From: Leisingera sp. S132
GTDB taxonomy: Bacteria; Pseudomonadota; Alphaproteobacteria; Rhodobacterales; Rhodobacteraceae
Assembly: GCF_025144465.1 (NCBI RefSeq)
Contig: NZ_CP083553.1
Coordinates: 3,036,001-3,100,000, forward strand
Reading direction: 5' to 3'
Length of the DNA: 64,000 nt
Shown piece by piece: positions 1 through 64,000 of this stretch. The notes below the pieces were generated by a model that saw only the letters and a program-made list of their open reading frames with translations, had not been told where the DNA came from and made no database searches. Within the stretch, counting starts at the first letter, position 1. Each line of letters starts with the position of its first letter. The position numbers and the translations under genes were made by a program.

Positions 1-1
1 C

Positions 2-793
2 GTTGGCCAATCCGTAAGCGAACTGCGCAGCACCGGCGCCGCGGCCATGCCAGAGGCGCGCAAGCTCAGCATGGACGACATCATCCATTCGCTGGCCGCC
101 GGGCTGGAGGATTTTGCCGCCTGCCGCTCGGACGCGATGTTCCTGGTGCTGTTCTACCCCATCATCGGCATCGCGCTCATCGTGATGAGCCTGTCGATGA
201 ACCTGCTGCCGCTTATCGTGCCGATGATCATGGGCTTTGCCATCCTCGGCCCTGTCGCGGCGGTCGGCCTTTATGAGATGTCGTCGCGCCGCGAGGCCGG
301 GATGGAGACCCGCTGGATGGATGCCTTTGCGGTCATCCGCTCGCCCTCCTTTGGCGCCATCCTGGTGCTGGGCCTGTATCTGGCGGCACTGTTCATCATC
401 TGGCTGGTGGCGGCGGATATGATCTACAGCCGCACCCTGGGGCCGGAGCCGCCGGCCTCCATCATGGGGTTCATCAGCGATGTGCTGACCACCCGCGAGG
501 GCTGGATCATGTCGATCAGCGGCGGCATCCTGGGCGCGGGTTTTGCCTTTGCCGCGCTGGCGATGAGCCTGGTGTCCTTCCCGCTCCTGATGGACCGCCA
601 TGTCGGCCTGCCGGTCGCGGTGGCAACCTCAATCAAGGTGCTGCGCAAGAACCCGATGGTCTGCATGGCCTGGGGCGTGATCGTCGGCGTGTCGCTGATC
701 GTCGGATCAATCCCCTTCCTGGCCGGTCTGATCATCGTGGTGCCGGTGCTGGGGCATGCGACCTGGCACCTGTACCGGCGCGCGGTGGAGTGA
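2..793 (+). CDS. DUF2189 family integral membrane protein, 5' partial
   Basis: The protein has about six hydrophobic segments and the GPVAAVGLYEMSRRRE-type motif of DUF2189 inner-membrane proteins, whose function is unknown. The first ATG in this frame is at 47, but the frame is open to the left window edge. Family members normally carry 20-30 more N-terminal residues before the conserved LSMDDI-like segment, so the true start probably lies outside the window. It ends just before a strong hairpin at 813-834. The family call is good; no reaction or partner can be inferred. Confidence 0.8.
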   Translation, partial: VGQSVSELRSTGAAAMPEARKLSMDDIIHSLAAGLEDFAACRSDAMFLVLFYPIIGIALIVMSLSMNLLPLIVPMIMGFAILGPVAAVGLYEMSSRREAGMETRWMDAFAVIRSPSFGAILVLGLYLAALFIIWLVAADMIYSRTLGPEPPASIMGFISDVLTTREGWIMSISGGILGAGFAFAALAMSLVSFPLLMDRHVGLPVAVATSIKVLRKNPMVCMAWGVIVGVSLIVGSIPFLAGLIIVVPVLGHATWHLYRRAVE

Positions 794-812
794 GCAGCTG
801 AAGAAACAACAA

Positions 813-837
813 GGGCCGGCGCATCCGCCGGCCCTTT
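813..837 (+). terminator. Rho-independent terminator, probably bidirectional
   Basis: Nine-bp GC-rich arms (813-821 and 826-834) enclose a CATC loop and are followed by TTT. It lies between the convergent DUF2189 and oxidoreductase genes. The opposite strand is also T-rich after the hairpin, so it can serve both. Confidence 0.7.
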
Positions 838-857
838 GCTGTGCAGGCCTGAAGCCG

Positions 858-1841
858 TCAGCCCACCTTCAGGACAATCTTGCCGATATGGCCGGAGCTT
901 TCCATCCGGGCATGGGCCGCTGCCGCCTCCTCCAGCGCAAATTCGCTGTCCATGACCGGCGCGACCTTGCCCGCTTCCAACAGCGGCCAGACCGCCTCGC
1001 GCAGATCCTGGGCAATCTGCGCCTTGGCCAGATCGCTTTGCGGGCGCAGGGTGGAGCCGGTCAGCGTGAGGCGCTTGACCATCATCAGGGCAAAGTTCAG
1101 CTCCACCTTGGGACCTTGCAGAAAAGCGATCTGCACCAGCCGCCCATCCTCGGCCATCGCCTTGATGTTGCGCGGGATGTAATCGCCGCCGACCATGTCC
1201 AGCACCAGATCGGCGCCGCCCTCGTCCCGCAGCACCTTGACGAAATCCTCGTCGCGGTAGTTGATTGCCCGCTCCGCACCCAGATCCAGACAGGCCTGGC
1301 ATTTCTCATCCGACCCGGCGGTCGCAAACACCCGCGCCCCGAACGCCTTGGCCAGCTGAATGGCGGTGGTGCCAATGCCGGATGAGCCGCCATGCACCAG
1401 GAACCGCTCGCCCGCTTTCAGCCCGCCGCGGGTGAAGACGTTGGACCAGACGGTAAAGAAGGTCTCCGGCAGGCAGGCCGCCTGTTTCAGGTCCATGCCC
1501 GCCGGGACCGGCAGACAGTGTGCCGCAGGGGTGGCGACATATTCCGCATAACCGCCGCCCGGCAGCAGCGCGCAGACCTGATCGCCCTCCGAGACATCAG
1601 TGACACCTGCACCCACGGCCACCACCTCGCCCGAGGCTTCCAGCCCCGGCAGGTCGCTGGCGCCCTTGGGCGGGTCATAGGCCCCCGCGCGCTGCAGCGC
1701 ATCGGGGCGGTTCACCCCGGCATAGGTCACCTTGATCACCACCTCGCCATGGCCCGGCTGCGGCACCGGGCGCTGGCACAGCTGCAAAACCTCCGGCCCG
1801 CCGGGTTTGGCGATCTCCACCGCGCGCATCATCTTTGTCAT
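858..1841 (-). CDS. NAD(P)H-quinone oxidoreductase-like, zinc-free medium-chain dehydrogenase
   Basis: A 327-aa MDR-superfamily protein of the QOR/PIG3 type. It has an N-terminal GroES-like fold (residues 1-125) and a Rossmann fold with the nucleotide-binding motif HGGSSGIG at about 150-157. The structural and catalytic zinc ligands of alcohol dehydrogenases are absent. It probably reduces quinones or enals with NADPH in the cytosol. The open frame reaches 2087, but ATG at 1841 has AGGAGG about 9 nt upstream and gives the usual family length. The gene stands alone and converges on DUF2189; the physiological substrate is not deducible. Confidence 0.88.
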   Translation of the reverse strand: MTKMMRAVEIAKPGGPEVLQLCQRPVPQPGHGEVVIKVTYAGVNRPDALQRAGAYDPPKGASDLPGLEASGEVVAVGAGVTDVSEGDQVCALLPGGGYAEYVATPAAHCLPVPAGMDLKQAACLPETFFTVWSNVFTRGGLKAGERFLVHGGSSGIGTTAIQLAKAFGARVFATAGSDEKCQACLDLGAERAINYRDEDFVKVLRDEGGADLVLDMVGGDYIPRNIKAMAEDGRLVQIAFLQGPKVELNFALMMVKRLTLTGSTLRPQSDLAKAQIAQDLREAVWPLLEAGKVAPVMDSEFALEEAAAAHARMESSGHIGKIVLKVG

Positions 1842-2034
1842 CGGTTGGTATCCTCCTGATCCTTGCCTCTGCCTAACATCCGGCAAGGGGCGCGCAAACA
1901 GCAAAGGCGCCGCAGCCCGGGCGGTTTGCGGAGCAGCCGCGCTGGCAGCAGGCATCTGTCCCGGCGGCCTTACTAATGCTGACACAGACCGTCTGCCGGT
2001 TTTGGAATAGCGGTGCGGATTTTCCCGGCTGCCG

Positions 2035-2604
2035 TCATTTTTCAATGAACAGCCGTTTCTGCGAAATGAAGCGAATTTCAGGTGCAATGAGCCGGCTGAT
2101 CAGGCCGCCAGTGTTCACTGCCCTATAGATAGACCTCGGCGGGCGGGCGGCGCTGTCCACGCTGCGGCACACCCAATCCCTGGCCTCCATGGATTTCAAT
2201 GATTGCGACAACGCCCGGTCTGTTATCATCGGCAGGGTGCGCTTGATGCCGCTGAATTGGCTTGGTGTGCGGAGTGTTGTCAGAACCGGCAAAGTCCATG
2301 AGCGGCGCAGCAAAGGCTGATCTTCTTCTGTCGAAACACCGTGGATCTTATGGGCGATGGCCGCCGCCGCAATCCCCGGCTGTGTAAGGCGGAATTCCGG
2401 ACGCAGCGGATGCCCATACCCGGGATTCCGTTCAATCAATCCGATTTCGATCAGGTGATCCATGCTTTGCGCAAAGGCGGTTCTGCCTGCACCCGTCGCC
2501 GCCAGCAGGGGCGCTTGCCGCCCCGCAATGCCCGAATGCAGGCACGACAGTATGGGCATCGCCCAGGCCTTTGACGTGATGTTGACAAACGTCTCAATGT
2601 ACAT
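2035..2604 (-). CDS. HxlR-like transcriptional regulator with two winged-helix halves
   Basis: A 189-aa regulator. Residues about 13-85 and about 98-160 each read as an HxlR/MarR-like winged helix: a W-x-x-P-(I/V)-L helix, a recognition helix with -SQSL(K)SMEA-type spacing, then a wing. Usual HxlR proteins are 110-130 aa with one domain, so this looks like a fused pseudo-dimer. It is divergent from the VOC gene at 2644, with a 39-bp intergenic region carrying AT-rich promoter sequence, so it probably controls that gene and itself. The ligand is unknown. Confidence 0.7.
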   Translation of the reverse strand: MYIETFVNITSKAWAMPILSCLHSGIAGRQAPLLAATGAGRTAFAQSMDHLIEIGLIERNPGYGHPLRPEFRLTQPGIAAAAIAHKIHGVSTEEDQPLLRRSWTLPVLTTLRTPSQFSGIKRTLPMITDRALSQSLKSMEARDWVCRSVDSAARPPRSIYRAVNTGGLISRLIAPEIRFISQKRLFIEK

Positions 2605-2610
2605 AAAGTA
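2582..2610 (+). promoter_or_regulatory. Candidate sigma-70 promoter for the VOC gene
   Basis: TTGACA at 2582-2587 is followed after about 16 nt by a TAAAGT-like -10 in an unusually AT-rich stretch upstream of the VOC start. The stretch overlaps the start of the divergent regulator, which would let the regulator block it. Placement is by eye only. Confidence 0.4.
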
Positions 2611-2643
2611 TAGTTAGTATATTTTGAGTCATAAGGAAAGCCC

Positions 2644-3024
2644 ATGTCACTGATTGCAGTCGACCAAACCATCACCATCGCAATGTCAGTCAAAGACCGC
2701 CATGCGAGCGCGAAGTGGTACGAAACCATGCTGGGATTTGAGCTGCTCTATCATGCCGATGAGGCGGGCTGGTCAGAGCTTCGGACGAACACGCCCGGCG
2801 TCTCCATTGGCCTTGGCGAGCACACCAGGCCAGCACCCGGCAACTGCGTGCCAGTCTTTGGGATCGCTGATCTGGAGCCGGCCCGGCAGAAGCTGGAGCA
2901 GGCCAAGGTCAAATTTGACGGCGAAACGGATGTTGTCGAGGGCATGGTCAAAACCGCGACTTTTTACGACCCCGACGGCAATGCGCTGATGCTTGCGCAG
3001 GATTTGACCGGTGGAAATGAATAA
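2644..3024 (+). CDS. VOC (glyoxalase/bleomycin-resistance fold) family protein
   Basis: A 126-aa single VOC domain with paired beta-alpha-beta-beta-beta modules; DPDGNALML near residue 112 is the characteristic C-terminal motif. The usual metal-binding Glu of the DPDGN-x-(I)E-L motif is replaced by Met, so metal-dependent glyoxalase activity is doubtful. A GGAAA ribosome site precedes ATG. It is divergent from the tandem wHTH regulator, a common arrangement for inducible detoxification genes. The substrate cannot be told. Confidence 0.82.
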   Translation: MSLIAVDQTITIAMSVKDRHASAKWYETMLGFELLYHADEAGWSELRTNTPGVSIGLGEHTRPAPGNCVPVFGIADLEPARQKLEQAKVKFDGETDVVEGMVKTATFYDPDGNALMLAQDLTGGNE

Positions 3025-3150
3025 CACGCGGATTTCTTGCCGCCTCTGCGGCGTGCCTGCTTCTGGCAGGCACGGCCTCAGCTGCCCCTCACAGCACCTC
3101 TTCAAAACTGCGCGTCATCCTAAGCCGCCGGAAATGCCACATAGCGGCCG
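3017..3150 (+). pseudogene. Possible frameshifted remnant of a secreted protein
   Basis: ATG at 3017 overlaps the VOC stop codon (ATGAATAA arrangement). Its own frame is not protein-like. The frame shifted by one base, from about 3033, reads FLAASAACLLLAGTASAAP, a textbook signal peptide with an AxA cleavage site. A single-base deletion near 3029-3035 would join the two. Beyond residue 35 the frame resembles no family I know. It may be a degraded gene or chance in GC-rich DNA. Confidence 0.3.
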
Positions 3151-3281
3151 CCAAAAATCCTCGCAGCATTCACAACTCCGGGCTCTCCCCCGCCATCCGC
3201 AGCAAGATGCGCGCCTGTGCGCTTTGGCCGGCGGCAAGTCCCGTGCCGCCAGCAGACAGGCATCCGGCCTCGGGCCTGCCC

Positions 3282-3983
3282 CTACCGCCGCGGGCCAACC
3301 GAGCCTGGCAGATCATCCCGCCCCTTCGGCGGCTTGATCTGATCGGCCAGCCAGTTCGGCCCCACCAGCAAGGGCTTCAGCAGCGGGTTCTTCTGCAGTC
3401 CCGCCTTCAGCTTCTCGAAGTTCATCACGTTATCGATGCGCCGGTCGAGAAAATCCCAGGTCGCCTGATGCTCCAGGCTGTCATCGCCCAGCCAGAACAG
3501 TACGGTGGCGGAATAGACGCCGGCCAGCGTCGCGCGCTTGGTGTACCAGTTCAGATCGTCCGACCCGTCGCCCAGCGCGTCCCAGATCAGGTCGCAGGTG
3601 GTCCAGATCGCCTTGACGCCGTCGCCGGCATACTGCGGCAGCGCCAGCAGCGTGGTGCCGCGGCGCACCGCTTCCTTGTCTTCGACCGCTTCCAGCCGGA
3701 ACCGAACCGCCGCCGCCACCTTGTCGCGGAACCGCATGCCCGACAGGTCCTCTGCCTGCAGGCGCTCCAGCATCCGCGAATCGCCCCGGGCATGAAACGC
3801 CAGCGCCAGGTCGACCCCGCCGCGCGGGCAGACCGCATGGGCCAGCACCTCCGGCACATCCGCATCCTGGCAGGCGGCGCGGAACGTCACCTCCGACCAG
3901 CCGTCAAACGGCACATGATTCAGCGCCGCATCCAGCAGTTTATCCTTGATACCGTCCGGTGCGTGATCGTGGTCCTTGGTCAT
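3282..3983 (-). CDS. COQ9 family protein (ubiquinone biosynthesis)
   Basis: A 233-aa protein with the COQ9 pattern: an N-terminal TetR-like helical part, then the conserved C-terminal region with TLAGVYSATVLFWLGD and WDFLDRRIDNVMNFEKLK (about residues 145-205). In other organisms COQ9 binds isoprenoid lipids and supports the COQ7 hydroxylation step. ATG at 3983 has GGGAGG six bases upstream and is preferred over the longer frame opening at 4025. It is divergent from rpsU. Confidence 0.85.
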   Translation of the reverse strand: MTKDHDHAPDGIKDKLLDAALNHVPFDGWSEVTFRAACQDADVPEVLAHAVCPRGGVDLALAFHARGDSRMLERLQAEDLSGMRFRDKVAAAVRFRLEAVEDKEAVRRGTTLLALPQYAGDGVKAIWTTCDLIWDALGDGSDDLNWYTKRATLAGVYSATVLFWLGDDSLEHQATWDFLDRRIDNVMNFEKLKAGLQKNPLLKPLLVGPNWLADQIKPPKGRDDLPGSVGPRR

Positions 3984-4099
3984 CTCAGCCTCCCGCTGGC
4001 AGCGTCCTGATACCCTACTAGACAAAATATACGCGCTTTGCTATACGGCCACCTCCTGCAAATCCTTGCAACTCAACTTAGAAAGGTGGTGAAAACCAC

Positions 4100-4306
4100 A
4101 TGCAGGTTAGTGTTCGCGACAACAACGTCGATCAGGCGCTCCGTGCCCTGAAGAAAAAGCTGCAGCGTGAAGGCGTCTTCCGCGAAATGAAGCTCAAGCA
4201 ACATTTCGAAAAGCCGTCCGAGAAAAAAGCGCGCGAGAAAGCTGAAGCGATCCGCCGTGCCCGTAAACTGGCACGCAAGAAAGCCCAACGCGAAGGTCTG
4301 CTGTAA
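4100..4306 (+). CDS. rpsU: 30S ribosomal protein S21
   Basis: A 68-aa basic protein beginning [20 protein letters not shown] and ending in Lys/Arg-rich helices, the full-length alphaproteobacterial S21 pattern. S21 sits near the platform of the 30S subunit and helps initiation. AAAGGTGG lies 10-18 bases upstream of ATG. It is monocistronic, ending at the hairpin at 4373-4405. Confidence 0.97.
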
Positions 4307-4372
4307 GCACACCTTGCTCTCCAGCTTTGGACAGCACTATGGCAGGTCCCAGGACCCGCCGCAAAAAGATCA

Positions 4373-4405
4373 GACAACCCCCGCGGCCCTGCCCGGGGGT
4401 TTGTC
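4373..4405 (+). terminator. Terminator downstream of rpsU
   Basis: Arms GACAACCCCCG and CGGGGGTTTGTC pair with a single bulged A around a nine-base loop. The T run is short (TTTGT). The position about 67 bp after the rpsU stop supports the call. Confidence 0.6.
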
Positions 4406-5038
4406 ATTTGGGGCACCTCCTTCGGCTGATCGCGCCCCGCGGCGGGCCGCCCTCTCCTGAAGTGGCACACGTAAAAATATCAAATTGGCAGCAAATACAT
4501 CTTTAGGGTGTATTTCTCTGCCACCTTCTGCTATACACAGACTCACGGCAGGGCAGATCAGTTGCGTTTCCCTAACCATTGCCCCGCCGGCCGGGCTTGG
4601 AACACCCGGTTCTCCGAAACCCTGGGCAGGCGGCGCTCCCCCCTATAACCGGCGCCGGTCTTGGTCCCTGCAAACAAGGCTCGTCTTTCAGGGTTTCCAA
4701 ATTCTCCGGACGCTGCCAGTTTCCCCCCGGCGGCGTCCGGTCCGTTTTACGGCCCTGTTTTCCAAAAATCCCCCGCCCGCCCCTGTCCATCCCGCCCGAA
4801 TCCGGCCTGCCGCCCGGCCCGCCGGCAGGCAGCAGAAAACAGCCGCCGCGGCCCCGGCCGCCCGGGCAGGCAGGCGCGGGGCTCAAACACGCAAAAATCC
4901 GCGTACCCGCTGCCGCGTCCCGGGCAGAGCTTCGCCGGTAACCGCCGCCTGCGCAGGGCCGCCCTTTCAGTGCCATAAAATTTCGTTAACGGATCAGGGC
5001 ACCGCCGCACAGCCGGCCCACTCACGGAGCAGTTTACA
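4406..5038. other. Intergenic region without a recognisable gene
   Basis: About 630 bp between the rpsU terminator and the CAP-RTX gene. Several frames are open only because of base composition and none resembles a protein. The stretch around 4480-4560 is AT-richer and may hold a promoter. The rest is C-rich on the plus strand. A small RNA cannot be excluded by eye. Confidence 0.5.
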
Positions 5039-6127
5039 ATGTCACAGGCAAGCGATCTCGAGCGGCAGATGCTCGAGCTGATCAACGCAGAGCGCACGTC
5101 GCGCGGGCTCAACCCGGTGCAGCTGGAGCTGCGCCTCAACGATTCCGCCGAGGATCACAGCGAATGGATGCTGCAGCAGGATGTGTTTTCCCACACCGGC
5201 GCCGGCGGCTCCAGCGCAGGCGACCGGATGGAGGACGCGGGCTTTGTTTTCTCCGGCAGCTGGACCTGGGCGGAAAACATCGCCTGGCAAAGCGAGCGCG
5301 GCGCCCCCGGCCTGGCGGACGATGTCATCGACCTGCACAATTCACTGATGAACAGCCCCGGCCACCGCGCCAACATCCTGAACGCAAATGTCGAGGTGAT
5401 CGGCATCGGCATCGAACAGGGCAATTTCAACGGCTGGGACGCGGTGATGGTCACCCAGAACTTCGCCCGCACCAGCGCCCCGTTGCAACTGGATAACGGC
5501 GGCAGCTCCGGCGGCGGATCAGGCGGCGGCGCAACCGCCGGCGACGACGTCCTGACCCTCAGCAGCGCGGGCACCCTCAGCGGGCTTGCAGGCGACGATC
5601 AGCTGACCGGCAGCGGCGGCAACGATGTGCTGAACGGAGGTCTCGGCCGCGACACCCTGCGCGGCGGCGGCGGCAACGACAGCCTGAACGGCGGCAACTA
5701 CAAGGACACCCTGGGCGGCGGCAGCGGCAATGACACGCTGCAGGGCGGCGCAGGCCAGGACAAGCTTTACGGCGGCGGCGGCAAGGATCAGCTGTTCGGC
5801 CAGAACGGCCATGACCTGCTATGGGGCGGATACGGCACCGACACCCTGAACGGCGGTGCCGGCAATGACCGCATGGCCGGCGGCGCCCAGGGCGATCTCT
5901 TCGTCTTCAGCACAGGTGCCGATACCGTCAGCGATTTCAACCCCGACACCCTGGGCGAGCGCATTGACCTCGGCAATGCCGGCGGCATCACCAGCTTCAG
6001 CGACCTGATGAGCAACCATACCAGCCAGACCGCAAAGGGGCTGCTGATCACCGACGCCGACGGCGACAGCATGCTGCTGGCAGGGATCACTGCACAGGAT
6101 CTCAGCTCCGGCGACTTCCTGTTCTGA
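5039..6127 (+). CDS. Secreted CAP-domain protein with C-terminal RTX repeats
   Basis: A 362-aa two-part protein. Residues about 5-148 form a CAP/SCP-PR1 domain (HSEWML, FSHTG, WAENIAW, NSPGHRANIL). About residues 150-260 are glycine/aspartate nonapeptides of the GGxGxDxLx type that bind calcium. A C-terminal tail resembles those of serralysin-like substrates and ends DFLF. There is no signal peptide, as expected for type I secretion through an ABC exporter; no exporter genes are nearby. CAP proteins bind lipids or act as proteases in different organisms. The catalytic role here is unknown. Confidence 0.9.
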   Translation: MSQASDLERQMLELINAERTSRGLNPVQLELRLNDSAEDHSEWMLQQDVFSHTGAGGSSAGDRMEDAGFVFSGSWTWAENIAWQSERGAPGLADDVIDLHNSLMNSPGHRANILNANVEVIGIGIEQGNFNGWDAVMVTQNFARTSAPLQLDNGGSSGGGSGGGATAGDDVLTLSSAGTLSGLAGDDQLTGSGGNDVLNGGLGRDTLRGGGGNDSLNGGNYKDTLGGGSGNDTLQGGAGQDKLYGGGGKDQLFGQNGHDLLWGGYGTDTLNGGAGNDRMAGGAQGDLFVFSTGADTVSDFNPDTLGERIDLGNAGGITSFSDLMSNHTSQTAKGLLITDADGDSMLLAGITAQDLSSGDFLF

Positions 6128-6158
6128 TCCCCAATTCCCCGCCGGGCAAACAGCAAAG

Positions 6159-6180
6159 GGGGCGCCGCGGCGCCCCTTTT
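6159..6180. terminator. Bidirectional terminator between CAP-RTX gene and ppk2
   Basis: GGGGCGCC and GGCGCCCC arms (6159-6166, 6169-6176) are flanked by TTTT on the plus strand and by AAA (T-rich on the minus strand). It serves two convergent genes. Confidence 0.75.
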
Positions 6181-6196
6181 CCGTGCCGGTCAGGCC

Positions 6197-7114
6197 TCAA
6201 TAGATCTTCGGCACATACAGCTCATCCGGCAGCACCTGGCGCTCATAGTCCGGATTGTACTTGCGGTCCGGCAGCTCCACCTTCTCGTGCTGCACTTCCT
6301 CATAGGGGATCTTGGTCAGCAGGTGCTCGATGCAGTTCAGCCGCTCGCGCTTCTTGTCGTTGCCCTCGACGATATACCAGGGTGCCTCTGGGATGTTGGT
6401 GCGCTTGAACATAGCCTCCTTGGCCTTGGTATACTGTTCCCAGCGGATCCGGCTCTCCAGATCCATCGGTGACAGTTTCCACTGCTTCATCGGGTCGTGG
6501 ATGCGCATCAGGAACCGCAGCTGCTGTTCCTCGTCGGTGATCGAGAACCAGTATTTCAGAAGGATAATGCCCGACCGGACCAGCATCCGCTCAAATTCGG
6601 GAACGTCCTGAAAGAACTGCTCGACCTGGTCTTCGCTGGCAAAGCCCATCACCCGCTCGACCCCTGCCCGGTTGTACCAGGAGCGGTCGAACAGCACGAT
6701 CTCGCCGCCTGCGGGCAGATGCGGCACATAGCGCTGGAAATACCACTGGCTCTGCTCACGGCGGTTCGGCGCCGGCAGCGCCACCACCCGCGCCACCCGC
6801 GGGTCCAGCCGCTGGGTGATCCGCTTGATCACCCCGCCCTTGCCGGCACTGTCGCGGCCTTCCATCAGAATGCAGACCTTGGCGCCGGTGTGCTGCACCC
6901 AGTCCTGCACCTTGATCAGCTCCGCCTGCAGCCGCAGGAGGTTGCGGAAATAGACCTGCCGGTCGAGCATCTCAGGGTGCTGCTCGCGGTAGACCTTGCG
7001 GATCTCCATCGACAGCATCGGCTCCGAGAACTCGATCTCGATGTCCTCGTCCAGCGTGTCCTGCAGCTCCGCTTCCAGCCAGTCGAGGGAGGCGGTTTCA
7101 AATTCGCGGGTCAC
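6197..7114 (-). CDS. ppk2: Polyphosphate kinase 2
   Basis: A 305-aa class I PPK2. It has Walker A EGRDSAGKGG (about residue 84), the Walker B-like FDRSWYNRAGVERVMGF lid region, and the terminal PDRKYNPDYERQVLPDELYVPKIY-like tail. It transfers phosphate between polyphosphate and nucleoside diphosphates, usually towards GTP/ATP formation. The frame is open to 7243; I chose GTG at 7114 because AAGGAA lies about 9 bases upstream and the protein then begins TREFET as in homologues. Stand-alone gene. Confidence 0.92.
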   Translation of the reverse strand: MTREFETASLDWLEAELQDTLDEDIEIEFSEPMLSMEIRKVYREQHPEMLDRQVYFRNLLRLQAELIKVQDWVQHTGAKVCILMEGRDSAGKGGVIKRITQRLDPRVARVVALPAPNRREQSQWYFQRYVPHLPAGGEIVLFDRSWYNRAGVERVMGFASEDQVEQFFQDVPEFERMLVRSGIILLKYWFSITDEEQQLRFLMRIHDPMKQWKLSPMDLESRIRWEQYTKAKEAMFKRTNIPEAPWYIVEGNDKKRERLNCIEHLLTKIPYEEVQHEKVELPDRKYNPDYERQVLPDELYVPKIY

Positions 7115-7306
7115 GGGCGGGTTCCTTCCTTGTGAGGTTTGCAAAGCCTGCGTCTTAGCGGCGCCATATGACGGCTTGATGTCACCGGCCCGGCTGCAGC
7201 TTCCCTCAAGGCAAGCGGAAATCCCGGACAGGTTCAAGCGCAAAAGCCGCGGAACCGCTGCATAACCGGCTGGAAAACTTCCGGATGAGCGGATTATGTG
7301 CAGCCC

Positions 7307-8146
7307 ATGAGCTTTGTTCTATCCACCCTGCCGCAAACCTGGCCCTGGCTGATCCTGATGGCGGCGCTGGCTGCCGGCTGGAGCGGGCATCGCGGGCCGG
7401 CCTTTGCCCTGCTTGCCGCCTTTGGAGGCGCGGCCTTGGCGCTCGGGCATCTGGAGCCGCTGGGATTGGCGGTGCTCTCTGCCGGCCTGCAGCTTGCCGC
7501 CCTCTTCCCCCGCGGCCGCGGCCCTGCCGGATGGGCTGGCCATGCAGTGCTGGTCCTGTGGTCACTGGCGCTTGGCGCCCATCTGCTGCCTGGCGTGCAT
7601 AATCTTCTGATCCTCGATCAGGTGCAGGCAGGCCCCGGCGGCGCGCCGTATTCCCTGCACCTGAACCTCGACAAGCCGCTGGTGTTCTTCGCTCTGCTGC
7701 TGGCCTGGCCTGCCCTGCTGCAACGCAAGGATCCGGCAGGCAATCCCGCCTTCCTCTCCGGCCTGCTGCTCCTTGCTGCCCTGCTGCCGCTGGCCCTTGC
7801 CACCGGCGCGCTGGAGCTGGAGCCATCGCTGCCGGGCTGGACCCTCTTGTGGGTGGGAGCAAATCTGCTGCTCACCTGCCTGGCTGAGGAAGCCTTCTTC
7901 CGCGGCTACCTGCAGCAGGGCCTCAGCCGCCGTTTCGGGCCAGCTGCGGGCATCGCTGCCGCAAGCCTGCTGTTCGGCCTCGCCCACATCGGCGCCGGTC
8001 CCGCGGTGGCTGCATTTGCGGCGCTCTTGGGGCTCGCCTGCGGGCTGGGCTATTGGGGCGCAGGCCGGTTCCGCGTGCCGGTGCTGATGCACTTTGCCTT
8101 CAACCTCACCCACCTGTTGCTGTTCACCTATCCCGGCCCGGCCTGA
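7307..8146 (+). CDS. CPBP-family intramembrane metalloprotease
   Basis: A 279-aa protein of about eight hydrophobic helices. The CPBP (CAAX protease/bacteriocin-processing, ABI) signature is present: AEEAFFRGYLQQ with the EExxxR motif, FGLAHI with the second histidine box, and LMHFAFN with the third. It is expected to be an inner-membrane protease. GTG at 7298 is an alternative start three codons earlier; no strong ribosome site separates them. The substrate is unknown and the neighbours give no hint. Confidence 0.85.
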   Translation: MSFVLSTLPQTWPWLILMAALAAGWSGHRGPAFALLAAFGGAALALGHLEPLGLAVLSAGLQLAALFPRGRGPAGWAGHAVLVLWSLALGAHLLPGVHNLLILDQVQAGPGGAPYSLHLNLDKPLVFFALLLAWPALLQRKDPAGNPAFLSGLLLLAALLPLALATGALELEPSLPGWTLLWVGANLLLTCLAEEAFFRGYLQQGLSRRFGPAAGIAAASLLFGLAHIGAGPAVAAFAALLGLACGLGYWGAGRFRVPVLMHFAFNLTHLLLFTYPGPA

Positions 8147-8160
8147 AAAAGCGCCGCGCC

Positions 8161-8193
8161 GGTGCACAGGGGGTGTACAGGGGGTGCACACAT
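8161..8193. repeat. Three tandem copies of an 11-bp GGTGYACAGGG unit
   Basis: Units at 8161-8171, 8172-8182 and 8183-8193 differ at one to three positions, in the 68-bp gap between the convergent CPBP and lrp genes. The units contain the self-complementary core TGTACA or TGCACA. Confidence 0.6.
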
Positions 8194-8214
8194 GCCACCC
8201 CCCTAATTTCAGCT

Positions 8215-8673
8215 TCAGACCGGCAGCGCCGTGGTCTTGAAAACCGTGCGCAGGGCAAAGCTCGACTGCATCTGAGCCACTCCCGGCAGCCGCGCCAGAT
8301 GCTGACGGTGAATGCGGGCGAAATCCTCGGTGTTCTCCGCCACCACCTTGAGGATGTAATCCGCGGTGCCCGCCATCAGGTGGCATTCCAGCACATCCGG
8401 AATCCGCGATACCGCTTTCTCAAACGCGTCCAGAACTTCGTCCGCCTGGCCGGACAGGGTGATCTCTACAAACACCGTCGACGGCACGTTCATCTTGCGC
8501 GCATCCAGCAGGGCGACATATTCGCGGATATAGCCCTCCGCCTCCAGCCGCTGCACCCGCCGGTGACAGGCCGAGGCGGACAGGTTCACCCGCTCCGACA
8601 GGTCGGCGTTGGAGATGCGCCCCTGCTTTTGCAGCACCGAAAGAATGCGACGATCTGTTTCGTCTAGCGACAT
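8215..8673 (-). CDS. Lrp/AsnC family regulator, probable regulator of ald
   Basis: A 152-aa protein with an N-terminal HTH (LDETDRRILSVLQKQGRISNADLSERVNLSAS region) and a C-terminal RAM domain (about 70-145) that binds amino acids. ATG at 8673 gives the standard Lrp length although the frame continues to 8760. It is divergent from alanine dehydrogenase, the classical AldR-ald pairing. It probably activates ald in response to alanine, and the intergenic region carries GAAGA/TCTTC half-sites. Confidence 0.9.
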   Translation of the reverse strand: MSLDETDRRILSVLQKQGRISNADLSERVNLSASACHRRVQRLEAEGYIREYVALLDARKMNVPSTVFVEITLSGQADEVLDAFEKAVSRIPDVLECHLMAGTADYILKVVAENTEDFARIHRQHLARLPGVAQMQSSFALRTVFKTTALPV

Positions 8674-8812
8674 TTTGCGAAGATCCTTGCTGTATATGGC
8701 CAGTATACGCGAAGAATCTTCGAAAGGCATGTTTTTATTCTGCCCAAATAAGCAGCACATTCCGGGCCGCCTGCGGCAATATGCCCGCAGAGAGTTTTGA
8801 GGAGATACTCAC
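8674..8812. promoter_or_regulatory. lrp-ald divergent control region
   Basis: The 139 bp hold an inverted repeat CGAAG-AAT-CTTCG (8710-8722) and a related GCGAAGATC at 8677-8685. Such dyads suit Lrp-family octamers. The ald ribosome site TTGAGGAG lies at the right end. Confidence 0.5.
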
Positions 8813-9931
8813 ATGAAAATCGGCTGCCCCACCGAAATCAAACCGCAGGAATTCCGCGTCGGCATGACCCCGGACGCCGCCCGCGAAGCCGTCCTGCGCG
8901 GCCATGAGGTTGTCATCCAGCAAGGCGCCGGCATGGGCGCAGGCTTCACCGACGAGGACTATGTCGCCGCCGGTGCCGTGATCCTGGACACTGCCGAGGA
9001 AATCTTTGCCACCGCCGACATGATCGTCAAGGTGAAGGAACCCCAGGCGGTTGAGCGCAAGATGCTGCGTGAAAACCAGCTGCTGTTCACCTATCTGCAC
9101 CTGGCACCCGATCCGGAGCAGACCAAGGACCTGCTGGAAAGCGGTTGTACTGCAATTGCTTACGAGACCGTGACCGACGACCGCGGCGGCCTGCCGCTGC
9201 TGGCGCCGATGTCCGAAGTGGCCGGCCGCCTGGCCCCCCAGGTTGGCGCCTACACCCTGCAGAAGGCCAACGGCGGCCGCGGCGTGCTGATGGGCGGCGT
9301 CCCCGGCGTGGCCCCGGCCAAAGTGGTGGTGATCGGCGGCGGTGTTGTCGGCACCCACGCAGCCAAGATCGCAGCCGGCATGGGCGCGGATGTCACCATC
9401 CTCGACCGCTCGCTGACCCGCCTGAAGTACCTGGACGACGTGTTCGGCCGCGAGTTCAAGAACCAGTACTCCACCGCCGGTGCCACCGCTGAACTGGTGC
9501 GCGACGCCGACATGGTGATCGGTGCGGTTCTGGTCCCCGGTGCCGCAGCGCCGAAACTGGTGTCCCGCGCACAGCTCTCTGAGATGAAGCCGGGCGCGGT
9601 GCTGGTGGACGTCGCCATCGACCAGGGCGGCTGCTTTGAGACCTCCAAGGCAACCACCCACGCCGACCCGATCTATGAAGTCGACGGCATCATGCACTAC
9701 TGCGTGGCCAACATGCCGGGCGCCGTCGCGCGCACCTCGACCCAGGCTCTGGGCAACGCCACCCTGCCCTTCATGCTGAACCTGGCCAACAAAGGCTGGC
9801 GCCAGGCGTGCGAGGACGACCCGCACCTGCTGAACGGCCTGAACGTGCACGCGGGCCAGCTGACCTACTACGCCGTGGGCGAGGCTCTGGGTCTGGACGT
9901 GCTGTCGCCGAAACTGGCACTGAAGCAGTAA
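8813..9931 (+). CDS. ald: Alanine dehydrogenase
   Basis: A 372-aa enzyme of full family length. It begins [17 protein letters not shown], has the NAD-binding [22 protein letters not shown] segment (about 170-190) and the substrate region with His/Lys residues near the N-terminus. It converts L-alanine and NAD+ to pyruvate, ammonium and NADH, allowing growth on alanine or alanine synthesis. A GGAGATA ribosome site precedes ATG. It is divergent from lrp and ends at a strong terminator. Confidence 0.97.
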
Positions 9932-9955
9932 GCCCTCAGCGCACACAGAAATACG

Positions 9956-9988
9956 GAAGCCCCGCCCTTCAGCGGGGCTTCTTCTTTT
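9956..9988 (+). terminator. Terminator of ald
   Basis: Perfect ten-bp arms GAAGCCCCGC (9956-9965) and GCGGGGCTTC (9972-9981) are followed by TTCTTTT. Confidence 0.9.
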
Positions 9989-10028
9989 ATGGCACCCCTG
10001 TTGGACCCGGCCATTGCACAGGATGCGC

Positions 10029-10220
10029 TCAGCCCCGGCAGGATCCGGTGCCGGCAGCTGCAACAGCTCTGCGGCGGCCCTTGACGCAGATATGCGGGCT
10101 GCCCCCGTCGGGGCCGTCGTCGTCCTCCTCATCATCGAGAATTGCAGCCCGCATATCGTCGATGTCGGCGCTGTGCAGAAACCGCCTGACCGGATGACGC
10201 AGATCGCAATGCAGGATCAT
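10029..10220 (-). CDS. Small hypothetical protein, acidic in the middle
   Basis: A 63-aa frame with an acidic patch DDEEDDDGPDGG at about 29-40. Its ATG overlaps the stop of the DUF465 gene (ATGA at 10217-10220), a sign of translational coupling. The C-terminal third is Arg/Ala-rich and may not be constrained. I do not recognise a family; it may be real because of the overlap only. Confidence 0.4.
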   Translation of the reverse strand: MILHCDLRHPVRRFLHSADIDDMRAAILDDEEDDDGPDGGSPHICVKGRRRAVAAAGTGSCRG

Positions 10221-10471
10221 GCTGGCTCTCCTGAGACCGGCTGCAGGCGCGACAGCCGCGCAAGCCCATGGGCCTGAAGTTTCGCCATGCAGCGCGTCAT
10301 CTCATCCTTGATTTGCAGACGCCGCAGTTTCAGCCCGCGCAGGATAAGGCTGCACGGCGCAGGCCGCTTCAGCTCGGTGGCGATTTTCGCCTTCACGTCC
10401 TGGTGCTTCATACGCAGCTGCGCCAGCCGCACTTGCAGCGAAAACGCTTTTACCCGGGGACTGTCTTTCAT
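10217..10471 (-). CDS. DUF465/YdcH-like small coiled-coil protein
   Basis: An 84-aa protein matching the YdcH pattern: L-x-x-LRMKHQDVKAKI, a basic P-x-P-like turn, then LKLRRLQIKDEM with heptad spacing (about 15-65). It is predicted to be a helical hairpin. The function of the family is unknown. AGGTAAAT precedes the start. It is coupled to the 63-aa frame downstream and divergent from the LysR gene. Confidence 0.7.
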   Translation of the reverse strand: MKDSPRVKAFSLQVRLAQLRMKHQDVKAKIATELKRPAPCSLILRGLKLRRLQIKDEMTRCMAKLQAHGLARLSRLQPVSGEPA

Positions 10472-10586
10472 GATTTACCTCCATTTCTGATGCTCTGGGC
10501 CGCGTCCATCGCTGATGAACTCCTGGCCCGTTTTTCAGATAGGCAGGCATTGCACCTGCAAGAAGCCAATCTTATCTGAAAGTAGA

Positions 10587-10601
10587 ATAGGTTTTTCCTA
10601 T
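10587..10601. promoter_or_regulatory. OxyR-type box ATAG-N7-CTAT upstream of LysR gene
   Basis: ATAGGTTTTTCCTAT fits the OxyR half-operator ATAGntnnnanCTAT at all but one constrained position. It ends 22 bp before the GTG of the OxyR-like regulator, suggesting autoregulation. A second tandem box at the expected 22-bp offset is not evident. Confidence 0.5.
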
Positions 10602-10623
10602 CCAATAACGCAGCGAGGATCCT

Positions 10624-11547
10624 GTGACCGGCATTACCCTGCGCCAGCTCCGTTACTTCAATGTGCTCAGCAAGTCGCTGCAGTACCGCAACGCGGCCCG
10701 CCAGCTCGGTATCAGCCAGCCCTCTCTCAGCCTGCAGATAAACGCGCTGGAGGAGGCGCTTGGCACCCGGCTGGCGGAACGGCGGCGCAGCGGCCTGATC
10801 CTGACACCCGAAGGGCGCGAGGTCGCGGCACAGGCCGAAAAGATCCTGCAGGACGTTGAAAGGCTCCAGCAGACCGGCAGCCCGTCCAAAGACGAGCTGG
10901 CAGGCACCCTGCGGCTCGGATCCTCGCCGACGATCGGCCCCTACCTGCTCCCCCGTGTCCTCAGGCAGCTGCACAGGGTCTATCCGGAACTGAAACTGGT
11001 CATCCGGGACGGCGCGCCGCGCGACATGATCGAGGACCTTTTGGCGGGAAAGCATGACCTGGTCCTGACCCAGCTGCCCATCGCCCGCGACGACATCAGC
11101 CACACGTTCCTGTTCCGGGAGCCGCTGCACCTGGCGGTCCCCCGGGAGCACCCGCTGGCAGGCCGGGATCACGTCAGGAAAACGGATCTGGCGGGTGAAA
11201 GCCTGATCCGTTTGAATGCGTCCTACATGCTCAGCCGCCAGGTGTCCGACCTGTGCGCGGACTCCGGCGCCCGCCTGCGCGACGATTTCGAGGGGACCAG
11301 CCTGGATGCGCTGCGCCAGATGGTGTCGCTGGGCATGGGCATGACGCTCCTGCCCGCGCTCTATGCCGGGTCCGAGGTCAAACCCGGGGAGGGCGATGTC
11401 GCCATCACCCAGCTGAAGCCAGGGCTTTACCGGCAGGCCGGCCTGGCCTGGCGGCGGTCCAGCGGCACGCCGGCCAGCTTTCTCAAACTGGCAGAATTCA
11501 TCCGCGGCGTGGCAGCAGAGGAATTTGCCGGCAAGGTGTCCCTCTAG
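10624..11547 (+). CDS. OxyR-like LysR-family regulator without the peroxidatic Cys
   Basis: A 307-aa LTTR starting at GTG. The N-terminal wHTH (residues 3-62, ISQPSLSLQINALEEALGTRL) is followed by an OxyR-type effector domain (RLGSSPTIGPYLLPRVL; FEGTSLDALRQMVSLGMGMTLLPA). Aligned by eye with OxyR, the region equivalent to the peroxidatic Cys199 reads SYMLS with Met, while a Cys corresponding to Cys208 remains in VSDLCADSG. Classical disulfide switching therefore looks impossible. The next gene is a LysE exporter 85 bp downstream on the same strand. Confidence 0.85.
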   Translation: MTGITLRQLRYFNVLSKSLQYRNAARQLGISQPSLSLQINALEEALGTRLAERRRSGLILTPEGREVAAQAEKILQDVERLQQTGSPSKDELAGTLRLGSSPTIGPYLLPRVLRQLHRVYPELKLVIRDGAPRDMIEDLLAGKHDLVLTQLPIARDDISHTFLFREPLHLAVPREHPLAGRDHVRKTDLAGESLIRLNASYMLSRQVSDLCADSGARLRDDFEGTSLDALRQMVSLGMGMTLLPALYAGSEVKPGEGDVAITQLKPGLYRQAGLAWRRSSGTPASFLKLAEFIRGVAAEEFAGKVSL

Positions 11548-11632
11548 GCTAAGGAGCCGCCTTTGCGCAAGAACCGGATCGATCTGACCGGCAAAGGCGG
11601 CCTTTCTGGAACCTCTCAAAGAGGTGTCCCGA

Positions 11633-12229
11633 ATGCTCCAGACCACAGCTGCCCTGATCGTGTTCCTGTTCCCGCTCGCCTACAGCCCCGGCCCCGGCAA
11701 CCTGTTCTTTGCCGCCAACGCCGCGCGTTTCGGCTTTGCCGCCACGGTTCCGGCCAACGCAGGGTACCACCTGGCGACCTGGGTCGTGACGGCAGCTATC
11801 GGGCTTGGCTTTGTCGCTGCAATGGATCAGGCGCCGCAGCTGTTTGCAGCACTGAAGACTGCAGGCGCCCTGTATGTCTTGTGGCTCGCCTGGAAACTGG
11901 CCCGGGCCGGAGCGGTGGAAGGCACACAGCAGGCCCGGGCAGCCAGCTTCACAGACGGTGCGGTGCTTTTGGTGCTGAACCCCAAGGCCTATGTGATCAT
12001 CGCGCTGATGTTCTCGCAGTTCCTGGACCAGGAGGAAACCTCCCGCATATGGCCTGTGCTGCTGATTACATCCGTCTTTACCCTCAACAATCTTCTGGCC
12101 TTCTCAGTCTGGGCGCTGGCCGGCGGCAGCATCGGCAAGCTGTTCCAGACACCGGGCGGCAGCCGCAGGCTGAATCTGCTCTTCGGCACCGTGCTGGCCG
12201 CAGCCGCAGTCTGGATACTGCTGTCCTGA
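11633..12229 (+). CDS. LysE/RhtB family exporter
   Basis: A 198-aa inner-membrane protein of about six helices with the family motif FPLAYSPGPGNLFFAANAARFG near the N-terminus and LNPKAYVIIALMF in the middle. It exports amino acids or derivatives. ATG at 11633 is preferred to GTG at 11624 because AAAGAGGTG lies 6-14 bases upstream. It follows the OxyR-like gene on the same strand and could be its target. Confidence 0.85.
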   Translation: MLQTTAALIVFLFPLAYSPGPGNLFFAANAARFGFAATVPANAGYHLATWVVTAAIGLGFVAAMDQAPQLFAALKTAGALYVLWLAWKLARAGAVEGTQQARAASFTDGAVLLVLNPKAYVIIALMFSQFLDQEETSRIWPVLLITSVFTLNNLLAFSVWALAGGSIGKLFQTPGGSRRLNLLFGTVLAAAAVWILLS

Positions 12230-12423
12230 GGCTTGCGGCAGATGGCCCATCGTTCACCTGACAGAGACAATCAGCCCGGTTTGTTCCCGCGCAGATGGTT
12301 TTTGTCCGCCATCAATTTTGTTAAAAATGAGGCGAGTTTGTGGAATTGCGGGATGCCCGGACAGCAGCGGCCGGCAGGGCAGGCCTGCGCAACCCTTTCC
12401 GGTCACGAGTGAAAGCCTTTCCT

Positions 12424-13308
12424 ATGCCAGACAGCTCCAAGATCTTTACCTATTCCGTGGACGGCCTTGCCTATACCGTTACCGTCTACGAGGAAAACGG
12501 CGCGTTCTTTGCCGACATCACCGTCGACGAAGGCGCCATGGATGTGAACGCCATCTATTTCGGCGATGATGACTTTTCCGGCTCCAGCGAGACCCTGAGC
12601 GGTCCGCTAAACATGAACGGCGCCCGGCTGGACGGCGAAAAGGTGCAGTGGGACGAGGCCACGGAGCTGAGCGACCCCGGCCTGGGACCGGAGGGTGAGG
12701 ACAAGGAAACCTACCTGCAGACCGGCGACACAATGACCGTCGCGCTGGATATCGAAAGCCTCGACGAGATCGACATCTTCGGAATCCGCGCCACCTCCAC
12801 CACCACGGGCGCCGGCTCCATCAAGGGTGTCAGCGATGACCCGGAGGAACCGGAAGAGCCGGAAGAGCCTGTCTATGAGAAGCTCTTCTTTGGCGAAGTT
12901 TTCTCGGAGACGGGCGACCCGCTTGGCGGCACTTTCATTCTGGCCGAAGAGCCGGACCCGAACCCCTACAGCATTCCTGCCCTGCCCGAAGGCACCGAGC
13001 CGACCTTTGACAATTACCTGACCTATTTCCTGTCGGATGATATCGGCGGCGATCTGTCCGCCGTGCAATCGGTGGTGTTCTACGGCAGCGGCGAAGATGG
13101 CGTGCAGGAAGAGCTGTTCCGCATCGACGCCCCAGGCGGCGGTTTCCAGAGCCCGGATGAGCTGCTGGCCGCCTATGACGATGTGCTTGATGGCGCAGGC
13201 GATCTGTCGGGCATGGACCTGATGGCGGCGCTGAGCCTGGAAGACAGCACCGAAGCAGTGCCGGAGGCAGAGGACGATCTGGACACGGATGGTTTTGAAT
13301 TGGTGTGA
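12424..13308 (+). CDS. Acidic protein of unknown function
   Basis: A 294-aa, strongly acidic protein without a signal peptide or membrane segment. The N-terminal half (about 1-130) looks like a beta-rich domain (KIFTYSVDGLAYTVTVYEENG, DFSGSSETLSGPLN). A linker of repeated EEPEEP follows near 140-150. The C-terminal half is Asp/Glu/Gly-rich. Low pI and absence of a leader resemble type I secreted proteins of this group, but no nonapeptide repeats are seen. The frame opens earlier, at 12340; the ATG at 12424 begins the protein-like sequence. No family recognised. Confidence 0.65.
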   Translation: MPDSSKIFTYSVDGLAYTVTVYEENGAFFADITVDEGAMDVNAIYFGDDDFSGSSETLSGPLNMNGARLDGEKVQWDEATELSDPGLGPEGEDKETYLQTGDTMTVALDIESLDEIDIFGIRATSTTTGAGSIKGVSDDPEEPEEPEEPVYEKLFFGEVFSETGDPLGGTFILAEEPDPNPYSIPALPEGTEPTFDNYLTYFLSDDIGGDLSAVQSVVFYGSGEDGVQEELFRIDAPGGGFQSPDELLAAYDDVLDGAGDLSGMDLMAALSLEDSTEAVPEAEDDLDTDGFELV

Positions 13309-13317
13309 CCTGACCAT

Positions 13318-13337
13318 GGGCGGCCCGGCGGCCGCCC
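13318..13337 (+). terminator. Weak hairpin after the acidic protein gene
   Basis: GGGCGGCC and GGCCGCCC arms with a four-base loop lie ten bases past the stop. Only TT follows, so it is a weak intrinsic terminator. Confidence 0.4.
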
Positions 13338-13453
13338 TTGATACCGCCCTGCAGTTGAGGCGTTCCCCGCCTGATATTCCCCGTTTACAGAATGAAACAC
13401 CGCTCCTAGCCTGTAGCGCATAACAACGCGACAGGGATGGAAAGGAAACGGGC

Positions 13454-13885
13454 ATGCTGGACGAATTCAAGGCCTTCATTGCCAAGGGCAATGTGATGGA
13501 TATGGCGGTGGGGATCATCATCGGTGCCGCCTTCACCGCAATTGTGAAATCCATGGTCGATGATCTGATCAACCCGATCATCGGCCTGTTCACCGGCGGG
13601 GTGGATTTCACCAACAATTTTGTGGTGCTGGGCGGCGATGGCGCCAGTTACGGCTCGCTGGAAGCTGCACGCGAAGCCGGGGCCTCGGTGTTTGCCTACG
13701 GCTCCTTCCTGATGGCGGTGCTGAACTTCCTGATCATCGCCTGGGTGGTGTTCCTGCTGGTCAAATCCGTGAACCGCGCCCGCGACGCGATGGAGCGGCA
13801 GGAGGACGCCCCGGCGGAGGAGGCACCCGCCGGGCCGAGCGAGCTTGACGTGCTGCTGGAAATCCGCGACTCGCTGAAGAAATAG
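13454..13885 (+). CDS. mscL: Large-conductance mechanosensitive channel MscL
   Basis: A 143-aa protein with the MscL layout: N-terminal amphipathic [31 protein letters not shown] (helix S1/TM1), a periplasmic loop, TM2 ([19 protein letters not shown]) and a charged C-terminal bundle. It opens at high membrane tension to release osmolytes on hypo-osmotic shock. GGAAAGGAAAC precedes ATG. An MscS-type channel follows 77 bp downstream, forming an osmotic-safety pair. Confidence 0.96.
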
Positions 13886-13962
13886 CGCCTGGGCGCCAGC
13901 ACCAGGGAATTGCAGAGGGGCGGGTTTCCGCTCCTCTGCGCGTTTGAAAGGGATTGAAACTG

Positions 13963-14769
13963 ATGGAACAATTGATTGAACAGGCCGGGGCGCTGTGGCC
14001 GCTGATGGTGGCGGGCATCAAGGCGCTGGTGGTGCTGATCCTGGGCTGGATCGCCACCGGCTGGATCAGCGGTGCGGTTCGCAACCGCATCAACAAGACG
14101 CCGCAGATCGACCCGACACTGGGGAATTTCGCCGCCAGCATGATCCGCTGGGTGCTGCTGGCGGTGGTGCTGGTCGCAATCCTCGGCATCTTTGGCATCC
14201 AGGCCACCAGCCTGGTTGCGATGCTGGGCGCTGCCACCCTGGCGATCGGCCTGGCGCTGCAGGGCACGCTCAGCGATCTGGCCGCGGGTTTCATGCTGAT
14301 CCTGTTCCGCCCCTACAAGATCGGCCAGTATGTCGACATCGGCGGCACCGCCGGCACGGTGAAGGACGTGAACCTGTTCGTGACCGAGCTGGCCACGCCC
14401 GACAATGTGCAGATCATCGTTCCCAACGGCCAGGCCTGGGGCACGGTCATCACCAACTTCTCGCATCATGCCACCCGCCGCGTCGACATGGTGTTCGGCA
14501 TCGACTACGGCGACAGCGCCGACGCCGCCAAGGCGATCATCCTGGCAGAGGCCAATGCGGATGCGCGGGTGCTGCAGGATCCGGAACCTTGGGTGCGGGT
14601 CACCAATCTGGGCGACAGCTCCGTCGATCTGACCGCGCGGGTCTGGTGCAAGGCCGAGGATTACTGGGACGTGAAATTTGCCCTCACCCAGGGCGTGAAG
14701 GAGGCCTTTGACGCCAAGGGCATCTCCATCCCCTATCCGCATTCGGTGGAGATCAAGAAGGCGGGCTGA
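13963..14769 (+). CDS. Small-conductance mechanosensitive channel, MscS family
   Basis: A 268-aa minimal MscS homologue. Three N-terminal helices include the pore helix with the small-residue pattern SLVAMLGAATLAIGLALQGTLSDLAAG (about 80-107), then the cytoplasmic beta domain (VDIGGTAGTVKDV, VPNGQAWGTVITNFS). It is expected to be a heptamer gating at moderate tension. I chose ATG at 13963 over an in-frame TTG at 13954, with GAAAGGGATTG upstream. Confidence 0.92.
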   Translation: MEQLIEQAGALWPLMVAGIKALVVLILGWIATGWISGAVRNRINKTPQIDPTLGNFAASMIRWVLLAVVLVAILGIFGIQATSLVAMLGAATLAIGLALQGTLSDLAAGFMLILFRPYKIGQYVDIGGTAGTVKDVNLFVTELATPDNVQIIVPNGQAWGTVITNFSHHATRRVDMVFGIDYGDSADAAKAIILAEANADARVLQDPEPWVRVTNLGDSSVDLTARVWCKAEDYWDVKFALTQGVKEAFDAKGISIPYPHSVEIKKAG

Positions 14770-14822
14770 GGCGCTCCCGCCCGTCCTTGGCCCCTGCCGG
14801 GGCCGCATTCCGTTGGTCGTGG

Positions 14823-14846
14823 CGCCCCGCCACCGGCGGGGCGTTT
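14823..14846 (+). terminator. Terminator after the MscS gene
   Basis: Nine-bp arms CGCCCCGCC and GGCGGGGCG (14823-14831, 14835-14843) with an ACC loop are followed by TTT. It also separates the convergent minus-strand gene at 14869. Confidence 0.65.
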
Positions 14847-14868
14847 GCACGCCGCAAGGCCCTGATGC

Positions 14869-15405
14869 CTATTGCTGCCGCGCGCCCTGCATCGCCCGCA
14901 GCGCTGCATTGCGGGCTCTTGCCGCGCGGGCGCGCTCCTGCACTCTGTTTTCCGGTTTGGCCGGCGGCCAGCCTGCCAGCACAGTGGCGCCGTCCTCATC
15001 CGCAAACGCCCACTGCGCCGCGATCAGCTGGTAGTTCTTGACCTCCCAGCCGGACGGGTCGGGCTGAAACCGGAACCGCCAGGTGCCGCGGACCTTCACC
15101 GGCAGCCGCAGCTGACGGATGCTGTTCATCGCCTGATGGCCGTTCATGGCCGCGCGTACCCCCGCAGCCCGCAGCTTTTTCATCCGCACAATCAGGTTGC
15201 CGGCCTCCCGGAGCCGCCGGCCCGCAAACACCACCTCGATCTCTGCATCAGGCTGCACGATCCCCTTGACCACGAGATCGCCGCGGTTGTTGCGGCTGAA
15301 GACCGGCACCAGCTCCACCACCACGTCACGCACCTCGCGCTTGAACAGTCCCGCGTCCTCGATCAGCGGGGTGACTTGCACTGGAGGGCGGCGGCGGTTG
15401 GTCAT
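14869..15405 (-). CDS. Hypothetical protein, beta-rich with basic tail
   Basis: A 178-aa soluble protein. The central part alternates hydrophobic residues (VVVELVPVFSRNNRGDLVVKG, IEVVFAGRRLREAG, WRFRFQPDPSGWEVKNYQLIAAQWAF), suggesting a beta-barrel or OB-like core. The last 30 residues are Arg/Ala-rich and helical. The ribosome site is weak. No family recognised; the phase and composition look like a genuine gene. Confidence 0.6.
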   Translation of the reverse strand: MTNRRRPPVQVTPLIEDAGLFKREVRDVVVELVPVFSRNNRGDLVVKGIVQPDAEIEVVFAGRRLREAGNLIVRMKKLRAAGVRAAMNGHQAMNSIRQLRLPVKVRGTWRFRFQPDPSGWEVKNYQLIAAQWAFADEDGATVLAGWPPAKPENRVQERARAARARNAALRAMQGARQQ

Positions 15406-15579
15406 TCGGCAGTCCCAAACACCGCCCTCCGGAAAGCGCGGTGCCTATGTTGTAGTCCCTTGTCGCCCTGAACCTAGACCAGGGGCGTTAAAGAAGCGTT
15501 GCATGGCGTTGCGGACTGCCGATGAACGAGCCTCTGCAAGCGCCGTGCAAAATATTGAAATAATGGAATGTTTGCAGCT

Positions 15580-16107
15580 TCACCGGCTGACGGAACGCTT
15601 CATGACCAGCGTCGGGCTGCCCCTGTACAGCGCCTCGCCGGCAGGCGCATAGCCCAGCTTGAGCGCCACCCTGTGCGAGACCTTGTGGGCCGGGTCGAAG
15701 ATGCAGGCCGTTTCTGCCCAATCCGTCTTCTCTGCTGCCCACTCGTGAATGCGGCCGACCGCCTCGGTCGCGATCCCCTGCCCATGCACGTCCGGTGCCA
15801 GCACCCAGCCGGCTTCCGGCACGCCAGCCAGCGGCGGCTCCATGCTGCGCTGGTAGTCGGCAAAGCCCACCTCGCCGATGAACCGGCCGCTCTCGCGCAG
15901 GGTGACCGCCCAATAGCCATAGCCCATCGCCTGCCAATGGCCGATGTAGCGCAGAAGCCGGGCCCAGCTTTCCTCTGGCGCCGATGGCGTGCCGGAGATG
16001 AAACGCACCACCTCCGGCTCCGCCCAGAGCGCCGCCACGGCCTCGAAATCCTGCACCCGGTGCGGGCGCAGGGTCAGCCGCTCTGTTTCAAGCGTTGGAG
16101 CGGTCAT
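15580..16107 (-). CDS. GNAT family N-acetyltransferase (RimJ/RimL-like)
   Basis: A 175-aa acetyltransferase of the Acetyltransf_3 type: LETERLTLRPHRVQDFEAVAALWAEPEVVRFI at the start, IGEVGFADY, and the acetyl-CoA loop VHGQGIATEAVG (about 109-120). The substrate is unknown. Its ATG overlaps the ytoQ stop by four bases (ATGA), so the genes are co-translated. It is the last of a three-gene minus-strand unit with ytoQ and the phosphoribosyltransferase. Confidence 0.85.
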   Translation of the reverse strand: MTAPTLETERLTLRPHRVQDFEAVAALWAEPEVVRFISGTPSAPEESWARLLRYIGHWQAMGYGYWAVTLRESGRFIGEVGFADYQRSMEPPLAGVPEAGWVLAPDVHGQGIATEAVGRIHEWAAEKTDWAETACIFDPAHKVSHRVALKLGYAPAGEALYRGSPTLVMKRSVSR

Positions 16108-16553
16108 GCAGGCAGCTTGCCCGTCAGCACATAGGTGAGTATTTCGACCACCTGGCGGGGCTCCTCCGCCACTGCCAGCGCGGCGGCATGGACCTCTTTC
16201 AGGGCGTGCTGATGCTCCGGCGGGCTGAGCACGATAATCGATTTGCCCAGCGCCGCGGCATAGCCCGCGTCAAAGGCCGCGTTCCACTGTTTGTACTTGT
16301 CGCCAAAGCGCACCACCACGACATCGGCGTCCGCAATTCCCTTGCGGGTGCGGATCGCATTCACCATCGCGCCCTTGTGGTCGTGCCAGTACTTGTTCTC
16401 CTCAGCCCCCAGCACCGCCACGCCGCAATCGTCGCTGGCGTCATGATCGGTCACCGGCGCGCTGAAGCGCACCTCCAGCCCCTTTGCGCCCTCGACGATC
16501 TGCTCCCGCCAATCGGTGTGGATCTCTCCCGAGAGATAAACATTCAATGCCAC
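16104..16553 (-). CDS. ytoQ: YtoQ family protein
   Basis: A 149-aa protein matching YtoQ: MALNVYLSGEIHTDWRE start, central HDASDDCGVAVLG, KYWHDHKGA and GKSIIVLSPPEHQHALKEV. The fold resembles nucleoside 2-deoxyribosyltransferase-like proteins, but no reaction is established. It starts ten bases inside the end of the phosphoribosyltransferase gene, so the two are tightly coupled. Pairing with a phosphoribosyltransferase hints at nucleobase or nucleotide salvage (inference). Confidence 0.88.
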   Translation of the reverse strand: MALNVYLSGEIHTDWREQIVEGAKGLEVRFSAPVTDHDASDDCGVAVLGAEENKYWHDHKGAMVNAIRTRKGIADADVVVVRFGDKYKQWNAAFDAGYAAALGKSIIVLSPPEHQHALKEVHAAALAVAEEPRQVVEILTYVLTGKLPA

Positions 16554-17206
16554 GTCTTGTCCTTTCCTGCGCCAGCGCCCGGGGCCGCGGCCAGGGCGGC
16601 CATCACCTCGTCATCGCTGGTTTGCGTAAAATCCCTGTAATGCGCGCCGACCGCCCAGAACTCCCTGGGGCTCAGCAAACAGACCAGAGTATCCACCAAG
16701 GGGCGCAGTTCGTCCACCGCTTCCGGCGGCGCAACCGGAACCGCCAGGATCACTCCGGCAGGCTTGCGCTCCTGCAGCCAGAAATGCGCCGCCATGAAGG
16801 TAGCGCCAGTAGCAATCCCGTCGTCCGCCACAATCACGGTGCGCCCTTCCAGCACAATCGGATCGCGCCCTTGCAGATAGCGGGCGCGGCGGGCGGCGTT
16901 CTCCTCGCGCGCCAGGACGATCTGGGCGGCGAAATCCTCCTGCTTCATACCGGCGGCCTTCAGCAGGGCGCCGTTGAAAATGGGATTGCTGCCCTCGGCC
17001 AAGGCCCCCGCGGCCAGCTCCCGGCTGGAGGGCATGCCGATCTTGCGGATCAGGATCAGGTCTAGCGGCGCGTGCAAGGTCTGCGCAATCGGCAGGGCCA
17101 CAGGCACCCCGCCCCGCGGCAGCGCCAGCACCACAGGGTCCGTCATCGGCAGTTCAGCCAGTTCCTTGGCCAGCTGAAGCCCGGCAGACATCCGGTCTTC
17201 GAACAT
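16544..17206 (-). CDS. Phosphoribosyltransferase family protein
   Basis: A 220-aa type I PRTase fold protein with VVLALPRGGVPVALPIA near residue 25 and the PRPP loop VIVADDGIATGATF at about 120-133. The gene family often occurs next to dienelactone hydrolase or ytoQ. The base specificity is unknown. ATG at 17206 has GGAGG about 6 bases upstream and is preferred to an upstream in-frame ATG at 17218. Confidence 0.85.
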   Translation of the reverse strand: MFEDRMSAGLQLAKELAELPMTDPVVLALPRGGVPVALPIAQTLHAPLDLILIRKIGMPSSRELAAGALAEGSNPIFNGALLKAAGMKQEDFAAQIVLAREENAARRARYLQGRDPIVLEGRTVIVADDGIATGATFMAAHFWLQERKPAGVILAVPVAPPEAVDELRPLVDTLVCLLSPREFWAVGAHYRDFTQTSDDEVMAALAAAPGAGAGKDKTWH

Positions 17207-17253
17207 CTCAGCCTCCACCCCGTTACCTAGCGCGGAAGCTGCAAAGGCAAAAT

Positions 17254-17889
17254 TCAGCGCCGCCGCGCCACCAGGTAACGCCCGGGCGTATCGGCCGGGT
17301 AGTTGCCGGTTTCGATGATCTCAAAGCCCGCCTTCTGCACGGCCGCCTCCAGCCTGCGGATATCGATGAAGTCCACGTAGCTGGGCGCCTGCCCCGCCAG
17401 CCGCATAAGCGGAATGGCGGCCGAAAACAGCCAGTACTTCCAGCTGCCGCGCATCTCGCCCAAACAGGGGGTCTTGGAGATGAACAGCCCGCCGGGCTTC
17501 ACCCGTGCCGCGACGCCCTCCAGAACCTCCGCCAGATCCGGCAGCAGATGCAGCAAATTATGCGCCAGGACCGCATCAAACGGCCCCTCTGGCGCCTGCC
17601 CGGCGCTGCAGCGTTGAAATTCAACGTTACCGGCGCCGGCATCCCAGGCCCGCTCGCGGCCAACGTCCAGCATGGCCTCCGACAGATCGGTTGCGGTGAT
17701 TTTGCAGACACCGCGCGCCAGCTCAATGGCGGTGGAGCCGGTGCCGCAGCCCAGCTCCAGCACGGAGTCGTCTGCCTTGAGATAAGACCGTGTCCGCTCC
17801 AGCGCATAACGGTAGGCGTCTTCGTCGCGGATCTTGGACTTGGCGTATTTGGGGGCGATCTTGTTCCAAAAGCGGGCGTCGGCGGTCAT
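17254..17889 (-). CDS. Class I SAM-dependent methyltransferase
   Basis: A 211-aa Rossmann methyltransferase. Motif I is VLELGCGTGSTAIELA at about 43-58, motif II ITATDLSEAML, and motif IV DAVLAHNLLHLL. It likely methylates a small molecule; UbiE/COQ5-like proteins are the closest general resemblance. It is divergent from a LysR gene 90 bp away, which may control it. Confidence 0.85.
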   Translation of the reverse strand: MTADARFWNKIAPKYAKSKIRDEDAYRYALERTRSYLKADDSVLELGCGTGSTAIELARGVCKITATDLSEAMLDVGRERAWDAGAGNVEFQRCSAGQAPEGPFDAVLAHNLLHLLPDLAEVLEGVAARVKPGGLFISKTPCLGEMRGSWKYWLFSAAIPLMRLAGQAPSYVDFIDIRRLEAAVQKAGFEIIETGNYPADTPGRYLVARRR

Positions 17890-17979
17890 GGCACATCTCC
17901 TTGGCTCCCCGAACCCTACCTATGCAGGAACCAAGGATAAATTGCCGAAATCCGCAAGAATGATATACGTATTTGCATA

Positions 17980-18855
17980 ATGAGCCCCGACTGGAACCAT
18001 ATCCGCGCCTTCCTTGCCACCGCTGAAACCGGCTCCCTGTCGGCAGCGGCACGCAAGCTTGGCCTCACCCAGCCGACGCTGTCGCGCCAGGTCGCTGCGC
18101 TGGAGGCAGATCTGGGTGTGCTGCTGTTTGAGCGCCTTGGCCGCGCTCTGGCGCTGACAGATGCGGGACAGGAGCTGCTGGCCCACAGCCGCAAGATGGG
18201 TGAGGCTGCCGATGGCTTGTCGCTCGCCGCAACAGGGCAGGCGCACTCCATCGAAGGCACCATCAGGATCACCGCCAGCGACATCATGTCCGCCCATGTG
18301 CTGCCAGCGGTGCTGCAGCAGCTCCGCCAGCGGGCGCCGCGGCTGACGATCGACGTGGTGGCCGCCAATGACATCCGCGACCTGATGCGGCGTGAGGCGG
18401 ATATCGCCATCCGCCACGTCCGCCCCGAACAGCCGGAGCTGATTGCCCGGCTGGTGCAGGAGGCCACCGGCCATTTCTATGCCGCCAAATCCTATTTGGA
18501 CCGGCGCGGGCGTCCGCAAACCCTTGCGGACCTGGCAGACCATGACTTTGTCAGCTTCGGCGACGCCAGCCGGATGATCGAGTATCTGGTGCCGATGGGA
18601 ATCCCGATCACGCCGGATAACTTCCGGATCGGCTCCAACAGCGGCCTGGTGGCCTGGGAACTGGTGCGGCAGGGCTTCGGTGTCACTCCGATGTCGGATG
18701 AAGCCGCTGCCGCTGCGCCCGAGGTTGAGCGGCTTCTGCCCGGCAGCGATGCCATCACCTTCCCGGTTTGGCTCACCACGCACCGCGAGCTGCACACCAG
18801 CCGCCGGATCCGGCTGGTGTTCGATCTGCTGGCAGAGTTCTTTGCCAGCAGGTGA
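17980..18855 (+). CDS. LysR family transcriptional regulator
   Basis: A 291-aa LTTR with an N-terminal wHTH (WNHIRAFLATAETGSLSAAARKLGLTQPTLSRQVAALE, 3-60) and a periplasmic-binding-protein-like effector domain (about 90-290). Its N-terminal start is close to the ATACGTAT dyad at 17965. It is divergent from the methyltransferase and convergent with pheT. The effector cannot be told. Confidence 0.92.
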   Translation: MSPDWNHIRAFLATAETGSLSAAARKLGLTQPTLSRQVAALEADLGVLLFERLGRALALTDAGQELLAHSRKMGEAADGLSLAATGQAHSIEGTIRITASDIMSAHVLPAVLQQLRQRAPRLTIDVVAANDIRDLMRREADIAIRHVRPEQPELIARLVQEATGHFYAAKSYLDRRGRPQTLADLADHDFVSFGDASRMIEYLVPMGIPITPDNFRIGSNSGLVAWELVRQGFGVTPMSDEAAAAAPEVERLLPGSDAITFPVWLTTHRELHTSRRIRLVFDLLAEFFASR

Positions 18856-18911
18856 CAGGAATGGCGGCGCCCGTAAGGTGCGCCGCCCAAAAATTTTCCT
18901 CAAAACTTTTG

Positions 18912-18937
18912 CCAAGGCTTTTTCTCAAAAGCCTTGG
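18912..18937 (-). terminator. Terminator of pheT, possibly shared with lysR
   Basis: CCAAGGCTTTT and AAAAGCCTTGG arms (18912-18922, 18927-18937) enclose four bases. The minus strand continues with CAAAAGTTTTGAGG. It lies between the convergent lysR and pheT ends. Confidence 0.7.
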
Positions 18938-18945
18938 GCCCGCAG

Positions 18946-21342
18946 TTACCCGCGCAGGGTGCCGCCGGTCGCCTTGGTCACCTTGGCGATGATCTTTTCG
19001 CTTACCGCCTCGATGTCCTTCTCCTTCAGCGTCTGATCGCTAGGCTGCAGCCGCACGGTGATCGCCAGCGACTTCTTGCCCTCGCCCAGGGAGCCGCCGA
19101 TGAATTCGTCAAAGACGCGCACGTCTTCAATCAGCGCCTTGTCGGCCCCGGCCGCGGCATTGACGAGGGTCAGCGCTTCAACGCTGTCGTCAACGACAAA
19201 GGCAAAGTCCCGCTCCACCGCCTGCAGGTCGCTGATTGCCAGCGCCGGACGGGTCGCTGAGGATTTGCGCGGCAACGGAATTTCATCCGGATAGATGGTG
19301 AAGGCCACGGCAGCCCCCTTGATGCCCATCTCCTTCAGCACTTTCGGGTGCAGCTCGCCAAAGACGCCCAGCGTCTTCTTCGGCCCCAGGCAGATGCGGC
19401 CATGGCGGCCCGGGTGCCACCAGGCGGCACCTTCGCGCAGGACCTGCACCTTGGCCGGTGCGCCAATGGCAGCCAGTACCGCTTCAATATCAGCCTTGGC
19501 ATCATAGAGATCCACCGCGCGCGAGGCGCCATGCACGTCCTTGGGCCCGGTACGGCCCACCAAGAGGCCTGCGATCTGATTGACCTGCTCGCCCGGCTCG
19601 CCGCCGGTGAAGGCAGGGCCGGCCTCAAACAGCGCCAGGTCCATGAAACCGCGCGCCTGGTTGCGGGCTGCCGCCTGCAAGAGGCCAGCCAGCAGATCGG
19701 GACGCATATGCGACATCTCTGATGAGATCGGGTTGGCCAGCATGGTGGCGTCATCGCCGCCGCCGAACAGCGCTGCGGAGGCCTTGTCGATAAAGCTGTA
19801 GCTGACAACTTCGTTATAGCCGAGGCTGGCGCAGGTGCGGCGCGCCATTTGCTGGCGCCGCTGCTGCGGGGTCATCACCGGCTTGGGGATGCCATCGGTC
19901 AGCCGCGGCAGCGGTTTACCTTGCAGCTTGGTCAGCGACGCGATCCGCGCGACTTCTTCCACCAGGTCGGCCTCGCCCTGCACGTCCGGGCGCCAGCTGG
20001 GCACATGCGCCATGCTGCCCTCCAGGCGGAAGCCCAGGCGGGTCAGGGTCTGGCGCTGGTCGCTTTCCGGGATCTCCATCCCGACCAGCGACTGCACCCG
20101 GTCGGCGTCCAGCTTGTAGGCGCGGGAATGATCCGGCACGTCGCCCGCGATCACCACCTCCGACGGCTCACCGCCGCACAGGTCCAGGATCATCTGGGTC
20201 GCCCGGTGCAGGCCCTCGATGGTGTATTCCGGATCGACGCCACGCTCAAAGCGGTAGCGCGCGTCAGAGTTTATCTTGAGCGCGCGGCCCGCCATGGCGA
20301 TCTGCACGTGATCCCAGAACGCGCTCTCCAGGAACACATCCACGGTTTCCTCGGTGCAGCCGGTCTTTTCGCCGCCCATGATGCCGCCGATGCTCTCGGG
20401 GCCATTGGCGTCGGAGATCACCATCTGGCCCGCGCCAAAGGTGTATTCTTTCTCGTCCAGCGCTTTCAGCGTCTCGCCGCCAGCCGCGCGGTGCACCCGC
20501 AGGTCGCCGGAGACCTTGGCCGCGTCAAACACATGCAGCGGGCGGTTCTGGTCGAAGGTGAAGAAGTTGGTGATGTCCACCAGCGCCGAAATCGGGCGCA
20601 GGCCAATCGCCTTCAGCCGGTCTTGCAGCCACTGCGGGCTGGGGCCGTTCTTCACGCCCTTGACCATCCGGCCCGCAAACAGCGGGCAGCCGTCCAGCGT
20701 ATCGGCGTCGATCGTGACCTTGACCGGGCTTGCGAAGTCACCCGGGATCGCTTCAAAGGCGCGGGTCTTGAGGGTGCCGAGGCCACGCGCCGCCAGATCG
20801 CGGGCAATGCCGTAGACGCCCAGCGCATCGGGGCGGTTCGGAGTGATCGCGATTTCGATCACCGGATCGACCTTGGCCGGATCGTTCTCCGCCAGCCAAT
20901 CCACGAATTTGTCGCCAACCGCGCCGGAGGGCAGCTCGATGATACCGTCATGCTCCTCCGACAGCTCCAGCTCGCGCTCAGAGGCCATCATGCCAAAGCT
21001 CTCGACGCCGCGGATCTTGCCGACGCCGATGGTGATGTCGAGGCCCGGGATATACATGCCCGGCTTGCAGACCACCACGGTGATGCCTTCGCGCGCGTTC
21101 GGCGCGCCGCAGATAATCTGCAGCTCGCCCTCATCGGTGTCCACCTTGCAGACCCGCAGCTTGTCGGCATCCGGATGCTTCTCGGCGTGTTTCACATAGC
21201 CAAGGGTAAAATCCTTCAGCGCGTCAGCCGGATTGACGACCCCTTCGACCTCAAGGCCCAGATCGGTCAGGGCATCAGTGATCTCTTCCACCGAGGCGTC
21301 GGTGTCGAGGTGGTCTTTCAGCCAGGAAAGCGTGAATTTCAT
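18946..21342 (-). CDS. pheT: Phenylalanine--tRNA ligase beta subunit
   Basis: A 798-aa protein of standard length starting MKFTLSWLKDHLDTDAS. Domains in order: tRNA-binding B1/EMAP-like domain (about 40-150), B3/B4 editing region (about 200-380), B5 domain, the catalytic-like module, and the FDX-ACB anticodon domain at the C-terminus (VERDFAFVVDDSVEALTLVN onward). With PheS it forms the (alphabeta)2 enzyme charging tRNA-Phe. pheS lies about 2.8 kb upstream on the same strand, separated by an esterase, a plus-strand frameshifted gene and a small membrane gene. Confidence 0.97.
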   Translation of the reverse strand: MKFTLSWLKDHLDTDASVEEITDALTDLGLEVEGVVNPADALKDFTLGYVKHAEKHPDADKLRVCKVDTDEGELQIICGAPNAREGITVVVCKPGMYIPGLDITIGVGKIRGVESFGMMASERELELSEEHDGIIELPSGAVGDKFVDWLAENDPAKVDPVIEIAITPNRPDALGVYGIARDLAARGLGTLKTRAFEAIPGDFASPVKVTIDADTLDGCPLFAGRMVKGVKNGPSPQWLQDRLKAIGLRPISALVDITNFFTFDQNRPLHVFDAAKVSGDLRVHRAAGGETLKALDEKEYTFGAGQMVISDANGPESIGGIMGGEKTGCTEETVDVFLESAFWDHVQIAMAGRALKINSDARYRFERGVDPEYTIEGLHRATQMILDLCGGEPSEVVIAGDVPDHSRAYKLDADRVQSLVGMEIPESDQRQTLTRLGFRLEGSMAHVPSWRPDVQGEADLVEEVARIASLTKLQGKPLPRLTDGIPKPVMTPQQRRQQMARRTCASLGYNEVVSYSFIDKASAALFGGGDDATMLANPISSEMSHMRPDLLAGLLQAAARNQARGFMDLALFEAGPAFTGGEPGEQVNQIAGLLVGRTGPKDVHGASRAVDLYDAKADIEAVLAAIGAPAKVQVLREGAAWWHPGRHGRICLGPKKTLGVFGELHPKVLKEMGIKGAAVAFTIYPDEIPLPRKSSATRPALAISDLQAVERDFAFVVDDSVEALTLVNAAAGADKALIEDVRVFDEFIGGSLGEGKKSLAITVRLQPSDQTLKEKDIEAVSEKIIAKVTKATGGTLRG

Positions 21343-21431
21343 CGGTCGGGGACCCCTTGGCAGACATGCGTGTTTGACCTGAGGCAATGGCAAAGAATGC
21401 GCCAAGGTTCAAGGGTTCTGCGCCCCTGCTC

Positions 21432-22247
21432 TCAAGGATAGCTGGGAGTGAGGTTCAAAAGCTCATCCAATTGCCGCCCGATCCAGCCATGCGGGATGAA
21501 ATGGCCGCCTGGATGGGTGTCCAGCACCACCTGCCCCTGGGCGCAACCGGCCCAGACCGTGCGCTCCAGCTTGAGGAAGTCGACCACCTGCCACTGCCCC
21601 AGTGCCCGCGCCGCGCCGCAGCCCAGCCGCGCCCGCCACAGCGCCACCGGATACGTCCGCTCGCCGCCAGGGCCATAGGGGAAGTCCATCACCGTGTCCT
21701 TCAGCCCGTGCACATGGCGCACCTCTCGCGGCGCTTCGGGACAGTTTTCACTCTGCCGGATGGTGCCAGCCACAGCCAAGAGCGCCGCCACATCATTGCC
21801 GCTGTGGCAGACATAGCGCCAGGCCATGGCCGAGCCATAAGAGTAGCCGGAGACGTAAATGCGTTCGGGGTCAACCGGATAGCGTTTGGCGACGTCTTCC
21901 AGCACCCGGTCGGCAAAGGCAACGTCTTCCGTGCCGACCGACCAGAAATCCCACGTCTTGTTGCGCCCGTTCGGCGTCACCAGCAAAACACCGCGGCGCT
22001 TGGCAGAGGCCCCGACCCGGTCGCTTTTCTGTGCATGGCGCCCGGTGCGCGACCAGCCATGGAAATGCAACAGCACCGGCAGAGGAGAAACCCCGTCCCA
22101 GCCCTCCGGCTCCATCACGTGATAGGAGCGGCCGCCCAGTTCGCAGGGCGCCGCGTCGTGGCACTTCGCCGGTTTTGACGGCCCCATGGCAGCTGCAGCG
22201 GAAGCCCACAGCAGGGCGGCGGAGAGGGAAAGGACGGCTCGGATCAT
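21432..22247 (-). CDS. Secreted PHB-depolymerase/LpqC-type esterase
   Basis: A 271-aa alpha/beta hydrolase with a signal peptide (cleavage near ASAAAA, residue 20). It shows HFHGWSRTG (oxyanion region), the nucleophile elbow VSGYSYGSAM (Ser about 131) and a C-terminal HPGGHFIPHGW with the catalytic His. The family includes feruloyl esterases and polyhydroxybutyrate depolymerases; the natural substrate is unknown. A clear paralogue lies at 37265-38095. It sits 89 bp upstream of pheT on the same strand. Confidence 0.85.
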   Translation of the reverse strand: MIRAVLSLSAALLWASAAAAMGPSKPAKCHDAAPCELGGRSYHVMEPEGWDGVSPLPVLLHFHGWSRTGRHAQKSDRVGASAKRRGVLLVTPNGRNKTWDFWSVGTEDVAFADRVLEDVAKRYPVDPERIYVSGYSYGSAMAWRYVCHSGNDVAALLAVAGTIRQSENCPEAPREVRHVHGLKDTVMDFPYGPGGERTYPVALWRARLGCGAARALGQWQVVDFLKLERTVWAGCAQGQVVLDTHPGGHFIPHGWIGRQLDELLNLTPSYP

Positions 22248-22425
22248 ATCTGCGAGCCTACCCGCCGCGCGGCGGCTGTCACGTCACAAGTTTGTGGGCC
22301 GCGTGCGGCTGCGCCGCTGGCCGGCGCTCACTGGCAGCCGGCTGGTCAAACATTCCAGGCACGCGATGTTTTGAGATTCCCCCGGTTTCGCGCATACTGA
22401 TCCCCTCACTGCCAGGGAGACACCG

Positions 22426-23555
22426 ATGACGGATCTGCATTCCGGGGTTCAAAACGCCTTCTTCGTCATTGCCGACCTGTCGGGCTACACCAAATTCATG
22501 GCCGGCACCCCGCTGGAGCATTCCAAAGGCATCCTGGACGCGCTTTTCGGCGCTCTGCTCCCCGCGATCCGCGCGCCGCTCCAGGTCTCCGCTCTGCAGG
22601 GCGATGCGGCCTTTGCGTATGCCTTCGAAAGCGAGGTGATGACCAAGCAGTTCATCCTCGACTTTGCCGAAAGCCTTTACTGCATCTTCGCCCGCGAGAA
22701 GGAGAAGATGATCCTCAACACCGGCTGCACCTGCGACGCCTGCACAAGATCGGCGATCTGGAGCTGAAGCTGGTGGTGCATCACGGCGAATGCATCCAGC
22801 AGGACAGCCGCGGCAGCCATGAGCTGGCCGGCCCGGATGTGATCACTGCCTTCCGGCTGCTGAAAAACTCCGTGACCGAGCGCACCGGCCTCACCGCCTA
22901 TACGCTCTTGTCCTGCGACGCGCTCAGGGCGATGGACCTTGTGGATTTCTTTGACGCAAGCGAGTTTCACAGCGAGGACATCGAGCATATCGGCCCGGTC
23001 GAATACGTGGTCCGCGACATGCGCGCTGCCTGGCAGCGCCGCTGCGCAACCGAGCGCAGCTTTGTCGCTGCGGGGGATGACCTGCTGTTTGATGAATGGA
23101 TCGTCCCGCTCGCCGTCTCGCCTGAGGTCGCCTTTACCATCTGCACCCGGCCGGATCTGCGCACCGAATGGCTGGGCGCCGACCGAATGGATCTGCTGAA
23201 CACCAACAAGGGCAAGATCGAGCCCGGCACGATGTACCACTGCTACCGCGGCGATGCGCTGTTTCCCTATGAGGTGGTGGACTGGAACCCCGGCGAATAT
23301 GTCACCGGCCGCTACAATCTGGCGATGGGCCTGCAGATGTATGAAACCATCGAGATGGAGGAGGTCGGCGGCGGCACATTGGTCAAGCTGCGCTATGCCA
23401 AGACGCGCTCACCCAAGCTGATGGGCAAGCTGATGGCCGGCATGGTCAACCGCAAGCTCCGCGGCTTCATCATCCCGGACAAGGAAAACCGGGTCGCCAG
23501 GATCAAGGCGCTGGGGAAACGGCTGGGCGGGGCACCAGCTGCGGCGCCGGTCTGA
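22426..23555 (+). pseudogene. DUF2652 family protein, interrupted by a one-base frameshift
   Basis: Two frames make one protein of about 376 aa. The first (22426-22767) has the DUF2652 start (VIADLSGYTKFMAGTPLEHS) up to NTGCTCDAC, then goes off frame. The frame that carries IGDLELKLVVHHGECIQQD begins at about 22743 and continues to 23555 with an SRPBCC-like second half. Adding one base in GCCTGCACAAG near 22743-22746 would restore continuity as CDACHKIGDLELK. It is either a real inactivating deletion or a sequencing error. The function of the family is unknown. Confidence 0.8.
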
Positions 23556-23572
23556 GTGTCACGCTCAAGCCA

Positions 23573-23706
23573 CGCCATCGCCTGACCGCGGGAAGGCGAT
23601 CCAACGATGATGTTTGGCAGTTTATGCCGGCCAAGTCCGTACGACGTCTAACCGGTGTGCTTGCGGCCCCAATTCGCCTGCCCGTGCGGGCGGTCAGGCG
23701 ATGGCG
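23573..23706. repeat. 17-bp perfect inverted repeat with 100-bp spacer
   Basis: CGCCATCGCCTGACCGC at 23573-23589 is repeated as its exact reverse complement at 23690-23706. The 100-bp interior holds no gene. It lies in the 264-bp gap between the frameshifted gene and the small membrane gene. No flanking direct duplication is visible. Confidence 0.8.
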
Positions 23707-23818
23707 CGGCGGCCTCTCGGCCTTATTCCGCGCTGAGGACTGAACTTGCAGCCTCCCCCCGATCCTGCGGGGTGGACGGGCGCTGCCAGGCCTGCCCGCC
23801 GGGAAGAAGAGAACATGT

Positions 23819-24115
23819 TTAGCGTTTGAAGCCTTTGAGCAGACTTCGTGTCTTGCGCAGTTGTGATGTGGCGGCCCGCATTTCGCGTGCCCGTTTCCAT
23901 CTCAAACGCCGATCCAGTTCAAAGAACAGGCTGACCGGGGCACCTCCCAGGAACACAACCGGCAAAGAAATCTCTTCAGGCGCGAAAGAGATCAATGCAA
24001 CAGCCACCGCGAAAAACAACAGCCCCGCCAGATTGATTTTCCAGCGGGGCGTGGTTTCAGAAACCGTATTACACCAGTTCACATAGTGCGACAGGAATAA
24101 GCTGATGACGTACAC
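23819..24115 (-). CDS. Small two-helix membrane protein downstream of pheS
   Basis: A 98-aa protein starting at GTG immediately after the pheS TAA stop (no gap), implying translational coupling. Residues about 27-45 and 50-66 are hydrophobic helices, followed by a very basic C-terminal tail (RRLRWKRAREMRAATSQLRKTRS). No family recognised. The arrangement and hydrophobic pattern support a real gene. Confidence 0.6.
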   Translation of the reverse strand: MYVISLFLSHYVNWCNTVSETTPRWKINLAGLLFFAVAVALISFAPEEISLPVVFLGGAPVSLFFELDRRLRWKRAREMRAATSQLRKTRSLLKGFKR

Positions 24116-25189
24116 TTACCGGCTCAAACCACCATGCAGCGCCGGCATGTCCAGGCTCTGGAAGCCGTAGTGGCGCAGCCAGCGCAGGTCGCTGTCGAAG
24201 AAGGCGCGCAGGTCCGGGATGCCGTATTTCAGCATCGCCAGGCGGTCGATGCCGATGCCGAAGGCAAAGCCCTGGTAGATCTCCGGGTCGATGCCGCCGG
24301 CCGCGATCACCTTGGGGTGCACCATGCCGGAGCCGAGGATTTCCATCCAGTCGTCGCCCTCGCCGATCTTCAGCGTGCCGCCTTCCCAGGAGCAGCGGAT
24401 ATCGACCTCGGCGGATGGCTCGGTGAAGGGGAAATGCGAGGCGCGGAAGCGCAGTTCGACGTCATCCACCTCGAAGAAGGATTTGACAAACTCCTCCAGC
24501 ACCCACTTGAGGTTCGCCATCGAGATGTCCTTGTCCAGCGCCAGGCCTTCGACCTGGTGGAACATCGGCGTGTGGGTCTGGTCATAGTCAGCGCGGTAGA
24601 CGCCGCCCGGGCAGATGATGCGCAGCGGCGCGCCCATCTTCTCCATCGAGCGGATCTGCACCGGCGAGGTATGGGTGCGCAGCACATGCGGCGGGCGGTT
24701 GTCGCCCTCGGCGCGGTGCATGTAGAAGGTGTCCATCTCGGCGCGCGCCGGATGGTGGCCGGGGATGTTCAGCGCATCGAAGTTGTACCAGTCGGTGTCA
24801 ATCCGCGGCCCTTCGGCCACCGAGAAGCCCAGTTCGGCAAAGATCGCGGTGATCTCCTCCTGCACCTGGCTGATCGGATGCAGGCTGCCCTGGCGTGCGG
24901 GGCGCGACGGCAGGGTCACGTCCAGCCATTCGGTGCGCAGGCGCTCATCCAGGGCGGCATCTTCCAGCCCCGCCTTCTTGGCTGCGAGGGCAGAGTTGAT
25001 CTCATCCTTCAGCGCGTTCAGCGCCGGGCCCGCCGCCTGGCGCTCTTCCGGAGTCATCTTGCCCAGCTCGCGCATCTTCAGCGCCACTTCGCCCTTCTTG
25101 CCGACGGCGGCAAGGCGGATCGCCTCCAGCGCCGCCTCGTCGGCGGCCTCTGCAATCTGACCCAGGTACTTGGCTTTAAGATCGTCCAT
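24116..25189 (-). CDS. pheS: Phenylalanine--tRNA ligase alpha subunit
   Basis: A 357-aa class II synthetase subunit. An N-terminal coiled-coil (about 1-90) is followed by the catalytic core with motif 2 ([11 protein letters not shown]), motif 3 ([22 protein letters not shown]) and the terminal [16 protein letters not shown] at 25189 is preferred over the preceding in-frame GTG, with GAGGGG upstream. It works with pheT. Confidence 0.97.
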
Positions 25190-25304
25190 CACGGCCCCTC
25201 GAATTCTGCTTGTGCCCTGCTACCACAAGGGCCGCCGAAAGCAAGAGGGCGGGAACGGGTGGCGGGCGGATGTGTCATCCTGTCCCCCTTACGCGGCTGC
25301 GGCT

Positions 25305-26231
25305 TCAGCACCGCGCCGGAGCGAACCGCTTGCGGTAGGCGCTGGGGGACAAGCCTACGGTCCGCAGAAACAGCTTGCGGAACGCTGAGACGTCCAGATA
25401 GCCCACCGCCATCGCAATGGCCTCGATACTCGCCGTGCTCAGCTCCAGCTGCTCCCGTGCCTTGGCGATACGCAGCTGCTGCAGATACTGCGAAGGCGCC
25501 AGGCCGGTAGCGGCCTGGAACCGGCGCAGGAATGTGCGTTCCTCCAGCCCGGCAGCGGCGGCCATCTGCGGCACCGCCACCGGCTGATGGAACCGGGCCT
25601 GCAGCCAATGCTGGGCCTCCAAAACCGCGGCATCGCCATGGGTCAGGCCGGGAGCAAACAGGTTGTAGTAGCTTTGCTCCCGCACGCCGGGGTCAATCAG
25701 GAAAAACCGCGCGGTCGCCAGCATCTCCGCAGGCCCCATGAAGCGCGCAATCAACCGCAGCCCCAGATCGGTCCAGGCCATCAGCCCGCCCGCGGTGATC
25801 ACATCGCCATCGTCGATCAGCAGCCGATCCGCCTGCAGCTGCACCTGCGGATAGGAACGCGCCAAGTCCTGCGCCAGCGCCCAATGGGTGGTGGCCGGGC
25901 GTCCGTCCAGCACACCGGCTGCCGCCAGCAGAAAGGCACCCGCGCAGACAGAACACGCCAGCGCCCCGCCTTTGTGCTGCTTCTTCACCCATCCAGCAAT
26001 GGCCTGCAAAGCCGCACCTGAGGGCCTCTCTCCCAGACTGGGCGGCAGGACCACCGCATCAAACTGGCCCTGAGCGGCAAAATCCCCGACCAGCTCGGTC
26101 TTGAACCGCCGCGCCTGCCCCGGCGCCCCGCCGCCTGCGGCCTCCAGCAGGTCACGCAGCCCCAGCAGCGCAGCCTGCTGGGCACCCGGATAGGCCACAA
26201 GGGCGACGCGAATCTGACTGTCCTGTACCAT
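25305..26231 (-). CDS. GlxA-family transcriptional regulator (DJ-1/PfpI plus AraC HTH)
   Basis: A 308-aa regulator with an N-terminal DJ-1/PfpI-like domain (about 8-170, including the CSVCAGAFLLAAAG nucleophile-elbow-like motif) and a C-terminal AraC-type double HTH (about 210-305, ERTFLRRFQAATGLAPSQYLQQLRI). It is divergent from a cysteine hydrolase 94 bp away, which is its likely target. The effector is unknown. Confidence 0.92.
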   Translation of the reverse strand: MVQDSQIRVALVAYPGAQQAALLGLRDLLEAAGGGAPGQARRFKTELVGDFAAQGQFDAVVLPPSLGERPSGAALQAIAGWVKKQHKGGALACSVCAGAFLLAAAGVLDGRPATTHWALAQDLARSYPQVQLQADRLLIDDGDVITAGGLMAWTDLGLRLIARFMGPAEMLATARFFLIDPGVREQSYYNLFAPGLTHGDAAVLEAQHWLQARFHQPVAVPQMAAAAGLEERTFLRRFQAATGLAPSQYLQQLRIAKAREQLELSTASIEAIAMAVGYLDVSAFRKLFLRTVGLSPSAYRKRFAPARC

Positions 26232-26325
26232 TTGTCTGATTGTGCCTGTTTTATGTCATTTTCGCCAATCACTCTGCTGCAGCGTCAGGCGCTATACCAA
26301 AACAGCAACCGCAAAGGAGTGGCAC

Positions 26326-26877
26326 ATGGCCAAATCTGCACTGATCCTGATCGACATTCAGAATGACTATTTCCCCGGCGGCAAATGGGAGCTGCACGGC
26401 ATGGAAGCCTCCGCCGCAAACGCCCGCAGGCTTCTGGACGACGCCCGCACCAAAGGGCAGTTCATCGTGCATGTGCGCCACGAGAATGAGCGCCCGGACG
26501 CCCTTTTCTTTGCCGCCGGCACCACCGGCGCAGAGTTCCATCCATCGCTACAGCCCGCAGCGAATGAGCCGGTCGTGGTCAAGCACAAGGTCAATGCCTT
26601 CCTCGAAACCGGCCTCAAGCAGCTGCTGGACGAAAACGGCATCACTGACGTTACGCTCGCCGGCAGCATGAGCCACATGTGCATTGATGCAGCAGCCAGA
26701 GCCGCTTCTGATTTCGGCTTTGACGTCACCGTAGTCGAGGATGCCTGCTCCACCAGCCGCGACCTGGAATACAATGGCGTCACTGTTCCGGCAGAACAGA
26801 CACACAGGGCCTTTATGGCCGCGCTCAGCTTTGCCTATGCTTCGGTCACCGGAACTGACGCCTACTTGTCAACCTGA
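26326..26877 (+). CDS. Cysteine hydrolase, isochorismatase family
   Basis: A 183-aa hydrolase with the triad visible: Asp in LILIDIQNDY (about residue 10), Lys in VVKHKVNAF (about 87) and Cys in HMCIDAAARAA (about 121). Family members hydrolyse isochorismate, nicotinamide or related amides. The ALILIDIQNDYFPGG start and 183-aa length suit nicotinamidase-like enzymes of unknown substrate. AAAGGAG lies seven bases before ATG. Divergent from the GlxA-type gene. Confidence 0.9.
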   Translation: MAKSALILIDIQNDYFPGGKWELHGMEASAANARRLLDDARTKGQFIVHVRHENERPDALFFAAGTTGAEFHPSLQPAANEPVVVKHKVNAFLETGLKQLLDENGITDVTLAGSMSHMCIDAAARAASDFGFDVTVVEDACSTSRDLEYNGVTVPAEQTHRAFMAALSFAYASVTGTDAYLST

Positions 26878-26984
26878 CCAATCGTCCGGCGTCCTTGCTG
26901 CGCCGGACAAACAGCGCCTGAATTCACACCCTTATTATGATACACTTTGCGCATCCCATTCAGCAGCAACCGGAGGAGACAGCC

Positions 26985-27620
26985 ATGGCACATGTGGATT
27001 GGTATATCGAAGGCCGCAGCTTCGGGAACTGCAACTGCAACTACGGTTGCCCCTGCCAGTTCGAGGATCTGCCGACCCACGGCAATTGCACCGGGTTCGA
27101 GGTGCTCCACATCGACAAGGGCCATTTCGGTGACACCGACCTGACGGGCACAAGGTCCGCCCTGCTCTACGCCTGGCCGGGCCCGATCTTCGAAGGCAAG
27201 GGCGCGCTGCAGGCAATCATCGACGACCGCGCCTCTGATGCCCAGCGTGCGGCACTGGAAACCGTGCTCTTGGGCGGCGAAACCGATGAGGAAGCCACTC
27301 ATTGGTGGGTGTTCCGCGCCATGTGCGAGACGGTGCACGAAACACTGATCAAGCGGATCGACTATGAGGCGGACATCGAGAACCGCACCGCCAAACTGGA
27401 TATCGAAGGCCTGGTCACCTCAACCGGCCGCCCGATCCGGGCCCCGCATGGCGGCGGCGAGCACCGGGTCCAGATCGGCATCCCCGGCGGCATTGAATTT
27501 ACCTTGGCCGAGATCGGCAGCGCCTCCACCAGATCCGATGCGGCGATCAAGCTGGACCTCGACGACAGCTATGGCCAATGGGCCATCATCCGCCACGGCC
27601 CGCACGGGATCGCGGCTTAG
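26985..27620 (+). CDS. DUF1326 domain protein
   Basis: A 211-aa protein with the DUF1326 hallmark: an N-terminal cluster of four cysteines in FGNCNCNYGCPCQF (about 13-26), suggesting metal binding. The rest is a soluble beta-rich domain. The function is unknown. A strong CGGAGGAG ribosome site precedes ATG. Its stop overlaps the stop of the convergent desaturase gene by four bases. Confidence 0.9.
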   Translation: MAHVDWYIEGRSFGNCNCNYGCPCQFEDLPTHGNCTGFEVLHIDKGHFGDTDLTGTRSALLYAWPGPIFEGKGALQAIIDDRASDAQRAALETVLLGGETDEEATHWWVFRAMCETVHETLIKRIDYEADIENRTAKLDIEGLVTSTGRPIRAPHGGGEHRVQIGIPGGIEFTLAEIGSASTRSDAAIKLDLDDSYGQWAIIRHGPHGIAA

Positions 27621-28783
27621 CCCCCGGGCTTGCTTTCCGGCTTCTTCTTCCAGCGCTTCTGGTTGAACGGGTACAGGAACTGCCGCCAATAGCCGTTTGG
27701 CACCGTATCGCCGGCCACCCCGTATTTCGACGGCCAGTCCTCCTCCGGCAGATGATGGGTGCCGAACAGCCAGTCATAGAGCGGGAAATGCGAGGCATAG
27801 TTGATGTCGATCGCCGCCCGCTCGCTGCCGTGATGCCAATGGTGGTAGCGCGGGGTGACCAGGAACCGCTCCATGAAGCCCAGCTTCCAGCCGATATTGG
27901 CGTGGATGAAGCTGGAGTAGAAATAGACGATCAGCAGATAACCCTGGATCGCCTCAGGCTTGAACCCCAGCGTGAACATCGGCACCGCGGTCAGCCCGCG
28001 CAGCACCGCAATCTCGATGAAATGCATGCGCGCGCCGGCCAGCCAGTCCATCTTCTTGGCCGAGTGGTGGATCGCATGGAAATGCCACAGCGCCGGAAAG
28101 GTGTGAAAGGCGCGGTGCACCCAGTACTGCACGAAATCGGTTGCCGCCATGATGATCAGCACCTGAACCGCAAAGGGCAGATTGGTGATATGGGCGCGGA
28201 TCCCCTCCAGATCGAACTCGGTGTTCACATAGTTCGCGGGCGCCATGGTCAGGAAGGTCAGCACCTGCACCAGCATGGAGCTGACCAGGTAATAGAACAT
28301 GTCCTCGCGCCATTCGGTGCGGAACACGGTCTGCTCGCGCCGCGCCGGAAAGAACCGCTCCAGCGGCACGAACAGGAACCCCACCAGCAGCACGTTGACG
28401 ACGAAGTAGTCGAGCCCGAAATAGAGACTCTGCGGCACCTCGCCGGCGTGCTGCGGCTGCGCCGTGGCCATCAGCGAGGCAGCAACCGACAGCCCCAGCG
28501 CCGCCCAGCCCAGGCTTTTCTGGCGGCTCAGGATCAGGCTGAGGAGCGACATCGCATAGCCCGCCAGCAGCACAAAGCGCAGAAAGGCGGTGACATAGCC
28601 GCTGGAATGCACAAAGGCGATCTGCGGATAGGAGAACGTCTCCGGGTACCAGCGCAGCAGCACCAGCAGCAGCCCGGTGATGGCCGCCAAGAGTGCCATG
28701 GATCCCGACAGCCAGCCGCTGCCCAGCGGCCGCGCGTCGCGCGGGGTTTCCAGTTGCGCGATCACATCCCGGATGAATTTCAT
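27617..28783 (-). CDS. Sterol desaturase/fatty-acid hydroxylase family membrane enzyme
   Basis: A 388-aa di-iron membrane hydroxylase. Hydrophobic helices cover about 20-260. The histidine boxes are HRAFH, HFHAIHH and HHWHH (about residues 220, 233 and 313), giving the FA_hydroxylase pattern. It likely hydroxylates or desaturates a lipid in the inner membrane. The upstream neighbour on the same strand is an AraC regulator 92 bp away, which may control it. Confidence 0.9.
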   Translation of the reverse strand: MKFIRDVIAQLETPRDARPLGSGWLSGSMALLAAITGLLLVLLRWYPETFSYPQIAFVHSSGYVTAFLRFVLLAGYAMSLLSLILSRQKSLGWAALGLSVAASLMATAQPQHAGEVPQSLYFGLDYFVVNVLLVGFLFVPLERFFPARREQTVFRTEWREDMFYYLVSSMLVQVLTFLTMAPANYVNTEFDLEGIRAHITNLPFAVQVLIIMAATDFVQYWVHRAFHTFPALWHFHAIHHSAKKMDWLAGARMHFIEIAVLRGLTAVPMFTLGFKPEAIQGYLLIVYFYSSFIHANIGWKLGFMERFLVTPRYHHWHHGSERAAIDINYASHFPLYDWLFGTHHLPEEDWPSKYGVAGDTVPNGYWRQFLYPFNQKRWKKKPESKPGG

Positions 28784-28875
28784 GCTGGCCTCACTCCGTC
28801 AAAGTCCGGCGCAACCTGCCATACGGCGGCGCATTCCGCGATTCCGGAATTCACTACGATGCGGCAGGCGCCCGG

Positions 28876-29664
28876 TCAAACCACCCGCTGCATCATCGCC
28901 AGCAGGGACTGGCGGCTGGCATAGCCCAGCCGCTGCGCCACCTGCTCCATCCGGGCGCCGCGCGCTTTGGCCCGCAGCGCGATCTGGCAGCGCAGCCGGT
29001 CGCGCCAGGCACCAAGGCTGAGGCCGGTTTCCTGCTGGAACCGGCGGGTGAAGCTGCGGCGGCTCATCCCGGCCAGCGCTGCCCAATGATCGATGGTCCG
29101 CATGCTCCCGGGGCTGTCCATCAGCGCATCGCAGACCCGCCGCAGCCGGGCGTCACCCGGATAGGGCAGCGACAGCGGCGATTCCGGTGCCGCGCCCAGC
29201 TCAATCAGGATAAGCCGGCTCAGATGGTGCGCCCGCGGCGGCAGCGGCCAGGGATTGTTCATGCCGCACAGGGCCGCGATCAGCCCGGCCAGCAGCGGCT
29301 CCACCAGCACCGCCCGGCACTCCGCCATCGCATCCGCCCCCGCCTCTGCCGGATCGATGTAAAGCGATTGCAGCTGCACCTCCCCCGCCATACGGATCTC
29401 GTGCAGCACGCCGGCCGGCACGATCAGCCCAGACCCCGCAGGCACCGCCCAGCTGGTGCCGCCGGCCTCCGCCGTCATCAGCCCGGCCACAGCATAGACC
29501 AGCTGATGGCGCGGGTGGTCATGCCAGGCGGAGATATAGCCGTCCGGATAGCTGCGGGCATAGGTCACCACCCCGTGCGGCAATTCCTGCACGGCATCGG
29601 CGGAGGACCAGCCCCGCGCGGTGATCTCCGGATTTTGGCCCATTTGCGCGAAAACTGGCCCCAT
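28876..29664 (-). CDS. AraC family transcriptional regulator (cupin sensor)
   Basis: A 262-aa regulator with an N-terminal cupin-like sensor (WHDHPRHQLVYAVAGLMTAEAGG, about 45-85) and C-terminal AraC HTHs (about 165-260, MSRRSFTRRFQQETGLSLGAWRDRLR). It is divergent from the PPOX-type gene with a 47-bp gap, so it probably controls it, and lies upstream of the desaturase on the same strand. Confidence 0.9.
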   Translation of the reverse strand: MGPVFAQMGQNPEITARGWSSADAVQELPHGVVTYARSYPDGYISAWHDHPRHQLVYAVAGLMTAEAGGTSWAVPAGSGLIVPAGVLHEIRMAGEVQLQSLYIDPAEAGADAMAECRAVLVEPLLAGLIAALCGMNNPWPLPPRAHHLSRLILIELGAAPESPLSLPYPGDARLRRVCDALMDSPGSMRTIDHWAALAGMSRRSFTRRFQQETGLSLGAWRDRLRCQIALRAKARGARMEQVAQRLGYASRQSLLAMMQRVV

Positions 29665-29711
29665 GACAGCGAAAGGGCAAGCTAAAACGCAACCAAAAGG
29701 AGGCCAACGCC

Positions 29712-30314
29712 ATGCAAACCCTTACCAGCACAGATGAGCTTGAAGAGATCTACGGCGCCCCGGTGCCGCAGTCGCTCACCAAAGTCGCCCCTCGCCTGAC
29801 GCCGCTTTACCGAGACTGGATCAGCGCCTCGAAGTTCGCGGTCCTGTCCACCATCGGCCCTGAAGGCACCGACGCCAGTCCGCGCGGCGATGACGGCCCG
29901 GTGGTGCATATGGCGGATGACCGCACCCTCTGGCTGCCCGACTGGCGCGGAAACAACCGCATTGACAGCTTGCGCAACATCGTCCGCGACCCGCGCGTCA
30001 GCCTGATGTTCATCGTGCCGGGCTGCAACAACGTGGTGCGGGTGAATGGCTCCGCCGTGCTGACTGCGGATGAGGCCCTGCGCAGCCATTTCGCCCGCAA
30101 ATCCCTGCTGCCCGCCACTGTCGCGGTGATCACCATCGAAGAGCTCTATTTCCAATGCGCCAAGGCGCTGATGCGCTCCCGCCTGTGGGATGCAGAGGCT
30201 GACCGCCCCGCCGTGCCCACCGCAGGCCAGTTCCTGAAGGAACAGGAAGCGGCGTTCGAAGCAGAGGCTTATGACGCAGGATATGCGGAATATGCGAAAA
30301 GCCGGATGTGGTGA
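29712..30314 (+). CDS. PPOX-class FMN-dependent flavoprotein
   Basis: A 200-aa pyridoxamine-phosphate-oxidase-like split-barrel protein: FAVLSTIGPEGTDASPRGDD (about 38-57), LWLPDWRGNNRIDSLRNIV, MFIVPGCNNVVRVNG. It resembles the mycobacterial MSMEG_1061-type group rather than PdxH. FMN binding is expected; the substrate is unknown. AAAAGGAGG lies about 8 bases before ATG. Divergent from the AraC gene. Confidence 0.88.
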   Translation: MQTLTSTDELEEIYGAPVPQSLTKVAPRLTPLYRDWISASKFAVLSTIGPEGTDASPRGDDGPVVHMADDRTLWLPDWRGNNRIDSLRNIVRDPRVSLMFIVPGCNNVVRVNGSAVLTADEALRSHFARKSLLPATVAVITIEELYFQCAKALMRSRLWDAEADRPAVPTAGQFLKEQEAAFEAEAYDAGYAEYAKSRMW

Positions 30315-30458
30315 CCTCTGCGGCGCGCCCGGCCGCGGTCCTGCGGACCGGCAGATTTTCCGCTCTATGCCAGAAACTTAGGACTTGCCAGACGGTTGCG
30401 GCATGCGCATGCTGGATGCTGTTCTGCTCCACATGGAAAACCCGCCGTGCCCTCCCAA

Positions 30459-31493
30459 ATGGACCGCACCAGCCTGACCTGGAAAGTCACGCCCGACCTT
30501 TTGGGCGTGGTCGATGCTTCCGGCGTCTTCATGGACACCAATCCTGCCTGGTTCCGCACCCTCGGCCTGCTGCCAGAGGAAATCGAAAGCCGCCAGTTCT
30601 TCGACTTCCTTCACCCGGATGACATGTCCCGGACAGAAGCCGCGTTTGAGCGTGTCAAACACGGGCAGCCGGTGCTGCAGTTCGAAAACCGCTACCGCCA
30701 CAAGGACGGCAGTTACCGCTGGCTGTCCTGGAACGCGGTGCCGGAAGGCGACCGGTTCTATTGCAACGCCCGGGATGTGACCGAGGCCAAGATGAACGCG
30801 GCCCATCTGGCGGACCGCGAGCAGGAGGCCCGTTTCCGCGAGCAGTTCATCGCCGTGCTGGGCCACGACCTGCGCAACCCGCTGTCTGCGGTCGGCGCTG
30901 CACTGAGGCTCCTGGAGAATGAGCCGCAATCGGCCAAGGCTCTGGAAATCCTGGCGCTCGGCCGCCAGTCCGTCACCCGGATGTCGGCGCTGATCAACGA
31001 CATCCTAGATTTCGCCCGCTCCCGCCTTGGCGAAGGCATCGACATTGCGCGCAGCGAAAGCACAGACCTGAGGCCGGTTCTGTCGCAAACGGTCGAGGAA
31101 ATCCGGCTGGCAAACCCGGGCACACCGATCACCGAAAGCTACAGTTTCGCCGATCCGATGGACTGCGACACCGGCCGCATCGCGCAACTGGTCTCCAACC
31201 TCCTGTCCAACGCGGTCACGCACGGCACGCCCGGAAAACCTGTAACCGTGGCCGCTGACGATGACGGCGGCGATTTCGTCCTGTCGGTCGCCAACCATGG
31301 CGACCCGATCCCGGCAGAGACCATGACCCTGCTGTTTGAGCCTTTCACCCGTTCCGGCACCCGCGAGTCGCAAAACGGCCTGGGCCTGGGCCTCTACATC
31401 GCCCAGCAGATCGCCGCGGCGCATGGCGGCCATCTTTCGGCGGAGTCGGATGAGCGGCTGACCGTTTTCACACTGCGGATGCCACGGGGCTGA
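30459..31493 (+). CDS. PAS-domain sensor histidine kinase, soluble
   Basis: A 344-aa kinase without membrane segments. A PAS domain (about 5-115, with a PAC-like YRHKDGSYRWLSWNA stretch) is followed by HisKA with the phospho-acceptor in LGHDLRNPLSAV (about 135) and HATPase with N-box LVSNLLSNAVTHG and G-box NGLGLGLYIAQQIA. No response regulator is adjacent. The start is uncertain: an in-frame GTG at 30447 and the ORF opening at 30396 are alternatives. Confidence 0.88.
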   Translation: MDRTSLTWKVTPDLLGVVDASGVFMDTNPAWFRTLGLLPEEIESRQFFDFLHPDDMSRTEAAFERVKHGQPVLQFENRYRHKDGSYRWLSWNAVPEGDRFYCNARDVTEAKMNAAHLADREQEARFREQFIAVLGHDLRNPLSAVGAALRLLENEPQSAKALEILALGRQSVTRMSALINDILDFARSRLGEGIDIARSESTDLRPVLSQTVEEIRLANPGTPITESYSFADPMDCDTGRIAQLVSNLLSNAVTHGTPGKPVTVAADDDGGDFVLSVANHGDPIPAETMTLLFEPFTRSGTRESQNGLGLGLYIAQQIAAAHGGHLSAESDERLTVFTLRMPRG

Positions 31494-31576
31494 GGAAACC
31501 CGGCCCGCGTGCGGTCGGTTTGCTGACGCTGAACGGCCCCTGCTTCAGCCCAAATGCGCGCGGTCTTGCTGCCAAA

Positions 31577-31606
31577 GGAAAAGGCCGCCCCAACCGGGAC
31601 GGCCTT
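31577..31606 (-). terminator. Terminator of rpmI-rplT
   Basis: On the minus strand AAGGCCG and CGGCCTT pair (31600-31606, 31581-31587), followed by a T-rich TTCCTTT tract, 27 bp after the rplT stop. Confidence 0.75.
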
Positions 31607-31632
31607 CTCTCAAACTCGAACTCTCTGGCGCA

Positions 31633-31998
31633 TTAGGCTGCCAGCGCGTCCTGTGCCTGGCGGACGATTGCGCCGAAAGCTTCGGGCTCGTGCACGGCCA
31701 GGTCGGCCAGAACCTTGCGGTCCACTTCGATGCCGGCCAGTGTCAGGCCGTTGATGAAGCGGGAGTAGGTCAGCGCTTCGTCGTGCGAACGCACAGCAGC
31801 GTTGATACGCTGGATCCACAGCGCGCGGAAGTTGCGCTTGCGGTTCTTACGGTCGCGGGTTGCGTACTGGTTGGCCTTGTCGACGGCCTGGCGGGCAACC
31901 TTGAAGGTGTTCTTGCGGCGGCCGTAGTAACCTTTGGCTGCCTTGATGACCTTCTTGTGACGGGCGTGAGTTGTGGTACCACCTTTAACGCGGGACAT
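31633..31998 (-). CDS. rplT: 50S ribosomal protein L20
   Basis: A 121-aa basic protein starting [17 protein letters not shown], with the long helical N-terminal region and globular C-terminus of L20. It is an early assembly protein of the 50S subunit and translational repressor of its own operon in some bacteria. It is 15 bp downstream of rpmI. Confidence 0.97.
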
Positions 31999-32013
31999 CT
32001 CTCAAATCTCCTC

Positions 32014-32214
32014 TTAGCGGTCGTAGGGCATGAAGCCCTTGACGATCTTTGCGTCGGGTGCCGACAGGGTGGTGGTGCCGCGAGCGTCGCGGATGAACTT
32101 GGTGGTGCGTTTGATCATGCCGTGGCGTTTGCCGGCCTGACCTGCCATCACCTTGCCGGTGGCGGTAATCTTGAAGCGCTTCTTGGCGCTCGACTTTGTC
32201 TTCATCTTGGGCAT
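32014..32214 (-). CDS. rpmI: 50S ribosomal protein L35
   Basis: A 66-aa protein beginning [20 protein letters not shown], diagnostic of L35. ATG at 32214 has AAGGAGACGG just upstream; the frame continues to 32259 without support. It forms an operon with rplT; infC is not adjacent here. Confidence 0.97.
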
Positions 32215-32330
32215 TTCCGTCTCCTTCAATGCGGGTTCGCTAGACGCGCGACTCGGCATGCCTCGACGGCCGGCCGCGCGGAACAGAGCTGCCCTTTAAG
32301 CAATGCAGGCGGAATGGGCAAGCGGATTCT

Positions 32331-32552
32331 CTAGAAAAGCTGCGCCGCGACCCGGGAAAACACGTCCGGGATCTCCTCAACGCTGTAGCCGCCCGGATTC
32401 ATCATCACCGCATAGGTGACCAGCGCGATGGCCGCAAGGATGGGGAGCAAGGACGCCCGCGGCGGGCGCCGCTCGCTGAGACCGGCCAGAACCGCAGGCA
32501 CTGTGAAACCCCCGATCACAAGCCCCAGAACCAGCGCCAGATCCGTCTGCAT
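32331..32552 (-). CDS. Small two-helix membrane protein, hypothetical
   Basis: A 73-aa protein with two hydrophobic helices (about 5-24 and 35-51) flanking a basic RRPPRAS loop. It lies between pyk and rpmI on the same strand, in a position compatible with a transcription unit starting at pyk. No family recognised. Confidence 0.6.
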   Translation of the reverse strand: MQTDLALVLGLVIGGFTVPAVLAGLSERRPPRASLLPILAAIALVTYAVMMNPGGYSVEEIPDVFSRVAAQLF

Positions 32553-32645
32553 GACCCACCCCCATCAGCACAGCAACATGGGATGATGGTAGGGGCAGGC
32601 AGCGGCTTTTCAATTCCGCTCCGCCAGCGGCAGACCGGCCTGCAC

Positions 32646-34091
32646 CTACTCCGGATCAGTGCTGTAGATCAGCCGCTCGTCACAGGGGGCGATGCGCAGG
32701 ATGTTGGTGGTGCCCGGCACGTTGAAGGGCACGCCCGCGGTGACCACGATCTGGTCGCCCTCGGTTGCGTATCCGCCCGCGCGCGCGGCGCGCGCCGCAC
32801 TGACAACAGCGCCCTTGAACCGGTCCAGCTCCGGCGTCATCACGCATTTGCAACCCCAGCTGAGGCACAGCCGCCGCGCAGTGGCGCTGACCGGGGTCAT
32901 TGCGATGATCGGCACGCCGGGACGTTCCCGCGCGGTCAGCAGCGCGGTGGTGCCGGACTGGGTGAAACAGCAGATCGCCTTGATCTCGGTCTTTTCCGCA
33001 ATCTCCCGTGCCGCGGCGACGATGCCGTCAGCAACCGTGGTGCCCTTGGCCGACCGCGAGGCGGCGATGATCTGGGTATAGGTCGGGTCGGCCTCGACCT
33101 CAATCGCCACCTTGTCCATCGTCCGCACCGCTTGCACCGGATACTGGCCGGCCGCGCTCTCGGCGCTCAGCATCACCGCATCGGCGCCCTCATAGATGGC
33201 GGTGGCCACGTCGGAGACCTCGGCCCGGGTCGGCATCGGGCTTTCGATCATGCTCTCCAGCATCTGGGTTGCAACGATCACCGGTTTGGCCGCCGCCCGG
33301 CACTTGCGCACCAGCCGCTTCTGGATCGGCGGCACCGCCGCCACCGGCAGTTCGACACCCAGATCGCCGCGTGCCACCATGATGCCGTCAGAGGCGTCCA
33401 GAATGGCCTCGAAATCTTCCACCGCCTGCGGCTTCTCGATCTTCGACAGCACCGCCGCGCGGCCATCCGCCAGCGCGCGGGCCTCATAGACATCCTTGGC
33501 CCGCTGCACAAAGGACAGCGCCAGCCAGTCCACACCAAGGGCGCAGACAAACTCCAGATCCGCCCGGTCCTTCTCCGACAAGGCGGCCAGCGGCAGCACC
33601 ACATCCGGAACATTCACGCCCTTGCGGTTTGAAATCGTGCCGCCGGTCTCCACCGTGCAGTCGGCGAAATCCGGGCCGCAGGTGTCCACAACCAGGCGGA
33701 TCTTGCCGTCATTGACCAAGAGATGCGCGCCCGGTTCCAGCGCCTGGAAAATCTCCGGATGCGGCAGGCAAACGCGGGTCACATCGCCCTCCGCCGGATC
33801 CAGGTCGAGGCGGAACTTCGCCCCCTCTTCCAGTTCCTCAGATCCGTTGGCAAAGACCCCGACACGCAGCTTCGGCCCCTGCAGATCCGCCAGAATGGCA
33901 ATCGGGCTGTCCAGATCCTGCTCCACCTGGCGGATGATCCTGTGCTTCTCGGCAATCTCCGGATGGCTGCCGTGCGACATGTTCAGGCGGAACACATCGG
34001 CGCCGGCCTCATGCAGCGCACGGATGGTCTCGTAGGTCTCCGAGGCCGGCCCCAAAGTGGCGACAATCTTCACATTGCGCGATCGTTTCAT
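32646..34091 (-). CDS. pyk: Pyruvate kinase
   Basis: A 481-aa enzyme of standard length: KIVATLGPASETYETI start, LADLQGPKLRVG, the MVARGDLGVE active-site loop (about 250) and ATQMLESMI. It makes ATP and pyruvate from phosphoenolpyruvate and ADP. It is divergent from the N-formylglutamate amidohydrolase-like gene, with a 119-bp intergenic region. Confidence 0.97.
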   Translation of the reverse strand: MKRSRNVKIVATLGPASETYETIRALHEAGADVFRLNMSHGSHPEIAEKHRIIRQVEQDLDSPIAILADLQGPKLRVGVFANGSEELEEGAKFRLDLDPAEGDVTRVCLPHPEIFQALEPGAHLLVNDGKIRLVVDTCGPDFADCTVETGGTISNRKGVNVPDVVLPLAALSEKDRADLEFVCALGVDWLALSFVQRAKDVYEARALADGRAAVLSKIEKPQAVEDFEAILDASDGIMVARGDLGVELPVAAVPPIQKRLVRKCRAAAKPVIVATQMLESMIESPMPTRAEVSDVATAIYEGADAVMLSAESAAGQYPVQAVRTMDKVAIEVEADPTYTQIIAASRSAKGTTVADGIVAAAREIAEKTEIKAICCFTQSGTTALLTARERPGVPIIAMTPVSATARRLCLSWGCKCVMTPELDRFKGAVVSAARAARAGGYATEGDQIVVTAGVPFNVPGTTNILRIAPCDERLIYSTDPE

Positions 34092-34210
34092 TGGGGTTCT
34101 CTCCTCCGGCCCTGCACATGTTACCGCAAACAGCGTTTGAAGTGCTTATCCCCCAATTCCCATTCTGCCGCAACTCCCGTAAACAACTTGCGGCAAAACA
34201 TATCAGGCTC

Positions 34211-34948
34211 ATGACATACACTTCCTTTTTTGTTCACGGTGCAGACCGTCCCGCCCGCTGGCTGATCACTTGCGACCACGCAACCAACCATGTGCCGGAT
34301 TTTGCCGGCGGCGGCGACCTTGGCCTCCCGCGCGAGGACATGGAGCGCCACATCGCCTATGACGTCGGCGCCTATGAGGTGTCCAAGCTCCTGGGCGAGA
34401 TGCTGGACGCGCCGGTGGTGGCCTCCAACTTCTCCCGCCTGGTGATCGACCCCAACCGCGGCGAGGACGACCCGACCCTGCTGATGAAGCTTTATGACGG
34501 CACCATCATCCCCGCCAACCGCCACGCGGGCGAGGCCGAGCTGAAGCAGAGGCTGGAGGGCTGCTACCGCCCCTACCACCGGGCGCTGGCGCGGCTGGCG
34601 GAACGCCCCCGCACGGTCATCATCTCCGTCCACAGCTTTACCCGCCAGCTGCGCGGCCGCAGCCCGCGCCCCTGGGAGATCGGCATCCTGTTTCCCGAAG
34701 GCGAGCGCTTCTCGCCATTTGTGGTGGAAGAACTGAACCGCCCCGGCGATCTCTGTGTCGGCGTCAATGAGCCCTACACCGGCTACCTGCCCGGCGACGC
34801 GATCGAAACCCACGCCACCAAGCCGGGCCGCCCCAACACGCTGATCGAGCTGCGCAATGACCTGATTGCCGAACACACCGGCCAGCAGGTTTGGGCCGAA
34901 CGCCTGGCCCAAGTGCTGCTCAGGGCACTGGAAGCATCCGGTCTCTGA
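34211..34948 (+). CDS. N-formylglutamate amidohydrolase family protein
   Basis: A 245-aa FGase-family protein: WLITCDHATNHVP, YDVGAYEV, SRLVIDPNRGEDDPT, a conserved ISVHSFTR segment and RPNTLIELRNDLI. The hydrolase family includes HutG of histidine breakdown, but there are no other hut genes here, so its substrate may differ. The frame extends to 34091; ATG at 34211 starts the protein-like part. Confidence 0.88.
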   Translation: MTYTSFFVHGADRPARWLITCDHATNHVPDFAGGGDLGLPREDMERHIAYDVGAYEVSKLLGEMLDAPVVASNFSRLVIDPNRGEDDPTLLMKLYDGTIIPANRHAGEAELKQRLEGCYRPYHRALARLAERPRTVIISVHSFTRQLRGRSPRPWEIGILFPEGERFSPFVVEELNRPGDLCVGVNEPYTGYLPGDAIETHATKPGRPNTLIELRNDLIAEHTGQQVWAERLAQVLLRALEASGL

Positions 34949-34950
34949 CC

Positions 34951-35019
34951 CGGAATTCGGCGCGAATTCCGTCTCGGAAAACACGTGTTTTCCGGGCCGT
35001 TTTCCGCGCCGGAAAACGG
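34951..35019. repeat. Cluster of three consecutive perfect palindromes
   Basis: Palindrome 1 has nine-bp arms CGGAATTCG/CGAATTCCG (34951-34971). Palindrome 2 is a 20-bp loopless CGGAAAACAC/GTGTTTTCCG (34975-34994). Palindrome 3 has ten-bp arms CCGTTTTCCG/CGGAAAACGG (34997-35019). Palindromes 2 and 3 share CGGAAAAC, so alternative pairing is possible. It begins two bases after the amidohydrolase stop. Confidence 0.85.
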
Positions 35020-35096
35020 CACCCCGCGTTGCAGAACCGGCCATGCGCCACCATATCTGTAACGGAAACGCGGGAAATTCCGGGAAAGGAGCCCTC

Positions 35097-35336
35097 ATGG
35101 CCCAGGAAACCCTCTCTGCCTTCTTCGGCTGGCTGACCGTTTTGCATATCGGCCTGTTCACCCTCTCCGCCGTGCTTCTGATGCTGATGCGGGACTGGGT
35201 TGCGGGGCTGCATGCCCGCATGTTCGGGCTGGCGCCAGCCGATGTCAGCCTTACCGTCTACCGCTGGCTTGGCACCTACAAGATCGTCATTTTCGCCACT
35301 GCGCTGGGACCGTGGCTGGCACTGCAGCTGGTCTGA
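35097..35336 (+). CDS. Small membrane protein, DUF6868-like
   Basis: A 79-aa protein with two hydrophobic segments (about 8-30 and 58-78), starting MAQETLSAFFGWLTVLHIG and containing MFGL and YRWLGTYKI. This resembles DUF6868 (recognition from memory). GGAAAGGAG precedes ATG. Function unknown. Confidence 0.7.
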   Translation: MAQETLSAFFGWLTVLHIGLFTLSAVLLMLMRDWVAGLHARMFGLAPADVSLTVYRWLGTYKIVIFATALGPWLALQLV

Positions 35337-35418
35337 CCGCCGCCGCCCGCGCCCATTGCCCGCCCCCGCTGCGGCTGCTAGGCCTGCGGGGACACCAGAC
35401 AACTCCGGAGCCACCGCC

Positions 35419-35733
35419 ATGGACAAGCAAACCGAGACCGAAATCCAGGCCGCCGCCTTCCGCCGCCTGCAGAAGCACCTGATGGAAGACCGCACCGATG
35501 TGCAGAATATCGACCTGATGAACATGGCCGGCTTCTGCCGCAACTGCCTGGCCCGCTGGTACCAGGAGGCCGCCAACGAGCGCGGCATCGAGATGGGCAA
35601 GAATGAGGCCCGCGAGATCTATTACGGCATGACCATGGAGGAGTGGAAGGCCAGCTACCAGACCGAAGCCAGCGCCGAGAAACAGGCAGACTTCAAGGTG
35701 GCGTTCAAGGAAAACGTCACCGACAAGCAGTAA
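35419..35733 (+). CDS. DUF1244 family protein
   Basis: A 104-aa soluble protein with the DUF1244 pattern: AAFRRLQKHL, VQNIDLMNMAGFCRNCLARWYQ (two close Cys, about 40-43) and EAREIYYGMTMEEWK. The function is unknown. The ribosome site is CCGGAG, about 9 bases upstream. It lies 82 bp after the DUF6868-like gene on the same strand. Confidence 0.9.
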   Translation: MDKQTETEIQAAAFRRLQKHLMEDRTDVQNIDLMNMAGFCRNCLARWYQEAANERGIEMGKNEAREIYYGMTMEEWKASYQTEASAEKQADFKVAFKENVTDKQ

Positions 35734-35800
35734 GCGGCTATCCGTCAAGGCCGGGCGAAGGGGCGCTGCCCCTCCTGGCCTTGCGGCCAATTCACCCCGG

Positions 35801-35820
35801 AGTATTTGCCCAAAGGTGAA
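35801..35820 (+). repeat. Dispersed intergenic repeat, copy B
   Basis: AGTATTTGCCCAAAGGTGAA fits the consensus AGTATTTnnnnAAAGRTGAA shared with 40736-40755, 45370-45389 and 45402-45421. It is preceded by CCCCGG and a GC-rich hairpin region, as at 40756-40799. Confidence 0.6.
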
Positions 35821-35842
35821 ATCAGCCGGTCTGGCCGCGGCC

Positions 35843-36331
35843 TCAGCCCCTCAGCCGCAGAGCCGCGCGCGCCGGATCAGCCGGCGCGCCATCCGCATCC
35901 ACCAGCGCGACCCGCAGCGGCGCGCCACTCTCCTGGTCCACCACCCCGACCGGCGCGGCGCCGCCGGTCACATGCGCCTCCCCCCATTGCGCCAGTGCCA
36001 TAAAGGTCAGTGCCAATCCGCGCCCCGCGTCAGTCAGCACATAGGCCTGGCGCACCCGGTCGCCCGCCTCCTGATAGGGCTGCTTTTCCAGTATCCCCCG
36101 CGCCACCAGACTGTTCAGCCGGTCCGTCAGGGTGGAGCGCGGCGCCTTCAGGTCCGCACGCATGTCGTCATAGCGGCAAACGCCATAGAAAGCCTCCCGC
36201 AGGATCAGGAGCGTCCAGCGGTCGCCCAGGATCCCGGCGGCCAGCGCCATCGGGCACTGCTCCTTGGGCACCAGGGCGCGGCGGCGGACGGCGGGCAGGG
36301 TTTCACGGGAATCAGAAGCTGAGTTTGACAT
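35843..36331 (-). CDS. HxlR family transcriptional regulator
   Basis: A 162-aa regulator with one HxlR winged helix (about 25-115): CPMALAAGILGDRWTLLILREAFYGVCRYDDMRADL, then STLTDRLNSLVARGILEKQPYQ. A roughly 40-residue C-terminal extension is present. The Cys near residue 26 is the position used for redox or electrophile sensing in some HxlR proteins. Divergent from the dienelactone hydrolase; a perfect dyad at 36339-36359 is immediately upstream. Confidence 0.9.
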   Translation of the reverse strand: MSNSASDSRETLPAVRRRALVPKEQCPMALAAGILGDRWTLLILREAFYGVCRYDDMRADLKAPRSTLTDRLNSLVARGILEKQPYQEAGDRVRQAYVLTDAGRGLALTFMALAQWGEAHVTGGAAPVGVVDQESGAPLRVALVDADGAPADPARAALRLRG

Positions 36332-36338
36332 GCGGACC

Positions 36339-36359
36339 CAGATAGGTGATTTCTATCTG
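36339..36359. promoter_or_regulatory. Probable HxlR operator
   Basis: Perfect dyad CAGATAG-N7-CTATCTG lies 8 bp upstream of the HxlR start and 47 bp upstream of the hydrolase start, well placed to repress both. Confidence 0.6.
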
Positions 36360-36405
36360 AGTTCAAAATTGAGACTTAGATTCGCCAACAGGAAGGATAA
36401 CCCGG

Positions 36406-37230
36406 ATGACCAAACGCCCGATGGACCAGGATGACGTGCTTGAAGATTTCGAGCCGCGCCGGATCGCCCTCAACGGTGCAGAGAAAACCGTGCATGTGTC
36501 CGGCCAGGGCCCCGCAGTAATCGTGATGGCGGAAATGCCGGGGATCAGCCCGCATGTGGCCCGCTTTGCCCGATGGGTACGCGATGCCGGGTTTACCGTT
36601 TACATGCCCTCACTGTTCGGCCGCGACGGTGCTGTGGCCACCGCAGAAGACGGTGCAGAGGTGTTCCGCCGCGCCTGCGTCAGCGCCGAATTCCGCGCCT
36701 TTGCCGGTCATGGCGCCAGCCCGGTCACCCAGTGGCTGCGGGCGCTGGCGCGTCTTGCGCACGGCGAATGCGGCGGCCCCGGCACCGGCGCCATCGGCAT
36801 GTGTTTCACCGGCAATTTTGCGCTGTCGATGATGCTGGAGCCCGCCATGCTTGCCCCGGTTCTGGCGCAGCCCTCGCTGCCGCTGGACAACCCGGCAGGT
36901 GTCGAAAGCCCAGCCGAAGAACTGGCCGCCGTACGCGACCGGCTGGAGCGCGAGGACCTCACGGTGCTTGCCTACCGGTTCCAGAGCGACGCCTTCTGCC
37001 AGGCGCAGCGCTTTGCCGCCTATGCCGAGGCGCTGGGAGAGCGCTTTGACGCCCGCACCCTGCCGGACAGCGCTGCCGCCGCGGAGGTGCCGCCGTTCTT
37101 TGCCAAACACGTCCCCGCTCCGCACAGCGTGGTCACCGCGCATCTGGTGGATGAGGCAGGCAGCCCGACCCTGGCCGCGCGGGATGAGATCCTGGCATTC
37201 TTCAGGCAGCGGCTGACAGCAGGCAGCTGA
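36406..37230 (+). CDS. Dienelactone hydrolase family protein
   Basis: A 274-aa alpha/beta hydrolase of the DLH group: IVMAEMPGISPHVARFARWVRDAGFTVYMPSLFG near the N-terminus and the elbow GAIGMCFTGNFAL with Cys as nucleophile (about residue 133), typical of DLH. C-terminal AHLVDE and the region nearby should hold the acid and His. The substrate is unknown. Divergent from HxlR, suggesting induction by an electrophilic or aromatic compound (inference). Confidence 0.88.
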   Translation: MTKRPMDQDDVLEDFEPRRIALNGAEKTVHVSGQGPAVIVMAEMPGISPHVARFARWVRDAGFTVYMPSLFGRDGAVATAEDGAEVFRRACVSAEFRAFAGHGASPVTQWLRALARLAHGECGGPGTGAIGMCFTGNFALSMMLEPAMLAPVLAQPSLPLDNPAGVESPAEELAAVRDRLEREDLTVLAYRFQSDAFCQAQRFAAYAEALGERFDARTLPDSAAAAEVPPFFAKHVPAPHSVVTAHLVDEAGSPTLAARDEILAFFRQRLTAGS

Positions 37231-37264
37231 TCTAGCGGACGGCGGCGCAGCCCCGCCCGCCGCC

Positions 37265-38095
37265 TCAGTTCTCCAGGCCTTCAAACCAGTCCAATGCCAT
37301 ACTGCTCCAGCCCCTGGGCATCCCATGACCGCCCTTGTGCAGGATCAGTTCCAGACCGCCGGTTTCGCAGTCCCACCGTTTGCGCCAGATCCCGTCTTCG
37401 GCCGCATGCGCGGCGGCGTTACTGGGGCAGCCGTTTTCGCGCCGCCACAGCTGCAGCCCCTCCCAGATATCGGCCTGCACCACACTCGCACCGGGGATGG
37501 CGCGGCCTTCCAGCGGCACGACGGTGTCGGCAAAGCCGTGGATGTGCAGCAGCCGCACCGGCCCCTTGCAGTCCCGTGTCACCGGCAGCCAGAAACCGCC
37601 AGAGACCGCCGCATACCCGGCGGCAAACTCCGGCACCCGGCAGGCCATGTCCCAGACCATCGATCCGCCGCGGGAAAAGCCGCTCAGCAGCAGTCTCTCC
37701 GGATCCACCCCAGCCCGTTCCGCGGCATCCGCCAGCACCGCGCGCAGGAACTCCGTGTCGTTGCGGGGATAGGTGTTCCAGCCGTCGCGCACCGACCAGT
37801 CCGCAGGTTTGCCGTTGGCCCAGGGCAAGCCGCTGGGAGCAATCACCGCATAACCGCGCCGGGTGAATGCCGCCACCAGCCCGCTATTGGCAGCAACCTT
37901 GGCGCCGCTGCTGCCATAGCCATGCAGGAACATCACCGCAGGCCCGCCCTGCCAGCCGTCCGGCAGGCCCAGGTGATAGGTCCCGCTGTCAATCCGGCAC
38001 GGCGCCTCCCCGCCGCACGGCGCGTCCTGCGCCGCCGCACCTGCCGGCACACCCAGCAAGGCCGCGGCCAGCAGCATCAGACCCCGTTTCAGCAT
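37265..38095 (-). CDS. Secreted alpha/beta hydrolase, PHB-depolymerase-like
   Basis: A 276-aa protein with a signal peptide (cleavage near GAAAQ, residue 22). It shows MFLHGYGSSG (oxyanion region), the elbow LLSGFSRGGSMVWD (Ser about 143) and C-terminal KGGHGMPRGW. It shares the CGGEAPCRID/CHDAAPCELG-type N-terminal region and overall layout with the esterase at 21432-22247, so the two are paralogues. Substrate unknown. Confidence 0.85.
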   Translation of the reverse strand: MLKRGLMLLAAALLGVPAGAAAQDAPCGGEAPCRIDSGTYHLGLPDGWQGGPAVMFLHGYGSSGAKVAANSGLVAAFTRRGYAVIAPSGLPWANGKPADWSVRDGWNTYPRNDTEFLRAVLADAAERAGVDPERLLLSGFSRGGSMVWDMACRVPEFAAGYAAVSGGFWLPVTRDCKGPVRLLHIHGFADTVVPLEGRAIPGASVVQADIWEGLQLWRRENGCPSNAAAHAAEDGIWRKRWDCETGGLELILHKGGHGMPRGWSSMALDWFEGLEN

Positions 38096-38160
38096 CCGCC
38101 CCTCCTTAGTCCGGTTCGTGCTCTACCCTAGCACAGACCGTCGGCAGCGATGCGGCCATG

Positions 38161-38187
38161 AAAAAGGCCGCCCGTTCTGGGCGGCCG
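38161..38187 (-). terminator. Terminator of the small gene at 38259
   Basis: On the minus strand GGCCGCCC-AGAA-CGGGCGGCC is followed by TTTTT. It is about 70 bp past the stop of the 78-aa gene and upstream of the esterase start. Confidence 0.85.
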
Positions 38188-38258
38188 CTGCAAAATGTCT
38201 TTTTGGAAATGCCCCGGACCACACATCCGCGGCTGGGCGCGTCCCCCCGAAGGCGCGC

Positions 38259-38495
38259 CTAACCGCGCAAGCGGCCCAGAAGACGCGCCGCCAGCGCGCC
38301 AGAGGCCGTGCGCTCCCGCGCCAGGAGCTTGCCAGCGAGCCACCCCTGGCTGGCAGGCGCCTTGACAAAATCGGGATGCGCGACCTCGTCCGCGGTCAGC
38401 ACCTGACGCACAGCAGCCAGGATTTCCACGTCGCTCGGCTCGGCGGCCTCGCTGTTCATGGCTTCCCCCATCACCGGCTGATAACACTGTTGCAT
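38259..38495 (-). CDS. Small hypothetical protein
   Basis: A 78-aa protein with a strong GGAGGTG ribosome site seven bases before ATG at 38495, and a strong terminator after it. The sequence is mostly helical (DVEILAAVRQVLTADEVAHP; LAGKLLARERTASGALAARLL). The longer frame to 38594 lacks support. No family recognised. A promoter probably lies in the AT-rich stretch around 38600-38650. Confidence 0.6.
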   Translation of the reverse strand: MQQCYQPVMGEAMNSEAAEPSDVEILAAVRQVLTADEVAHPDFVKAPASQGWLAGKLLARERTASGALAARLLGRLRG

Positions 38496-38769
38496 ACTGG
38501 CACCTCCACGGTTTGCGGCTCTGGCTGGCGGCCCCCCCGGCCGGTTCCCATCGCCTGGCATCAGAATACCGCAAGCTGCCGCCCAAGGGCGCATTTTGTG
38601 TAAAATTAGTTAAAATCCAGAGCCGAAACAGGGGGTTTTAAAAACAGTCCCCACATCAAAACACTCATTGTTTCCATGGCTGGGAGAATGCGCCGTTTCA
38701 GCATCCTGTGAACCAGGCTTTCGTACCCGCCCGGCGGGGCGGAAATCGCAGAATCGATTCTCTATTTAA

Positions 38770-38800
38770 CAAAAGGCCGCCCGCAAGGGACGGCCTTTTG
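38770..38800 (-). terminator. Terminator of the dgc/dat operon
   Basis: AAAAGGCCG and CGGCCTTTT arms (38771-38779, 38791-38799) lie 21 bp past the dat stop; the minus strand continues TTTTGTTAAATAG. Confidence 0.85.
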
Positions 38801-38820
38801 CAGCAATGCGGCAAGCAGCT

Positions 38821-39681
38821 TCAGACAGCTTTCTTGCGGCTTTCCTCCAGGTAGATCTCGCGCAGGCGCTTGGCGATCGGGCCCGGGGTGCCGTCGCCCA
38901 GGGTCACGCCGTCGATCTCCACCACCGGCATCACAAAGGCGCTGGCAGAGGTGGTGAAGGCCTCGTCCGCCTCCTTGGCTTCCTCGATGGTGAACAGGCG
39001 CTCCTCAATCTCCATCTGCGCTTCCGCCGCCAGACGCAGCACCGCGGCGCGGGTGATGCCGTGCAGGATGTCATTGGACAGCGGCCGGGTCACGATCTTG
39101 CCGTTCTTAACGTAATAGGCGTTGTTGGAGGTGCCTTCGGTCACATAGCCGTCTTCGATCAGCCAGGCATCGTCGCAGCCGGCCTTCTTGGCCATCATCT
39201 TGCCCATCGACGGATAGAGCAGCTGCACGGTCTTGATGTCGCGGCGGCCCCAGCGGATGTCCTCAATCGAGATGATCTTGGCGCCTTTCGCAGCGGCAGG
39301 GCTGTCGGCCAGGCCAGGCTTGTTCTGGGTGAACAGCACCAGCGACGGCGGGGTGTCCGCGGAGGGGAATACAAAGTCCCGGTCGCCGTCAGAACCGCGC
39401 GAGACCTGCAGGTACACCAGGCCCTCCTCGATGCCGTTCAGCTCCACCAGCTTGCGGTGGATCTCCAGCAGCTCCTCCTTGGAGCAGGGCGACGCCATGT
39501 CCAGTTCTTTCAGCGACCGGTCCAGGCGCACGGCGTGGCCTTCAAAGTCGATCAGCTTGCCGTCGAGGACCGAGGTCACCTCATAAACCGCATCGGCAAA
39601 CAGGAAGCCGCGGTCAAAGATCGATACCTTGGCGTCGCCTTCGGGCAGGTATTCGCCATTCACATAAACAGTACGGGTCAT
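38821..39681 (-). CDS. dat: D-amino-acid aminotransferase (class IV)
   Basis: A 286-aa PLP enzyme of the class IV fold: SIFDRGFLFADAVYEV at about 20-35, the catalytic Lys in RDIKTVQLLYPSM (about 145) and EGTSNNAYYV. The length and motifs fit D-alanine/D-glutamate aminotransferases (DAT) better than IlvE. It is third in a minus-strand operon after dgcN and dgcA and would link D-alanine or other D-amino acids to D-glutamate. Terminator directly after. Confidence 0.88.
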   Translation of the reverse strand: MTRTVYVNGEYLPEGDAKVSIFDRGFLFADAVYEVTSVLDGKLIDFEGHAVRLDRSLKELDMASPCSKEELLEIHRKLVELNGIEEGLVYLQVSRGSDGDRDFVFPSADTPPSLVLFTQNKPGLADSPAAAKGAKIISIEDIRWGRRDIKTVQLLYPSMGKMMAKKAGCDDAWLIEDGYVTEGTSNNAYYVKNGKIVTRPLSNDILHGITRAAVLRLAAEAQMEIEERLFTIEEAKEADEAFTTSASAFVMPVVEIDGVTLGDGTPGPIAKRLREIYLEESRKKAV

Positions 39682-39691
39682 TGTTGTCTCC

Positions 39692-40657
39692 TCAACCCCA
39701 CAGGGCAGCTTTGGGCGGGTGCACGCCCTCGGCATCAAATGTCAAAGGTTCCTCGCGGTCTTCGGCCAGAAGCAGCGGCCCGTCAAGATCCGTAACCGCC
39801 GCACCTTGCGCCACAAGCGTCGCCGGCGCCATCGCCAGCGATGAACCGACCATGCAGCCGACCATCACCTGATAGCCCTCGGCCAGCGCCTGTTCGCGCA
39901 GCTTCAGCGCCTCAGTGAGGCCGCCGGTCTTGTCCAGCTTGATGTTGACCACGTCATATTTGCCCTTGAGTTTCGGCAGGCTCTCGCGGTCATGGCAGCT
40001 CTCATCCGCACAGACCGGCACCGGTCGCTCCATGCCGATCAGCGCCTCGTCCTCACCCGCGGGCAGCGGCTGCTCCACCAGCTCTACGCCCAGGCGCAGC
40101 AGATGCGGCGCCAGTTCGGCATAGACCGCAGCCGACCAGCCCTCATTGGCGTCGATGATGATCCTGGCATCGGGCGCGCCGGCGCGCACCGCCTCCAGGC
40201 GGGGCATGTCGTCGGGGGTGCCGAGCTTGATTTTCAAGAGCGGGCGGAACGCATTCTCCGCCGCCTGCGCCTGCATCTTCTCCGGCGTGTCCAGCGACAG
40301 GGTGTAGGCGGTGATCTCCGGTTTCGGCTCCGGCAGGCCTGCCAGTTCCCAGACCCGTTTGCCGGCCTGTTTTGCCTCCAGATCCCACAGCGCGCAGTCA
40401 ACCGCGTTGCGGGCGGCGCCGGCGGGCAGCAGCGATTGCAGTTCCTCGCGGGTGAAACCGGCAGGCAGGCCCTCGATTTCAGCGGTCACGCTTTCCAGCG
40501 TCTCGTTATAGCGGGCGTAGGGCACGCATTCACCCCAGCCGGTGACGCCGTCCTTATCAACCCGCACGGTCAGCACTTTGGCTTCGGTGCGCGAGCCGCG
40601 CGAGATGGTGAAGACCTGCGCCAGTTTGAAGACGTCCGGTGTGACGGTGATGTTCAT
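39692..40657 (-). CDS. dgcA: N-acetyl-D-glutamate racemase DgcA
   Basis: A 321-aa enolase-superfamily protein resembling dipeptide epimerases. The KxK motif is in LLKIKLG, the metal ligands are in IIDANEGW, ELVEQPLP and CADESCHD, and NIKLDKTGG carries the opposite Lys. Next to dgcN it is best called DgcA, which racemises N-acetyl-D-glutamate in the D-glutamate catabolic route known from marine Proteobacteria. ATG at 40657 is the first residue of the conserved N-terminus; the frame is open to 40789 without support. Confidence 0.88.
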   Translation of the reverse strand: MNITVTPDVFKLAQVFTISRGSRTEAKVLTVRVDKDGVTGWGECVPYARYNETLESVTAEIEGLPAGFTREELQSLLPAGAARNAVDCALWDLEAKQAGKRVWELAGLPEPKPEITAYTLSLDTPEKMQAQAAENAFRPLLKIKLGTPDDMPRLEAVRAGAPDARIIIDANEGWSAAVYAELAPHLLRLGVELVEQPLPAGEDEALIGMERPVPVCADESCHDRESLPKLKGKYDVVNIKLDKTGGLTEALKLREQALAEGYQVMVGCMVGSSLAMAPATLVAQGAAVTDLDGPLLLAEDREEPLTFDAEGVHPPKAALWG

Positions 40658-40735
40658 GAAACTGCCCTTTCCTGCGGCCCTGCGCGCGCCGCGGCGGGCC
40701 TTGGCATGATGCCCTTCATCCGGGGCACCTGCTCT

Positions 40736-40755
40736 TTCATCTTTCCAAAAATACT
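40736..40755 (-). repeat. Dispersed intergenic repeat, copy A
   Basis: On the minus strand AGTATTTTTGGAAAGATGAA, preceded by the hairpin at 40756-40799. It falls in the 151-bp gap between dgcN and dgcA. Confidence 0.65.
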
Positions 40756-40799
40756 CCCGCCGGAGGCATCCCAGGCTGCGCCTGAGCACCTCCGGCGGG
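40756..40799. repeat. Nested hairpin between dgcN and dgcA
   Basis: Outer 11-bp arms CCCGCCGGAGG (40756-40766) and CCTCCGGCGGG (40789-40799) enclose an inner CAGGC-TGC-GCCTG hairpin (40772-40784). No T tract directly follows, so it may tune rather than stop transcription inside the operon. Confidence 0.75.
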
Positions 40800-40808
40800 G
40801 CTGTTAGA

Positions 40809-41810
40809 TCAGGCCGCTGCCAGCGCGTCCACCAGGCGGCCGGCGCCGTGGCGGTACGGGTCGACGGCGGGCAGGCCCATGCGCTCTTCGACTTCGGCCA
40901 AGTACTTGACCGCTTCGTCCTCAGACAGGTGCTGGGTGTTCACCGAAATGCCAACGACCTTACAGGCCGGGTTGGCGCGCTGAGCCAGCGGCAGGGCCAC
41001 TTCGCGCAGCTCTTCCAGGGTCGGCACGTCATATTCCGGCAGGCCGCGCATATGGGTGCGGGTCGGCTCGTGGCACAGGATCAGCGCATCCGGCTGGCCG
41101 CCGTGCACCAGCGCCATGGTGACGCCAGAGTAGGACACGTGGAACAGCGAGCCCTGGCCTTCGATCAGGTCCCAGTGGTCGTCGTCGTTGTCCGGGGTCA
41201 GATATTCGATCGAACCCGCCATGAAGTCGGCAATGACCGCGTCCAGCGGCACGCCGCTGCCGGTGATCAGGATGCCGGTCTGGCCGGTGGCGCGGAAGGT
41301 CGACTTCATGCCGCGCTCGCGCATCTCGTTGTCCATCGCCATCGCGGTGTACATCTTGCCGACCGAGCAGTCGGTGCCAACTGCCAGGCAGCGCTTGCCG
41401 CTGCGCGGCTTGCCGTTGGCAATCGGGTAGCCGACGGTGGGCACGCGCACATCATGCAGGGTGCCGCCGTGGGTCTGGGCCGCGGCCACCAGGTCGCCTT
41501 CGTCGCGCAGCAGGTTGTGCAGGCCGGAGGCCAGGTCATAGCCCATTTCCAGCGCTTCGATCAGCACTTCCTTCCAGGCCTGGGAAATCACGCCGCCGCG
41601 GTTGGCGACACCGATCACCAGGGTTTTGGCGCCGGCTTCCTTGGCCTCGGCCAGGGTCAGGTCCTTCAGGCCCAGGTCGGCGCCGCAGCCCGGCAGGCGG
41701 ATCTGGCCGACCGCGTGCTCGGGGCGCCAGTCACGGATGCCGATGGCAACTTTGGCAGCCAGCATGTCGGGCGCATCGCCCAGGAACAGCAGATAAGGGG
41801 TTTCGATCAT
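40809..41810 (-). CDS. dgcN: N-acetyltransferase DgcN (DUF1611 family)
   Basis: A 333-aa DUF1611 protein. The P-loop-like C-terminal domain has the GTDCSVGKMYTAMAMDNEMR motif (about 137-157), and the N-terminal part is Rossmann-like. In the dgc pathway DgcN N-acetylates D-glutamate before racemisation by DgcA. ATG at 41810 has AGAGGAAA upstream. It is preceded 110 bp upstream by an MFS transporter on the same strand, possibly the importer. Confidence 0.88.
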   Translation of the reverse strand: MIETPYLLFLGDAPDMLAAKVAIGIRDWRPEHAVGQIRLPGCGADLGLKDLTLAEAKEAGAKTLVIGVANRGGVISQAWKEVLIEALEMGYDLASGLHNLLRDEGDLVAAAQTHGGTLHDVRVPTVGYPIANGKPRSGKRCLAVGTDCSVGKMYTAMAMDNEMRERGMKSTFRATGQTGILITGSGVPLDAVIADFMAGSIEYLTPDNDDDHWDLIEGQGSLFHVSYSGVTMALVHGGQPDALILCHEPTRTHMRGLPEYDVPTLEELREVALPLAQRANPACKVVGISVNTQHLSEDEAVKYLAEVEERMGLPAVDPYRHGAGRLVDALAAA

Positions 41811-41920
41811 GGCGGGTTTCCTCTTCACTCTTGCCGGTGAGTTTGCTGAGATTCCCGCACAAGTTCATACCTATTCCGCCGCGCCGAACCTCCATCGCGC
41901 AAGATCCTCCTACTATTTTG

Positions 41921-43192
41921 TCATTTATCGGGAGATTCCTGCGGTATGTCACTATTGCTGACATTATTTTCCTCCTCCATCCAGGATTCGGCCTGAAGCA
42001 CCCCGGTTTGAGGCGCACCAAGCACCGCAATGGCCTGCTGGGAGCCGGTTTCCTCCGGTGCATCGGCCTGCGTCCGCCGCAGCGCAGCAACCCCTGAGAC
42101 CATAAAACACAGGGCTGCGAGCAGGATCAGCAGTCCATTTCCGTCAGCAATGCTGACCATATTTGGAGCGGCCAGAGTGCCTCCGAACTGACCGGCGTTC
42201 AAAAGGAACACCATGGCGCCGCTGGCCGGCACGATCTGCGCCGGTTTCAGCTGATCGTTGGCGTGGGCAGAGCAGACCGCATACATCGGCAGGCTGGCAC
42301 CTGCGAGCACCGCAAAGCCGATCACCAGCGCCTGCGGCGTGGGGGTCGCCAGCATCCACAGGCAGGCCACGGCACCGATGACGCCGAGCCCTATCAGCAC
42401 CAGCCGCCGGTCGGTCTTGTCGCTGATCCAGCCGACGGGGTACTGCACGACCGCGCCCACGATCATCGCCACCACCAGCGCGCCCGATGCCTCAGCCGGG
42501 CTCATCCCGCGCGACAGCGCATAAAGCGGCAGCGCGATGAACCAACCCGCCACCGCAGTCGCGCTGACCAGGTTGCCCAGCACCGCCATCGGCGATACGC
42601 GGTACAGTTTGCGCACCGGCATCCGGTCCGGGACCTCATACTCCGGCGCCTTGATGCCCGACAGCAAGAGCGGCACGATCGACAGGGAAATCAGGATGGA
42701 CACCGCCCCGAACAACAGATTGCCGCTGGGGTCCGGCAGCGCCACCAGCGCGGTGCCGATGGCCGGGCCTGCCATCCAGATCATGAAGTAGAGCGACAGG
42801 ATCTGCGCCCGGTTTTTGTTTTCGGATTTTGCCTGCAGCCAGCTTTCGGTGATCACATACATGCCGGGATAGCAAACCCCGGCGAGGAACCGCAGCGCGG
42901 ACCAGGAATAGGGATCGGAGGTCAAAAGATGCAGGATCGCCGAGATAGACACCAGCGACGCGAGCGCCGAAAACGCCCGGATATGGCCGACCCTGGCCAC
43001 CATCCCCGGCGCCATCACGGTGCCCAGCAAGGCGCCGGCCGGATAGGCCGCCTGCATGATCGAAATAGTAAGGTCGGAGAAGCCAAGCCCCGCGCCCCGG
43101 ATTGTCAGCAGGGTAACCAGAAGCCCGTTGGCCACCATCAGCATCAGCATGCCCAGAAACAGGGCCCAGTTTTCAATGAATGCACGTCTCAT
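41921..43192 (-). CDS. MFS transporter (YcaD-like)
   Basis: A 423-aa transporter of about 12 helices starting MRRAFIENWALFLGMLML, with GWISDKTDRRLVLIGLG (motif A-like loop between helices 8 and 9). The last 50 residues form a non-membrane tail (EETGSQQAIAVLGAPQ). It begins in the leader of malyl-CoA lyase on the opposite strand and precedes dgcN, so D-glutamate or a peptidoglycan-derived compound is a plausible substrate (inference). The frame stays open antisense to 44785 but the family start is at 43192. Confidence 0.85.
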   Translation of the reverse strand: MRRAFIENWALFLGMLMLMVANGLLVTLLTIRGAGLGFSDLTISIMQAAYPAGALLGTVMAPGMVARVGHIRAFSALASLVSISAILHLLTSDPYSWSALRFLAGVCYPGMYVITESWLQAKSENKNRAQILSLYFMIWMAGPAIGTALVALPDPSGNLLFGAVSILISLSIVPLLLSGIKAPEYEVPDRMPVRKLYRVSPMAVLGNLVSATAVAGWFIALPLYALSRGMSPAEASGALVVAMIVGAVVQYPVGWISDKTDRRLVLIGLGVIGAVACLWMLATPTPQALVIGFAVLAGASLPMYAVCSAHANDQLKPAQIVPASGAMVFLLNAGQFGGTLAAPNMVSIADGNGLLILLAALCFMVSGVAALRRTQADAPEETGSQQAIAVLGAPQTGVLQAESWMEEENNVSNSDIPQESPDK

Positions 43193-43366
43193 GCCCGGTT
43201 GCTCGCACGGGTCCCCCGCGGGTGCGCGCCTGTTTGCGGCAATGTTTCCGCCGCCGCATTGCAGCGGCATTTTCTGCGGCTGCAAAATTCCCTTGCATGA
43301 GGCCGCGCAACTTTCTAACACTTCAGCCCAGCAGAATTGAAACGTCATTACCCGGAGGATTGCCCC

Positions 43367-44326
43367 ATGAGCTTCCGCATCCAGCCCGCCGCCCCGGCGC
43401 GCCCCAACCGCTGCCAGCTGTTCGGCCCCGGCTCCAAAGTGAAGCTGTTCGAGAAGATGGCAGCCTCGGCGGCGGATGTCATCAACCTCGACCTGGAGGA
43501 TTCGGTGGCGCCTTCCGACAAGGACCAGGCCCGCGCCAACGTGATCGAGGCGATCAACAGCGTGGACTGGGGCAATAAATACCTGTCGGTGCGGATCAAC
43601 GGGCTCGACACCCCCTACTGGTACCGCGATGTGGTGGACATTCTGGAGCAGGCCGGCGACCGGCTGGACCAGATCATGATCCCCAAGGTGGGCTGCGCCG
43701 AGGACGTCTATGCGGTGGACGCACTGGTCACCGCCATCGAACGCGCCAAAGGCCGCACCAAGCCGGTGTCCTTCGAGGTGATCATCGAATCCGCGGCAGG
43801 CATTGCCCATGTGGAAGACATCGCCAAATCCTCGCCCCGCTTGCAGGCGATGAGCCTGGGCGCTGCGGATTTTGCCGCCTCGATGGGGATGCAGACCACC
43901 GGCATCGGCGGCACCCAGGAGAACTACTACATGATCCGCGAGGGCCAGAAACACTGGTCCGACCCCTGGCACTGGGCGCAGGCGGCAATTGTCGCCGCCT
44001 GCCGCACCCATGGCATCCTGCCGGTGGACGGGCCGTTTGGCGACTTCTCCGACGAGGACGGTTATGTCGCACAGGCGAAGCGCTCTGCCACTTTGGGGAT
44101 GGTCGGCAAATGGGCGATCCACCCCAGCCAGATCGCGCTGGCCAACCAGGTCTTCACCCCATCCGATGAGGCCGTGGCAGAAGCCCGCGAGATCCTGGCG
44201 GCGATGGAAGAGGCCAAGGCCTCCGGCGCCGGCGCCACGGTTTACAAGGGCCGTCTGGTCGATATCGCCTCGATCAAGCAGGCCGAGGTAATTGTGGCGC
44301 AGGCCGAGCTGATCGCGGGCAGCTGA
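43367..44326 (+). CDS. mcl: L-malyl-CoA/beta-methylmalyl-CoA lyase
   Basis: A 319-aa HpcH/HpaI-CitE family lyase: RPNRCQLFGPGSKVKLFEKM, NLDLEDSVAPSDK, PKVGCAEDVYAVD and a Glu/Asp metal site in FEVIIESAAG. It cleaves malyl-CoA to glyoxylate and acetyl-CoA and methylmalyl-CoA to glyoxylate and propionyl-CoA in the ethylmalonyl-CoA pathway used for C2 assimilation by this group. CCCGGAGGA precedes ATG. A terminator follows. Confidence 0.94.
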   Translation: MSFRIQPAAPARPNRCQLFGPGSKVKLFEKMAASAADVINLDLEDSVAPSDKDQARANVIEAINSVDWGNKYLSVRINGLDTPYWYRDVVDILEQAGDRLDQIMIPKVGCAEDVYAVDALVTAIERAKGRTKPVSFEVIIESAAGIAHVEDIAKSSPRLQAMSLGAADFAASMGMQTTGIGGTQENYYMIREGQKHWSDPWHWAQAAIVAACRTHGILPVDGPFGDFSDEDGYVAQAKRSATLGMVGKWAIHPSQIALANQVFTPSDEAVAEAREILAAMEEAKASGAGATVYKGRLVDIASIKQAEVIVAQAELIAGS

Positions 44327-44350
44327 CGCCGGTCCGTGACGAGAGGTTCC

Positions 44351-44378
44351 AAGGGCGTCCCCGGGGGGCGCCCTTTTT
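44351..44378 (+). terminator. Terminator of mcl
   Basis: AGGGCG and CGCCCT arms around a G/C-rich loop are followed by TTTTT, 25 bp past the mcl stop. Confidence 0.75.
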
Positions 44379-44392
44379 GAATGGAGAGAGAT

Positions 44393-45007
44393 ATGCCGGA
44401 TTTGACCTTGCTGCATACGGCTGAGTTGCATGTCGGAACCTTTCGCGCGCTGGCGCCGGGGGCGGAGTTGGATCAGCAGGTGCGCGCCGATTGGCTGGAG
44501 CGGGCACAGGGCGGGATTGATGCGGGCCTGAGGGCAGAGATTGCCTCGGCCGTCGCGGCGGCGGACGGGCCGGTCCTGTGCACCTGCACCACCCTTGGCC
44601 CGGCGGCGGAGGACGCAGGGGCCATCCGCATCGACTGGCCGATGATGCAGGAAGCGGCGCGCACCGGCGGGCCGGTGCTGATGGCCTATTGTCTGGAAAG
44701 CACTGCCGGGCCTTCGGAAGCGCTGCTGCGCCGTGCCTTCGGGGCGCGCGAGCCTGAGCTTACCTGCCTGGAGCTGGGCCGGCACTGGCCGCTGTTTGAG
44801 TGCGGGGACAGCACTGGCTTTGCCGCGGCCATTGCAGCGGATGTGGCGGAGGCGCTGGCGGCAATGGATTTTGCCTGCGTGGTGCTGGCGCAGGCCTCGA
44901 TGGCCGGTGCGGCAGAGCTGCTGCGGGAGCAGTCACGGGTGCCGGTCCTGGCCTCGCCGGAGATTGCAGTGCGGGCCTTGCTCGCAGAACAAAAGGCGGG
45001 TGCCTGA
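44393..45007 (+). CDS. Asp/Glu racemase-like protein
   Basis: A 204-aa protein with the two-domain racemase layout. Nucleophile positions resemble those of the Asp/Glu/hydantoin racemase superfamily: CTCTTLGPAAEDAG (about residues 64-77) and CVVLAQASMAG (about 163-173, where a second Cys would be expected but Ala/Ser occur). One catalytic Cys appears missing, so racemase activity is uncertain. GGAGAG lies five bases before ATG. Confidence 0.6.
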   Translation: MPDLTLLHTAELHVGTFRALAPGAELDQQVRADWLERAQGGIDAGLRAEIASAVAAADGPVLCTCTTLGPAAEDAGAIRIDWPMMQEAARTGGPVLMAYCLESTAGPSEALLRRAFGAREPELTCLELGRHWPLFECGDSTGFAAAIAADVAEALAAMDFACVVLAQASMAGAAELLREQSRVPVLASPEIAVRALLAEQKAGA

Positions 45008-45369
45008 CCTTGGAGAGGCAAGCAGCGGCAGGGCATGCCTTTCTCCCGGCCGGGGCCCCTGCCCTGCCGGTGTGTCTGATCCGGTTTTGCCTTTATCCAT
45101 GATCTGCTTCAGCGGAGGCATTATGGACTGGCGGCGCCGCCAGAATGGCGGAGATGGACGGGCGTATCCGCCCGCGTGCTAAACGTTGTCTCTGCACGGC
45201 CCCGCTGCCAGGCAGGGGTCCGGTTCCAAGGGTGCCGGGGAGCCAAGCCCCGGCGGGTGATCGCGACCGGGAGCAAGACTGCCAAAAGCGGCTTAAGATC
45301 CGGTGAGGGCTGCGTACGGTGGGCGCGCAACACCTGCGGCCGCGCGTCTGAAGCCAACCCAGCGCAGTA
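45008..45369. other. Intergenic region with hairpins, no gene recognised
   Basis: About 360 bp between the racemase-like gene and the repeat pair. A hairpin GCCGGGG-AGCCAA-GCCCCGGC lies near 45235-45256. Open frames on both strands lack protein-like composition. A structured RNA is possible but not recognised. Confidence 0.45.
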
Positions 45370-45421
45370 AGTATTTGGGGAAAGATGAAGCGCATCAGAC
45401 TTTCATCTTTCCCCAAATACT
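45370..45421. repeat. Head-to-head pair of the dispersed repeat, perfect 20-nt inverted repeat
   Basis: AGTATTTGGGGAAAGATGAA at 45370-45389 and its exact reverse complement at 45402-45421 are separated by 12 nt. It can form a 20-bp stem between the convergent racemase-like and lrp genes and may act as a terminator. It contains two copies of the family also seen at 35801 and 40736. Confidence 0.8.
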
Positions 45422-45444
45422 CAATATCCAGCCTCAGCCTGAGT

Positions 45445-45897
45445 TCACGCCCGCAGATCCTTGGGCGAGCCCATCACCACATAGGTAGTGATCGCGGTGA
45501 CATAGGGCGAGGTGCCGAGGATGTCGGTGTGGAACCTCTTGTAGCTGGGCAGATCGGCGCATTCGACCCGCAGCAGGTATTCGATGGTGCCGGTGATATT
45601 GTGGCATTCCACAACCTCCGGCGCCGCCTGCATGGCGCGCTCAAACGCCTCCTGCGCCTCCTTTGTGTGTTCGCCCAGGCCGACGCCGATGTAGGTGGCA
45701 AAGCCTACCCCCAGTTTTTGCCGGTCCAGGACCGCGCGGTAGCCGGTGATGACGCCGGAACGTTCCAGCTCTTGCACCCGGCGCAGGCAGGCGGAGGGCG
45801 ACAGGCCCACCCGCTCTGCCAGTTCCAGGTTGCTGATCCGGCCGTCGCGGCTGAGTTCTCGCAATATTTGCTGGTTTATCTTGTCATTTTTCGCCAC
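45445..45897 (-). CDS. Lrp/AsnC family transcriptional regulator
   Basis: A 150-aa regulator with an HTH (NQQILRELSRDGRISNLELAERVGLSPSACLRRVQELE) and a RAM domain (about 65-140). GTG at 45897 gives the usual start AKNDKINQQI although the frame extends to 45972. It is divergent from the LysE-type exporter, the common pattern of an amino-acid-sensing regulator controlling an amino-acid exporter. Confidence 0.9.
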   Translation of the reverse strand: MAKNDKINQQILRELSRDGRISNLELAERVGLSPSACLRRVQELERSGVITGYRAVLDRQKLGVGFATYIGVGLGEHTKEAQEAFERAMQAAPEVVECHNITGTIEYLLRVECADLPSYKRFHTDILGTSPYVTAITTYVVMGSPKDLRA

Positions 45898-45970
45898 TGA
45901 TTGTGAAAATAGACGCAAGGCACGGCAAAACGCAATTTCATTTGGCCGGTTTGGCGCAATGATTTTGCGC

Positions 45971-46567
45971 ATGACTTATGAACTCCTCACCGCGCTTGCG
46001 CTTTTCGCGTTTGTCTCCTCGATCACGCCGGGGCCGAACAACCTGATGCTGATGGCCTCGGGCGCCAACTTCGGTTTCCGCCGCACCATCCCGCATATGC
46101 TGGGAGTCGCCTTGGGATTTGTGTTCATGGTGCTGCTGGTCGGCGCCGGGCTGGTGCAGGTGTTTGATGCCTTCCCGGTCAGCTACACTATGCTGAAGGC
46201 GGTTTCGGTTGTGTACCTCTTGTGGCTGGCGTGGAAGATCGCCAATGCGGCGCCGGTTCAGGCCAAAGGCGCGGAAGGCCGCCCGATGACCTTTCTGCAG
46301 GCCGCGGCATTTCAGTGGGTGAACCCCAAGGCCTGGGCGATGGCGCTGACTGCGATCAGCGCCTACACGCCGGATCAGACGCTGGCGGCGATCCTGCTGG
46401 TAGGGGTTATTTTCGGGGCGATCAACCTGCCCTCGGTCGGCTCCTGGACGGTGCTGGGCCAGCAGATGGCGCGGTTTCTGACCAGCCCGCGCCGCCTGGT
46501 GCTGTTCAACTGGACCATGGCGGTGCTGCTGGTGGCCTCGCTTTACCCGGTGATCTGGCCGCAGTAA
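45971..46567 (+). CDS. LysE/RhtB family exporter
   Basis: A 198-aa inner-membrane protein with six hydrophobic helices and the motif SSITPGPNNLMLMASGANFG near residue 15, plus FQWVNPKAWAMAL. It exports an amino acid or derivative. ATG at 45971 is preferred over ATG at 45959, without strong ribosome-site evidence for either. Probable target of the divergent Lrp. Confidence 0.9.
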   Translation: MTYELLTALALFAFVSSITPGPNNLMLMASGANFGFRRTIPHMLGVALGFVFMVLLVGAGLVQVFDAFPVSYTMLKAVSVVYLLWLAWKIANAAPVQAKGAEGRPMTFLQAAAFQWVNPKAWAMALTAISAYTPDQTLAAILLVGVIFGAINLPSVGSWTVLGQQMARFLTSPRRLVLFNWTMAVLLVASLYPVIWPQ

Positions 46568-46600
46568 CGCAAGCCCCGCTCCCGGCCCAAAGGGGCGGAG

Positions 46601-46628
46601 CGCCCGCCCCCGCGCCAGAGGGCGGGCG
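46601..46628. terminator. Hairpin between convergent lysE and araC genes
   Basis: Nine-bp arms CGCCCGCCC and GGGCGGGCG enclose a ten-base loop. There is no T tract, so intrinsic termination would be weak; the convergent position supports the role. Confidence 0.4.
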
Positions 46629-46633
46629 GAACA

Positions 46634-47467
46634 TCATTTCAGGGGCAGGCAAATCTCTGTCAGGAGATCCTCAGGCGCGGTGTCGCGGGGATTGTTGAGA
46701 TAGACCTCGTAGCAGGGCTGGTCAGCCGGCTCTTCGCCTGAGACGGGCAGCCAGTTGCCGAATAAGCTGTGCGTCGCAGCCGGGATACCGGAATACGGCC
46801 CCTTATAGGTGAGAACCGCAACGCGGCCGCCCGGCAGGCTGACCTCCTCCATGCCCTCGGGCAGCGCCTCGCCGGTGAACTCCGCACCTGCAAAGCTGCG
46901 CAGCCCGGCCTCGTCCACCTCGTCCGGGCTGTCGAAATAGACCCCGAGCACCGCACCCAGCTGCGGCCAAAGCTGGCGGCTCTCGCAGATCGCCCCAAGG
47001 GCTTCAAAGCTCTTGCCGATCTCGTGGTAGGCGCCCTCGTGCGGCAGGCCGGCAAGGCGGCGGGCGGGGTCGGTGCGGGTGATCACGTCATACATGGGAT
47101 AGCTTCCTGTTCTTAGGGCTGGGCTGGGCAGCCGCACCTGGCCGTCACGGCGGAAGGCCGCCGGGCTGCTGCCATAAGATTCAGAGAAGGCGCGGGAGAA
47201 GCTGTTCTGGTTCGGGTAGCCTGCGCGGGCTGCCAGCTGCGCGATGGGCATTTCCTCCATCACCAGCCAGACCGCGGCGCGGTGCAGCCGGATCCGGCGC
47301 ACCGCCTGGGCACAGGTCTCGCCGGTCAGGGCGCGAAACACCCGGTGCCAGTGAAACCGCGACATCGCCGCCACATCCGCGAGCCGGTCCAGCGACAGGT
47401 CGCCATCCGTGTTGTCGTGGATATAGGCCAGAACCCTGAGGATCCGGTCTTCGTAGCTGGCGGCCAT
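46634..47467 (-). CDS. AraC family regulator with GyrI-like effector domain
   Basis: A 277-aa regulator. The AraC double HTH is N-terminal (about 8-105, ADVAAMSRFHWHRVFRALTGETCAQAVRRIRLHRAA), and a GyrI-like/SOUL-type small-molecule domain is C-terminal (about 125-277). This SbmC/Rob-like order suits drug- or stress-sensing activators. Divergent from accA, but accA is a housekeeping gene and the 126-bp gap need not mean control. Confidence 0.9.
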   Translation of the reverse strand: MAASYEDRILRVLAYIHDNTDGDLSLDRLADVAAMSRFHWHRVFRALTGETCAQAVRRIRLHRAAVWLVMEEMPIAQLAARAGYPNQNSFSRAFSESYGSSPAAFRRDGQVRLPSPALRTGSYPMYDVITRTDPARRLAGLPHEGAYHEIGKSFEALGAICESRQLWPQLGAVLGVYFDSPDEVDEAGLRSFAGAEFTGEALPEGMEEVSLPGGRVAVLTYKGPYSGIPAATHSLFGNWLPVSGEEPADQPCYEVYLNNPRDTAPEDLLTEICLPLK

Positions 47468-47593
47468 TTGCGGCGTCTCCTTCGTGTCTCTCTGCTCTCA
47501 GGTGATGGCATAAGCCAAGATCACAAATCTTGCTGAGTTGCATCTTGGCGCTGCTAAGGCCATATAGCTGCAAACCTGCAGAGCAGAGGCAAC

Positions 47594-48556
47594 ATGACCC
47601 AGTATCTGGAATTCGAAAAACCGCTGGCCGAAATCGAAGGCAAGGCGGAGGAGCTGCGGGCGCTGGCGCGCGCGAATGAGGAAATGGATGTAGCGGATGA
47701 GGCCAAGGCGCTGGACGCCAAGGCGGCACAGCTGCTGCAGGACCTCTACAAGAATCTGACGCCCTGGCGGAAGTGCCAGGTGGCGCGCCATCCGGAGCGC
47801 CCGCATTGCAAGGATTACATTGAGGCGCTGTTCACCGAATACACGCCGCTGGCCGGCGACCGGAACTTTGCCGACGACCTGGCAGTGATGGGCGGGCTGG
47901 CCCGTTTCAACGACCAGCCGGTGGTGGTGATCGGCCATGAGAAGGGCCATGACACCAAATCCCGGATCGAGCGCAATTTCGGCATGGCCCGTCCCGAGGG
48001 CTACCGCAAGGCGATCCGGCTGATGGAAATGGCCAGCCGGTTCAAGCTGCCGGTGATCACCCTGGTGGACACCGCCGGCGCCTACCCCGGCAAAGGCGCC
48101 GAGGAGCGCGGCCAGTCCGAGGCGATTGCGCGCTCGACCGAGATGTGCCTGAAGATCGGCGTGCCGCTGATTTCGGTGATCATCGGCGAAGGCGGTTCTG
48201 GCGGCGCGGTGGCCTTTGCCACGGCGAACCGTGTGGCGATGCTGGAGCATTCGATCTACTCGGTGATTTCCCCCGAGGGCTGCGCGTCGATCCTGTGGAA
48301 GGACGCCGAGAAGATGCGCGAAGCCGCCGAGGCGCTGCGCCTCACGGCCCAGGACCTGAACAAGCTGGGCGTCAACGACCGGATCATCCCGGAACCGCTG
48401 GGCGGCGCCCACCGCGATCCGAAAGCTGCGATCAAATCCGTCAGCGGCGCCATCCAGGAGATGCTGGACGAGCTCAAGGGCATGGACGCGGCCGCGCTGG
48501 TCAAGGACCGGCGGCAGAAGTTCCTGGATATCGGCTCCAAAGGGCTGGCGGCCTGA
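47594..48556 (+). CDS. accA: Acetyl-CoA carboxylase carboxyltransferase subunit alpha
   Basis: A 320-aa AccA of standard length: an N-terminal helical zone ([18 protein letters not shown]) and the crotonase-like core [24 protein letters not shown] and [38 protein letters not shown]. With AccD it transfers carboxyl from biotin to acetyl-CoA, giving malonyl-CoA for fatty-acid synthesis. A strong terminator follows. Confidence 0.97.
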
Positions 48557-48580
48557 ACCTCAGCCTGCCCGGCCACAAGC

Positions 48581-48607
48581 AAACCCGGCTGCGAGGCCGG
48601 GTTTTTT
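48581..48607 (+). terminator. Terminator of accA
   Basis: AAACCCGGC and GCCGGGTTT arms (48581-48589, 48596-48604) with a six-base loop, followed by TTT. Confidence 0.9.
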
Positions 48608-48659
48608 CATCTCTGCATATGCACAGAGCCTTTCAGGGTTTTCACAGGTGGAGGCAATT

Positions 48660-49226
48660 ATGCCTGAACGCGCCGCACGTCCGCGCAGTGTCCGCATCTT
48701 CGCATTGGCTGTCCTCGGCGCATTCTTCCTGGGGGCGCTGCCCATCCTCTCGGGCAAGGCCGGCTATCAATTCCTGCCATCAGAGCAATGGCTCACCCAA
48801 AGCCGTGTGGCGGCAATTCTCCTTGGCGGGCTTGCCGCTGCAGCTGCGCCTTTTGCCGTCTTGAAGGGGATGAAAGTGCAGCCCCGCAAACATGGCACGT
48901 TCATGAAGATTGTCCTCACCGGCTTTGCCCCCTTCCTTGCCTTTATGGTTTACAGCCACTTCGTTTCACTGGGCATTCCACTGGTCGTGGCAATCGCCGC
49001 CGGTACAGAAACCCGGGCAGTATACACTGTCTCAGAGGCCAAGCTTCTGAAGGCTGGCAAATGCCGGAACCCTATTGAAATTGACGGCATGCCCTATGCA
49101 TGGGGCGAGTTGTGCAACTTTCCAGCCGGTTTTGTTCAAGGCCTGAAGCCGGGTGCAAGGATAGCCGCCGAAGGCAGGGGCACAGAGATGGGGCTGTATG
49201 TCACCAGTCTCAGCCAACAGGACTGA
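48660..49226 (+). CDS. Hypothetical membrane protein
   Basis: A 188-aa protein with about three hydrophobic helices (residues 15-32, 48-67, 83-118) and a C-terminal domain outside the membrane containing two Cys (KCRNPIEIDG, GELCNFPAGF). GGAGG lies seven bases before ATG at 48660. No family recognised; the position and ribosome site support a real gene. Confidence 0.65.
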   Translation: MPERAARPRSVRIFALAVLGAFFLGALPILSGKAGYQFLPSEQWLTQSRVAAILLGGLAAAAAPFAVLKGMKVQPRKHGTFMKIVLTGFAPFLAFMVYSHFVSLGIPLVVAIAAGTETRAVYTVSEAKLLKAGKCRNPIEIDGMPYAWGELCNFPAGFVQGLKPGARIAAEGRGTEMGLYVTSLSQQD

Positions 49227-49414
49227 GCCGCCGGGACAAGCCCTGGGTTTCCGCGCTTCCGGCAATCAGGACGGCAGCGGTTAAGGGGTAAAGGGCTGCA
49301 GGTCTCACAACCTGCGCCGCGGACCGGGCGTAAAACCAGACAGCCACTCTTCGTGGGACAGCCAGGCAGGCATGTCTTGGGCGGGCCAACATAGCGAAAA
49401 ATCTTAATGTATGA

Positions 49415-49505
49415 TGGCGGAGACGATGGGATTCGAACCCACGAGACGGTTTCCCGCCTACTCCCTTAGCAGGGGAGCGCCTTCGACCACTCGGCCACGT
49501 CTCCG
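49415..49505 (-). tRNA. tRNA-Ser (anticodon GCT)
   Basis: The minus strand reads a seven-bp acceptor stem (CGGAGAC/GTCTCCG), D-arm GTGGCCGAGTGGTC, an anticodon loop CTGCTAA between CTCCC and GGGAG, a long variable arm typical of serine tRNAs, a T-arm GGGTTCGAATCC and an encoded CCA. The anticodon GCT reads AGC/AGT. Confidence 0.97.
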
Positions 49506-50521
49506 CTGACCCGTATATTGGCCAGAGCCTAGAGAAACAAGGCGTTTTTTCAATTTTTTGCCGCGGCAGAAAAACAGGGCAATTTCCCCGGTTTTCCGGG
49601 AGCTTTTGCGGAACTGCACGTTATTCGCGTGCAAAACACGTGCAGCCGCGTTCGCATGATGTTCACGGCAACCAGCCTGAAATTGATTCCCCCGCTCCAG
49701 CCGTAATGAGAGCCGCAAAGGCGAGTACTGCCATGCTGCCAAGGAAGAAGCGCTCGCGATCCTCGACACCGCTTTGGTGGGCATCGGCGAGCGCGATGAT
49801 CTCATCACGCTTCACCTTGGCTCTTCTAGCACATGCAAGAACGGATGTTGTTTTCGCTGTGAGGCTGCGTGAAATCCTACACCGTTGCAGTAAATTCGGT
49901 CTGGGCTCAGTGCCGCCATGCGGCAGCACAGCACCGAGCAACCAGCGCCAACCTGCCCCAGGCCAACTGTGATCCTCTCAATCCAGACCTTTCATGACAT
50001 TTGAAACAGGTGCAGCGATACTCCAGCTGCTGGGGCAAAGGCAGGTGGCCAAACTGCGCAAAGCAGCCGTTCAGAGGGGATCCTCAGATTTGGTCGATGC
50101 TCCGCCGATCACCAGCGGCAGCGATGCGCAGGAAGCGCCATTTTCAAACTCGGCCGTTTGACGCAACCAGCCGAGGTTTTGTGCTGCTGCGCAGCCCGCC
50201 GTTTCTGCCGCTTGCTGCGACTGCGAGGTGCCGGAGCCGGTGAATTCACACTGCGCCGGACCGTAGCCGCCTTTTGCTCTTACAGCTATTGCTGCCGCAG
50301 AAAACTCTCGCCCCGCAGCGCGAGATTTTCGGCAGCGCAGCGAACTTTCCGTTTGCGGTCATTCAGGTCCGCGAATACCGGCGGAACCCAAACCACCCTT
50401 TCGCTACAGTCAGGTCGGACAAACGAGACGCGGGACAAAGCATGGGTAATCGGGCTGACCTGATGGATGGGTTGGGTTCTCGATAGAGTTGCAGTGATTT
50501 CTGCAATCTGAGGAGAACAAG
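49506..50521. other. Gene-poor scar left of the IS element
   Basis: About 1 kb without a convincing gene. A minus-strand frame at 49663-49941 (92 aa, with FFLGSMAVLAFAALITAG near its end) might be a fragment of a small membrane protein, but it lacks a credible start. Composition is less biased than in the neighbours. A palindromic repeat lies at 50269-50340. Confidence 0.5.
50269..50306. repeat. Palindromic repeat left of the IS110 element
   Basis: GCCTTTTGCTCTTACAGCTA and the following TTGCTGCCGCAGAAAACT match 51821-51858 with four to five differences. The left copy extends into an imperfect hairpin, with CTGCCGCAGAAAA pairing to TTTTCGGCAG near 50326-50335. Confidence 0.6.
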
Positions 50522-51790
50522 ATGAAATACTGTGTTGGATTGGACGTATCGCTGCGGTCAGTGGCTGTCTGTGTGATTGATTCCGAAGGTGGAACCGTAC
50601 TTGAGCGCGCGGTCGCTTGCGAGATCGATGACATCACTGGTTGTCTGTTAAACTTCGCGGCCCCTGATCTTCGAATTGGTTTCGAAGCAGGCGCGATGAG
50701 CCAACATCTGTTCTTCGGGTTGCAGGCGGTAGGTTTCGACGTCGTGTGCATGGAAGCACGGCAGGTGAATGCGGCACTTTCGGCCATGCGCAACAAGACA
50801 GACAAAACAGACGCACGCGGGATTGCCAATGTGCTTCGATCTGGCTGGTTCAATTCTGCCCATATGAAAAGCCGAGAGGCTCATGCCATTCGGGCGCTGC
50901 TCAGCAGTCGCAAGGCGGTCCAGCGAAAGTGCATCGATCTGGCAAATGAGATACGCGGGCTGTTCCGGATCTTTGGATTGCGGCTGCCATCACGTATCGA
51001 CCAGGCGTCCTTTGATGAGAGGGTGCGTCCCATCATCAAAGCAGACCCAGACCAGTCACATGCCTTGCTGCCGCTGTTGGAGGCCCGAGCGGTTCTCTTC
51101 TCCGCGTACCGGGAACTGGATCGACGCGTGAAGCAAGCGGCCAGCCACAATGAGAACTGCCTGCGCTTCATGGCAATCCCAGGCGTGGGGCCGATCGCGG
51201 CCCTGACCTTCAAAGCGGCGGTGGATGATCCCAAACGCTTCGCCAGTTCCAGAACGGTCTCCACGCATTTTGGCCTGACACCGAGGCGCTACCAGTCCGG
51301 AGAGATGGACAACCCCGGCCGTATCTCGAAGGCGGGAGATGCAGACGTTCGATCCGCGCTATACGCAGCAGCGAACGCGATGATGATGCGATCCGTCGCC
51401 AGCTCTGAGATCAAGAGCTGGGGCCTTCAGTTGATGCGCCGCAAAGGCCGCCGCAGAGCCATTGTCGCCGTTGCCCGCAAGCTTGCTGTCGTCATGCACC
51501 GCATGTGGGCCGACAACACCGAGTTCCGTCAAAGACTGTTGGAGGGCGCCGCATGAACTGAACCTCCAACAATCAATGACGGGAACGTCCCGCACCGGAC
51601 GAGGTCAGCGGATGACGCCGAAAATGGCTGCTGCGCCATTCAAAGCGCGAGACTAAGCTGGGCGTTCCGCGACCGATCCGACACATGCATGCAGCGGTCC
51701 AACCGAACCGGACCAACAATGACTGCGAAGAGAAGCTTGACCCGGATGAGAGACCCTACCCCACAGGATGGAAACGAAACGATGAAATGA
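50440..51790 (+). mobile_element. IS110-family insertion sequence (approximate limits)
   Basis: One transposase ORF lies with about 80 bp before and 230 bp after it inside a gene-poor scar. IS110 elements have no conspicuous terminal inverted repeats, so exact ends cannot be set by eye. Copies of a palindromic repeat lie on both sides. Similar elements in other bacteria often insert into such repeats. Confidence 0.65.
50522..51556 (+). CDS. IS110-family transposase
   Basis: A 344-aa intact transposase with the DEDD RuvC-like N-terminal domain: Asp in YCVGLDVSLRS (about 9), Glu in RIGFEAGAMS (about 57), and two Asp in NKTDKTDARGIANVL (about 95-98). The C-terminal Transposase_20 domain has FMAIPGVGPIAALTF and THFGLTPRRYQSGE, with the conserved Ser region further on. 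TGAGGAG lies 10 bases upstream of ATG. No frameshift; probably functional. Confidence 0.94.
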   Translation: MKYCVGLDVSLRSVAVCVIDSEGGTVLERAVACEIDDITGCLLNFAAPDLRIGFEAGAMSQHLFFGLQAVGFDVVCMEARQVNAALSAMRNKTDKTDARGIANVLRSGWFNSAHMKSREAHAIRALLSSRKAVQRKCIDLANEIRGLFRIFGLRLPSRIDQASFDERVRPIIKADPDQSHALLPLLEARAVLFSAYRELDRRVKQAASHNENCLRFMAIPGVGPIAALTFKAAVDDPKRFASSRTVSTHFGLTPRRYQSGEMDNPGRISKAGDADVRSALYAAANAMMMRSVASSEIKSWGLQLMRRKGRRRAIVAVARKLAVVMHRMWADNTEFRQRLLEGAA

Positions 51791-52255
51791 ACTTGACCCA
51801 AACGCCCGATTGGAGAGGCAGCCTTTTGCTCTTGCAGCTTTCGCTGACGCAGAAAATATGTTCGTTTGCCGCGAGCACGTCGCTGCGTAACGGATTAAAT
51901 TAACGAACCGGTCATTGATCTGAGCCGACAATGGTAGGTTCGAAACCGATCTCTCTCCGCAGCCAGGGTCGACCAACGAGCAGTGCGACTAAGCCGGACA
52001 TAGACCATTGTAACGAATGCAAGTGCAAAGGCACACGACACCTATTTTACACTCGCAGCAACGGTACTTCCCATGACGGAGCGGACTTTTGCAGACCAGA
52101 CTAAAGCAAATTGGTCGAACAGCTCACGCTCGTCCAGTGAAGGCGCAGTGGCCGCAGCGGTGGATTCCTGGCAATGTGACTGCCAATACGCCTTTCCGGG
52201 CGGCAGACAAGTATTCGGCCACCCGTTGATACTCACAGATGTTGGAAACTGCTGC
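51557..52255. other. Right flank of the IS element, no gene recognised
   Basis: About 700 bp with lower GC than the surroundings. The IS right end should lie in the first 150-250 bp. A second copy of the palindromic repeat is at 51821-51858. The minus-strand 74-aa frame at 52042-52266 does not look like a protein. Confidence 0.5.
51821..51858. repeat. Palindromic repeat right of the IS110 element
   Basis: GCCTTTTGCTCTTGCAGCTT followed by TCGCTGACGCAGAAAATA is the counterpart of 50269-50306, in the same orientation. Confidence 0.6.
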
Positions 52256-53368
52256 CTAATCTGCAATCAGCTCGGCAGCAAATGTCTCCAGCCGCTTCCG
52301 CTGAAACTGCACGAAGTCCGCCGGCGGCTGGTTGGCTTCGGCGACACCACGGAACGGGTCTTCGACATCGCTCGTGATACCCGCCATGGTGGCGATCACC
52401 TCATGGGCACAGAAAGGCACCACTGCCTCGGCATAGCCGCCCTCATGCACCGCAACCAGTTTGCCATCGCACAGGTCACGGGCGGCCTTCATCACCGCGC
52501 GGGTGAGATAGGCGAATGTGCCGCTGTGCGCAGTCATCCGGCTGAGCGGGTCGAAATTGTTGGCATCAAGCCCGCAGGCGATGATGATCAGATCCGGTTT
52601 GAATTCATAAAGCGCGGGCAGCACCAGCAATTCCATCGCATCGGCATAGGACTGGTGGCCCGCGCCCGGCAACAGCTCGACGTTCAAGTTGCAGCCGGCT
52701 CCTGCTCCCGCGCCGCGCTCCTCCCCCAAGCCGGAGCCGGGCGGGAAGCAGCTTTGCTGGTGGAGTGAGATCGTCAGAACATCATCACGCTCATAGAAGA
52801 TGTCCTGCGTGCCGTTGCCGTGATGCACATCCCAATCCAGCACTGCCACCCGGCCCAGCCCCTTTTCAGCCTTCGCAGCCTCGATGGCGATCGGGATATT
52901 GGCCAGCAGGCAGAAGCCCATGGAGCCGTCGCGCCCGGCATGGTGGCCCGGCGGGCGCGACAGGGCATAGGCGTTCTGATAGGTCCCGTCCAGCACATCG
53001 AAAACCGCCCGCCGCGCCAGCCCTGCCGACAGCGCGGCAATTTCGTAGCTGCCAGCTCCAAATGGCGAGAACAGACCAGCGTTTCCGCCGCCGGCATCGC
53101 TGAGCGCCTTGAAACGCTCAATGTAGTCACTGCTGTGGACTCGCGCCATTTCGCATTCGGTGACGGGCCGGGCGGACTGCACGCCCAGTTGGGCGGTCAG
53201 TCCGGACACATCCATCAGCGACTTCAGCCGCCGCTTGGATTCTGGCGATTCCGCGTGACCGGCGCCAGCGGGCGGCTGCACCCAGCCCCCGACCGGCATG
53301 ATCAGCGCGTGTTCGCCAGTGGTGTGCCACAGGCAATGCTCGTCAAAGTAAAATCCTGTACCCGGCAT
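52256..53368 (-). CDS. HDAC-like amidohydrolase (histone deacetylase/acetylpolyamine amidohydrolase family)
   Basis: A 370-aa class II HDAC-like enzyme, the length of bacterial HDAH. It shows RPPGHHAGRDGSMGFCLLAN (paired catalytic His, about 142-143), VLDWDVHHGNGTQDIFY with Asp/His zinc ligands (about 180-183) and ACGLDANNFDPLSRM with the third ligand Asp (about 268). The catalytic Tyr is expected in HEGGYAEAV. It deacylates acetylated amines, e.g. acetylpolyamines or acyl-lysine. It is last in the seven-gene ABC operon, 26 bp after the outer-membrane gene. Confidence 0.9.
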   Translation of the reverse strand: MPGTGFYFDEHCLWHTTGEHALIMPVGGWVQPPAGAGHAESPESKRRLKSLMDVSGLTAQLGVQSARPVTECEMARVHSSDYIERFKALSDAGGGNAGLFSPFGAGSYEIAALSAGLARRAVFDVLDGTYQNAYALSRPPGHHAGRDGSMGFCLLANIPIAIEAAKAEKGLGRVAVLDWDVHHGNGTQDIFYERDDVLTISLHQQSCFPPGSGLGEERGAGAGAGCNLNVELLPGAGHQSYADAMELLVLPALYEFKPDLIIIACGLDANNFDPLSRMTAHSGTFAYLTRAVMKAARDLCDGKLVAVHEGGYAEAVVPFCAHEVIATMAGITSDVEDPFRGVAEANQPPADFVQFQRKRLETFAAELIAD

Positions 53369-53394
53369 TGTCGTCTCTCCTCGATGTGCAGGTT

Positions 53395-54723
53395 TCAGAA
53401 GCGCAGCGTTGCGTTCAGCAGCGCGGTGAACTGGTCGTTGCGGCCACCGCCAAACAGTGTGCCGCCGCCGTCATAGGTGTCGTAGCGAAGCTCTGGCCGG
53501 ATCCGCAGCGCGGGGGTTGCCTGCCACTCCAGCCCCGCCGTCACCGCATAAACATTGCCGCCGGTGGCGCCGTTCGCGGCCCACAGGATGTTGGCGGCGC
53601 TGTCGTCGCGGAACCATTCGGCACGCCCGTTCAGGTGCAGATTGTCCGCAAGCTGGTAACGGGCCTGGGCATTGAGGCCGTACCATTCGCTTTTTTGGGT
53701 AATCGCGCCGGGGGCCGGAATATCGCCGCCCTCCTGAAAGCCGTAGCTGGCCTCAAATGCGAGCGACAGATCAGGGTTCACCTGATGGCCAACCGTCAGG
53801 TAGGCCGCCGCCCGGTCGAGCCGTTCACCGGTGCTGCTGAGCGCGATATAGGCGGAACCGCCGCGGGACGGGCCGTAGGCATCGCCCTCGCCGTCTCCAT
53901 AGACCGCCTCGAAGTCGACCCAGGTTCGGAAATCCGCACTGCGCCAGCGCAGCGCGCCGATCAGCGTCGGGCGGCTGTCTTCCACCGTGCTCCAGCCGGT
54001 CACGGCGCCCAGCTCAAAGCCCCAGAGACCGGCTCCCTCCCGCGTGGGCAGACGAGAGCTGATCAGCACGCCGGTATGGGTCCCAGGCCCATGCTGCAGG
54101 CTGTAGGTATGGGTGGAAAACCAGTTGGGCGGGGTGAAAGGCAGGCCGATTTCCTTACCAGAGACTGGCGACAGGAAGTTCCCCGCCAAGACCGTAGTGC
54201 CGCCCAGCAACGGCAGATAGACCTCAGCATAGGCCTGCGGGAAGGCCAGCTTGTTGTCATCGTCCAGATCGGAGGTGAAGTCGTCAAACCCCGCAGTACG
54301 GAAGAAGTCGGAATCCCTCCCATAGGTCGCGGTGATATTGAAACCGAACTCCACCTGCTCGCCGCGCGGCCCCGGAAACGGGCCGACCCGGGCGATAACG
54401 CCTTGCGGGCGGCCGGCCAGCGGACCGGGGCAGCTGATGCCACGGCAGAACACCAATCCCAGCTGGTTGAGGTTCAGCCCCTCCTCGCCGGAGAAGAACG
54501 CGCCATTGCCGAGTGCTCCGTCCGCGCCAGTGCTGGACGCCGTGATGGCGGTTGCATCCACCCAGCCCAAGACACCAATACGGTGGTTCTTTTCCAGGCC
54601 GTCGCCCGCGATGCTGCGGAACAAGGACCCGTAGGCATCCAGTGGCGGCGCATCCTGAGCACGGGTAGCGGCAGGCAGCAGTGATCCGGCCAGCCAGGCG
54701 GCCAGCGTCAAACTCTTCTTCAT
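53395..54723 (-). CDS. Outer-membrane beta-barrel protein
   Basis: A 442-aa protein with a signal peptide (MKKSLTLAAWLAGSLLPAATRAQ, cleavage near residue 22), alternating amphipathic strands throughout and a C-terminal Phe (LLNATLRF), as in barrel insertion signals. It probably forms a channel for the operon's substrate. ATG at 54723 has AGGAGGGG upstream; the frame is open far beyond (to 55056) without support. Sixth gene of the ABC operon. Exact family not recognised. Confidence 0.75.
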   Translation of the reverse strand: MKKSLTLAAWLAGSLLPAATRAQDAPPLDAYGSLFRSIAGDGLEKNHRIGVLGWVDATAITASSTGADGALGNGAFFSGEEGLNLNQLGLVFCRGISCPGPLAGRPQGVIARVGPFPGPRGEQVEFGFNITATYGRDSDFFRTAGFDDFTSDLDDDNKLAFPQAYAEVYLPLLGGTTVLAGNFLSPVSGKEIGLPFTPPNWFSTHTYSLQHGPGTHTGVLISSRLPTREGAGLWGFELGAVTGWSTVEDSRPTLIGALRWRSADFRTWVDFEAVYGDGEGDAYGPSRGGSAYIALSSTGERLDRAAAYLTVGHQVNPDLSLAFEASYGFQEGGDIPAPGAITQKSEWYGLNAQARYQLADNLHLNGRAEWFRDDSAANILWAANGATGGNVYAVTAGLEWQATPALRIRPELRYDTYDGGGTLFGGGRNDQFTALLNATLRF

Positions 54724-54755
54724 TTTCCCCTCCTGAAGGTATGGTCTTGCAGGCC

Positions 54756-55682
54756 TCAGACGGCCCTTCTGATATTGGGGAGCAGGCGGTCCAGCAGGCC
54801 GCTCAGCCCCCGCGGCGCCAACAGCATCACCGCAACCGCGATGAGGCCGAGGGCAATCTGGCTCCAGCCGGGATAGGCGGCGAGCCCCTCCCGCAGAAGT
54901 ACGAACAGCAGCACGCCGAGCACCGGGCCGCGGATTGTGCCAAGCCCCCCGATCACGCAGATGAAGATCGCGTTCACCGTCCAGTTGATGTCGAAGGCGG
55001 CGATTGGTGAGACATAGAGCGTGCCAAGAAAACTGATGGCGCCGGCCATGCCGCACCCCGCCGCCGAAAGGACAAAGATGGTCCCTTTGATCCGCCGGGT
55101 TTTCACCCCCAGCGAGCGGGCGGCGGTTTCGTCATCGCGCATCGCATGGACATGCAGGCCATAGGGGCTTTGCTGCAGCAGCCACAGCCCCAGACACAGC
55201 CCCGCGGCCAGTGCCAGCGCAAACCAGTGCGCCGACGCGGGCAGCCAGCTGGTGTCGATCCGCCGCGCCGCATAAAGCGGCAGGCCGGACGAGCTTCCGA
55301 AGTAGTCCAGTCGGCCGACAACGATTTTTATGATCTCTGCCGCCACCCACATGCCGATGGCGAAATAGACCTCGCGCAGGCGGAACAGAACCGGGGTCAG
55401 GGCAAGCGCCAGCAGCGCCGCCCCGGCCCCGGACAACGGGACCATGATGTAGGGAGAGACAGGCAGGTCCCGTGTGACGGCAAACAAGAGGTACGCCCCG
55501 GTGGCGACAAAAGCGTGGTGGCCAAGCGACAGGAGGCCGCCATAACCCGCCAGCAAGTTCCAGCTTTGGGCGATGGCCAGCAGCACCAGCATTTCGGTCA
55601 GCAGCGCCAGCCCGCCTGCATTCAGCGCAAAAGGCGCGGCAGCAAGTGCAGTGAGCAAAAGGGCGAGAAATGAGCGGGTCAT
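54756..55682 (-). CDS. livM: Branched-chain amino acid-type ABC permease (LivM-like)
   Basis: A 308-aa permease with eight to ten helices. It contains the LivM EAA-like signature GRVRDDETAARSLGV-type region (MHAMRDDETAARSLGVKT, about 185-202) and FVATGAYLLFA near residue 57. Its start overlaps the LivH stop (ATGA). Fifth gene of the operon. HAAT permeases pair with LivH in the inner membrane. Confidence 0.9.
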   Translation of the reverse strand: MTRSFLALLLTALAAAPFALNAGGLALLTEMLVLLAIAQSWNLLAGYGGLLSLGHHAFVATGAYLLFAVTRDLPVSPYIMVPLSGAGAALLALALTPVLFRLREVYFAIGMWVAAEIIKIVVGRLDYFGSSSGLPLYAARRIDTSWLPASAHWFALALAAGLCLGLWLLQQSPYGLHVHAMRDDETAARSLGVKTRRIKGTIFVLSAAGCGMAGAISFLGTLYVSPIAAFDINWTVNAIFICVIGGLGTIRGPVLGVLLFVLLREGLAAYPGWSQIALGLIAVAVMLLAPRGLSGLLDRLLPNIRRAV

Positions 55683-56548
55683 CGTGTCACCACCTTTCCG
55701 GCAAGCCCCTGCGGGCGGATGAGAAGGAAGACCAGCAGAAGCAGGTGCCCGTAGAGCAGCCCCGACGCCGGATCAAAGTAGAAGCCCGCCACATGCACCA
55801 GCGCCAGGGCGATGCCGCCAAGATAGCTGGCCCAGATTGAGCCAAGGCCGCCGATCACGATCACCTCAAAGGCGATGAGCAGCCGCTCCGCACCGGAAAA
55901 CGGCGTGATCGAACTGCGTGAGGCCAGCAGCATTCCCGCCAGTGCCGCACAGGCTGCGGAGACTGCCATGGCAATGGCAAAGATGCGCCGGCGGCGGATT
56001 GCAAACAGCGCCACGGTTTCCGCATCATCAGAGGTTGCGCGCACGGCACGGCCCAGCCGGGTTTTGCTCAGGATCAGATGCAGCCCGCCGAACAGCGACA
56101 GCGACAGCAGAAAGATGCCCAGCGGCAGCCAGCCGATTGTCTGGCCTGCAATGGTGAGATTGGCGGTTTTGACCGCGCCCAGGTCGATGCTGCGGCTGTT
56201 GGCGCCATAAAGGCCGACCATGGCATTCTGCATCACTACCGACAGGCCGAATGTGACCAGAAGGGCAGGCATTGGATCGGGGCTCAGCACCCGGTTCAGC
56301 AGCTGGGTCTGCAGCAGCCAGCCAAAGGCGAAGGCGCCCGCGCAGACCAGCGGCATCAGCAAGAGCGGGCTGACGGGCCAGGCCGCGCTGAGGGTAAACA
56401 GCACCAGCGCGCCGGCAATGGCCAGCTCGCCATGGGCGATATTGGCAATCCGCATGACACCGAAGATCAGCGACAGTCCCAGCCCGAACAGCGCATAGAG
56501 CCCGCCCAGGAACAGCCCGTTCATCAGGATTTCTATGGCTGTGCTCAT
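55679..56548 (-). CDS. livH: Branched-chain amino acid-type ABC permease (LivH-like)
   Basis: A 289-aa permease of the LivH type: GLFLGGLYALFGLGLSLIFGVMRIANIAHGELAIAGA at the start (about 12-48) and an EAA-like LGRAVRATSDDAETVALFAI loop (about 184-203). The overlaps at both ends (ATGA with LivM and with LivF) show a single translationally coupled unit. Confidence 0.92.
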   Translation of the reverse strand: MSTAIEILMNGLFLGGLYALFGLGLSLIFGVMRIANIAHGELAIAGALVLFTLSAAWPVSPLLLMPLVCAGAFAFGWLLQTQLLNRVLSPDPMPALLVTFGLSVVMQNAMVGLYGANSRSIDLGAVKTANLTIAGQTIGWLPLGIFLLSLSLFGGLHLILSKTRLGRAVRATSDDAETVALFAIRRRRIFAIAMAVSAACAALAGMLLASRSSITPFSGAERLLIAFEVIVIGGLGSIWASYLGGIALALVHVAGFYFDPASGLLYGHLLLLVFLLIRPQGLAGKVVTR

Positions 56549-57249
56549 TGGTTCTCTCCGAAATAGGCCTGACTCACCCGCTCGAAACAGGCACCGTCCG
56601 AAGCGCCTGCCAGCGACACTTGCCCGCCGAGCATGCAGTAGAAACGGTCAGAGGCTGCCAGCGCCCTGCGGATGTCCTGTTCGACCAGCACAATGGTGGT
56701 GCCGCGCGCCTTGAGGCCGGCCAAAGCCTCATACACCCGATCAACAATCACTGGCGCCAGCCCGAGGGAGGCCTCATCCACCAGCAAAAGCTCCGGGTTG
56801 GTCATCAGCGCGCGGCCGATGGCCACCATTTGCTGCTGGCCGCCCGACAGCAGACCTGCAGGCCGCTGCGCCATCGGCGCGATTTCGTCGAACAGCTCCA
56901 GCACCCGCGGCAGGGTCCAGTAGCCGCGCCGTCCGACATCGCCGCCGATCATCAGGTTTTCCGCCACGGTCAGGCTGGGGAACAGCCGCCGCCCCTCCGG
57001 AACCATGGCAATGCCGCGCTGCGCCAGCGCGCCGGGATCCAGCGCCAGAATGTCCTGCCCGGCAAAGGTCAGCTGTCCGGCCTCGCGTGTGCCCAGCCCG
57101 GCAATCGCGCGCAGCAGCGTGGTCTTTCCCGCGCCATTGGCCCCGATCAGCGCGACGGTCTCCCCCTCGTCCACATGGGCATCAATCCCGAACAGGGCCT
57201 GGAAATCGCCATAGCGCGCGGTCAGGTTCTGCATCTGCAACAGGGTCAT
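56545..57249 (-). CDS. livF: ABC transporter ATP-binding protein (LivF-like)
   Basis: A 234-aa ATPase: Walker A GANGAGKTTLL (about 36-46), signature LLSGGQQQMVAIGRAL and Walker B ELLLVDEASLGLAP. The shorter LivF type, lacking the LivG-specific insertion. It overlaps LivG and LivH by four bases on each side. Confidence 0.93.
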   Translation of the reverse strand: MTLLQMQNLTARYGDFQALFGIDAHVDEGETVALIGANGAGKTTLLRAIAGLGTREAGQLTFAGQDILALDPGALAQRGIAMVPEGRRLFPSLTVAENLMIGGDVGRRGYWTLPRVLELFDEIAPMAQRPAGLLSGGQQQMVAIGRALMTNPELLLVDEASLGLAPVIVDRVYEALAGLKARGTTIVLVEQDIRRALAASDRFYCMLGGQVSLAGASDGACFERVSQAYFGENQ

Positions 57250-57959
57250 GCCGCCGCCCCCAGATAAAGCGCGCGCACCTGCGGGTCGGCGGCAACCACC
57301 TCCGGGCGGTCCTCGATCAGCTTGCGACCCAGCGCAAGCATCATAATCCGGTCAGAGGCCTCCTGCAGCGCATGGGCGATATGTTCGATCCACAGCACCG
57401 CCAGCCCCGCCTCCTTCAGGCGTTTGACCAGCACAACCATCTCGGCGGTTTCCTGATCGGTCAGCCCGCCGGACACCTCATCCAGCAGGATCACCTTTGG
57501 ATCAGAGGCCAGCGCCTTGGCCAGTTCGAGCCGTTTGCGGTCCAACAACCGCAGCGCGGTACCGAAGTTGTTGCGGCGCGGTCCAAGGCCGGTGATCTCC
57601 AGGATCTCCTCCACCCTTGCCCGTGCGGCCTTGGGCGCGATGCCGTGGCTGGCGTGCTGGGCCAGATACAGGGTGTCGCTGACGCTCAGCGAGGCAAAGG
57701 CGCGCGGCACCTGAAATGCGCGTGCCAGCCCGGCGCGCACCCGCCCGGCGGTGTCGAACCCGGTGACATCGCACCCGGCCACATGGACAGACCCGCCATC
57801 GGCGCGTGTGACGTCGGTCAGGAGGTCAAAGAACGTGCTCTTGCCCGCGCCATTGGCCCCCATTATCCCGAGGCAATTGCCCGGTGCGACGGTGACCGAG
57901 ACATCCTCGATCACCCGCAGGCCGCCAAACGCCTTGCTGAGATTGCGTGCTTCCAGCAT
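57246..57959 (-). CDS. livG: ABC transporter ATP-binding protein (LivG-like)
   Basis: A 237-aa ATPase: Walker A GANGAGKSTFF (about 34-44), Walker B KVILLDEVSGGLTDQE. The signature region reads ALRLLDRKRLELAKAL instead of the usual LSxGQ: LLDRKRLE retains the LivG form (Leu-x-x-x-x-x-R-x-E) but the Ser is absent, which is worth noting. It follows the binding-protein gene with a 3-bp gap. Confidence 0.9.
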   Translation of the reverse strand: MLEARNLSKAFGGLRVIEDVSVTVAPGNCLGIMGANGAGKSTFFDLLTDVTRADGGSVHVAGCDVTGFDTAGRVRAGLARAFQVPRAFASLSVSDTLYLAQHASHGIAPKAARARVEEILEITGLGPRRNNFGTALRLLDRKRLELAKALASDPKVILLDEVSGGLTDQETAEMVVLVKRLKEAGLAVLWIEHIAHALQEASDRIMMLALGRKLIEDRPEVVAADPQVRALYLGAAA

Positions 57960-57962
57960 GGC

Positions 57963-59243
57963 TCAGACCTTGGGCAACGCGATGGTTTCACTTTCGACGC
58001 GAATGTCGGGTGCGAGGGCGTTTTCGGTAATCACCAGTTCAAACGCGTGCTTGCCGGAGGACTTGCGCCACTGGCCGCCCGCCAGCTGGGTCTTCGCCAC
58101 GTTTTTGACAGGGCTGGAGGCAAAATCCACCGGCCCCACAACCGTGTCCAGTTTTGTGGCAGCAAAGACGTCGCGGACTGCGGCGCGGTCCTTGGGGGCG
58201 CCGGACTGCACCAGCGCATTCAGGCCCACCTCGAACAGCGCATGGCTGTAGCCCAGCGTCTGCACCCATTGCGCGTTGCTGCCCGCCTCCCAGGCATCTG
58301 CCAGCTCACGGGCACTTTGCCCGGTGAAGGATGAGGCGAAGGGCACATTCGGGGTCCACCAGACCTCAGTTGTCATGCCATCGCCGCGTGCGCCCATCGC
58401 TTCAATCGCCTGCGGGAACAGAAAGGCCGCCGCAAAGGTGCAGGCCTTTGGGGTGTAACCAGCCTGCCCCGCCTGGTTCCAGAAGGTGATCCAATGCGGC
58501 GGGAAGCCGAAGCCGGTCACAATATCGGCGCTGGCGTCGCGGAAGCGGCTGACCTGAGCGGAATAGTCATCCGAGTCGATCTTGAACATGCCGCCCTCAG
58601 TGCGCGAGTAACCGCCCCGCTCGATGAAGCCAGGCAACCCCATCGCCGGATCGGCAAAGGCCTGTCCGACTGGGTTGTCGAGATAGAAATCGCCAACGCT
58701 CTTGTTGGTGTCGATCTGATCCCAAAGCCGCACAAAGGTGCTCATGGCGTCATCTGCGCCCCAAAAGAAATGGAAGGTCCAAGGAAAGCCCTGTTCAGGG
58801 TTGGAGCCGCGCGGGAACATCCAGGCCTGCCAGGGCTGCATCGTGCTCATCGTCGGGATGCCATGAATATCGGCGATTTCGCCCAAAGCCACCGCTGCAT
58901 CGCCGTCGTTGATCAGCAGCATATCGACCTGATCGCGCAGGATCAGCTCATTGCCAGCGGAGATTGAGCGGTTCATGTTGGACTGGTTGTCCTTCACGAT
59001 GATCTCCACCTCATGGGAGCTGCCACCTGAGTTCAGCCCGCCCTCCAGCTGCTTGCGGATGCTGTCGACCATCCACTGGTCCGATGTCCCGAACGAGGCG
59101 CGCGGCCCGCTCAGCGGCGAGATGAAGCCGATCCGCACCTTCTTGGAAGCAGCGGTTGCAATGGATGGCATCGCCAGTGCGCCGGTTGCGGCGGCCGTTC
59201 CGGCCAGGAAACTGCGGCGGCTGAAAGATGTGAGTTTGGTCAT
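57963..59243 (-). CDS. ABC transporter substrate-binding protein, Tat-exported
   Basis: A 426-aa HAAT (type I periplasmic binding fold) protein. A twin-arginine signal, SRRSFLAGTAAATGALAMP (about 8-26), ends at an AxA site (ATAAS). Then KKVRIGFISPLSGPRASFG is the classic Leu/Ile/Val-binding start. First gene of the operon, so it sets the substrate; ligand unknown. AGGGAGGA precedes ATG. An 18-bp palindrome lies 51 bp upstream of the start. Confidence 0.92.
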   Translation of the reverse strand: MTKLTSFSRRSFLAGTAAATGALAMPSIATAASKKVRIGFISPLSGPRASFGTSDQWMVDSIRKQLEGGLNSGGSSHEVEIIVKDNQSNMNRSISAGNELILRDQVDMLLINDGDAAVALGEIADIHGIPTMSTMQPWQAWMFPRGSNPEQGFPWTFHFFWGADDAMSTFVRLWDQIDTNKSVGDFYLDNPVGQAFADPAMGLPGFIERGGYSRTEGGMFKIDSDDYSAQVSRFRDASADIVTGFGFPPHWITFWNQAGQAGYTPKACTFAAAFLFPQAIEAMGARGDGMTTEVWWTPNVPFASSFTGQSARELADAWEAGSNAQWVQTLGYSHALFEVGLNALVQSGAPKDRAAVRDVFAATKLDTVVGPVDFASSPVKNVAKTQLAGGQWRKSSGKHAFELVITENALAPDIRVESETIALPKV

Positions 59244-59293
59244 GGTGATCCTCCCTGTTTCCTAAACGGTATGGAAGGGCGGACGGGCCAGAC

Positions 59294-59311
59294 ATAGTGC
59301 AGATGCACTAT
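59294..59311. promoter_or_regulatory. Palindromic operator, copy 1 (ABC operon)
   Basis: ATAGTGCA-GA-TGCACTAT with perfect eight-bp arms, 51 bp upstream of the binding-protein ATG. It matches the copy at 60408-60425 except for one central base. LuxR-family regulators bind 18-20-bp dyads of this size. Confidence 0.75.
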
Positions 59312-59424
59312 CCGGCTGCGGGCTTTTGTTCGACCCTGCAGCGCTTGCGGATACAGAAAGAAGCTGCAGAAAATCAGCAGCCTAGTCCCGGATTCAACTC
59401 AATTGCAAAAGGCCGGGCGCAGCT

Positions 59425-60372
59425 CTAGCGCGGCAGGCCGCCCGCCAAGCGGAGCAGTTCGACTTTGTTGTGAACGCCAGTTTTCCGGTAAACGGAGGCC
59501 GCCTGATTCCGCACGGTATTGATTGAAACGCCAGATTCTTCGGCAATCGCCCGCATGGTCGCCCCGGCAATCAGCAGCTCCGCCACCCGGCGTTCCTTCG
59601 GGGACAGCCGGTTCAGCGGGCTGACGGGCTGGGCCGAAACCAGCCACAGATCGTCCAAATAGCGAACGCGGCTGAAAGTGGTCCCGGAAGGTGCGGTAAC
59701 CACCGCTTGCCCAGCGAATTCCCGCATCATGGCGGTCGGCTTCTGCCCTGGCTCCAGTCCGTCTTTCACCGCGCCATTGAAACCGGAAGAGCACAGGAAT
59801 AGCTCGCCCTCGTGATCAAGCAGCCCCCATTCGTTACAGGGATCCACACGCAAACCCAAATCCAGCTGCAGGCACATCGACAGCGCCTGTTCCAGATGCC
59901 GCAGGATAGCCAGGAAATCCGTTGTCTCCGTATCGGTAAAGGCCGGGTTCTGGCCATGCCGGTAGAGTGACATGAAGAAATTGAATGGCCCCTCGCGCAC
60001 CTTGCAATGGCCGTTCAGCATCTGGGTCAGGTCGAATTCCGCTGCAAATACTTTAAATCCGGGATCTGTCACAGCATCCTCGACAGACAATGACCGGGCA
60101 TACCGTTTCAGGGAGCGGCCTGTGCGCACGAAAGGGTCATTTACCAGATGCGCCTTGACCTTGGGCTCGAACCCGTCTGGCAGGCCGCTGACCATCGTAT
60201 GCACCATCGCGATCTTGCCGCCGCGGAACACTGACCAGCCCCACCAGGCGGAATCGAACACCGTAATCCCGCGCATCAGCCCGATCATGTACTGCTGGAA
60301 ATGCAGCGGCGTATGGGTGTTGGCCTTGTCCATCAGGCTCAGCACAAATTCACTCAGATCATAGCGGTTCAT
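59425..60372 (-). CDS. LuxR-family (solo) transcriptional regulator
   Basis: A 315-aa regulator. The N-terminal 220 residues form a sensor with a GAF/PAS-like composition (HFQQYMIGLMRGITVFDSAWW, LFLCSSGFNGAVKDG) that I cannot assign to the homoserine-lactone domain. The C-terminal LuxR HTH (about 245-310) contains LSPKERRVAELLIAGATMRAIAEESGVSINTVRNQAASVYRKTGVHNKVEL. No luxI is nearby. It sits between the ABC operon and the divergent NTF2-like/ALDH operon, 36 bp from operator copy 2, suggesting autoregulation. Confidence 0.88.
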   Translation of the reverse strand: MNRYDLSEFVLSLMDKANTHTPLHFQQYMIGLMRGITVFDSAWWGWSVFRGGKIAMVHTMVSGLPDGFEPKVKAHLVNDPFVRTGRSLKRYARSLSVEDAVTDPGFKVFAAEFDLTQMLNGHCKVREGPFNFFMSLYRHGQNPAFTDTETTDFLAILRHLEQALSMCLQLDLGLRVDPCNEWGLLDHEGELFLCSSGFNGAVKDGLEPGQKPTAMMREFAGQAVVTAPSGTTFSRVRYLDDLWLVSAQPVSPLNRLSPKERRVAELLIAGATMRAIAEESGVSINTVRNQAASVYRKTGVHNKVELLRLAGGLPR

Positions 60373-60407
60373 GAGGTCAGGTTATCCCGTGCCAAGCTGC
60401 CACCCGC

Positions 60408-60425
60408 ATAGTGCATATGCACTAT
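60408..60425. promoter_or_regulatory. Palindromic operator, copy 2 (luxR / NTF2-like-ALDH divergent region)
   Basis: ATAGTGCATATGCACTAT is a perfect 18-bp palindrome. It lies 36 bp upstream of the LuxR-type start and 87 bp upstream of the NTF2-like start, so one site can control both directions. Confidence 0.8.
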
Positions 60426-60511
60426 ACAGTCGCTTCCTTTCCCTGACTAGCGTTGCTGTCAGCGCCCCGGAAAAGTCTGGGACAGGCGCAAACGCAAGGG
60501 AGGATTGCACC

Positions 60512-60892
60512 ATGACTGCTACGCTGAAAGACGTGATCGCCACCAAGTCCCGCCAGTTCGAGGCGAATTTCGCCGCCGGCGATGTCGCCGCGCTGGTGGA
60601 GGACTACTATACCCCCGACCCGGTGGTGATCGGCCAAGGAATTGGAACCTTTTCCGGCCGGGATGGTGCCTCGGCCTATTTCCTTGGCGCCGTGCAGGAC
60701 ATGAAAACGGCGCAGTTATCCACCACATCGGTGCAGCATGAGGGCAGCAGCGCCATTGAAACCGGCCGGGTGGTGCTGACACCGCGTGCTGAGGGCGCAG
60801 GTGATATCCATCTGGCCTATGTGGTGGTCTGGCAGAACGGCGAGGACGGCTGGAAGGTCCACATGGACTATTTCATGCCCGCCGCCGCCTGA
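60512..60892 (+). CDS. NTF2-like/SnoaL-type small protein
   Basis: A 126-aa cone-shaped NTF2-fold protein: KSRQFEANFAAGDVAALVEDYYTPDPVVIGQGIG, and WKVHMDYFMP at the end (DUF4440/YybH-like). Such proteins are isomerases, hydrolases or ligand binders, and the catalytic role cannot be told. AGGGAGGA lies 8-14 bases before ATG. It is 23 bp upstream of the aldehyde dehydrogenase, with which it is co-transcribed. Confidence 0.85.
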   Translation: MTATLKDVIATKSRQFEANFAAGDVAALVEDYYTPDPVVIGQGIGTFSGRDGASAYFLGAVQDMKTAQLSTTSVQHEGSSAIETGRVVLTPRAEGAGDIHLAYVVVWQNGEDGWKVHMDYFMPAAA

Positions 60893-60915
60893 CCCGCTGG
60901 CAAGGAGAACACCCC

Positions 60916-62316
60916 ATGAAATTTGAAATGACAATCGGCGGCGCCCCCGCTCCCGCGGCTGCCCGCTTCGATGTGGCCAATCCGGCAGGCGGGCTGGCAG
61001 GCCGAGCACCAAACGGAACACTGGCGGACCTAGACCGTGCGGTAGCAGCCGCGCAGGAGGCCTTTGCCAGCTGGTCGCAGCTGTCCCATGCCGACCTTCA
61101 GCGCTATTGCGAGGCTGTAACAGCCAAGATCGCGGAGCATGCCGAAGAGCTTGCTCAGCTGATCACGGCTGAACAGGGCAAGCCGCTCAATGGCCTCGGA
61201 TCACGTTTTGAGATGGGCGGCGCCCAAGCCTGGGCTGGATACACCGCTGAGCTGTCGCTGCCGGTCAAGGTGCTGCAGGACGACGCCGAAGGCCGGATTG
61301 AGCTGCATCGCAAACCGCTTGGTGTCGTCGGTTCGATCACCCCCTGGAACTACCCAGTTATGATAGCGGTTTGGCACATCCTGCCCGCGCTGCGGACCGG
61401 CAATACAGTGGTGATCAAACCCTCGCCGCTGACTCCGCTCAGCACGCTGCGGCTTGTGGCTTTGCTAAACGAAGTGCTGCCTGCGGGTGTTCTCAATTGT
61501 ATCACCGGAGACGACCAGACTGACAACCTGGGAGCGGCAATGTCTGCCCATCCGGGTATCCGCAAGATTGTCTTCACCGGCTCTTGCACGACCGGAGAGA
61601 AGATTATGACCGCGGCTGCGCCGACAATGAAGCGGCTGACGCTGGAAATGGGTGGCAATGACGCGGGCATCGTGCTGCCGGATGCAGACCCCCAGGCGAT
61701 TGCCGAAGGGCTGTTCTGGGGCGCTTTCATCAACAACGGCCAGACCTGCGCCGCGCTGAAGCGGCTCTATGTTCATGAGGACATCCATGACGCAGTCTGC
61801 GCCGCGCTGGTGGAATTTGCCCGCACCATTCCGGTGGGTCCGGGATCTGACGAATCCTCTATCCTTGGCCCGCTGCAGAATCCCATGCAGCACGCCAAGG
61901 TTTCCCGTCTCGTTGCCGCTGCCCGCGAAAAGGGTCAACTGCTGCTGGGCGGCAACCCAGGTAAAGGGCTGTTTTTTGAGCCGACAATCATTGCCGGTCT
62001 TACCAATGGCGACCCGCTGGTGGATGAAGAACAGTTTGGCCCGGCCCTGCCGGTGATCAAGTACAATGACGTGGAAGAGGCGATTGCCGCCGCCAACGGC
62101 AGCCCCAACGGGCTGGGCGGGTCGGTGTGGTCCAGTGATATTGCCAAGGCGTGCACCGTCGCGGCACGGCTGGAATGCGGCTCTGTCTGGATCAACAAGC
62201 ACGGGGCAATCCAGCCCAACGCGCCCTTTGGCGGGGTGAAATCCTCGGGGCTCGGCGTGGAGTTCGGCGAGGAGGGGCTGGCGGAATACACCGATATCCA
62301 AGTGGTGTTCGCCTGA
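60916..62316 (+). CDS. Aldehyde dehydrogenase family protein
   Basis: A 466-aa NAD(P)+-dependent ALDH: TPWNYPV (about 144-150), general base Glu in LTLEMGGNDAGIV (about 236) and nucleophile Cys in NNGQTCAALKRLYV (about 270). It oxidises an aldehyde to the acid; the aldehyde is unknown. With the ABC importer and deacetylase it suggests catabolism of an amine through an aminoaldehyde-like intermediate (inference). CAAGGAGAA precedes ATG. Confidence 0.93.
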   Translation: MKFEMTIGGAPAPAAARFDVANPAGGLAGRAPNGTLADLDRAVAAAQEAFASWSQLSHADLQRYCEAVTAKIAEHAEELAQLITAEQGKPLNGLGSRFEMGGAQAWAGYTAELSLPVKVLQDDAEGRIELHRKPLGVVGSITPWNYPVMIAVWHILPALRTGNTVVIKPSPLTPLSTLRLVALLNEVLPAGVLNCITGDDQTDNLGAAMSAHPGIRKIVFTGSCTTGEKIMTAAAPTMKRLTLEMGGNDAGIVLPDADPQAIAEGLFWGAFINNGQTCAALKRLYVHEDIHDAVCAALVEFARTIPVGPGSDESSILGPLQNPMQHAKVSRLVAAAREKGQLLLGGNPGKGLFFEPTIIAGLTNGDPLVDEEQFGPALPVIKYNDVEEAIAAANGSPNGLGGSVWSSDIAKACTVAARLECGSVWINKHGAIQPNAPFGGVKSSGLGVEFGEEGLAEYTDIQVVFA

Positions 62317-62322
62317 ACCGGC

Positions 62323-62344
62323 GGCCGGGACAGCGGTCCCGGCC
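62323..62344. terminator. Hairpin between convergent ALDH and HxlR genes
   Basis: Eight-bp arms GGCCGGGA and TCCCGGCC (62323-62330, 62337-62344) with a six-base loop. No T tract; the convergent position suggests a termination role. Confidence 0.45.
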
Positions 62345-62719
62345 CTAGCCTGCGCTGTCGTAACGCTCCCGCGCCGACATGATTTCCGGCTGTTTCGCCA
62401 CCGCCCAGGCGGCCATTGCGCCTATCGGTTCAAACAACGATTTGCCCAGCTCCGTGATGGCATAATCAACCCGCGGCGGGACCACCGGAGTGACCCTGCG
62501 CGCCACCAGCCCATCCCGCTCGAGCTGCCGCAAGGTCTGGGTCAGCATCCGCTGCGAGACATCCGGGATTGACCGCTGAATCTCGGAAAACCGGTGTTCC
62601 CCGTCCCTCAGCAGCAGGATCACCAGCAGGCTCCATTTGCCGCTGATCTGCGCCAGCACTGTCCGGATCGGGCACAGATCCAGCCCCAGCTCCCGTTCGA
62701 GTTCTTCACGCCGCTTCAT
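62345..62719 (-). CDS. HxlR family transcriptional regulator
   Basis: A 124-aa single-domain HxlR protein: CPIRTVLAQISGKWSLLVILLLRDGEHRFSEIQRSIPDVSQRMLTQTLRQLERDGLV (about 16-72), with the conserved N-terminal Cys at about 16. Divergent from the tandem SnoaL-like gene; inverted repeats at 62731-62784 lie between them. Confidence 0.92.
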   Translation of the reverse strand: MKRREELERELGLDLCPIRTVLAQISGKWSLLVILLLRDGEHRFSEIQRSIPDVSQRMLTQTLRQLERDGLVARRVTPVVPPRVDYAITELGKSLFEPIGAMAAWAVAKQPEIMSARERYDSAG

Positions 62720-62730
62720 GGATTTTCCTT

Positions 62731-62784
62731 AGTTACTAAAAAGTGCCTACTTCCGAATTGAAACTTCGGTTCCTATTAGTAACT
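62731..62784. promoter_or_regulatory. HxlR operator region with nested inverted repeats
   Basis: Nine-bp arms AGTTACTAA (62731-62739) and TTAGTAACT (62776-62784) are separated by 36 bp. A smaller CCGAA-N7-TTCGG dyad lies inside (62753-62769). Two regulator dimers could bind the outer elements. Confidence 0.55.
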
Positions 62785-62824
62785 CATGTACCCGACTCAA
62801 GCAACTGTCACGATGGAGACTGCA

Positions 62825-63655
62825 ATGACACTTCTTAAAAAAGCAGCCGCAGCTGTGCTTGCCTCCGCCGCCGCGACCAGCGCCGCCGCAGACCCAGCAG
62901 AAAACAAGGCCACAGCCGTTGCCCTCTTGGAGCAGGGCCTCGCCAAGGGCGATCGCGATTTCATTCGCGCGCATGTCGCCGAGGATTACATCCAGCACAA
63001 CCCGCAGGCCGCCGATGGGCGCGAAGGGCTGCTGGGCTTTGTTGATTTTCTTGAGACCCTGGATCCGCCAGTGCAGGTGAACCCGATCAGGGTGTTCGGC
63101 GATGAAAATTTCGTGGTGATCCACCAGACTGCAGAGTTCTTCGGGCCGAAGGTGATCATCGACCTGTTCCGCTTTGAAGACGGCAAGCTGGTGGAGCATT
63201 GGGATGCGATCCAGGATGAAGTGACTGAGACCGCCAGCGGCCGTTCCATGATTGATGGCACCACCGAAATCACAGATCTGGACAAGACCGACGCCAACAA
63301 GGCACTGGTCACCGGCCTCGTCACCGACGTGCTGATGGGCGGCGACCTTGCCAGGATCGACAGCTACATCCGCGCCGACTACATGCAGCACAACCCCTAT
63401 GTGCCGGACACCCGCGACGGACTGAAGGGGTTCATCGCCTATCTGGCCGAGAACGAAATCTCCTTCGGCTACACGAAGCTGCACAATGTGGTGGCTGAAG
63501 GCAATTTCGTGATGACCCAGGCCGAAGGCATCTACGACAGCAAACCCACGGCCTTCTATGACCTGTGGCGCGTCGAGGATGGGCTGATCGCCGAACATTG
63601 GGACGCGGTGCAGGAAATCCCTGCCGAGTTCGTCCACGGCAACGGCATGTTCTGA
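62825..63655 (+). CDS. Secreted tandem SnoaL-like (NTF2-fold) protein
   Basis: A 276-aa protein with a signal peptide (LLKKAAAAVLASAAATSAAAD, cleavage near residue 22). Two SnoaL-like repeats follow (about 25-140 and 155-270), each with an HNP motif (YIQHNPQAADGREGL; YMQHNPYVPDTRDGL) and EHWDA(I/V)QE at its end. The duplication suggests an intramolecular dimer. The role is unknown, probably periplasmic. GGAG lies eight bases before ATG at 62825; ATG at 62786 and 62813 are weaker starts. Confidence 0.85.
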   Translation: MTLLKKAAAAVLASAAATSAAADPAENKATAVALLEQGLAKGDRDFIRAHVAEDYIQHNPQAADGREGLLGFVDFLETLDPPVQVNPIRVFGDENFVVIHQTAEFFGPKVIIDLFRFEDGKLVEHWDAIQDEVTETASGRSMIDGTTEITDLDKTDANKALVTGLVTDVLMGGDLARIDSYIRADYMQHNPYVPDTRDGLKGFIAYLAENEISFGYTKLHNVVAEGNFVMTQAEGIYDSKPTAFYDLWRVEDGLIAEHWDAVQEIPAEFVHGNGMF

Positions 63656-63693
63656 TCCCACCTTCCATTCCACACCATTAGAAAGGATACACA

Positions 63694-64000
63694 ATGACCA
63701 AATCCCGCCTTTTCAGCCTTCTGACTGTTCTTGCCGCCACCGCTGGCGCCGCTGCCGCGGAAACCTATAAAACCGACCCCGGCCATACTGAGGTCCGCGT
63801 CGGCTGGAGCCATGCTGGCGTGTCCATGCAGCATGGCGAATTCACCACCGTCACCGGCACCCTGGAACTGGATGCCGAAAACCCGGAAACCGCCAGCGTC
63901 ACCGCGGCGATCGCGGCGGACAGCTTCTTCTCCGGTGTCGAAGCGCTTGATCAGCACGCCAAGAGCCCGGATTTCCTGGACGCAGGCACCTATCCGGAAA
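63694..64000 (+). CDS. YceI family periplasmic protein, 3' truncated by window
   Basis: At least 102 codons. A signal peptide (SRLFSLLTVLAATAGAAAAE) is followed by YKTDPGHTEVRVGWSHAGVS, the YceI lipocalin-like start, and AAIAADSFFSGVEALDQHAKSPDFLDAGTYP, the motif that lines the isoprenoid pocket. GAAAGGA precedes ATG, 38 bp after the tandem SnoaL gene, so they form an operon, probably HxlR-controlled. The protein continues beyond the window. Confidence 0.93.
   Translation, partial: MTKSRLFSLLTVLAATAGAAAAETYKTDPGHTEVRVGWSHAGVSMQHGEFTTVTGTLELDAENPETASVTAAIAADSFFSGVEALDQHAKSPDFLDAGTYPE

What the first reader, a model, noticed from the sequence alone, without database searches (positions are those of the whole stretch)
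59294..60425. An 18-bp palindrome marks a three-unit regulon around a solo LuxR-type regulator
ATAGTGCA-GA-TGCACTAT (59294-59311) and ATAGTGCATATGCACTAT (60408-60425) differ by one central base and were not seen elsewhere in the window. One is upstream of the seven-gene ABC operon. The other lies between the LuxR-type gene and the divergent NTF2-like/ALDH pair. Seen: identity and position. Known: LuxR-family regulators bind 18-20-bp dyads. Inference: the 315-aa LuxR-type protein binds both sites and controls all three units, including itself.
Basis: partly seen in the sequence, partly recalled or inferred. Interest (0 to 1): 0.8.

Follow-up and report, generated by a model that had tools for sequence, protein, structure and literature searches.

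The report
Operator pair of a LuxR-type regulator
Two near-identical 18-base mirror-image DNA sites are very probably the docking sites of the neighbouring LuxR-type regulator, which would switch on a transporter operon and a divergent enzyme pair; the same kind of site accompanies related regulators in other bacteria, even beside quite different genes.

Summary
ATAGTGCANNTGCACTAT occurs at 59294-59311 and 60408-60425 and nowhere else exactly in the genome. It was found exactly in 1 of 394 family genomes, the window's own. In the genus it occurs (up to 1 mismatch) in the same 2 of 21 genomes that carry the regulator.

The site follows the regulator, not the genes. It flanks the orthologue in Ruegeria pomeroyi and sits beside relatives about 24% identical that precede unrelated operons. 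An orthologous Variovorax operon beside an AraC-type gene lacks it. All 13 sites with up to 2 mismatches in 462 kb of fetched loci lie within 102 bases of luxR, although 10 of 22 regulators with the same helix letters have none. Nine of ten promoters have TA 22-25 bases beyond the site, which puts the site near -43, as in a classical activator.

Binding, and activation of the ABC operon and NTF2/ALDH pair, are well supported by comparison but unproven at the bench. Autoregulation is weakly supported: in R. pomeroyi only 23 bases separate site and luxR start. The protein lacks the autoinducer-binding domain; its ligand is unknown, perhaps an amide.

The parts
59294..59311 (.). 18-bp operator 1, ATAGTGCAGATGCACTAT, upstream of the ABC operon (50 bases before the substrate-binding protein start codon)
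   Evidence: conserved in L005 (1 mismatch) and R. pomeroyi L038 (1 mismatch)
60408..60425 (.). 18-bp operator 2, ATAGTGCATATGCACTAT, between luxR and the divergent NTF2-like/ALDH pair
   Evidence: exact in L005 and L038
59266..59271 (-). inferred -10 element TACCGT of the ABC operon promoter, 23 bases beyond operator 1
   Evidence: register conserved across targets; inference
60448..60453 (+). inferred -10 element TAGCGT of the NTF2/ALDH promoter, 23 bases beyond operator 2
   Evidence: inference
59425..60372 (-). LuxR/GerE-type regulator, 315 aa; HTH at residues 255-310 with T286-V-R-N-Q290 in the inferred recognition helix; N-terminal domain without a Pfam match
57963..59243 (-). ABC substrate-binding protein (Peripla_BP_6), first gene of the operon
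   Evidence: 88.7% identical in R. pomeroyi
57246..57959 (-). ABC ATPase (LivG-like)
56545..57249 (-). ABC ATPase (LivF-like)
55679..56548 (-). ABC permease (LivH-like)
54756..55682 (-). ABC permease (LivM-like)
53395..54717 (-). BBP2-type outer-membrane porin; present in L005, no match in the R. pomeroyi stretch
52256..53368 (-). class II histone-deacetylase-type amidohydrolase, last gene of the operon
60512..60892 (+). NTF2-like protein (DUF4440/SnoaL_2)
60916..62316 (+). aldehyde dehydrogenase

Best explanation
The two palindromes are the operators of the LuxR/GerE-type protein encoded between them. A homodimer binds each 18-bp dyad (half-site ATAGTGCA) centred near -43, taking the place of a -35 box, and recruits RNA polymerase to an otherwise weak promoter. 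In response to an unknown ligand of its uncharacterised N-terminal domain it activates (1) the seven-gene importer, porin and amidohydrolase operon and (2) the divergent NTF2-like/ALDH pair. Shown: site identity, rarity, co-occurrence with the regulator, and conserved promoter register. Inferred: binding, activation and dimerisation. Guess: the ligand is an N-acyl (amide) compound or its breakdown product.
For: Only two exact sites in the genome. Exact site in 1 of 394 family genomes, the own one, with the backwards control in one other. In the genus, site and regulator are both in the same 2 of 21 genomes. Flanking pair conserved in R. pomeroyi, LuxR 63% identical. Single exact or near-exact sites beside LuxR relatives with unrelated or unidentified targets: Rhizobium alvei L006 and L080 (Amidohydro_3 plus Liv-type ABC), Maritalea L042 (24% identity over A1; VWA operon), L040, L052, L053, L054, L079, L086. 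All 13 sites with up to 2 mismatches in 462,413 bases of 31 loci (window left out) lie within 102 bases of luxR. 12 of 21 regulators with R-N-[QHT] in the recognition helix have such a site against 0 of 9 with R-H, R-T or R-V (Fisher p = 0.004; not corrected for kinship) and 0 of 2 with S-N-H. TA at 22-25 bases beyond the site in 9 of 10 targets, with 0 of 20,000 rotations reaching that. The orthologous Variovorax operon beside an AraC-type gene has no site.
Against: No binding or expression data. Nine of the 21 regulators with the R-N helix have no site with up to 2 mismatches: L039 and L058 have weak 4-mismatch candidates without a -10 in register, L088 and L089 a related dyad, L081-L085 nothing clear. 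L090, with R-H-H, has a 4-mismatch dyad, so 4-mismatch candidates prove little. L054/L079 have good sites but no TA in register. Regulators and targets within a clade are not independent. The N-terminal domain could not be modelled.
Confidence: 0.85

Rival explanations
1. The regulator binds both sites but acts as a repressor, or represses its own gene from operator 2 while activating the two flanking units. Autorepression is the likelier form of self-control, because the site abuts the luxR start.
For: In R. pomeroyi only 23 bases, and in the window 35, separate operator 2 from the luxR ATG, so a bound dimer would cover the luxR promoter region.
Against: For the flanking units the site lies upstream of the -10 in activator register with no good -35 box by eye. 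In 8 of 12 loci with a site it is only downstream of luxR. In the window and L005 a GATAAC or GATACC lies in activator register towards luxR, which would give a leaderless mRNA in the window.
Confidence: 0.3
2. A different protein (for example the HxlR-type regulator at 62345-62719 or a global factor) uses the palindromes.
For: Other regulators lie close by, and HxlR is conserved in L005 and R. pomeroyi.
Against: The site recurs beside LuxR relatives in L006 and L080, where among the 15 window proteins searched only LuxR and general ABC ATPases have a match, and beside L042 with other genes. It is absent in exact form from 393 family genomes, so a global factor is unlikely.
Confidence: 0.05
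3. The pair are repeats that mark the ends of a mobile luxR cassette or form a terminator, not operators.
For: In the window, L005 and L038 the two copies flank luxR closely.
Against: L006, L040, L042, L052, L053, L054, L079, L080 and L086 have one copy only in the stretches fetched. There is no T run after the sites, the two-base centre makes a poor hairpin loop (general knowledge), and the conserved -10 register points to promoters.
Confidence: 0.03

Closest known systems
LuxR/GerE-type (NarL/FixJ, PF00196) one-component activators with a site near -42.5, as LuxR at the lux box (recalled)
   Same: GerE HTH; palindromic site taking the place of the -35 box; divergent and flanking targets
   Different: the N-terminal domain has no Autoind_bind or response-regulator match; the operator is an 18-bp AG(N10)CT dyad and lacks the CT(N12)AG of known lux boxes (motif quoted from a passage of PMC4338825)
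DmfR of Paracoccus aminophilus pAMI2, LuxR-family activator of dimethylformamidase in the presence of DMF (passage of PMC4543880; the original Dziewit 2010 paper is not held)
   Same: LuxR-family activator of an amide-hydrolase operon, induced by an amide
   Different: its sequence and operator were not available here, so kinship is untested
LuxR-type gene before the amidase of Variovorax sp. RA8 plasmid 4 (L058; that the amidase is the linuron hydrolase LibA is recalled)
   Same: T-V-R-N-Q helix, alignable N-terminal domain (18% identity in A2), gene order luxR then hydrolase
   Different: only a 4-mismatch site candidate and no -10 in register
LuxR solos of roseobacters surveyed in PMC4338825 (passages only)
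   Same: no luxI-type family among the ten neighbouring proteins scanned; palindromes without the lux-box core reported for some of their operons
   Different: those solos are defined by an autoinducer-binding domain, for which this protein has no match

Membership tests
LuxR/GerE-type HTH regulators (PF00196) | C-terminal GerE HTH above the curated cut-off | tested here: met
   39.9 bits against 23.5, residues 255-310; best PDB sequence matches are GerE, FixJ, RcsB over the HTH
Quorum-sensing LuxR / LuxR solo | Autoind_bind domain PF03472 | tested here: not met
   No match in the full protein at E up to 0.001 nor in the 10 N-terminal domains of A2 at E up to 5; a PF03472 search at E up to 1e-10 rings in the own genome at two other loci only
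Quorum-sensing LuxR / LuxR solo | N-terminal fold like the autoinducer-binding domain | tested here: inconclusive
   hhalign probability 0.3% with shallow profiles; AlphaFold2 under pLDDT 50 for residues 1-170; the structural comparison tests little beyond the HTH
lux box | 20-bp dyad with CT(N12)AG | tested here: not met
   the site reads AG(N10)CT; definition from a passage
Class II-type activator arrangement | site centred near -42 with the -10 in fixed register | tested here: met
   TA 22-25 bases beyond the site in 9 of 10 targets; the transcription starts themselves are inferred
DmfR-like amide-responsive regulators | sequence kinship and induction by an amide | not testable with these tools
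   pAMI2 record under the accession tried and the original paper are not held

The most novel reading that the evidence does not exclude
A so far unnamed family of one-component LuxR-type activators, with its own sensor domain, carries a portable operator whose half-site depends on the first residues of the recognition helix (R-N-Q/H with ATAGnGCA, and a variant ATGATGCA). It has been coupled in different proteobacteria to unrelated operons, often amide-hydrolysing ones (class II deacetylase-type amidohydrolase, Amidohydro_3, amidase), so a regulator and its 18-bp site would spread as a unit and capture new targets.
Probability: 0.45. Interest if true: 0.55.

Novelty: new member of a known kind. 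Interest (0 to 1): 0.45.

Why it matters
It turns a two-site sequence observation into a defined regulator, operator and promoter set that can be tested directly in Ruegeria pomeroyi DSS-3, a laboratory strain with the same arrangement. It gives a likely operator for a LuxR-type subfamily whose sensor domain matches no Pfam family, and a first table of recognition-helix letters against half-sites. It also suggests how one regulator and its site can be moved onto unrelated operons.

Tried and rejected
A profile search with the full protein over 385 class genomes found only the own genome at E <= 1e-25; searches with the N-terminal domains found more: 5 of 199 genomes of the R. alvei family, 4 of 289 of the class, 8 of 299 of the phylum at E <= 1e-8, own or query genome included. 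The protein search over 295 family genomes gave matches in 186 at E <= 0.001, but outside the own genome the best listed are E 8.7e-11 and weaker and mostly cover the HTH; of these only L009 (23% over residues 6-306) was looked at, and it has no site; a second partial N-terminal match (in G034) was not. AlphaFold2 with the three rows allowed gave mean pLDDT 54 and under 50 for residues 1-170, so no fold is claimed for the sensor domain; the VIA-align comparison covered mainly the HTH. The hhalign comparison with autoinducer-binding domains gave probability 0.3%. A PDB search with the N-terminal profile gave one match at E 0.88, taken as chance.

Paper searches (all ten used): the bare site strings hit 1,019 papers; the 30 listed looked unrelated by title. 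LuxR with deacetylase, R. pomeroyi and ABC transporter gave 0 papers. The locus tags SPOA0095-SPOA0100, guessed from memory for this region, gave 0. Linuron/libA/LuxR gave 1, LuxR-solo/palindrome/regulon terms 1; looser searches and one on DmfR listed nothing on this operator by title or abstract start. The claim that the operator is not in print rests on these searches of open-licence papers only. Passages of PMC3676327, PMC5911999 (a luxR/luxI pair beside hylA) and PMC10413115 gave nothing on it.

Considered and rejected: terminator or RNA hairpin, mobile-cassette ends, HxlR operator (see rivals). Weak site candidates in L039 and L058 were not counted as sites. L062, a truncated relative with an IS21-type helper gene nearby, was left out of the 32-row tables. 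The shuffles are first-order Markov samples, 500 per locus. The targets of L054, L086, L088 and L089 have no Pfam match in the ORFs tried, and some of those ORFs may be wrongly framed.

Full report
OBSERVATION. In the window, three matches occur at up to 3 mismatches against 0.05 expected from shuffles; the third has 3 mismatches. In the whole genome only these two are exact for the inner 16 bases; at up to 2 mismatches there are 5 places against 7 for the backwards control. The gene layout is as stated.

RARITY AND CO-OCCURRENCE. The exact 18-mer was found in 1 of 394 genomes of the family (about one per genus), the window's own, which has two copies; the backwards control hit one other genome. 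In the genus, 2 of 21 genomes have the LuxR-type gene, the same 2 of 21 have the site at up to 1 mismatch, and the same 2 have the close substrate-binding protein (100 and 95% identity; four others have 42% relatives). The second genome, G312, carries a contig of the same length as Leisingera sp. SS27 contig3 (407,847 bases), so the window very likely belongs to the genus of that strain.

RELATIVES. R. pomeroyi DSS-3 has the same arrangement on its megaplasmid: LuxR 63%, SBP 89%, deacetylase-type protein 83%, NTF2 64%, ALDH 79% identical, no porin match. Its sites are ATAGTGCAGATGCACTAT upstream of luxR and TTAGTGCATCTGCACTAT downstream. These are the only two on the plasmid at up to 1 mismatch in the inner 16; its chromosome was not searched. 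Rhizobium alvei (L006, LuxR 63%) and a second genome of its family (L080, 62%) have a close relative of the regulator and the same site but an unrelated target, an Amidohydro_3 enzyme with another Liv-type ABC set. The R. alvei genome holds one such site at up to 1 mismatch, and its backwards control also one. Plasmids of Maritalea, Martelella, Roseinatronobacter and Croceibacterium carry relatives (Maritalea and Martelella 24% identical to the window's over A1) with ATAGTGCATTTGCACTAT, ATAGGGCAAATGCTCTAT, ATAGAGCAAATGCTCTAT and ATAGAGCATTTGCACTAT right after luxR and before operons with VWA, Yip1 or Ig-like proteins. Nitratireductor L054 and genome G834 (L079) have GTAGTGCATCTGCACTAT; L086 has ATGATGCAATTGCACTAT.

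COUNTS. Of 32 regulators examined together (window and 31 loci), 12 have a site with up to 2 mismatches within about 350 bases; in each of these 12, none of 500 Markov samples did as well. All 12 have Arg-Asn and Gln or His in the helix (T-V-R-N-Q/H), among 21 with R-N-[QHT]; none of the 9 with R-H, R-T or R-V and none of the 2 with S-N has it. The Fisher test (12/9 against 0/9, the two S-N rows dropped) gives p = 0.004 but ignores kinship; on the tree the site-bearers fall in three separate groups. Against the reading: 9 of the 21 lack it. L088 and L089 have a perfect dyad of a related kind, ATGATGCANNTGCATCAT; L039 and L058 have 4-mismatch candidates; L081-L085 have nothing clear. L090, with R-H-H, also has a 4-mismatch dyad. 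In 462,413 bases of the 31 loci all 13 sites with up to 2 mismatches lie within 102 bases of luxR.

PROMOTER REGISTER. Aligning the DNA beyond the sites shows TA 22-25 bases after the site in 13 of 16 rows. Those rows leave out the L005 promoters, the luxR sides of the window, L005, L038 and L086, and the weak sites of L039 and L058, which show no TA there (by eye). In a set of ten targets, 9 have it, and in 20,000 random rotations no 4-offset window anywhere reached 9. Two of the ten (L040, L042) are orthologous operons and two (L088, L089) have the variant dyad. With T at -12 the site centre is near -43, the classical place of a LuxR-type activator (recalled). There is no good -35 box at the expected place (by eye). 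Misses: L054, L079 and the luxR side of L088.

SELF-CONTROL. In R. pomeroyi luxR begins 23 bases after the site, and in the window 35. A promoter in the same register would start at the ATG in the window and inside the gene in R. pomeroyi. Of the 12 loci with a site, 8 have it only downstream of luxR, 3 on both sides and 1 upstream only. Activation of luxR from this site is therefore not conserved; autorepression, or no self-control, is likelier.

NEGATIVE CONTROL. Variovorax paradoxus VAI-C carries an orthologous ABC plus deacetylase operon (SBP 51%, deacetylase 56%) next to an AraC-type regulator and an amidase, with no LuxR annotated in the 17-kb stretch; the best site match there has 4 mismatches and lies inside a gene. 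The same replicon has a distant member of the family elsewhere (L056, R-H-Y helix, no such site).

PROTEIN. GerE HTH at residues 255-310; the N-terminal 246 residues match nothing in Pfam at E up to 5 and no solved structure convincingly by sequence. It is not a PF03472 quorum-sensing LuxR by sequence; the own genome has two of those elsewhere. The model was poor.

FUNCTION (inference). Deacetylase-type amidohydrolases of the same class lie beside these regulators in 5 of the 7 loci compared: L005, L038, L039 (54%), L041 (56%), L059 (43%); L006 and L080 lack one. L006, L080 and L058 have Amidohydro_3 or amidase genes instead. L039, L041 and L059 have no counted site. In Agrobacterium and Pantoea plasmids the deacetylase lies next to homoprotocatechuate genes. 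An N-acyl amine imported by the Liv-type transporter, cleaved by the amidohydrolase and oxidised through an aldehyde by the ALDH is a reasonable guess. DmfR, a LuxR-family activator that responds to dimethylformamide (passage in PMC4543880), fits but could not be compared.

VERDICT. Very probably two real operators of a local LuxR-type activator; the regulon of two flanking units is well supported by comparison, self-control is not. Ordinary in kind, with a useful recognition table and evidence of target swapping.

Noticed in passing
L040, L042, L052, L053 (plasmids): The same kind of operator and regulator stand before operons with VWA, Yip1 or Ig-like proteins on plasmids of four genera, perhaps an unstudied surface-protein set.
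   Followed up: partly
L039 4222-18306 and L102 1-9110: Class II histone-deacetylase-type gene and ALDH beside homoprotocatechuate (hpa) genes in Agrobacterium and Pantoea plasmids, which hints at an N-acyl arylethylamine as substrate.
   Followed up: no
L062 3983-4309: Truncated relative of the regulator in Martelella sp. NC18 with an IS21-type helper gene nearby.
   Followed up: no
window 62345-63655: Divergent HxlR-type regulator and a second NTF2-like protein, conserved next to the cluster in L005 and R. pomeroyi (78-95% identity).
   Followed up: partly
window 50522-51556: ORF of 344 aa that looks like an IS110-type transposase (by eye, from memory) beyond the end of the operon.
   Followed up: no
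L056 4858-4877, L057 5986-6003, L090 5867-5884: Relatives with other recognition helices have other dyads with the same CA-NN-TG centre (for example ACCGTTCAAATGAACGGG), which may point to a wider helix-to-site code; their chance rate was not worked out.
   Followed up: partly
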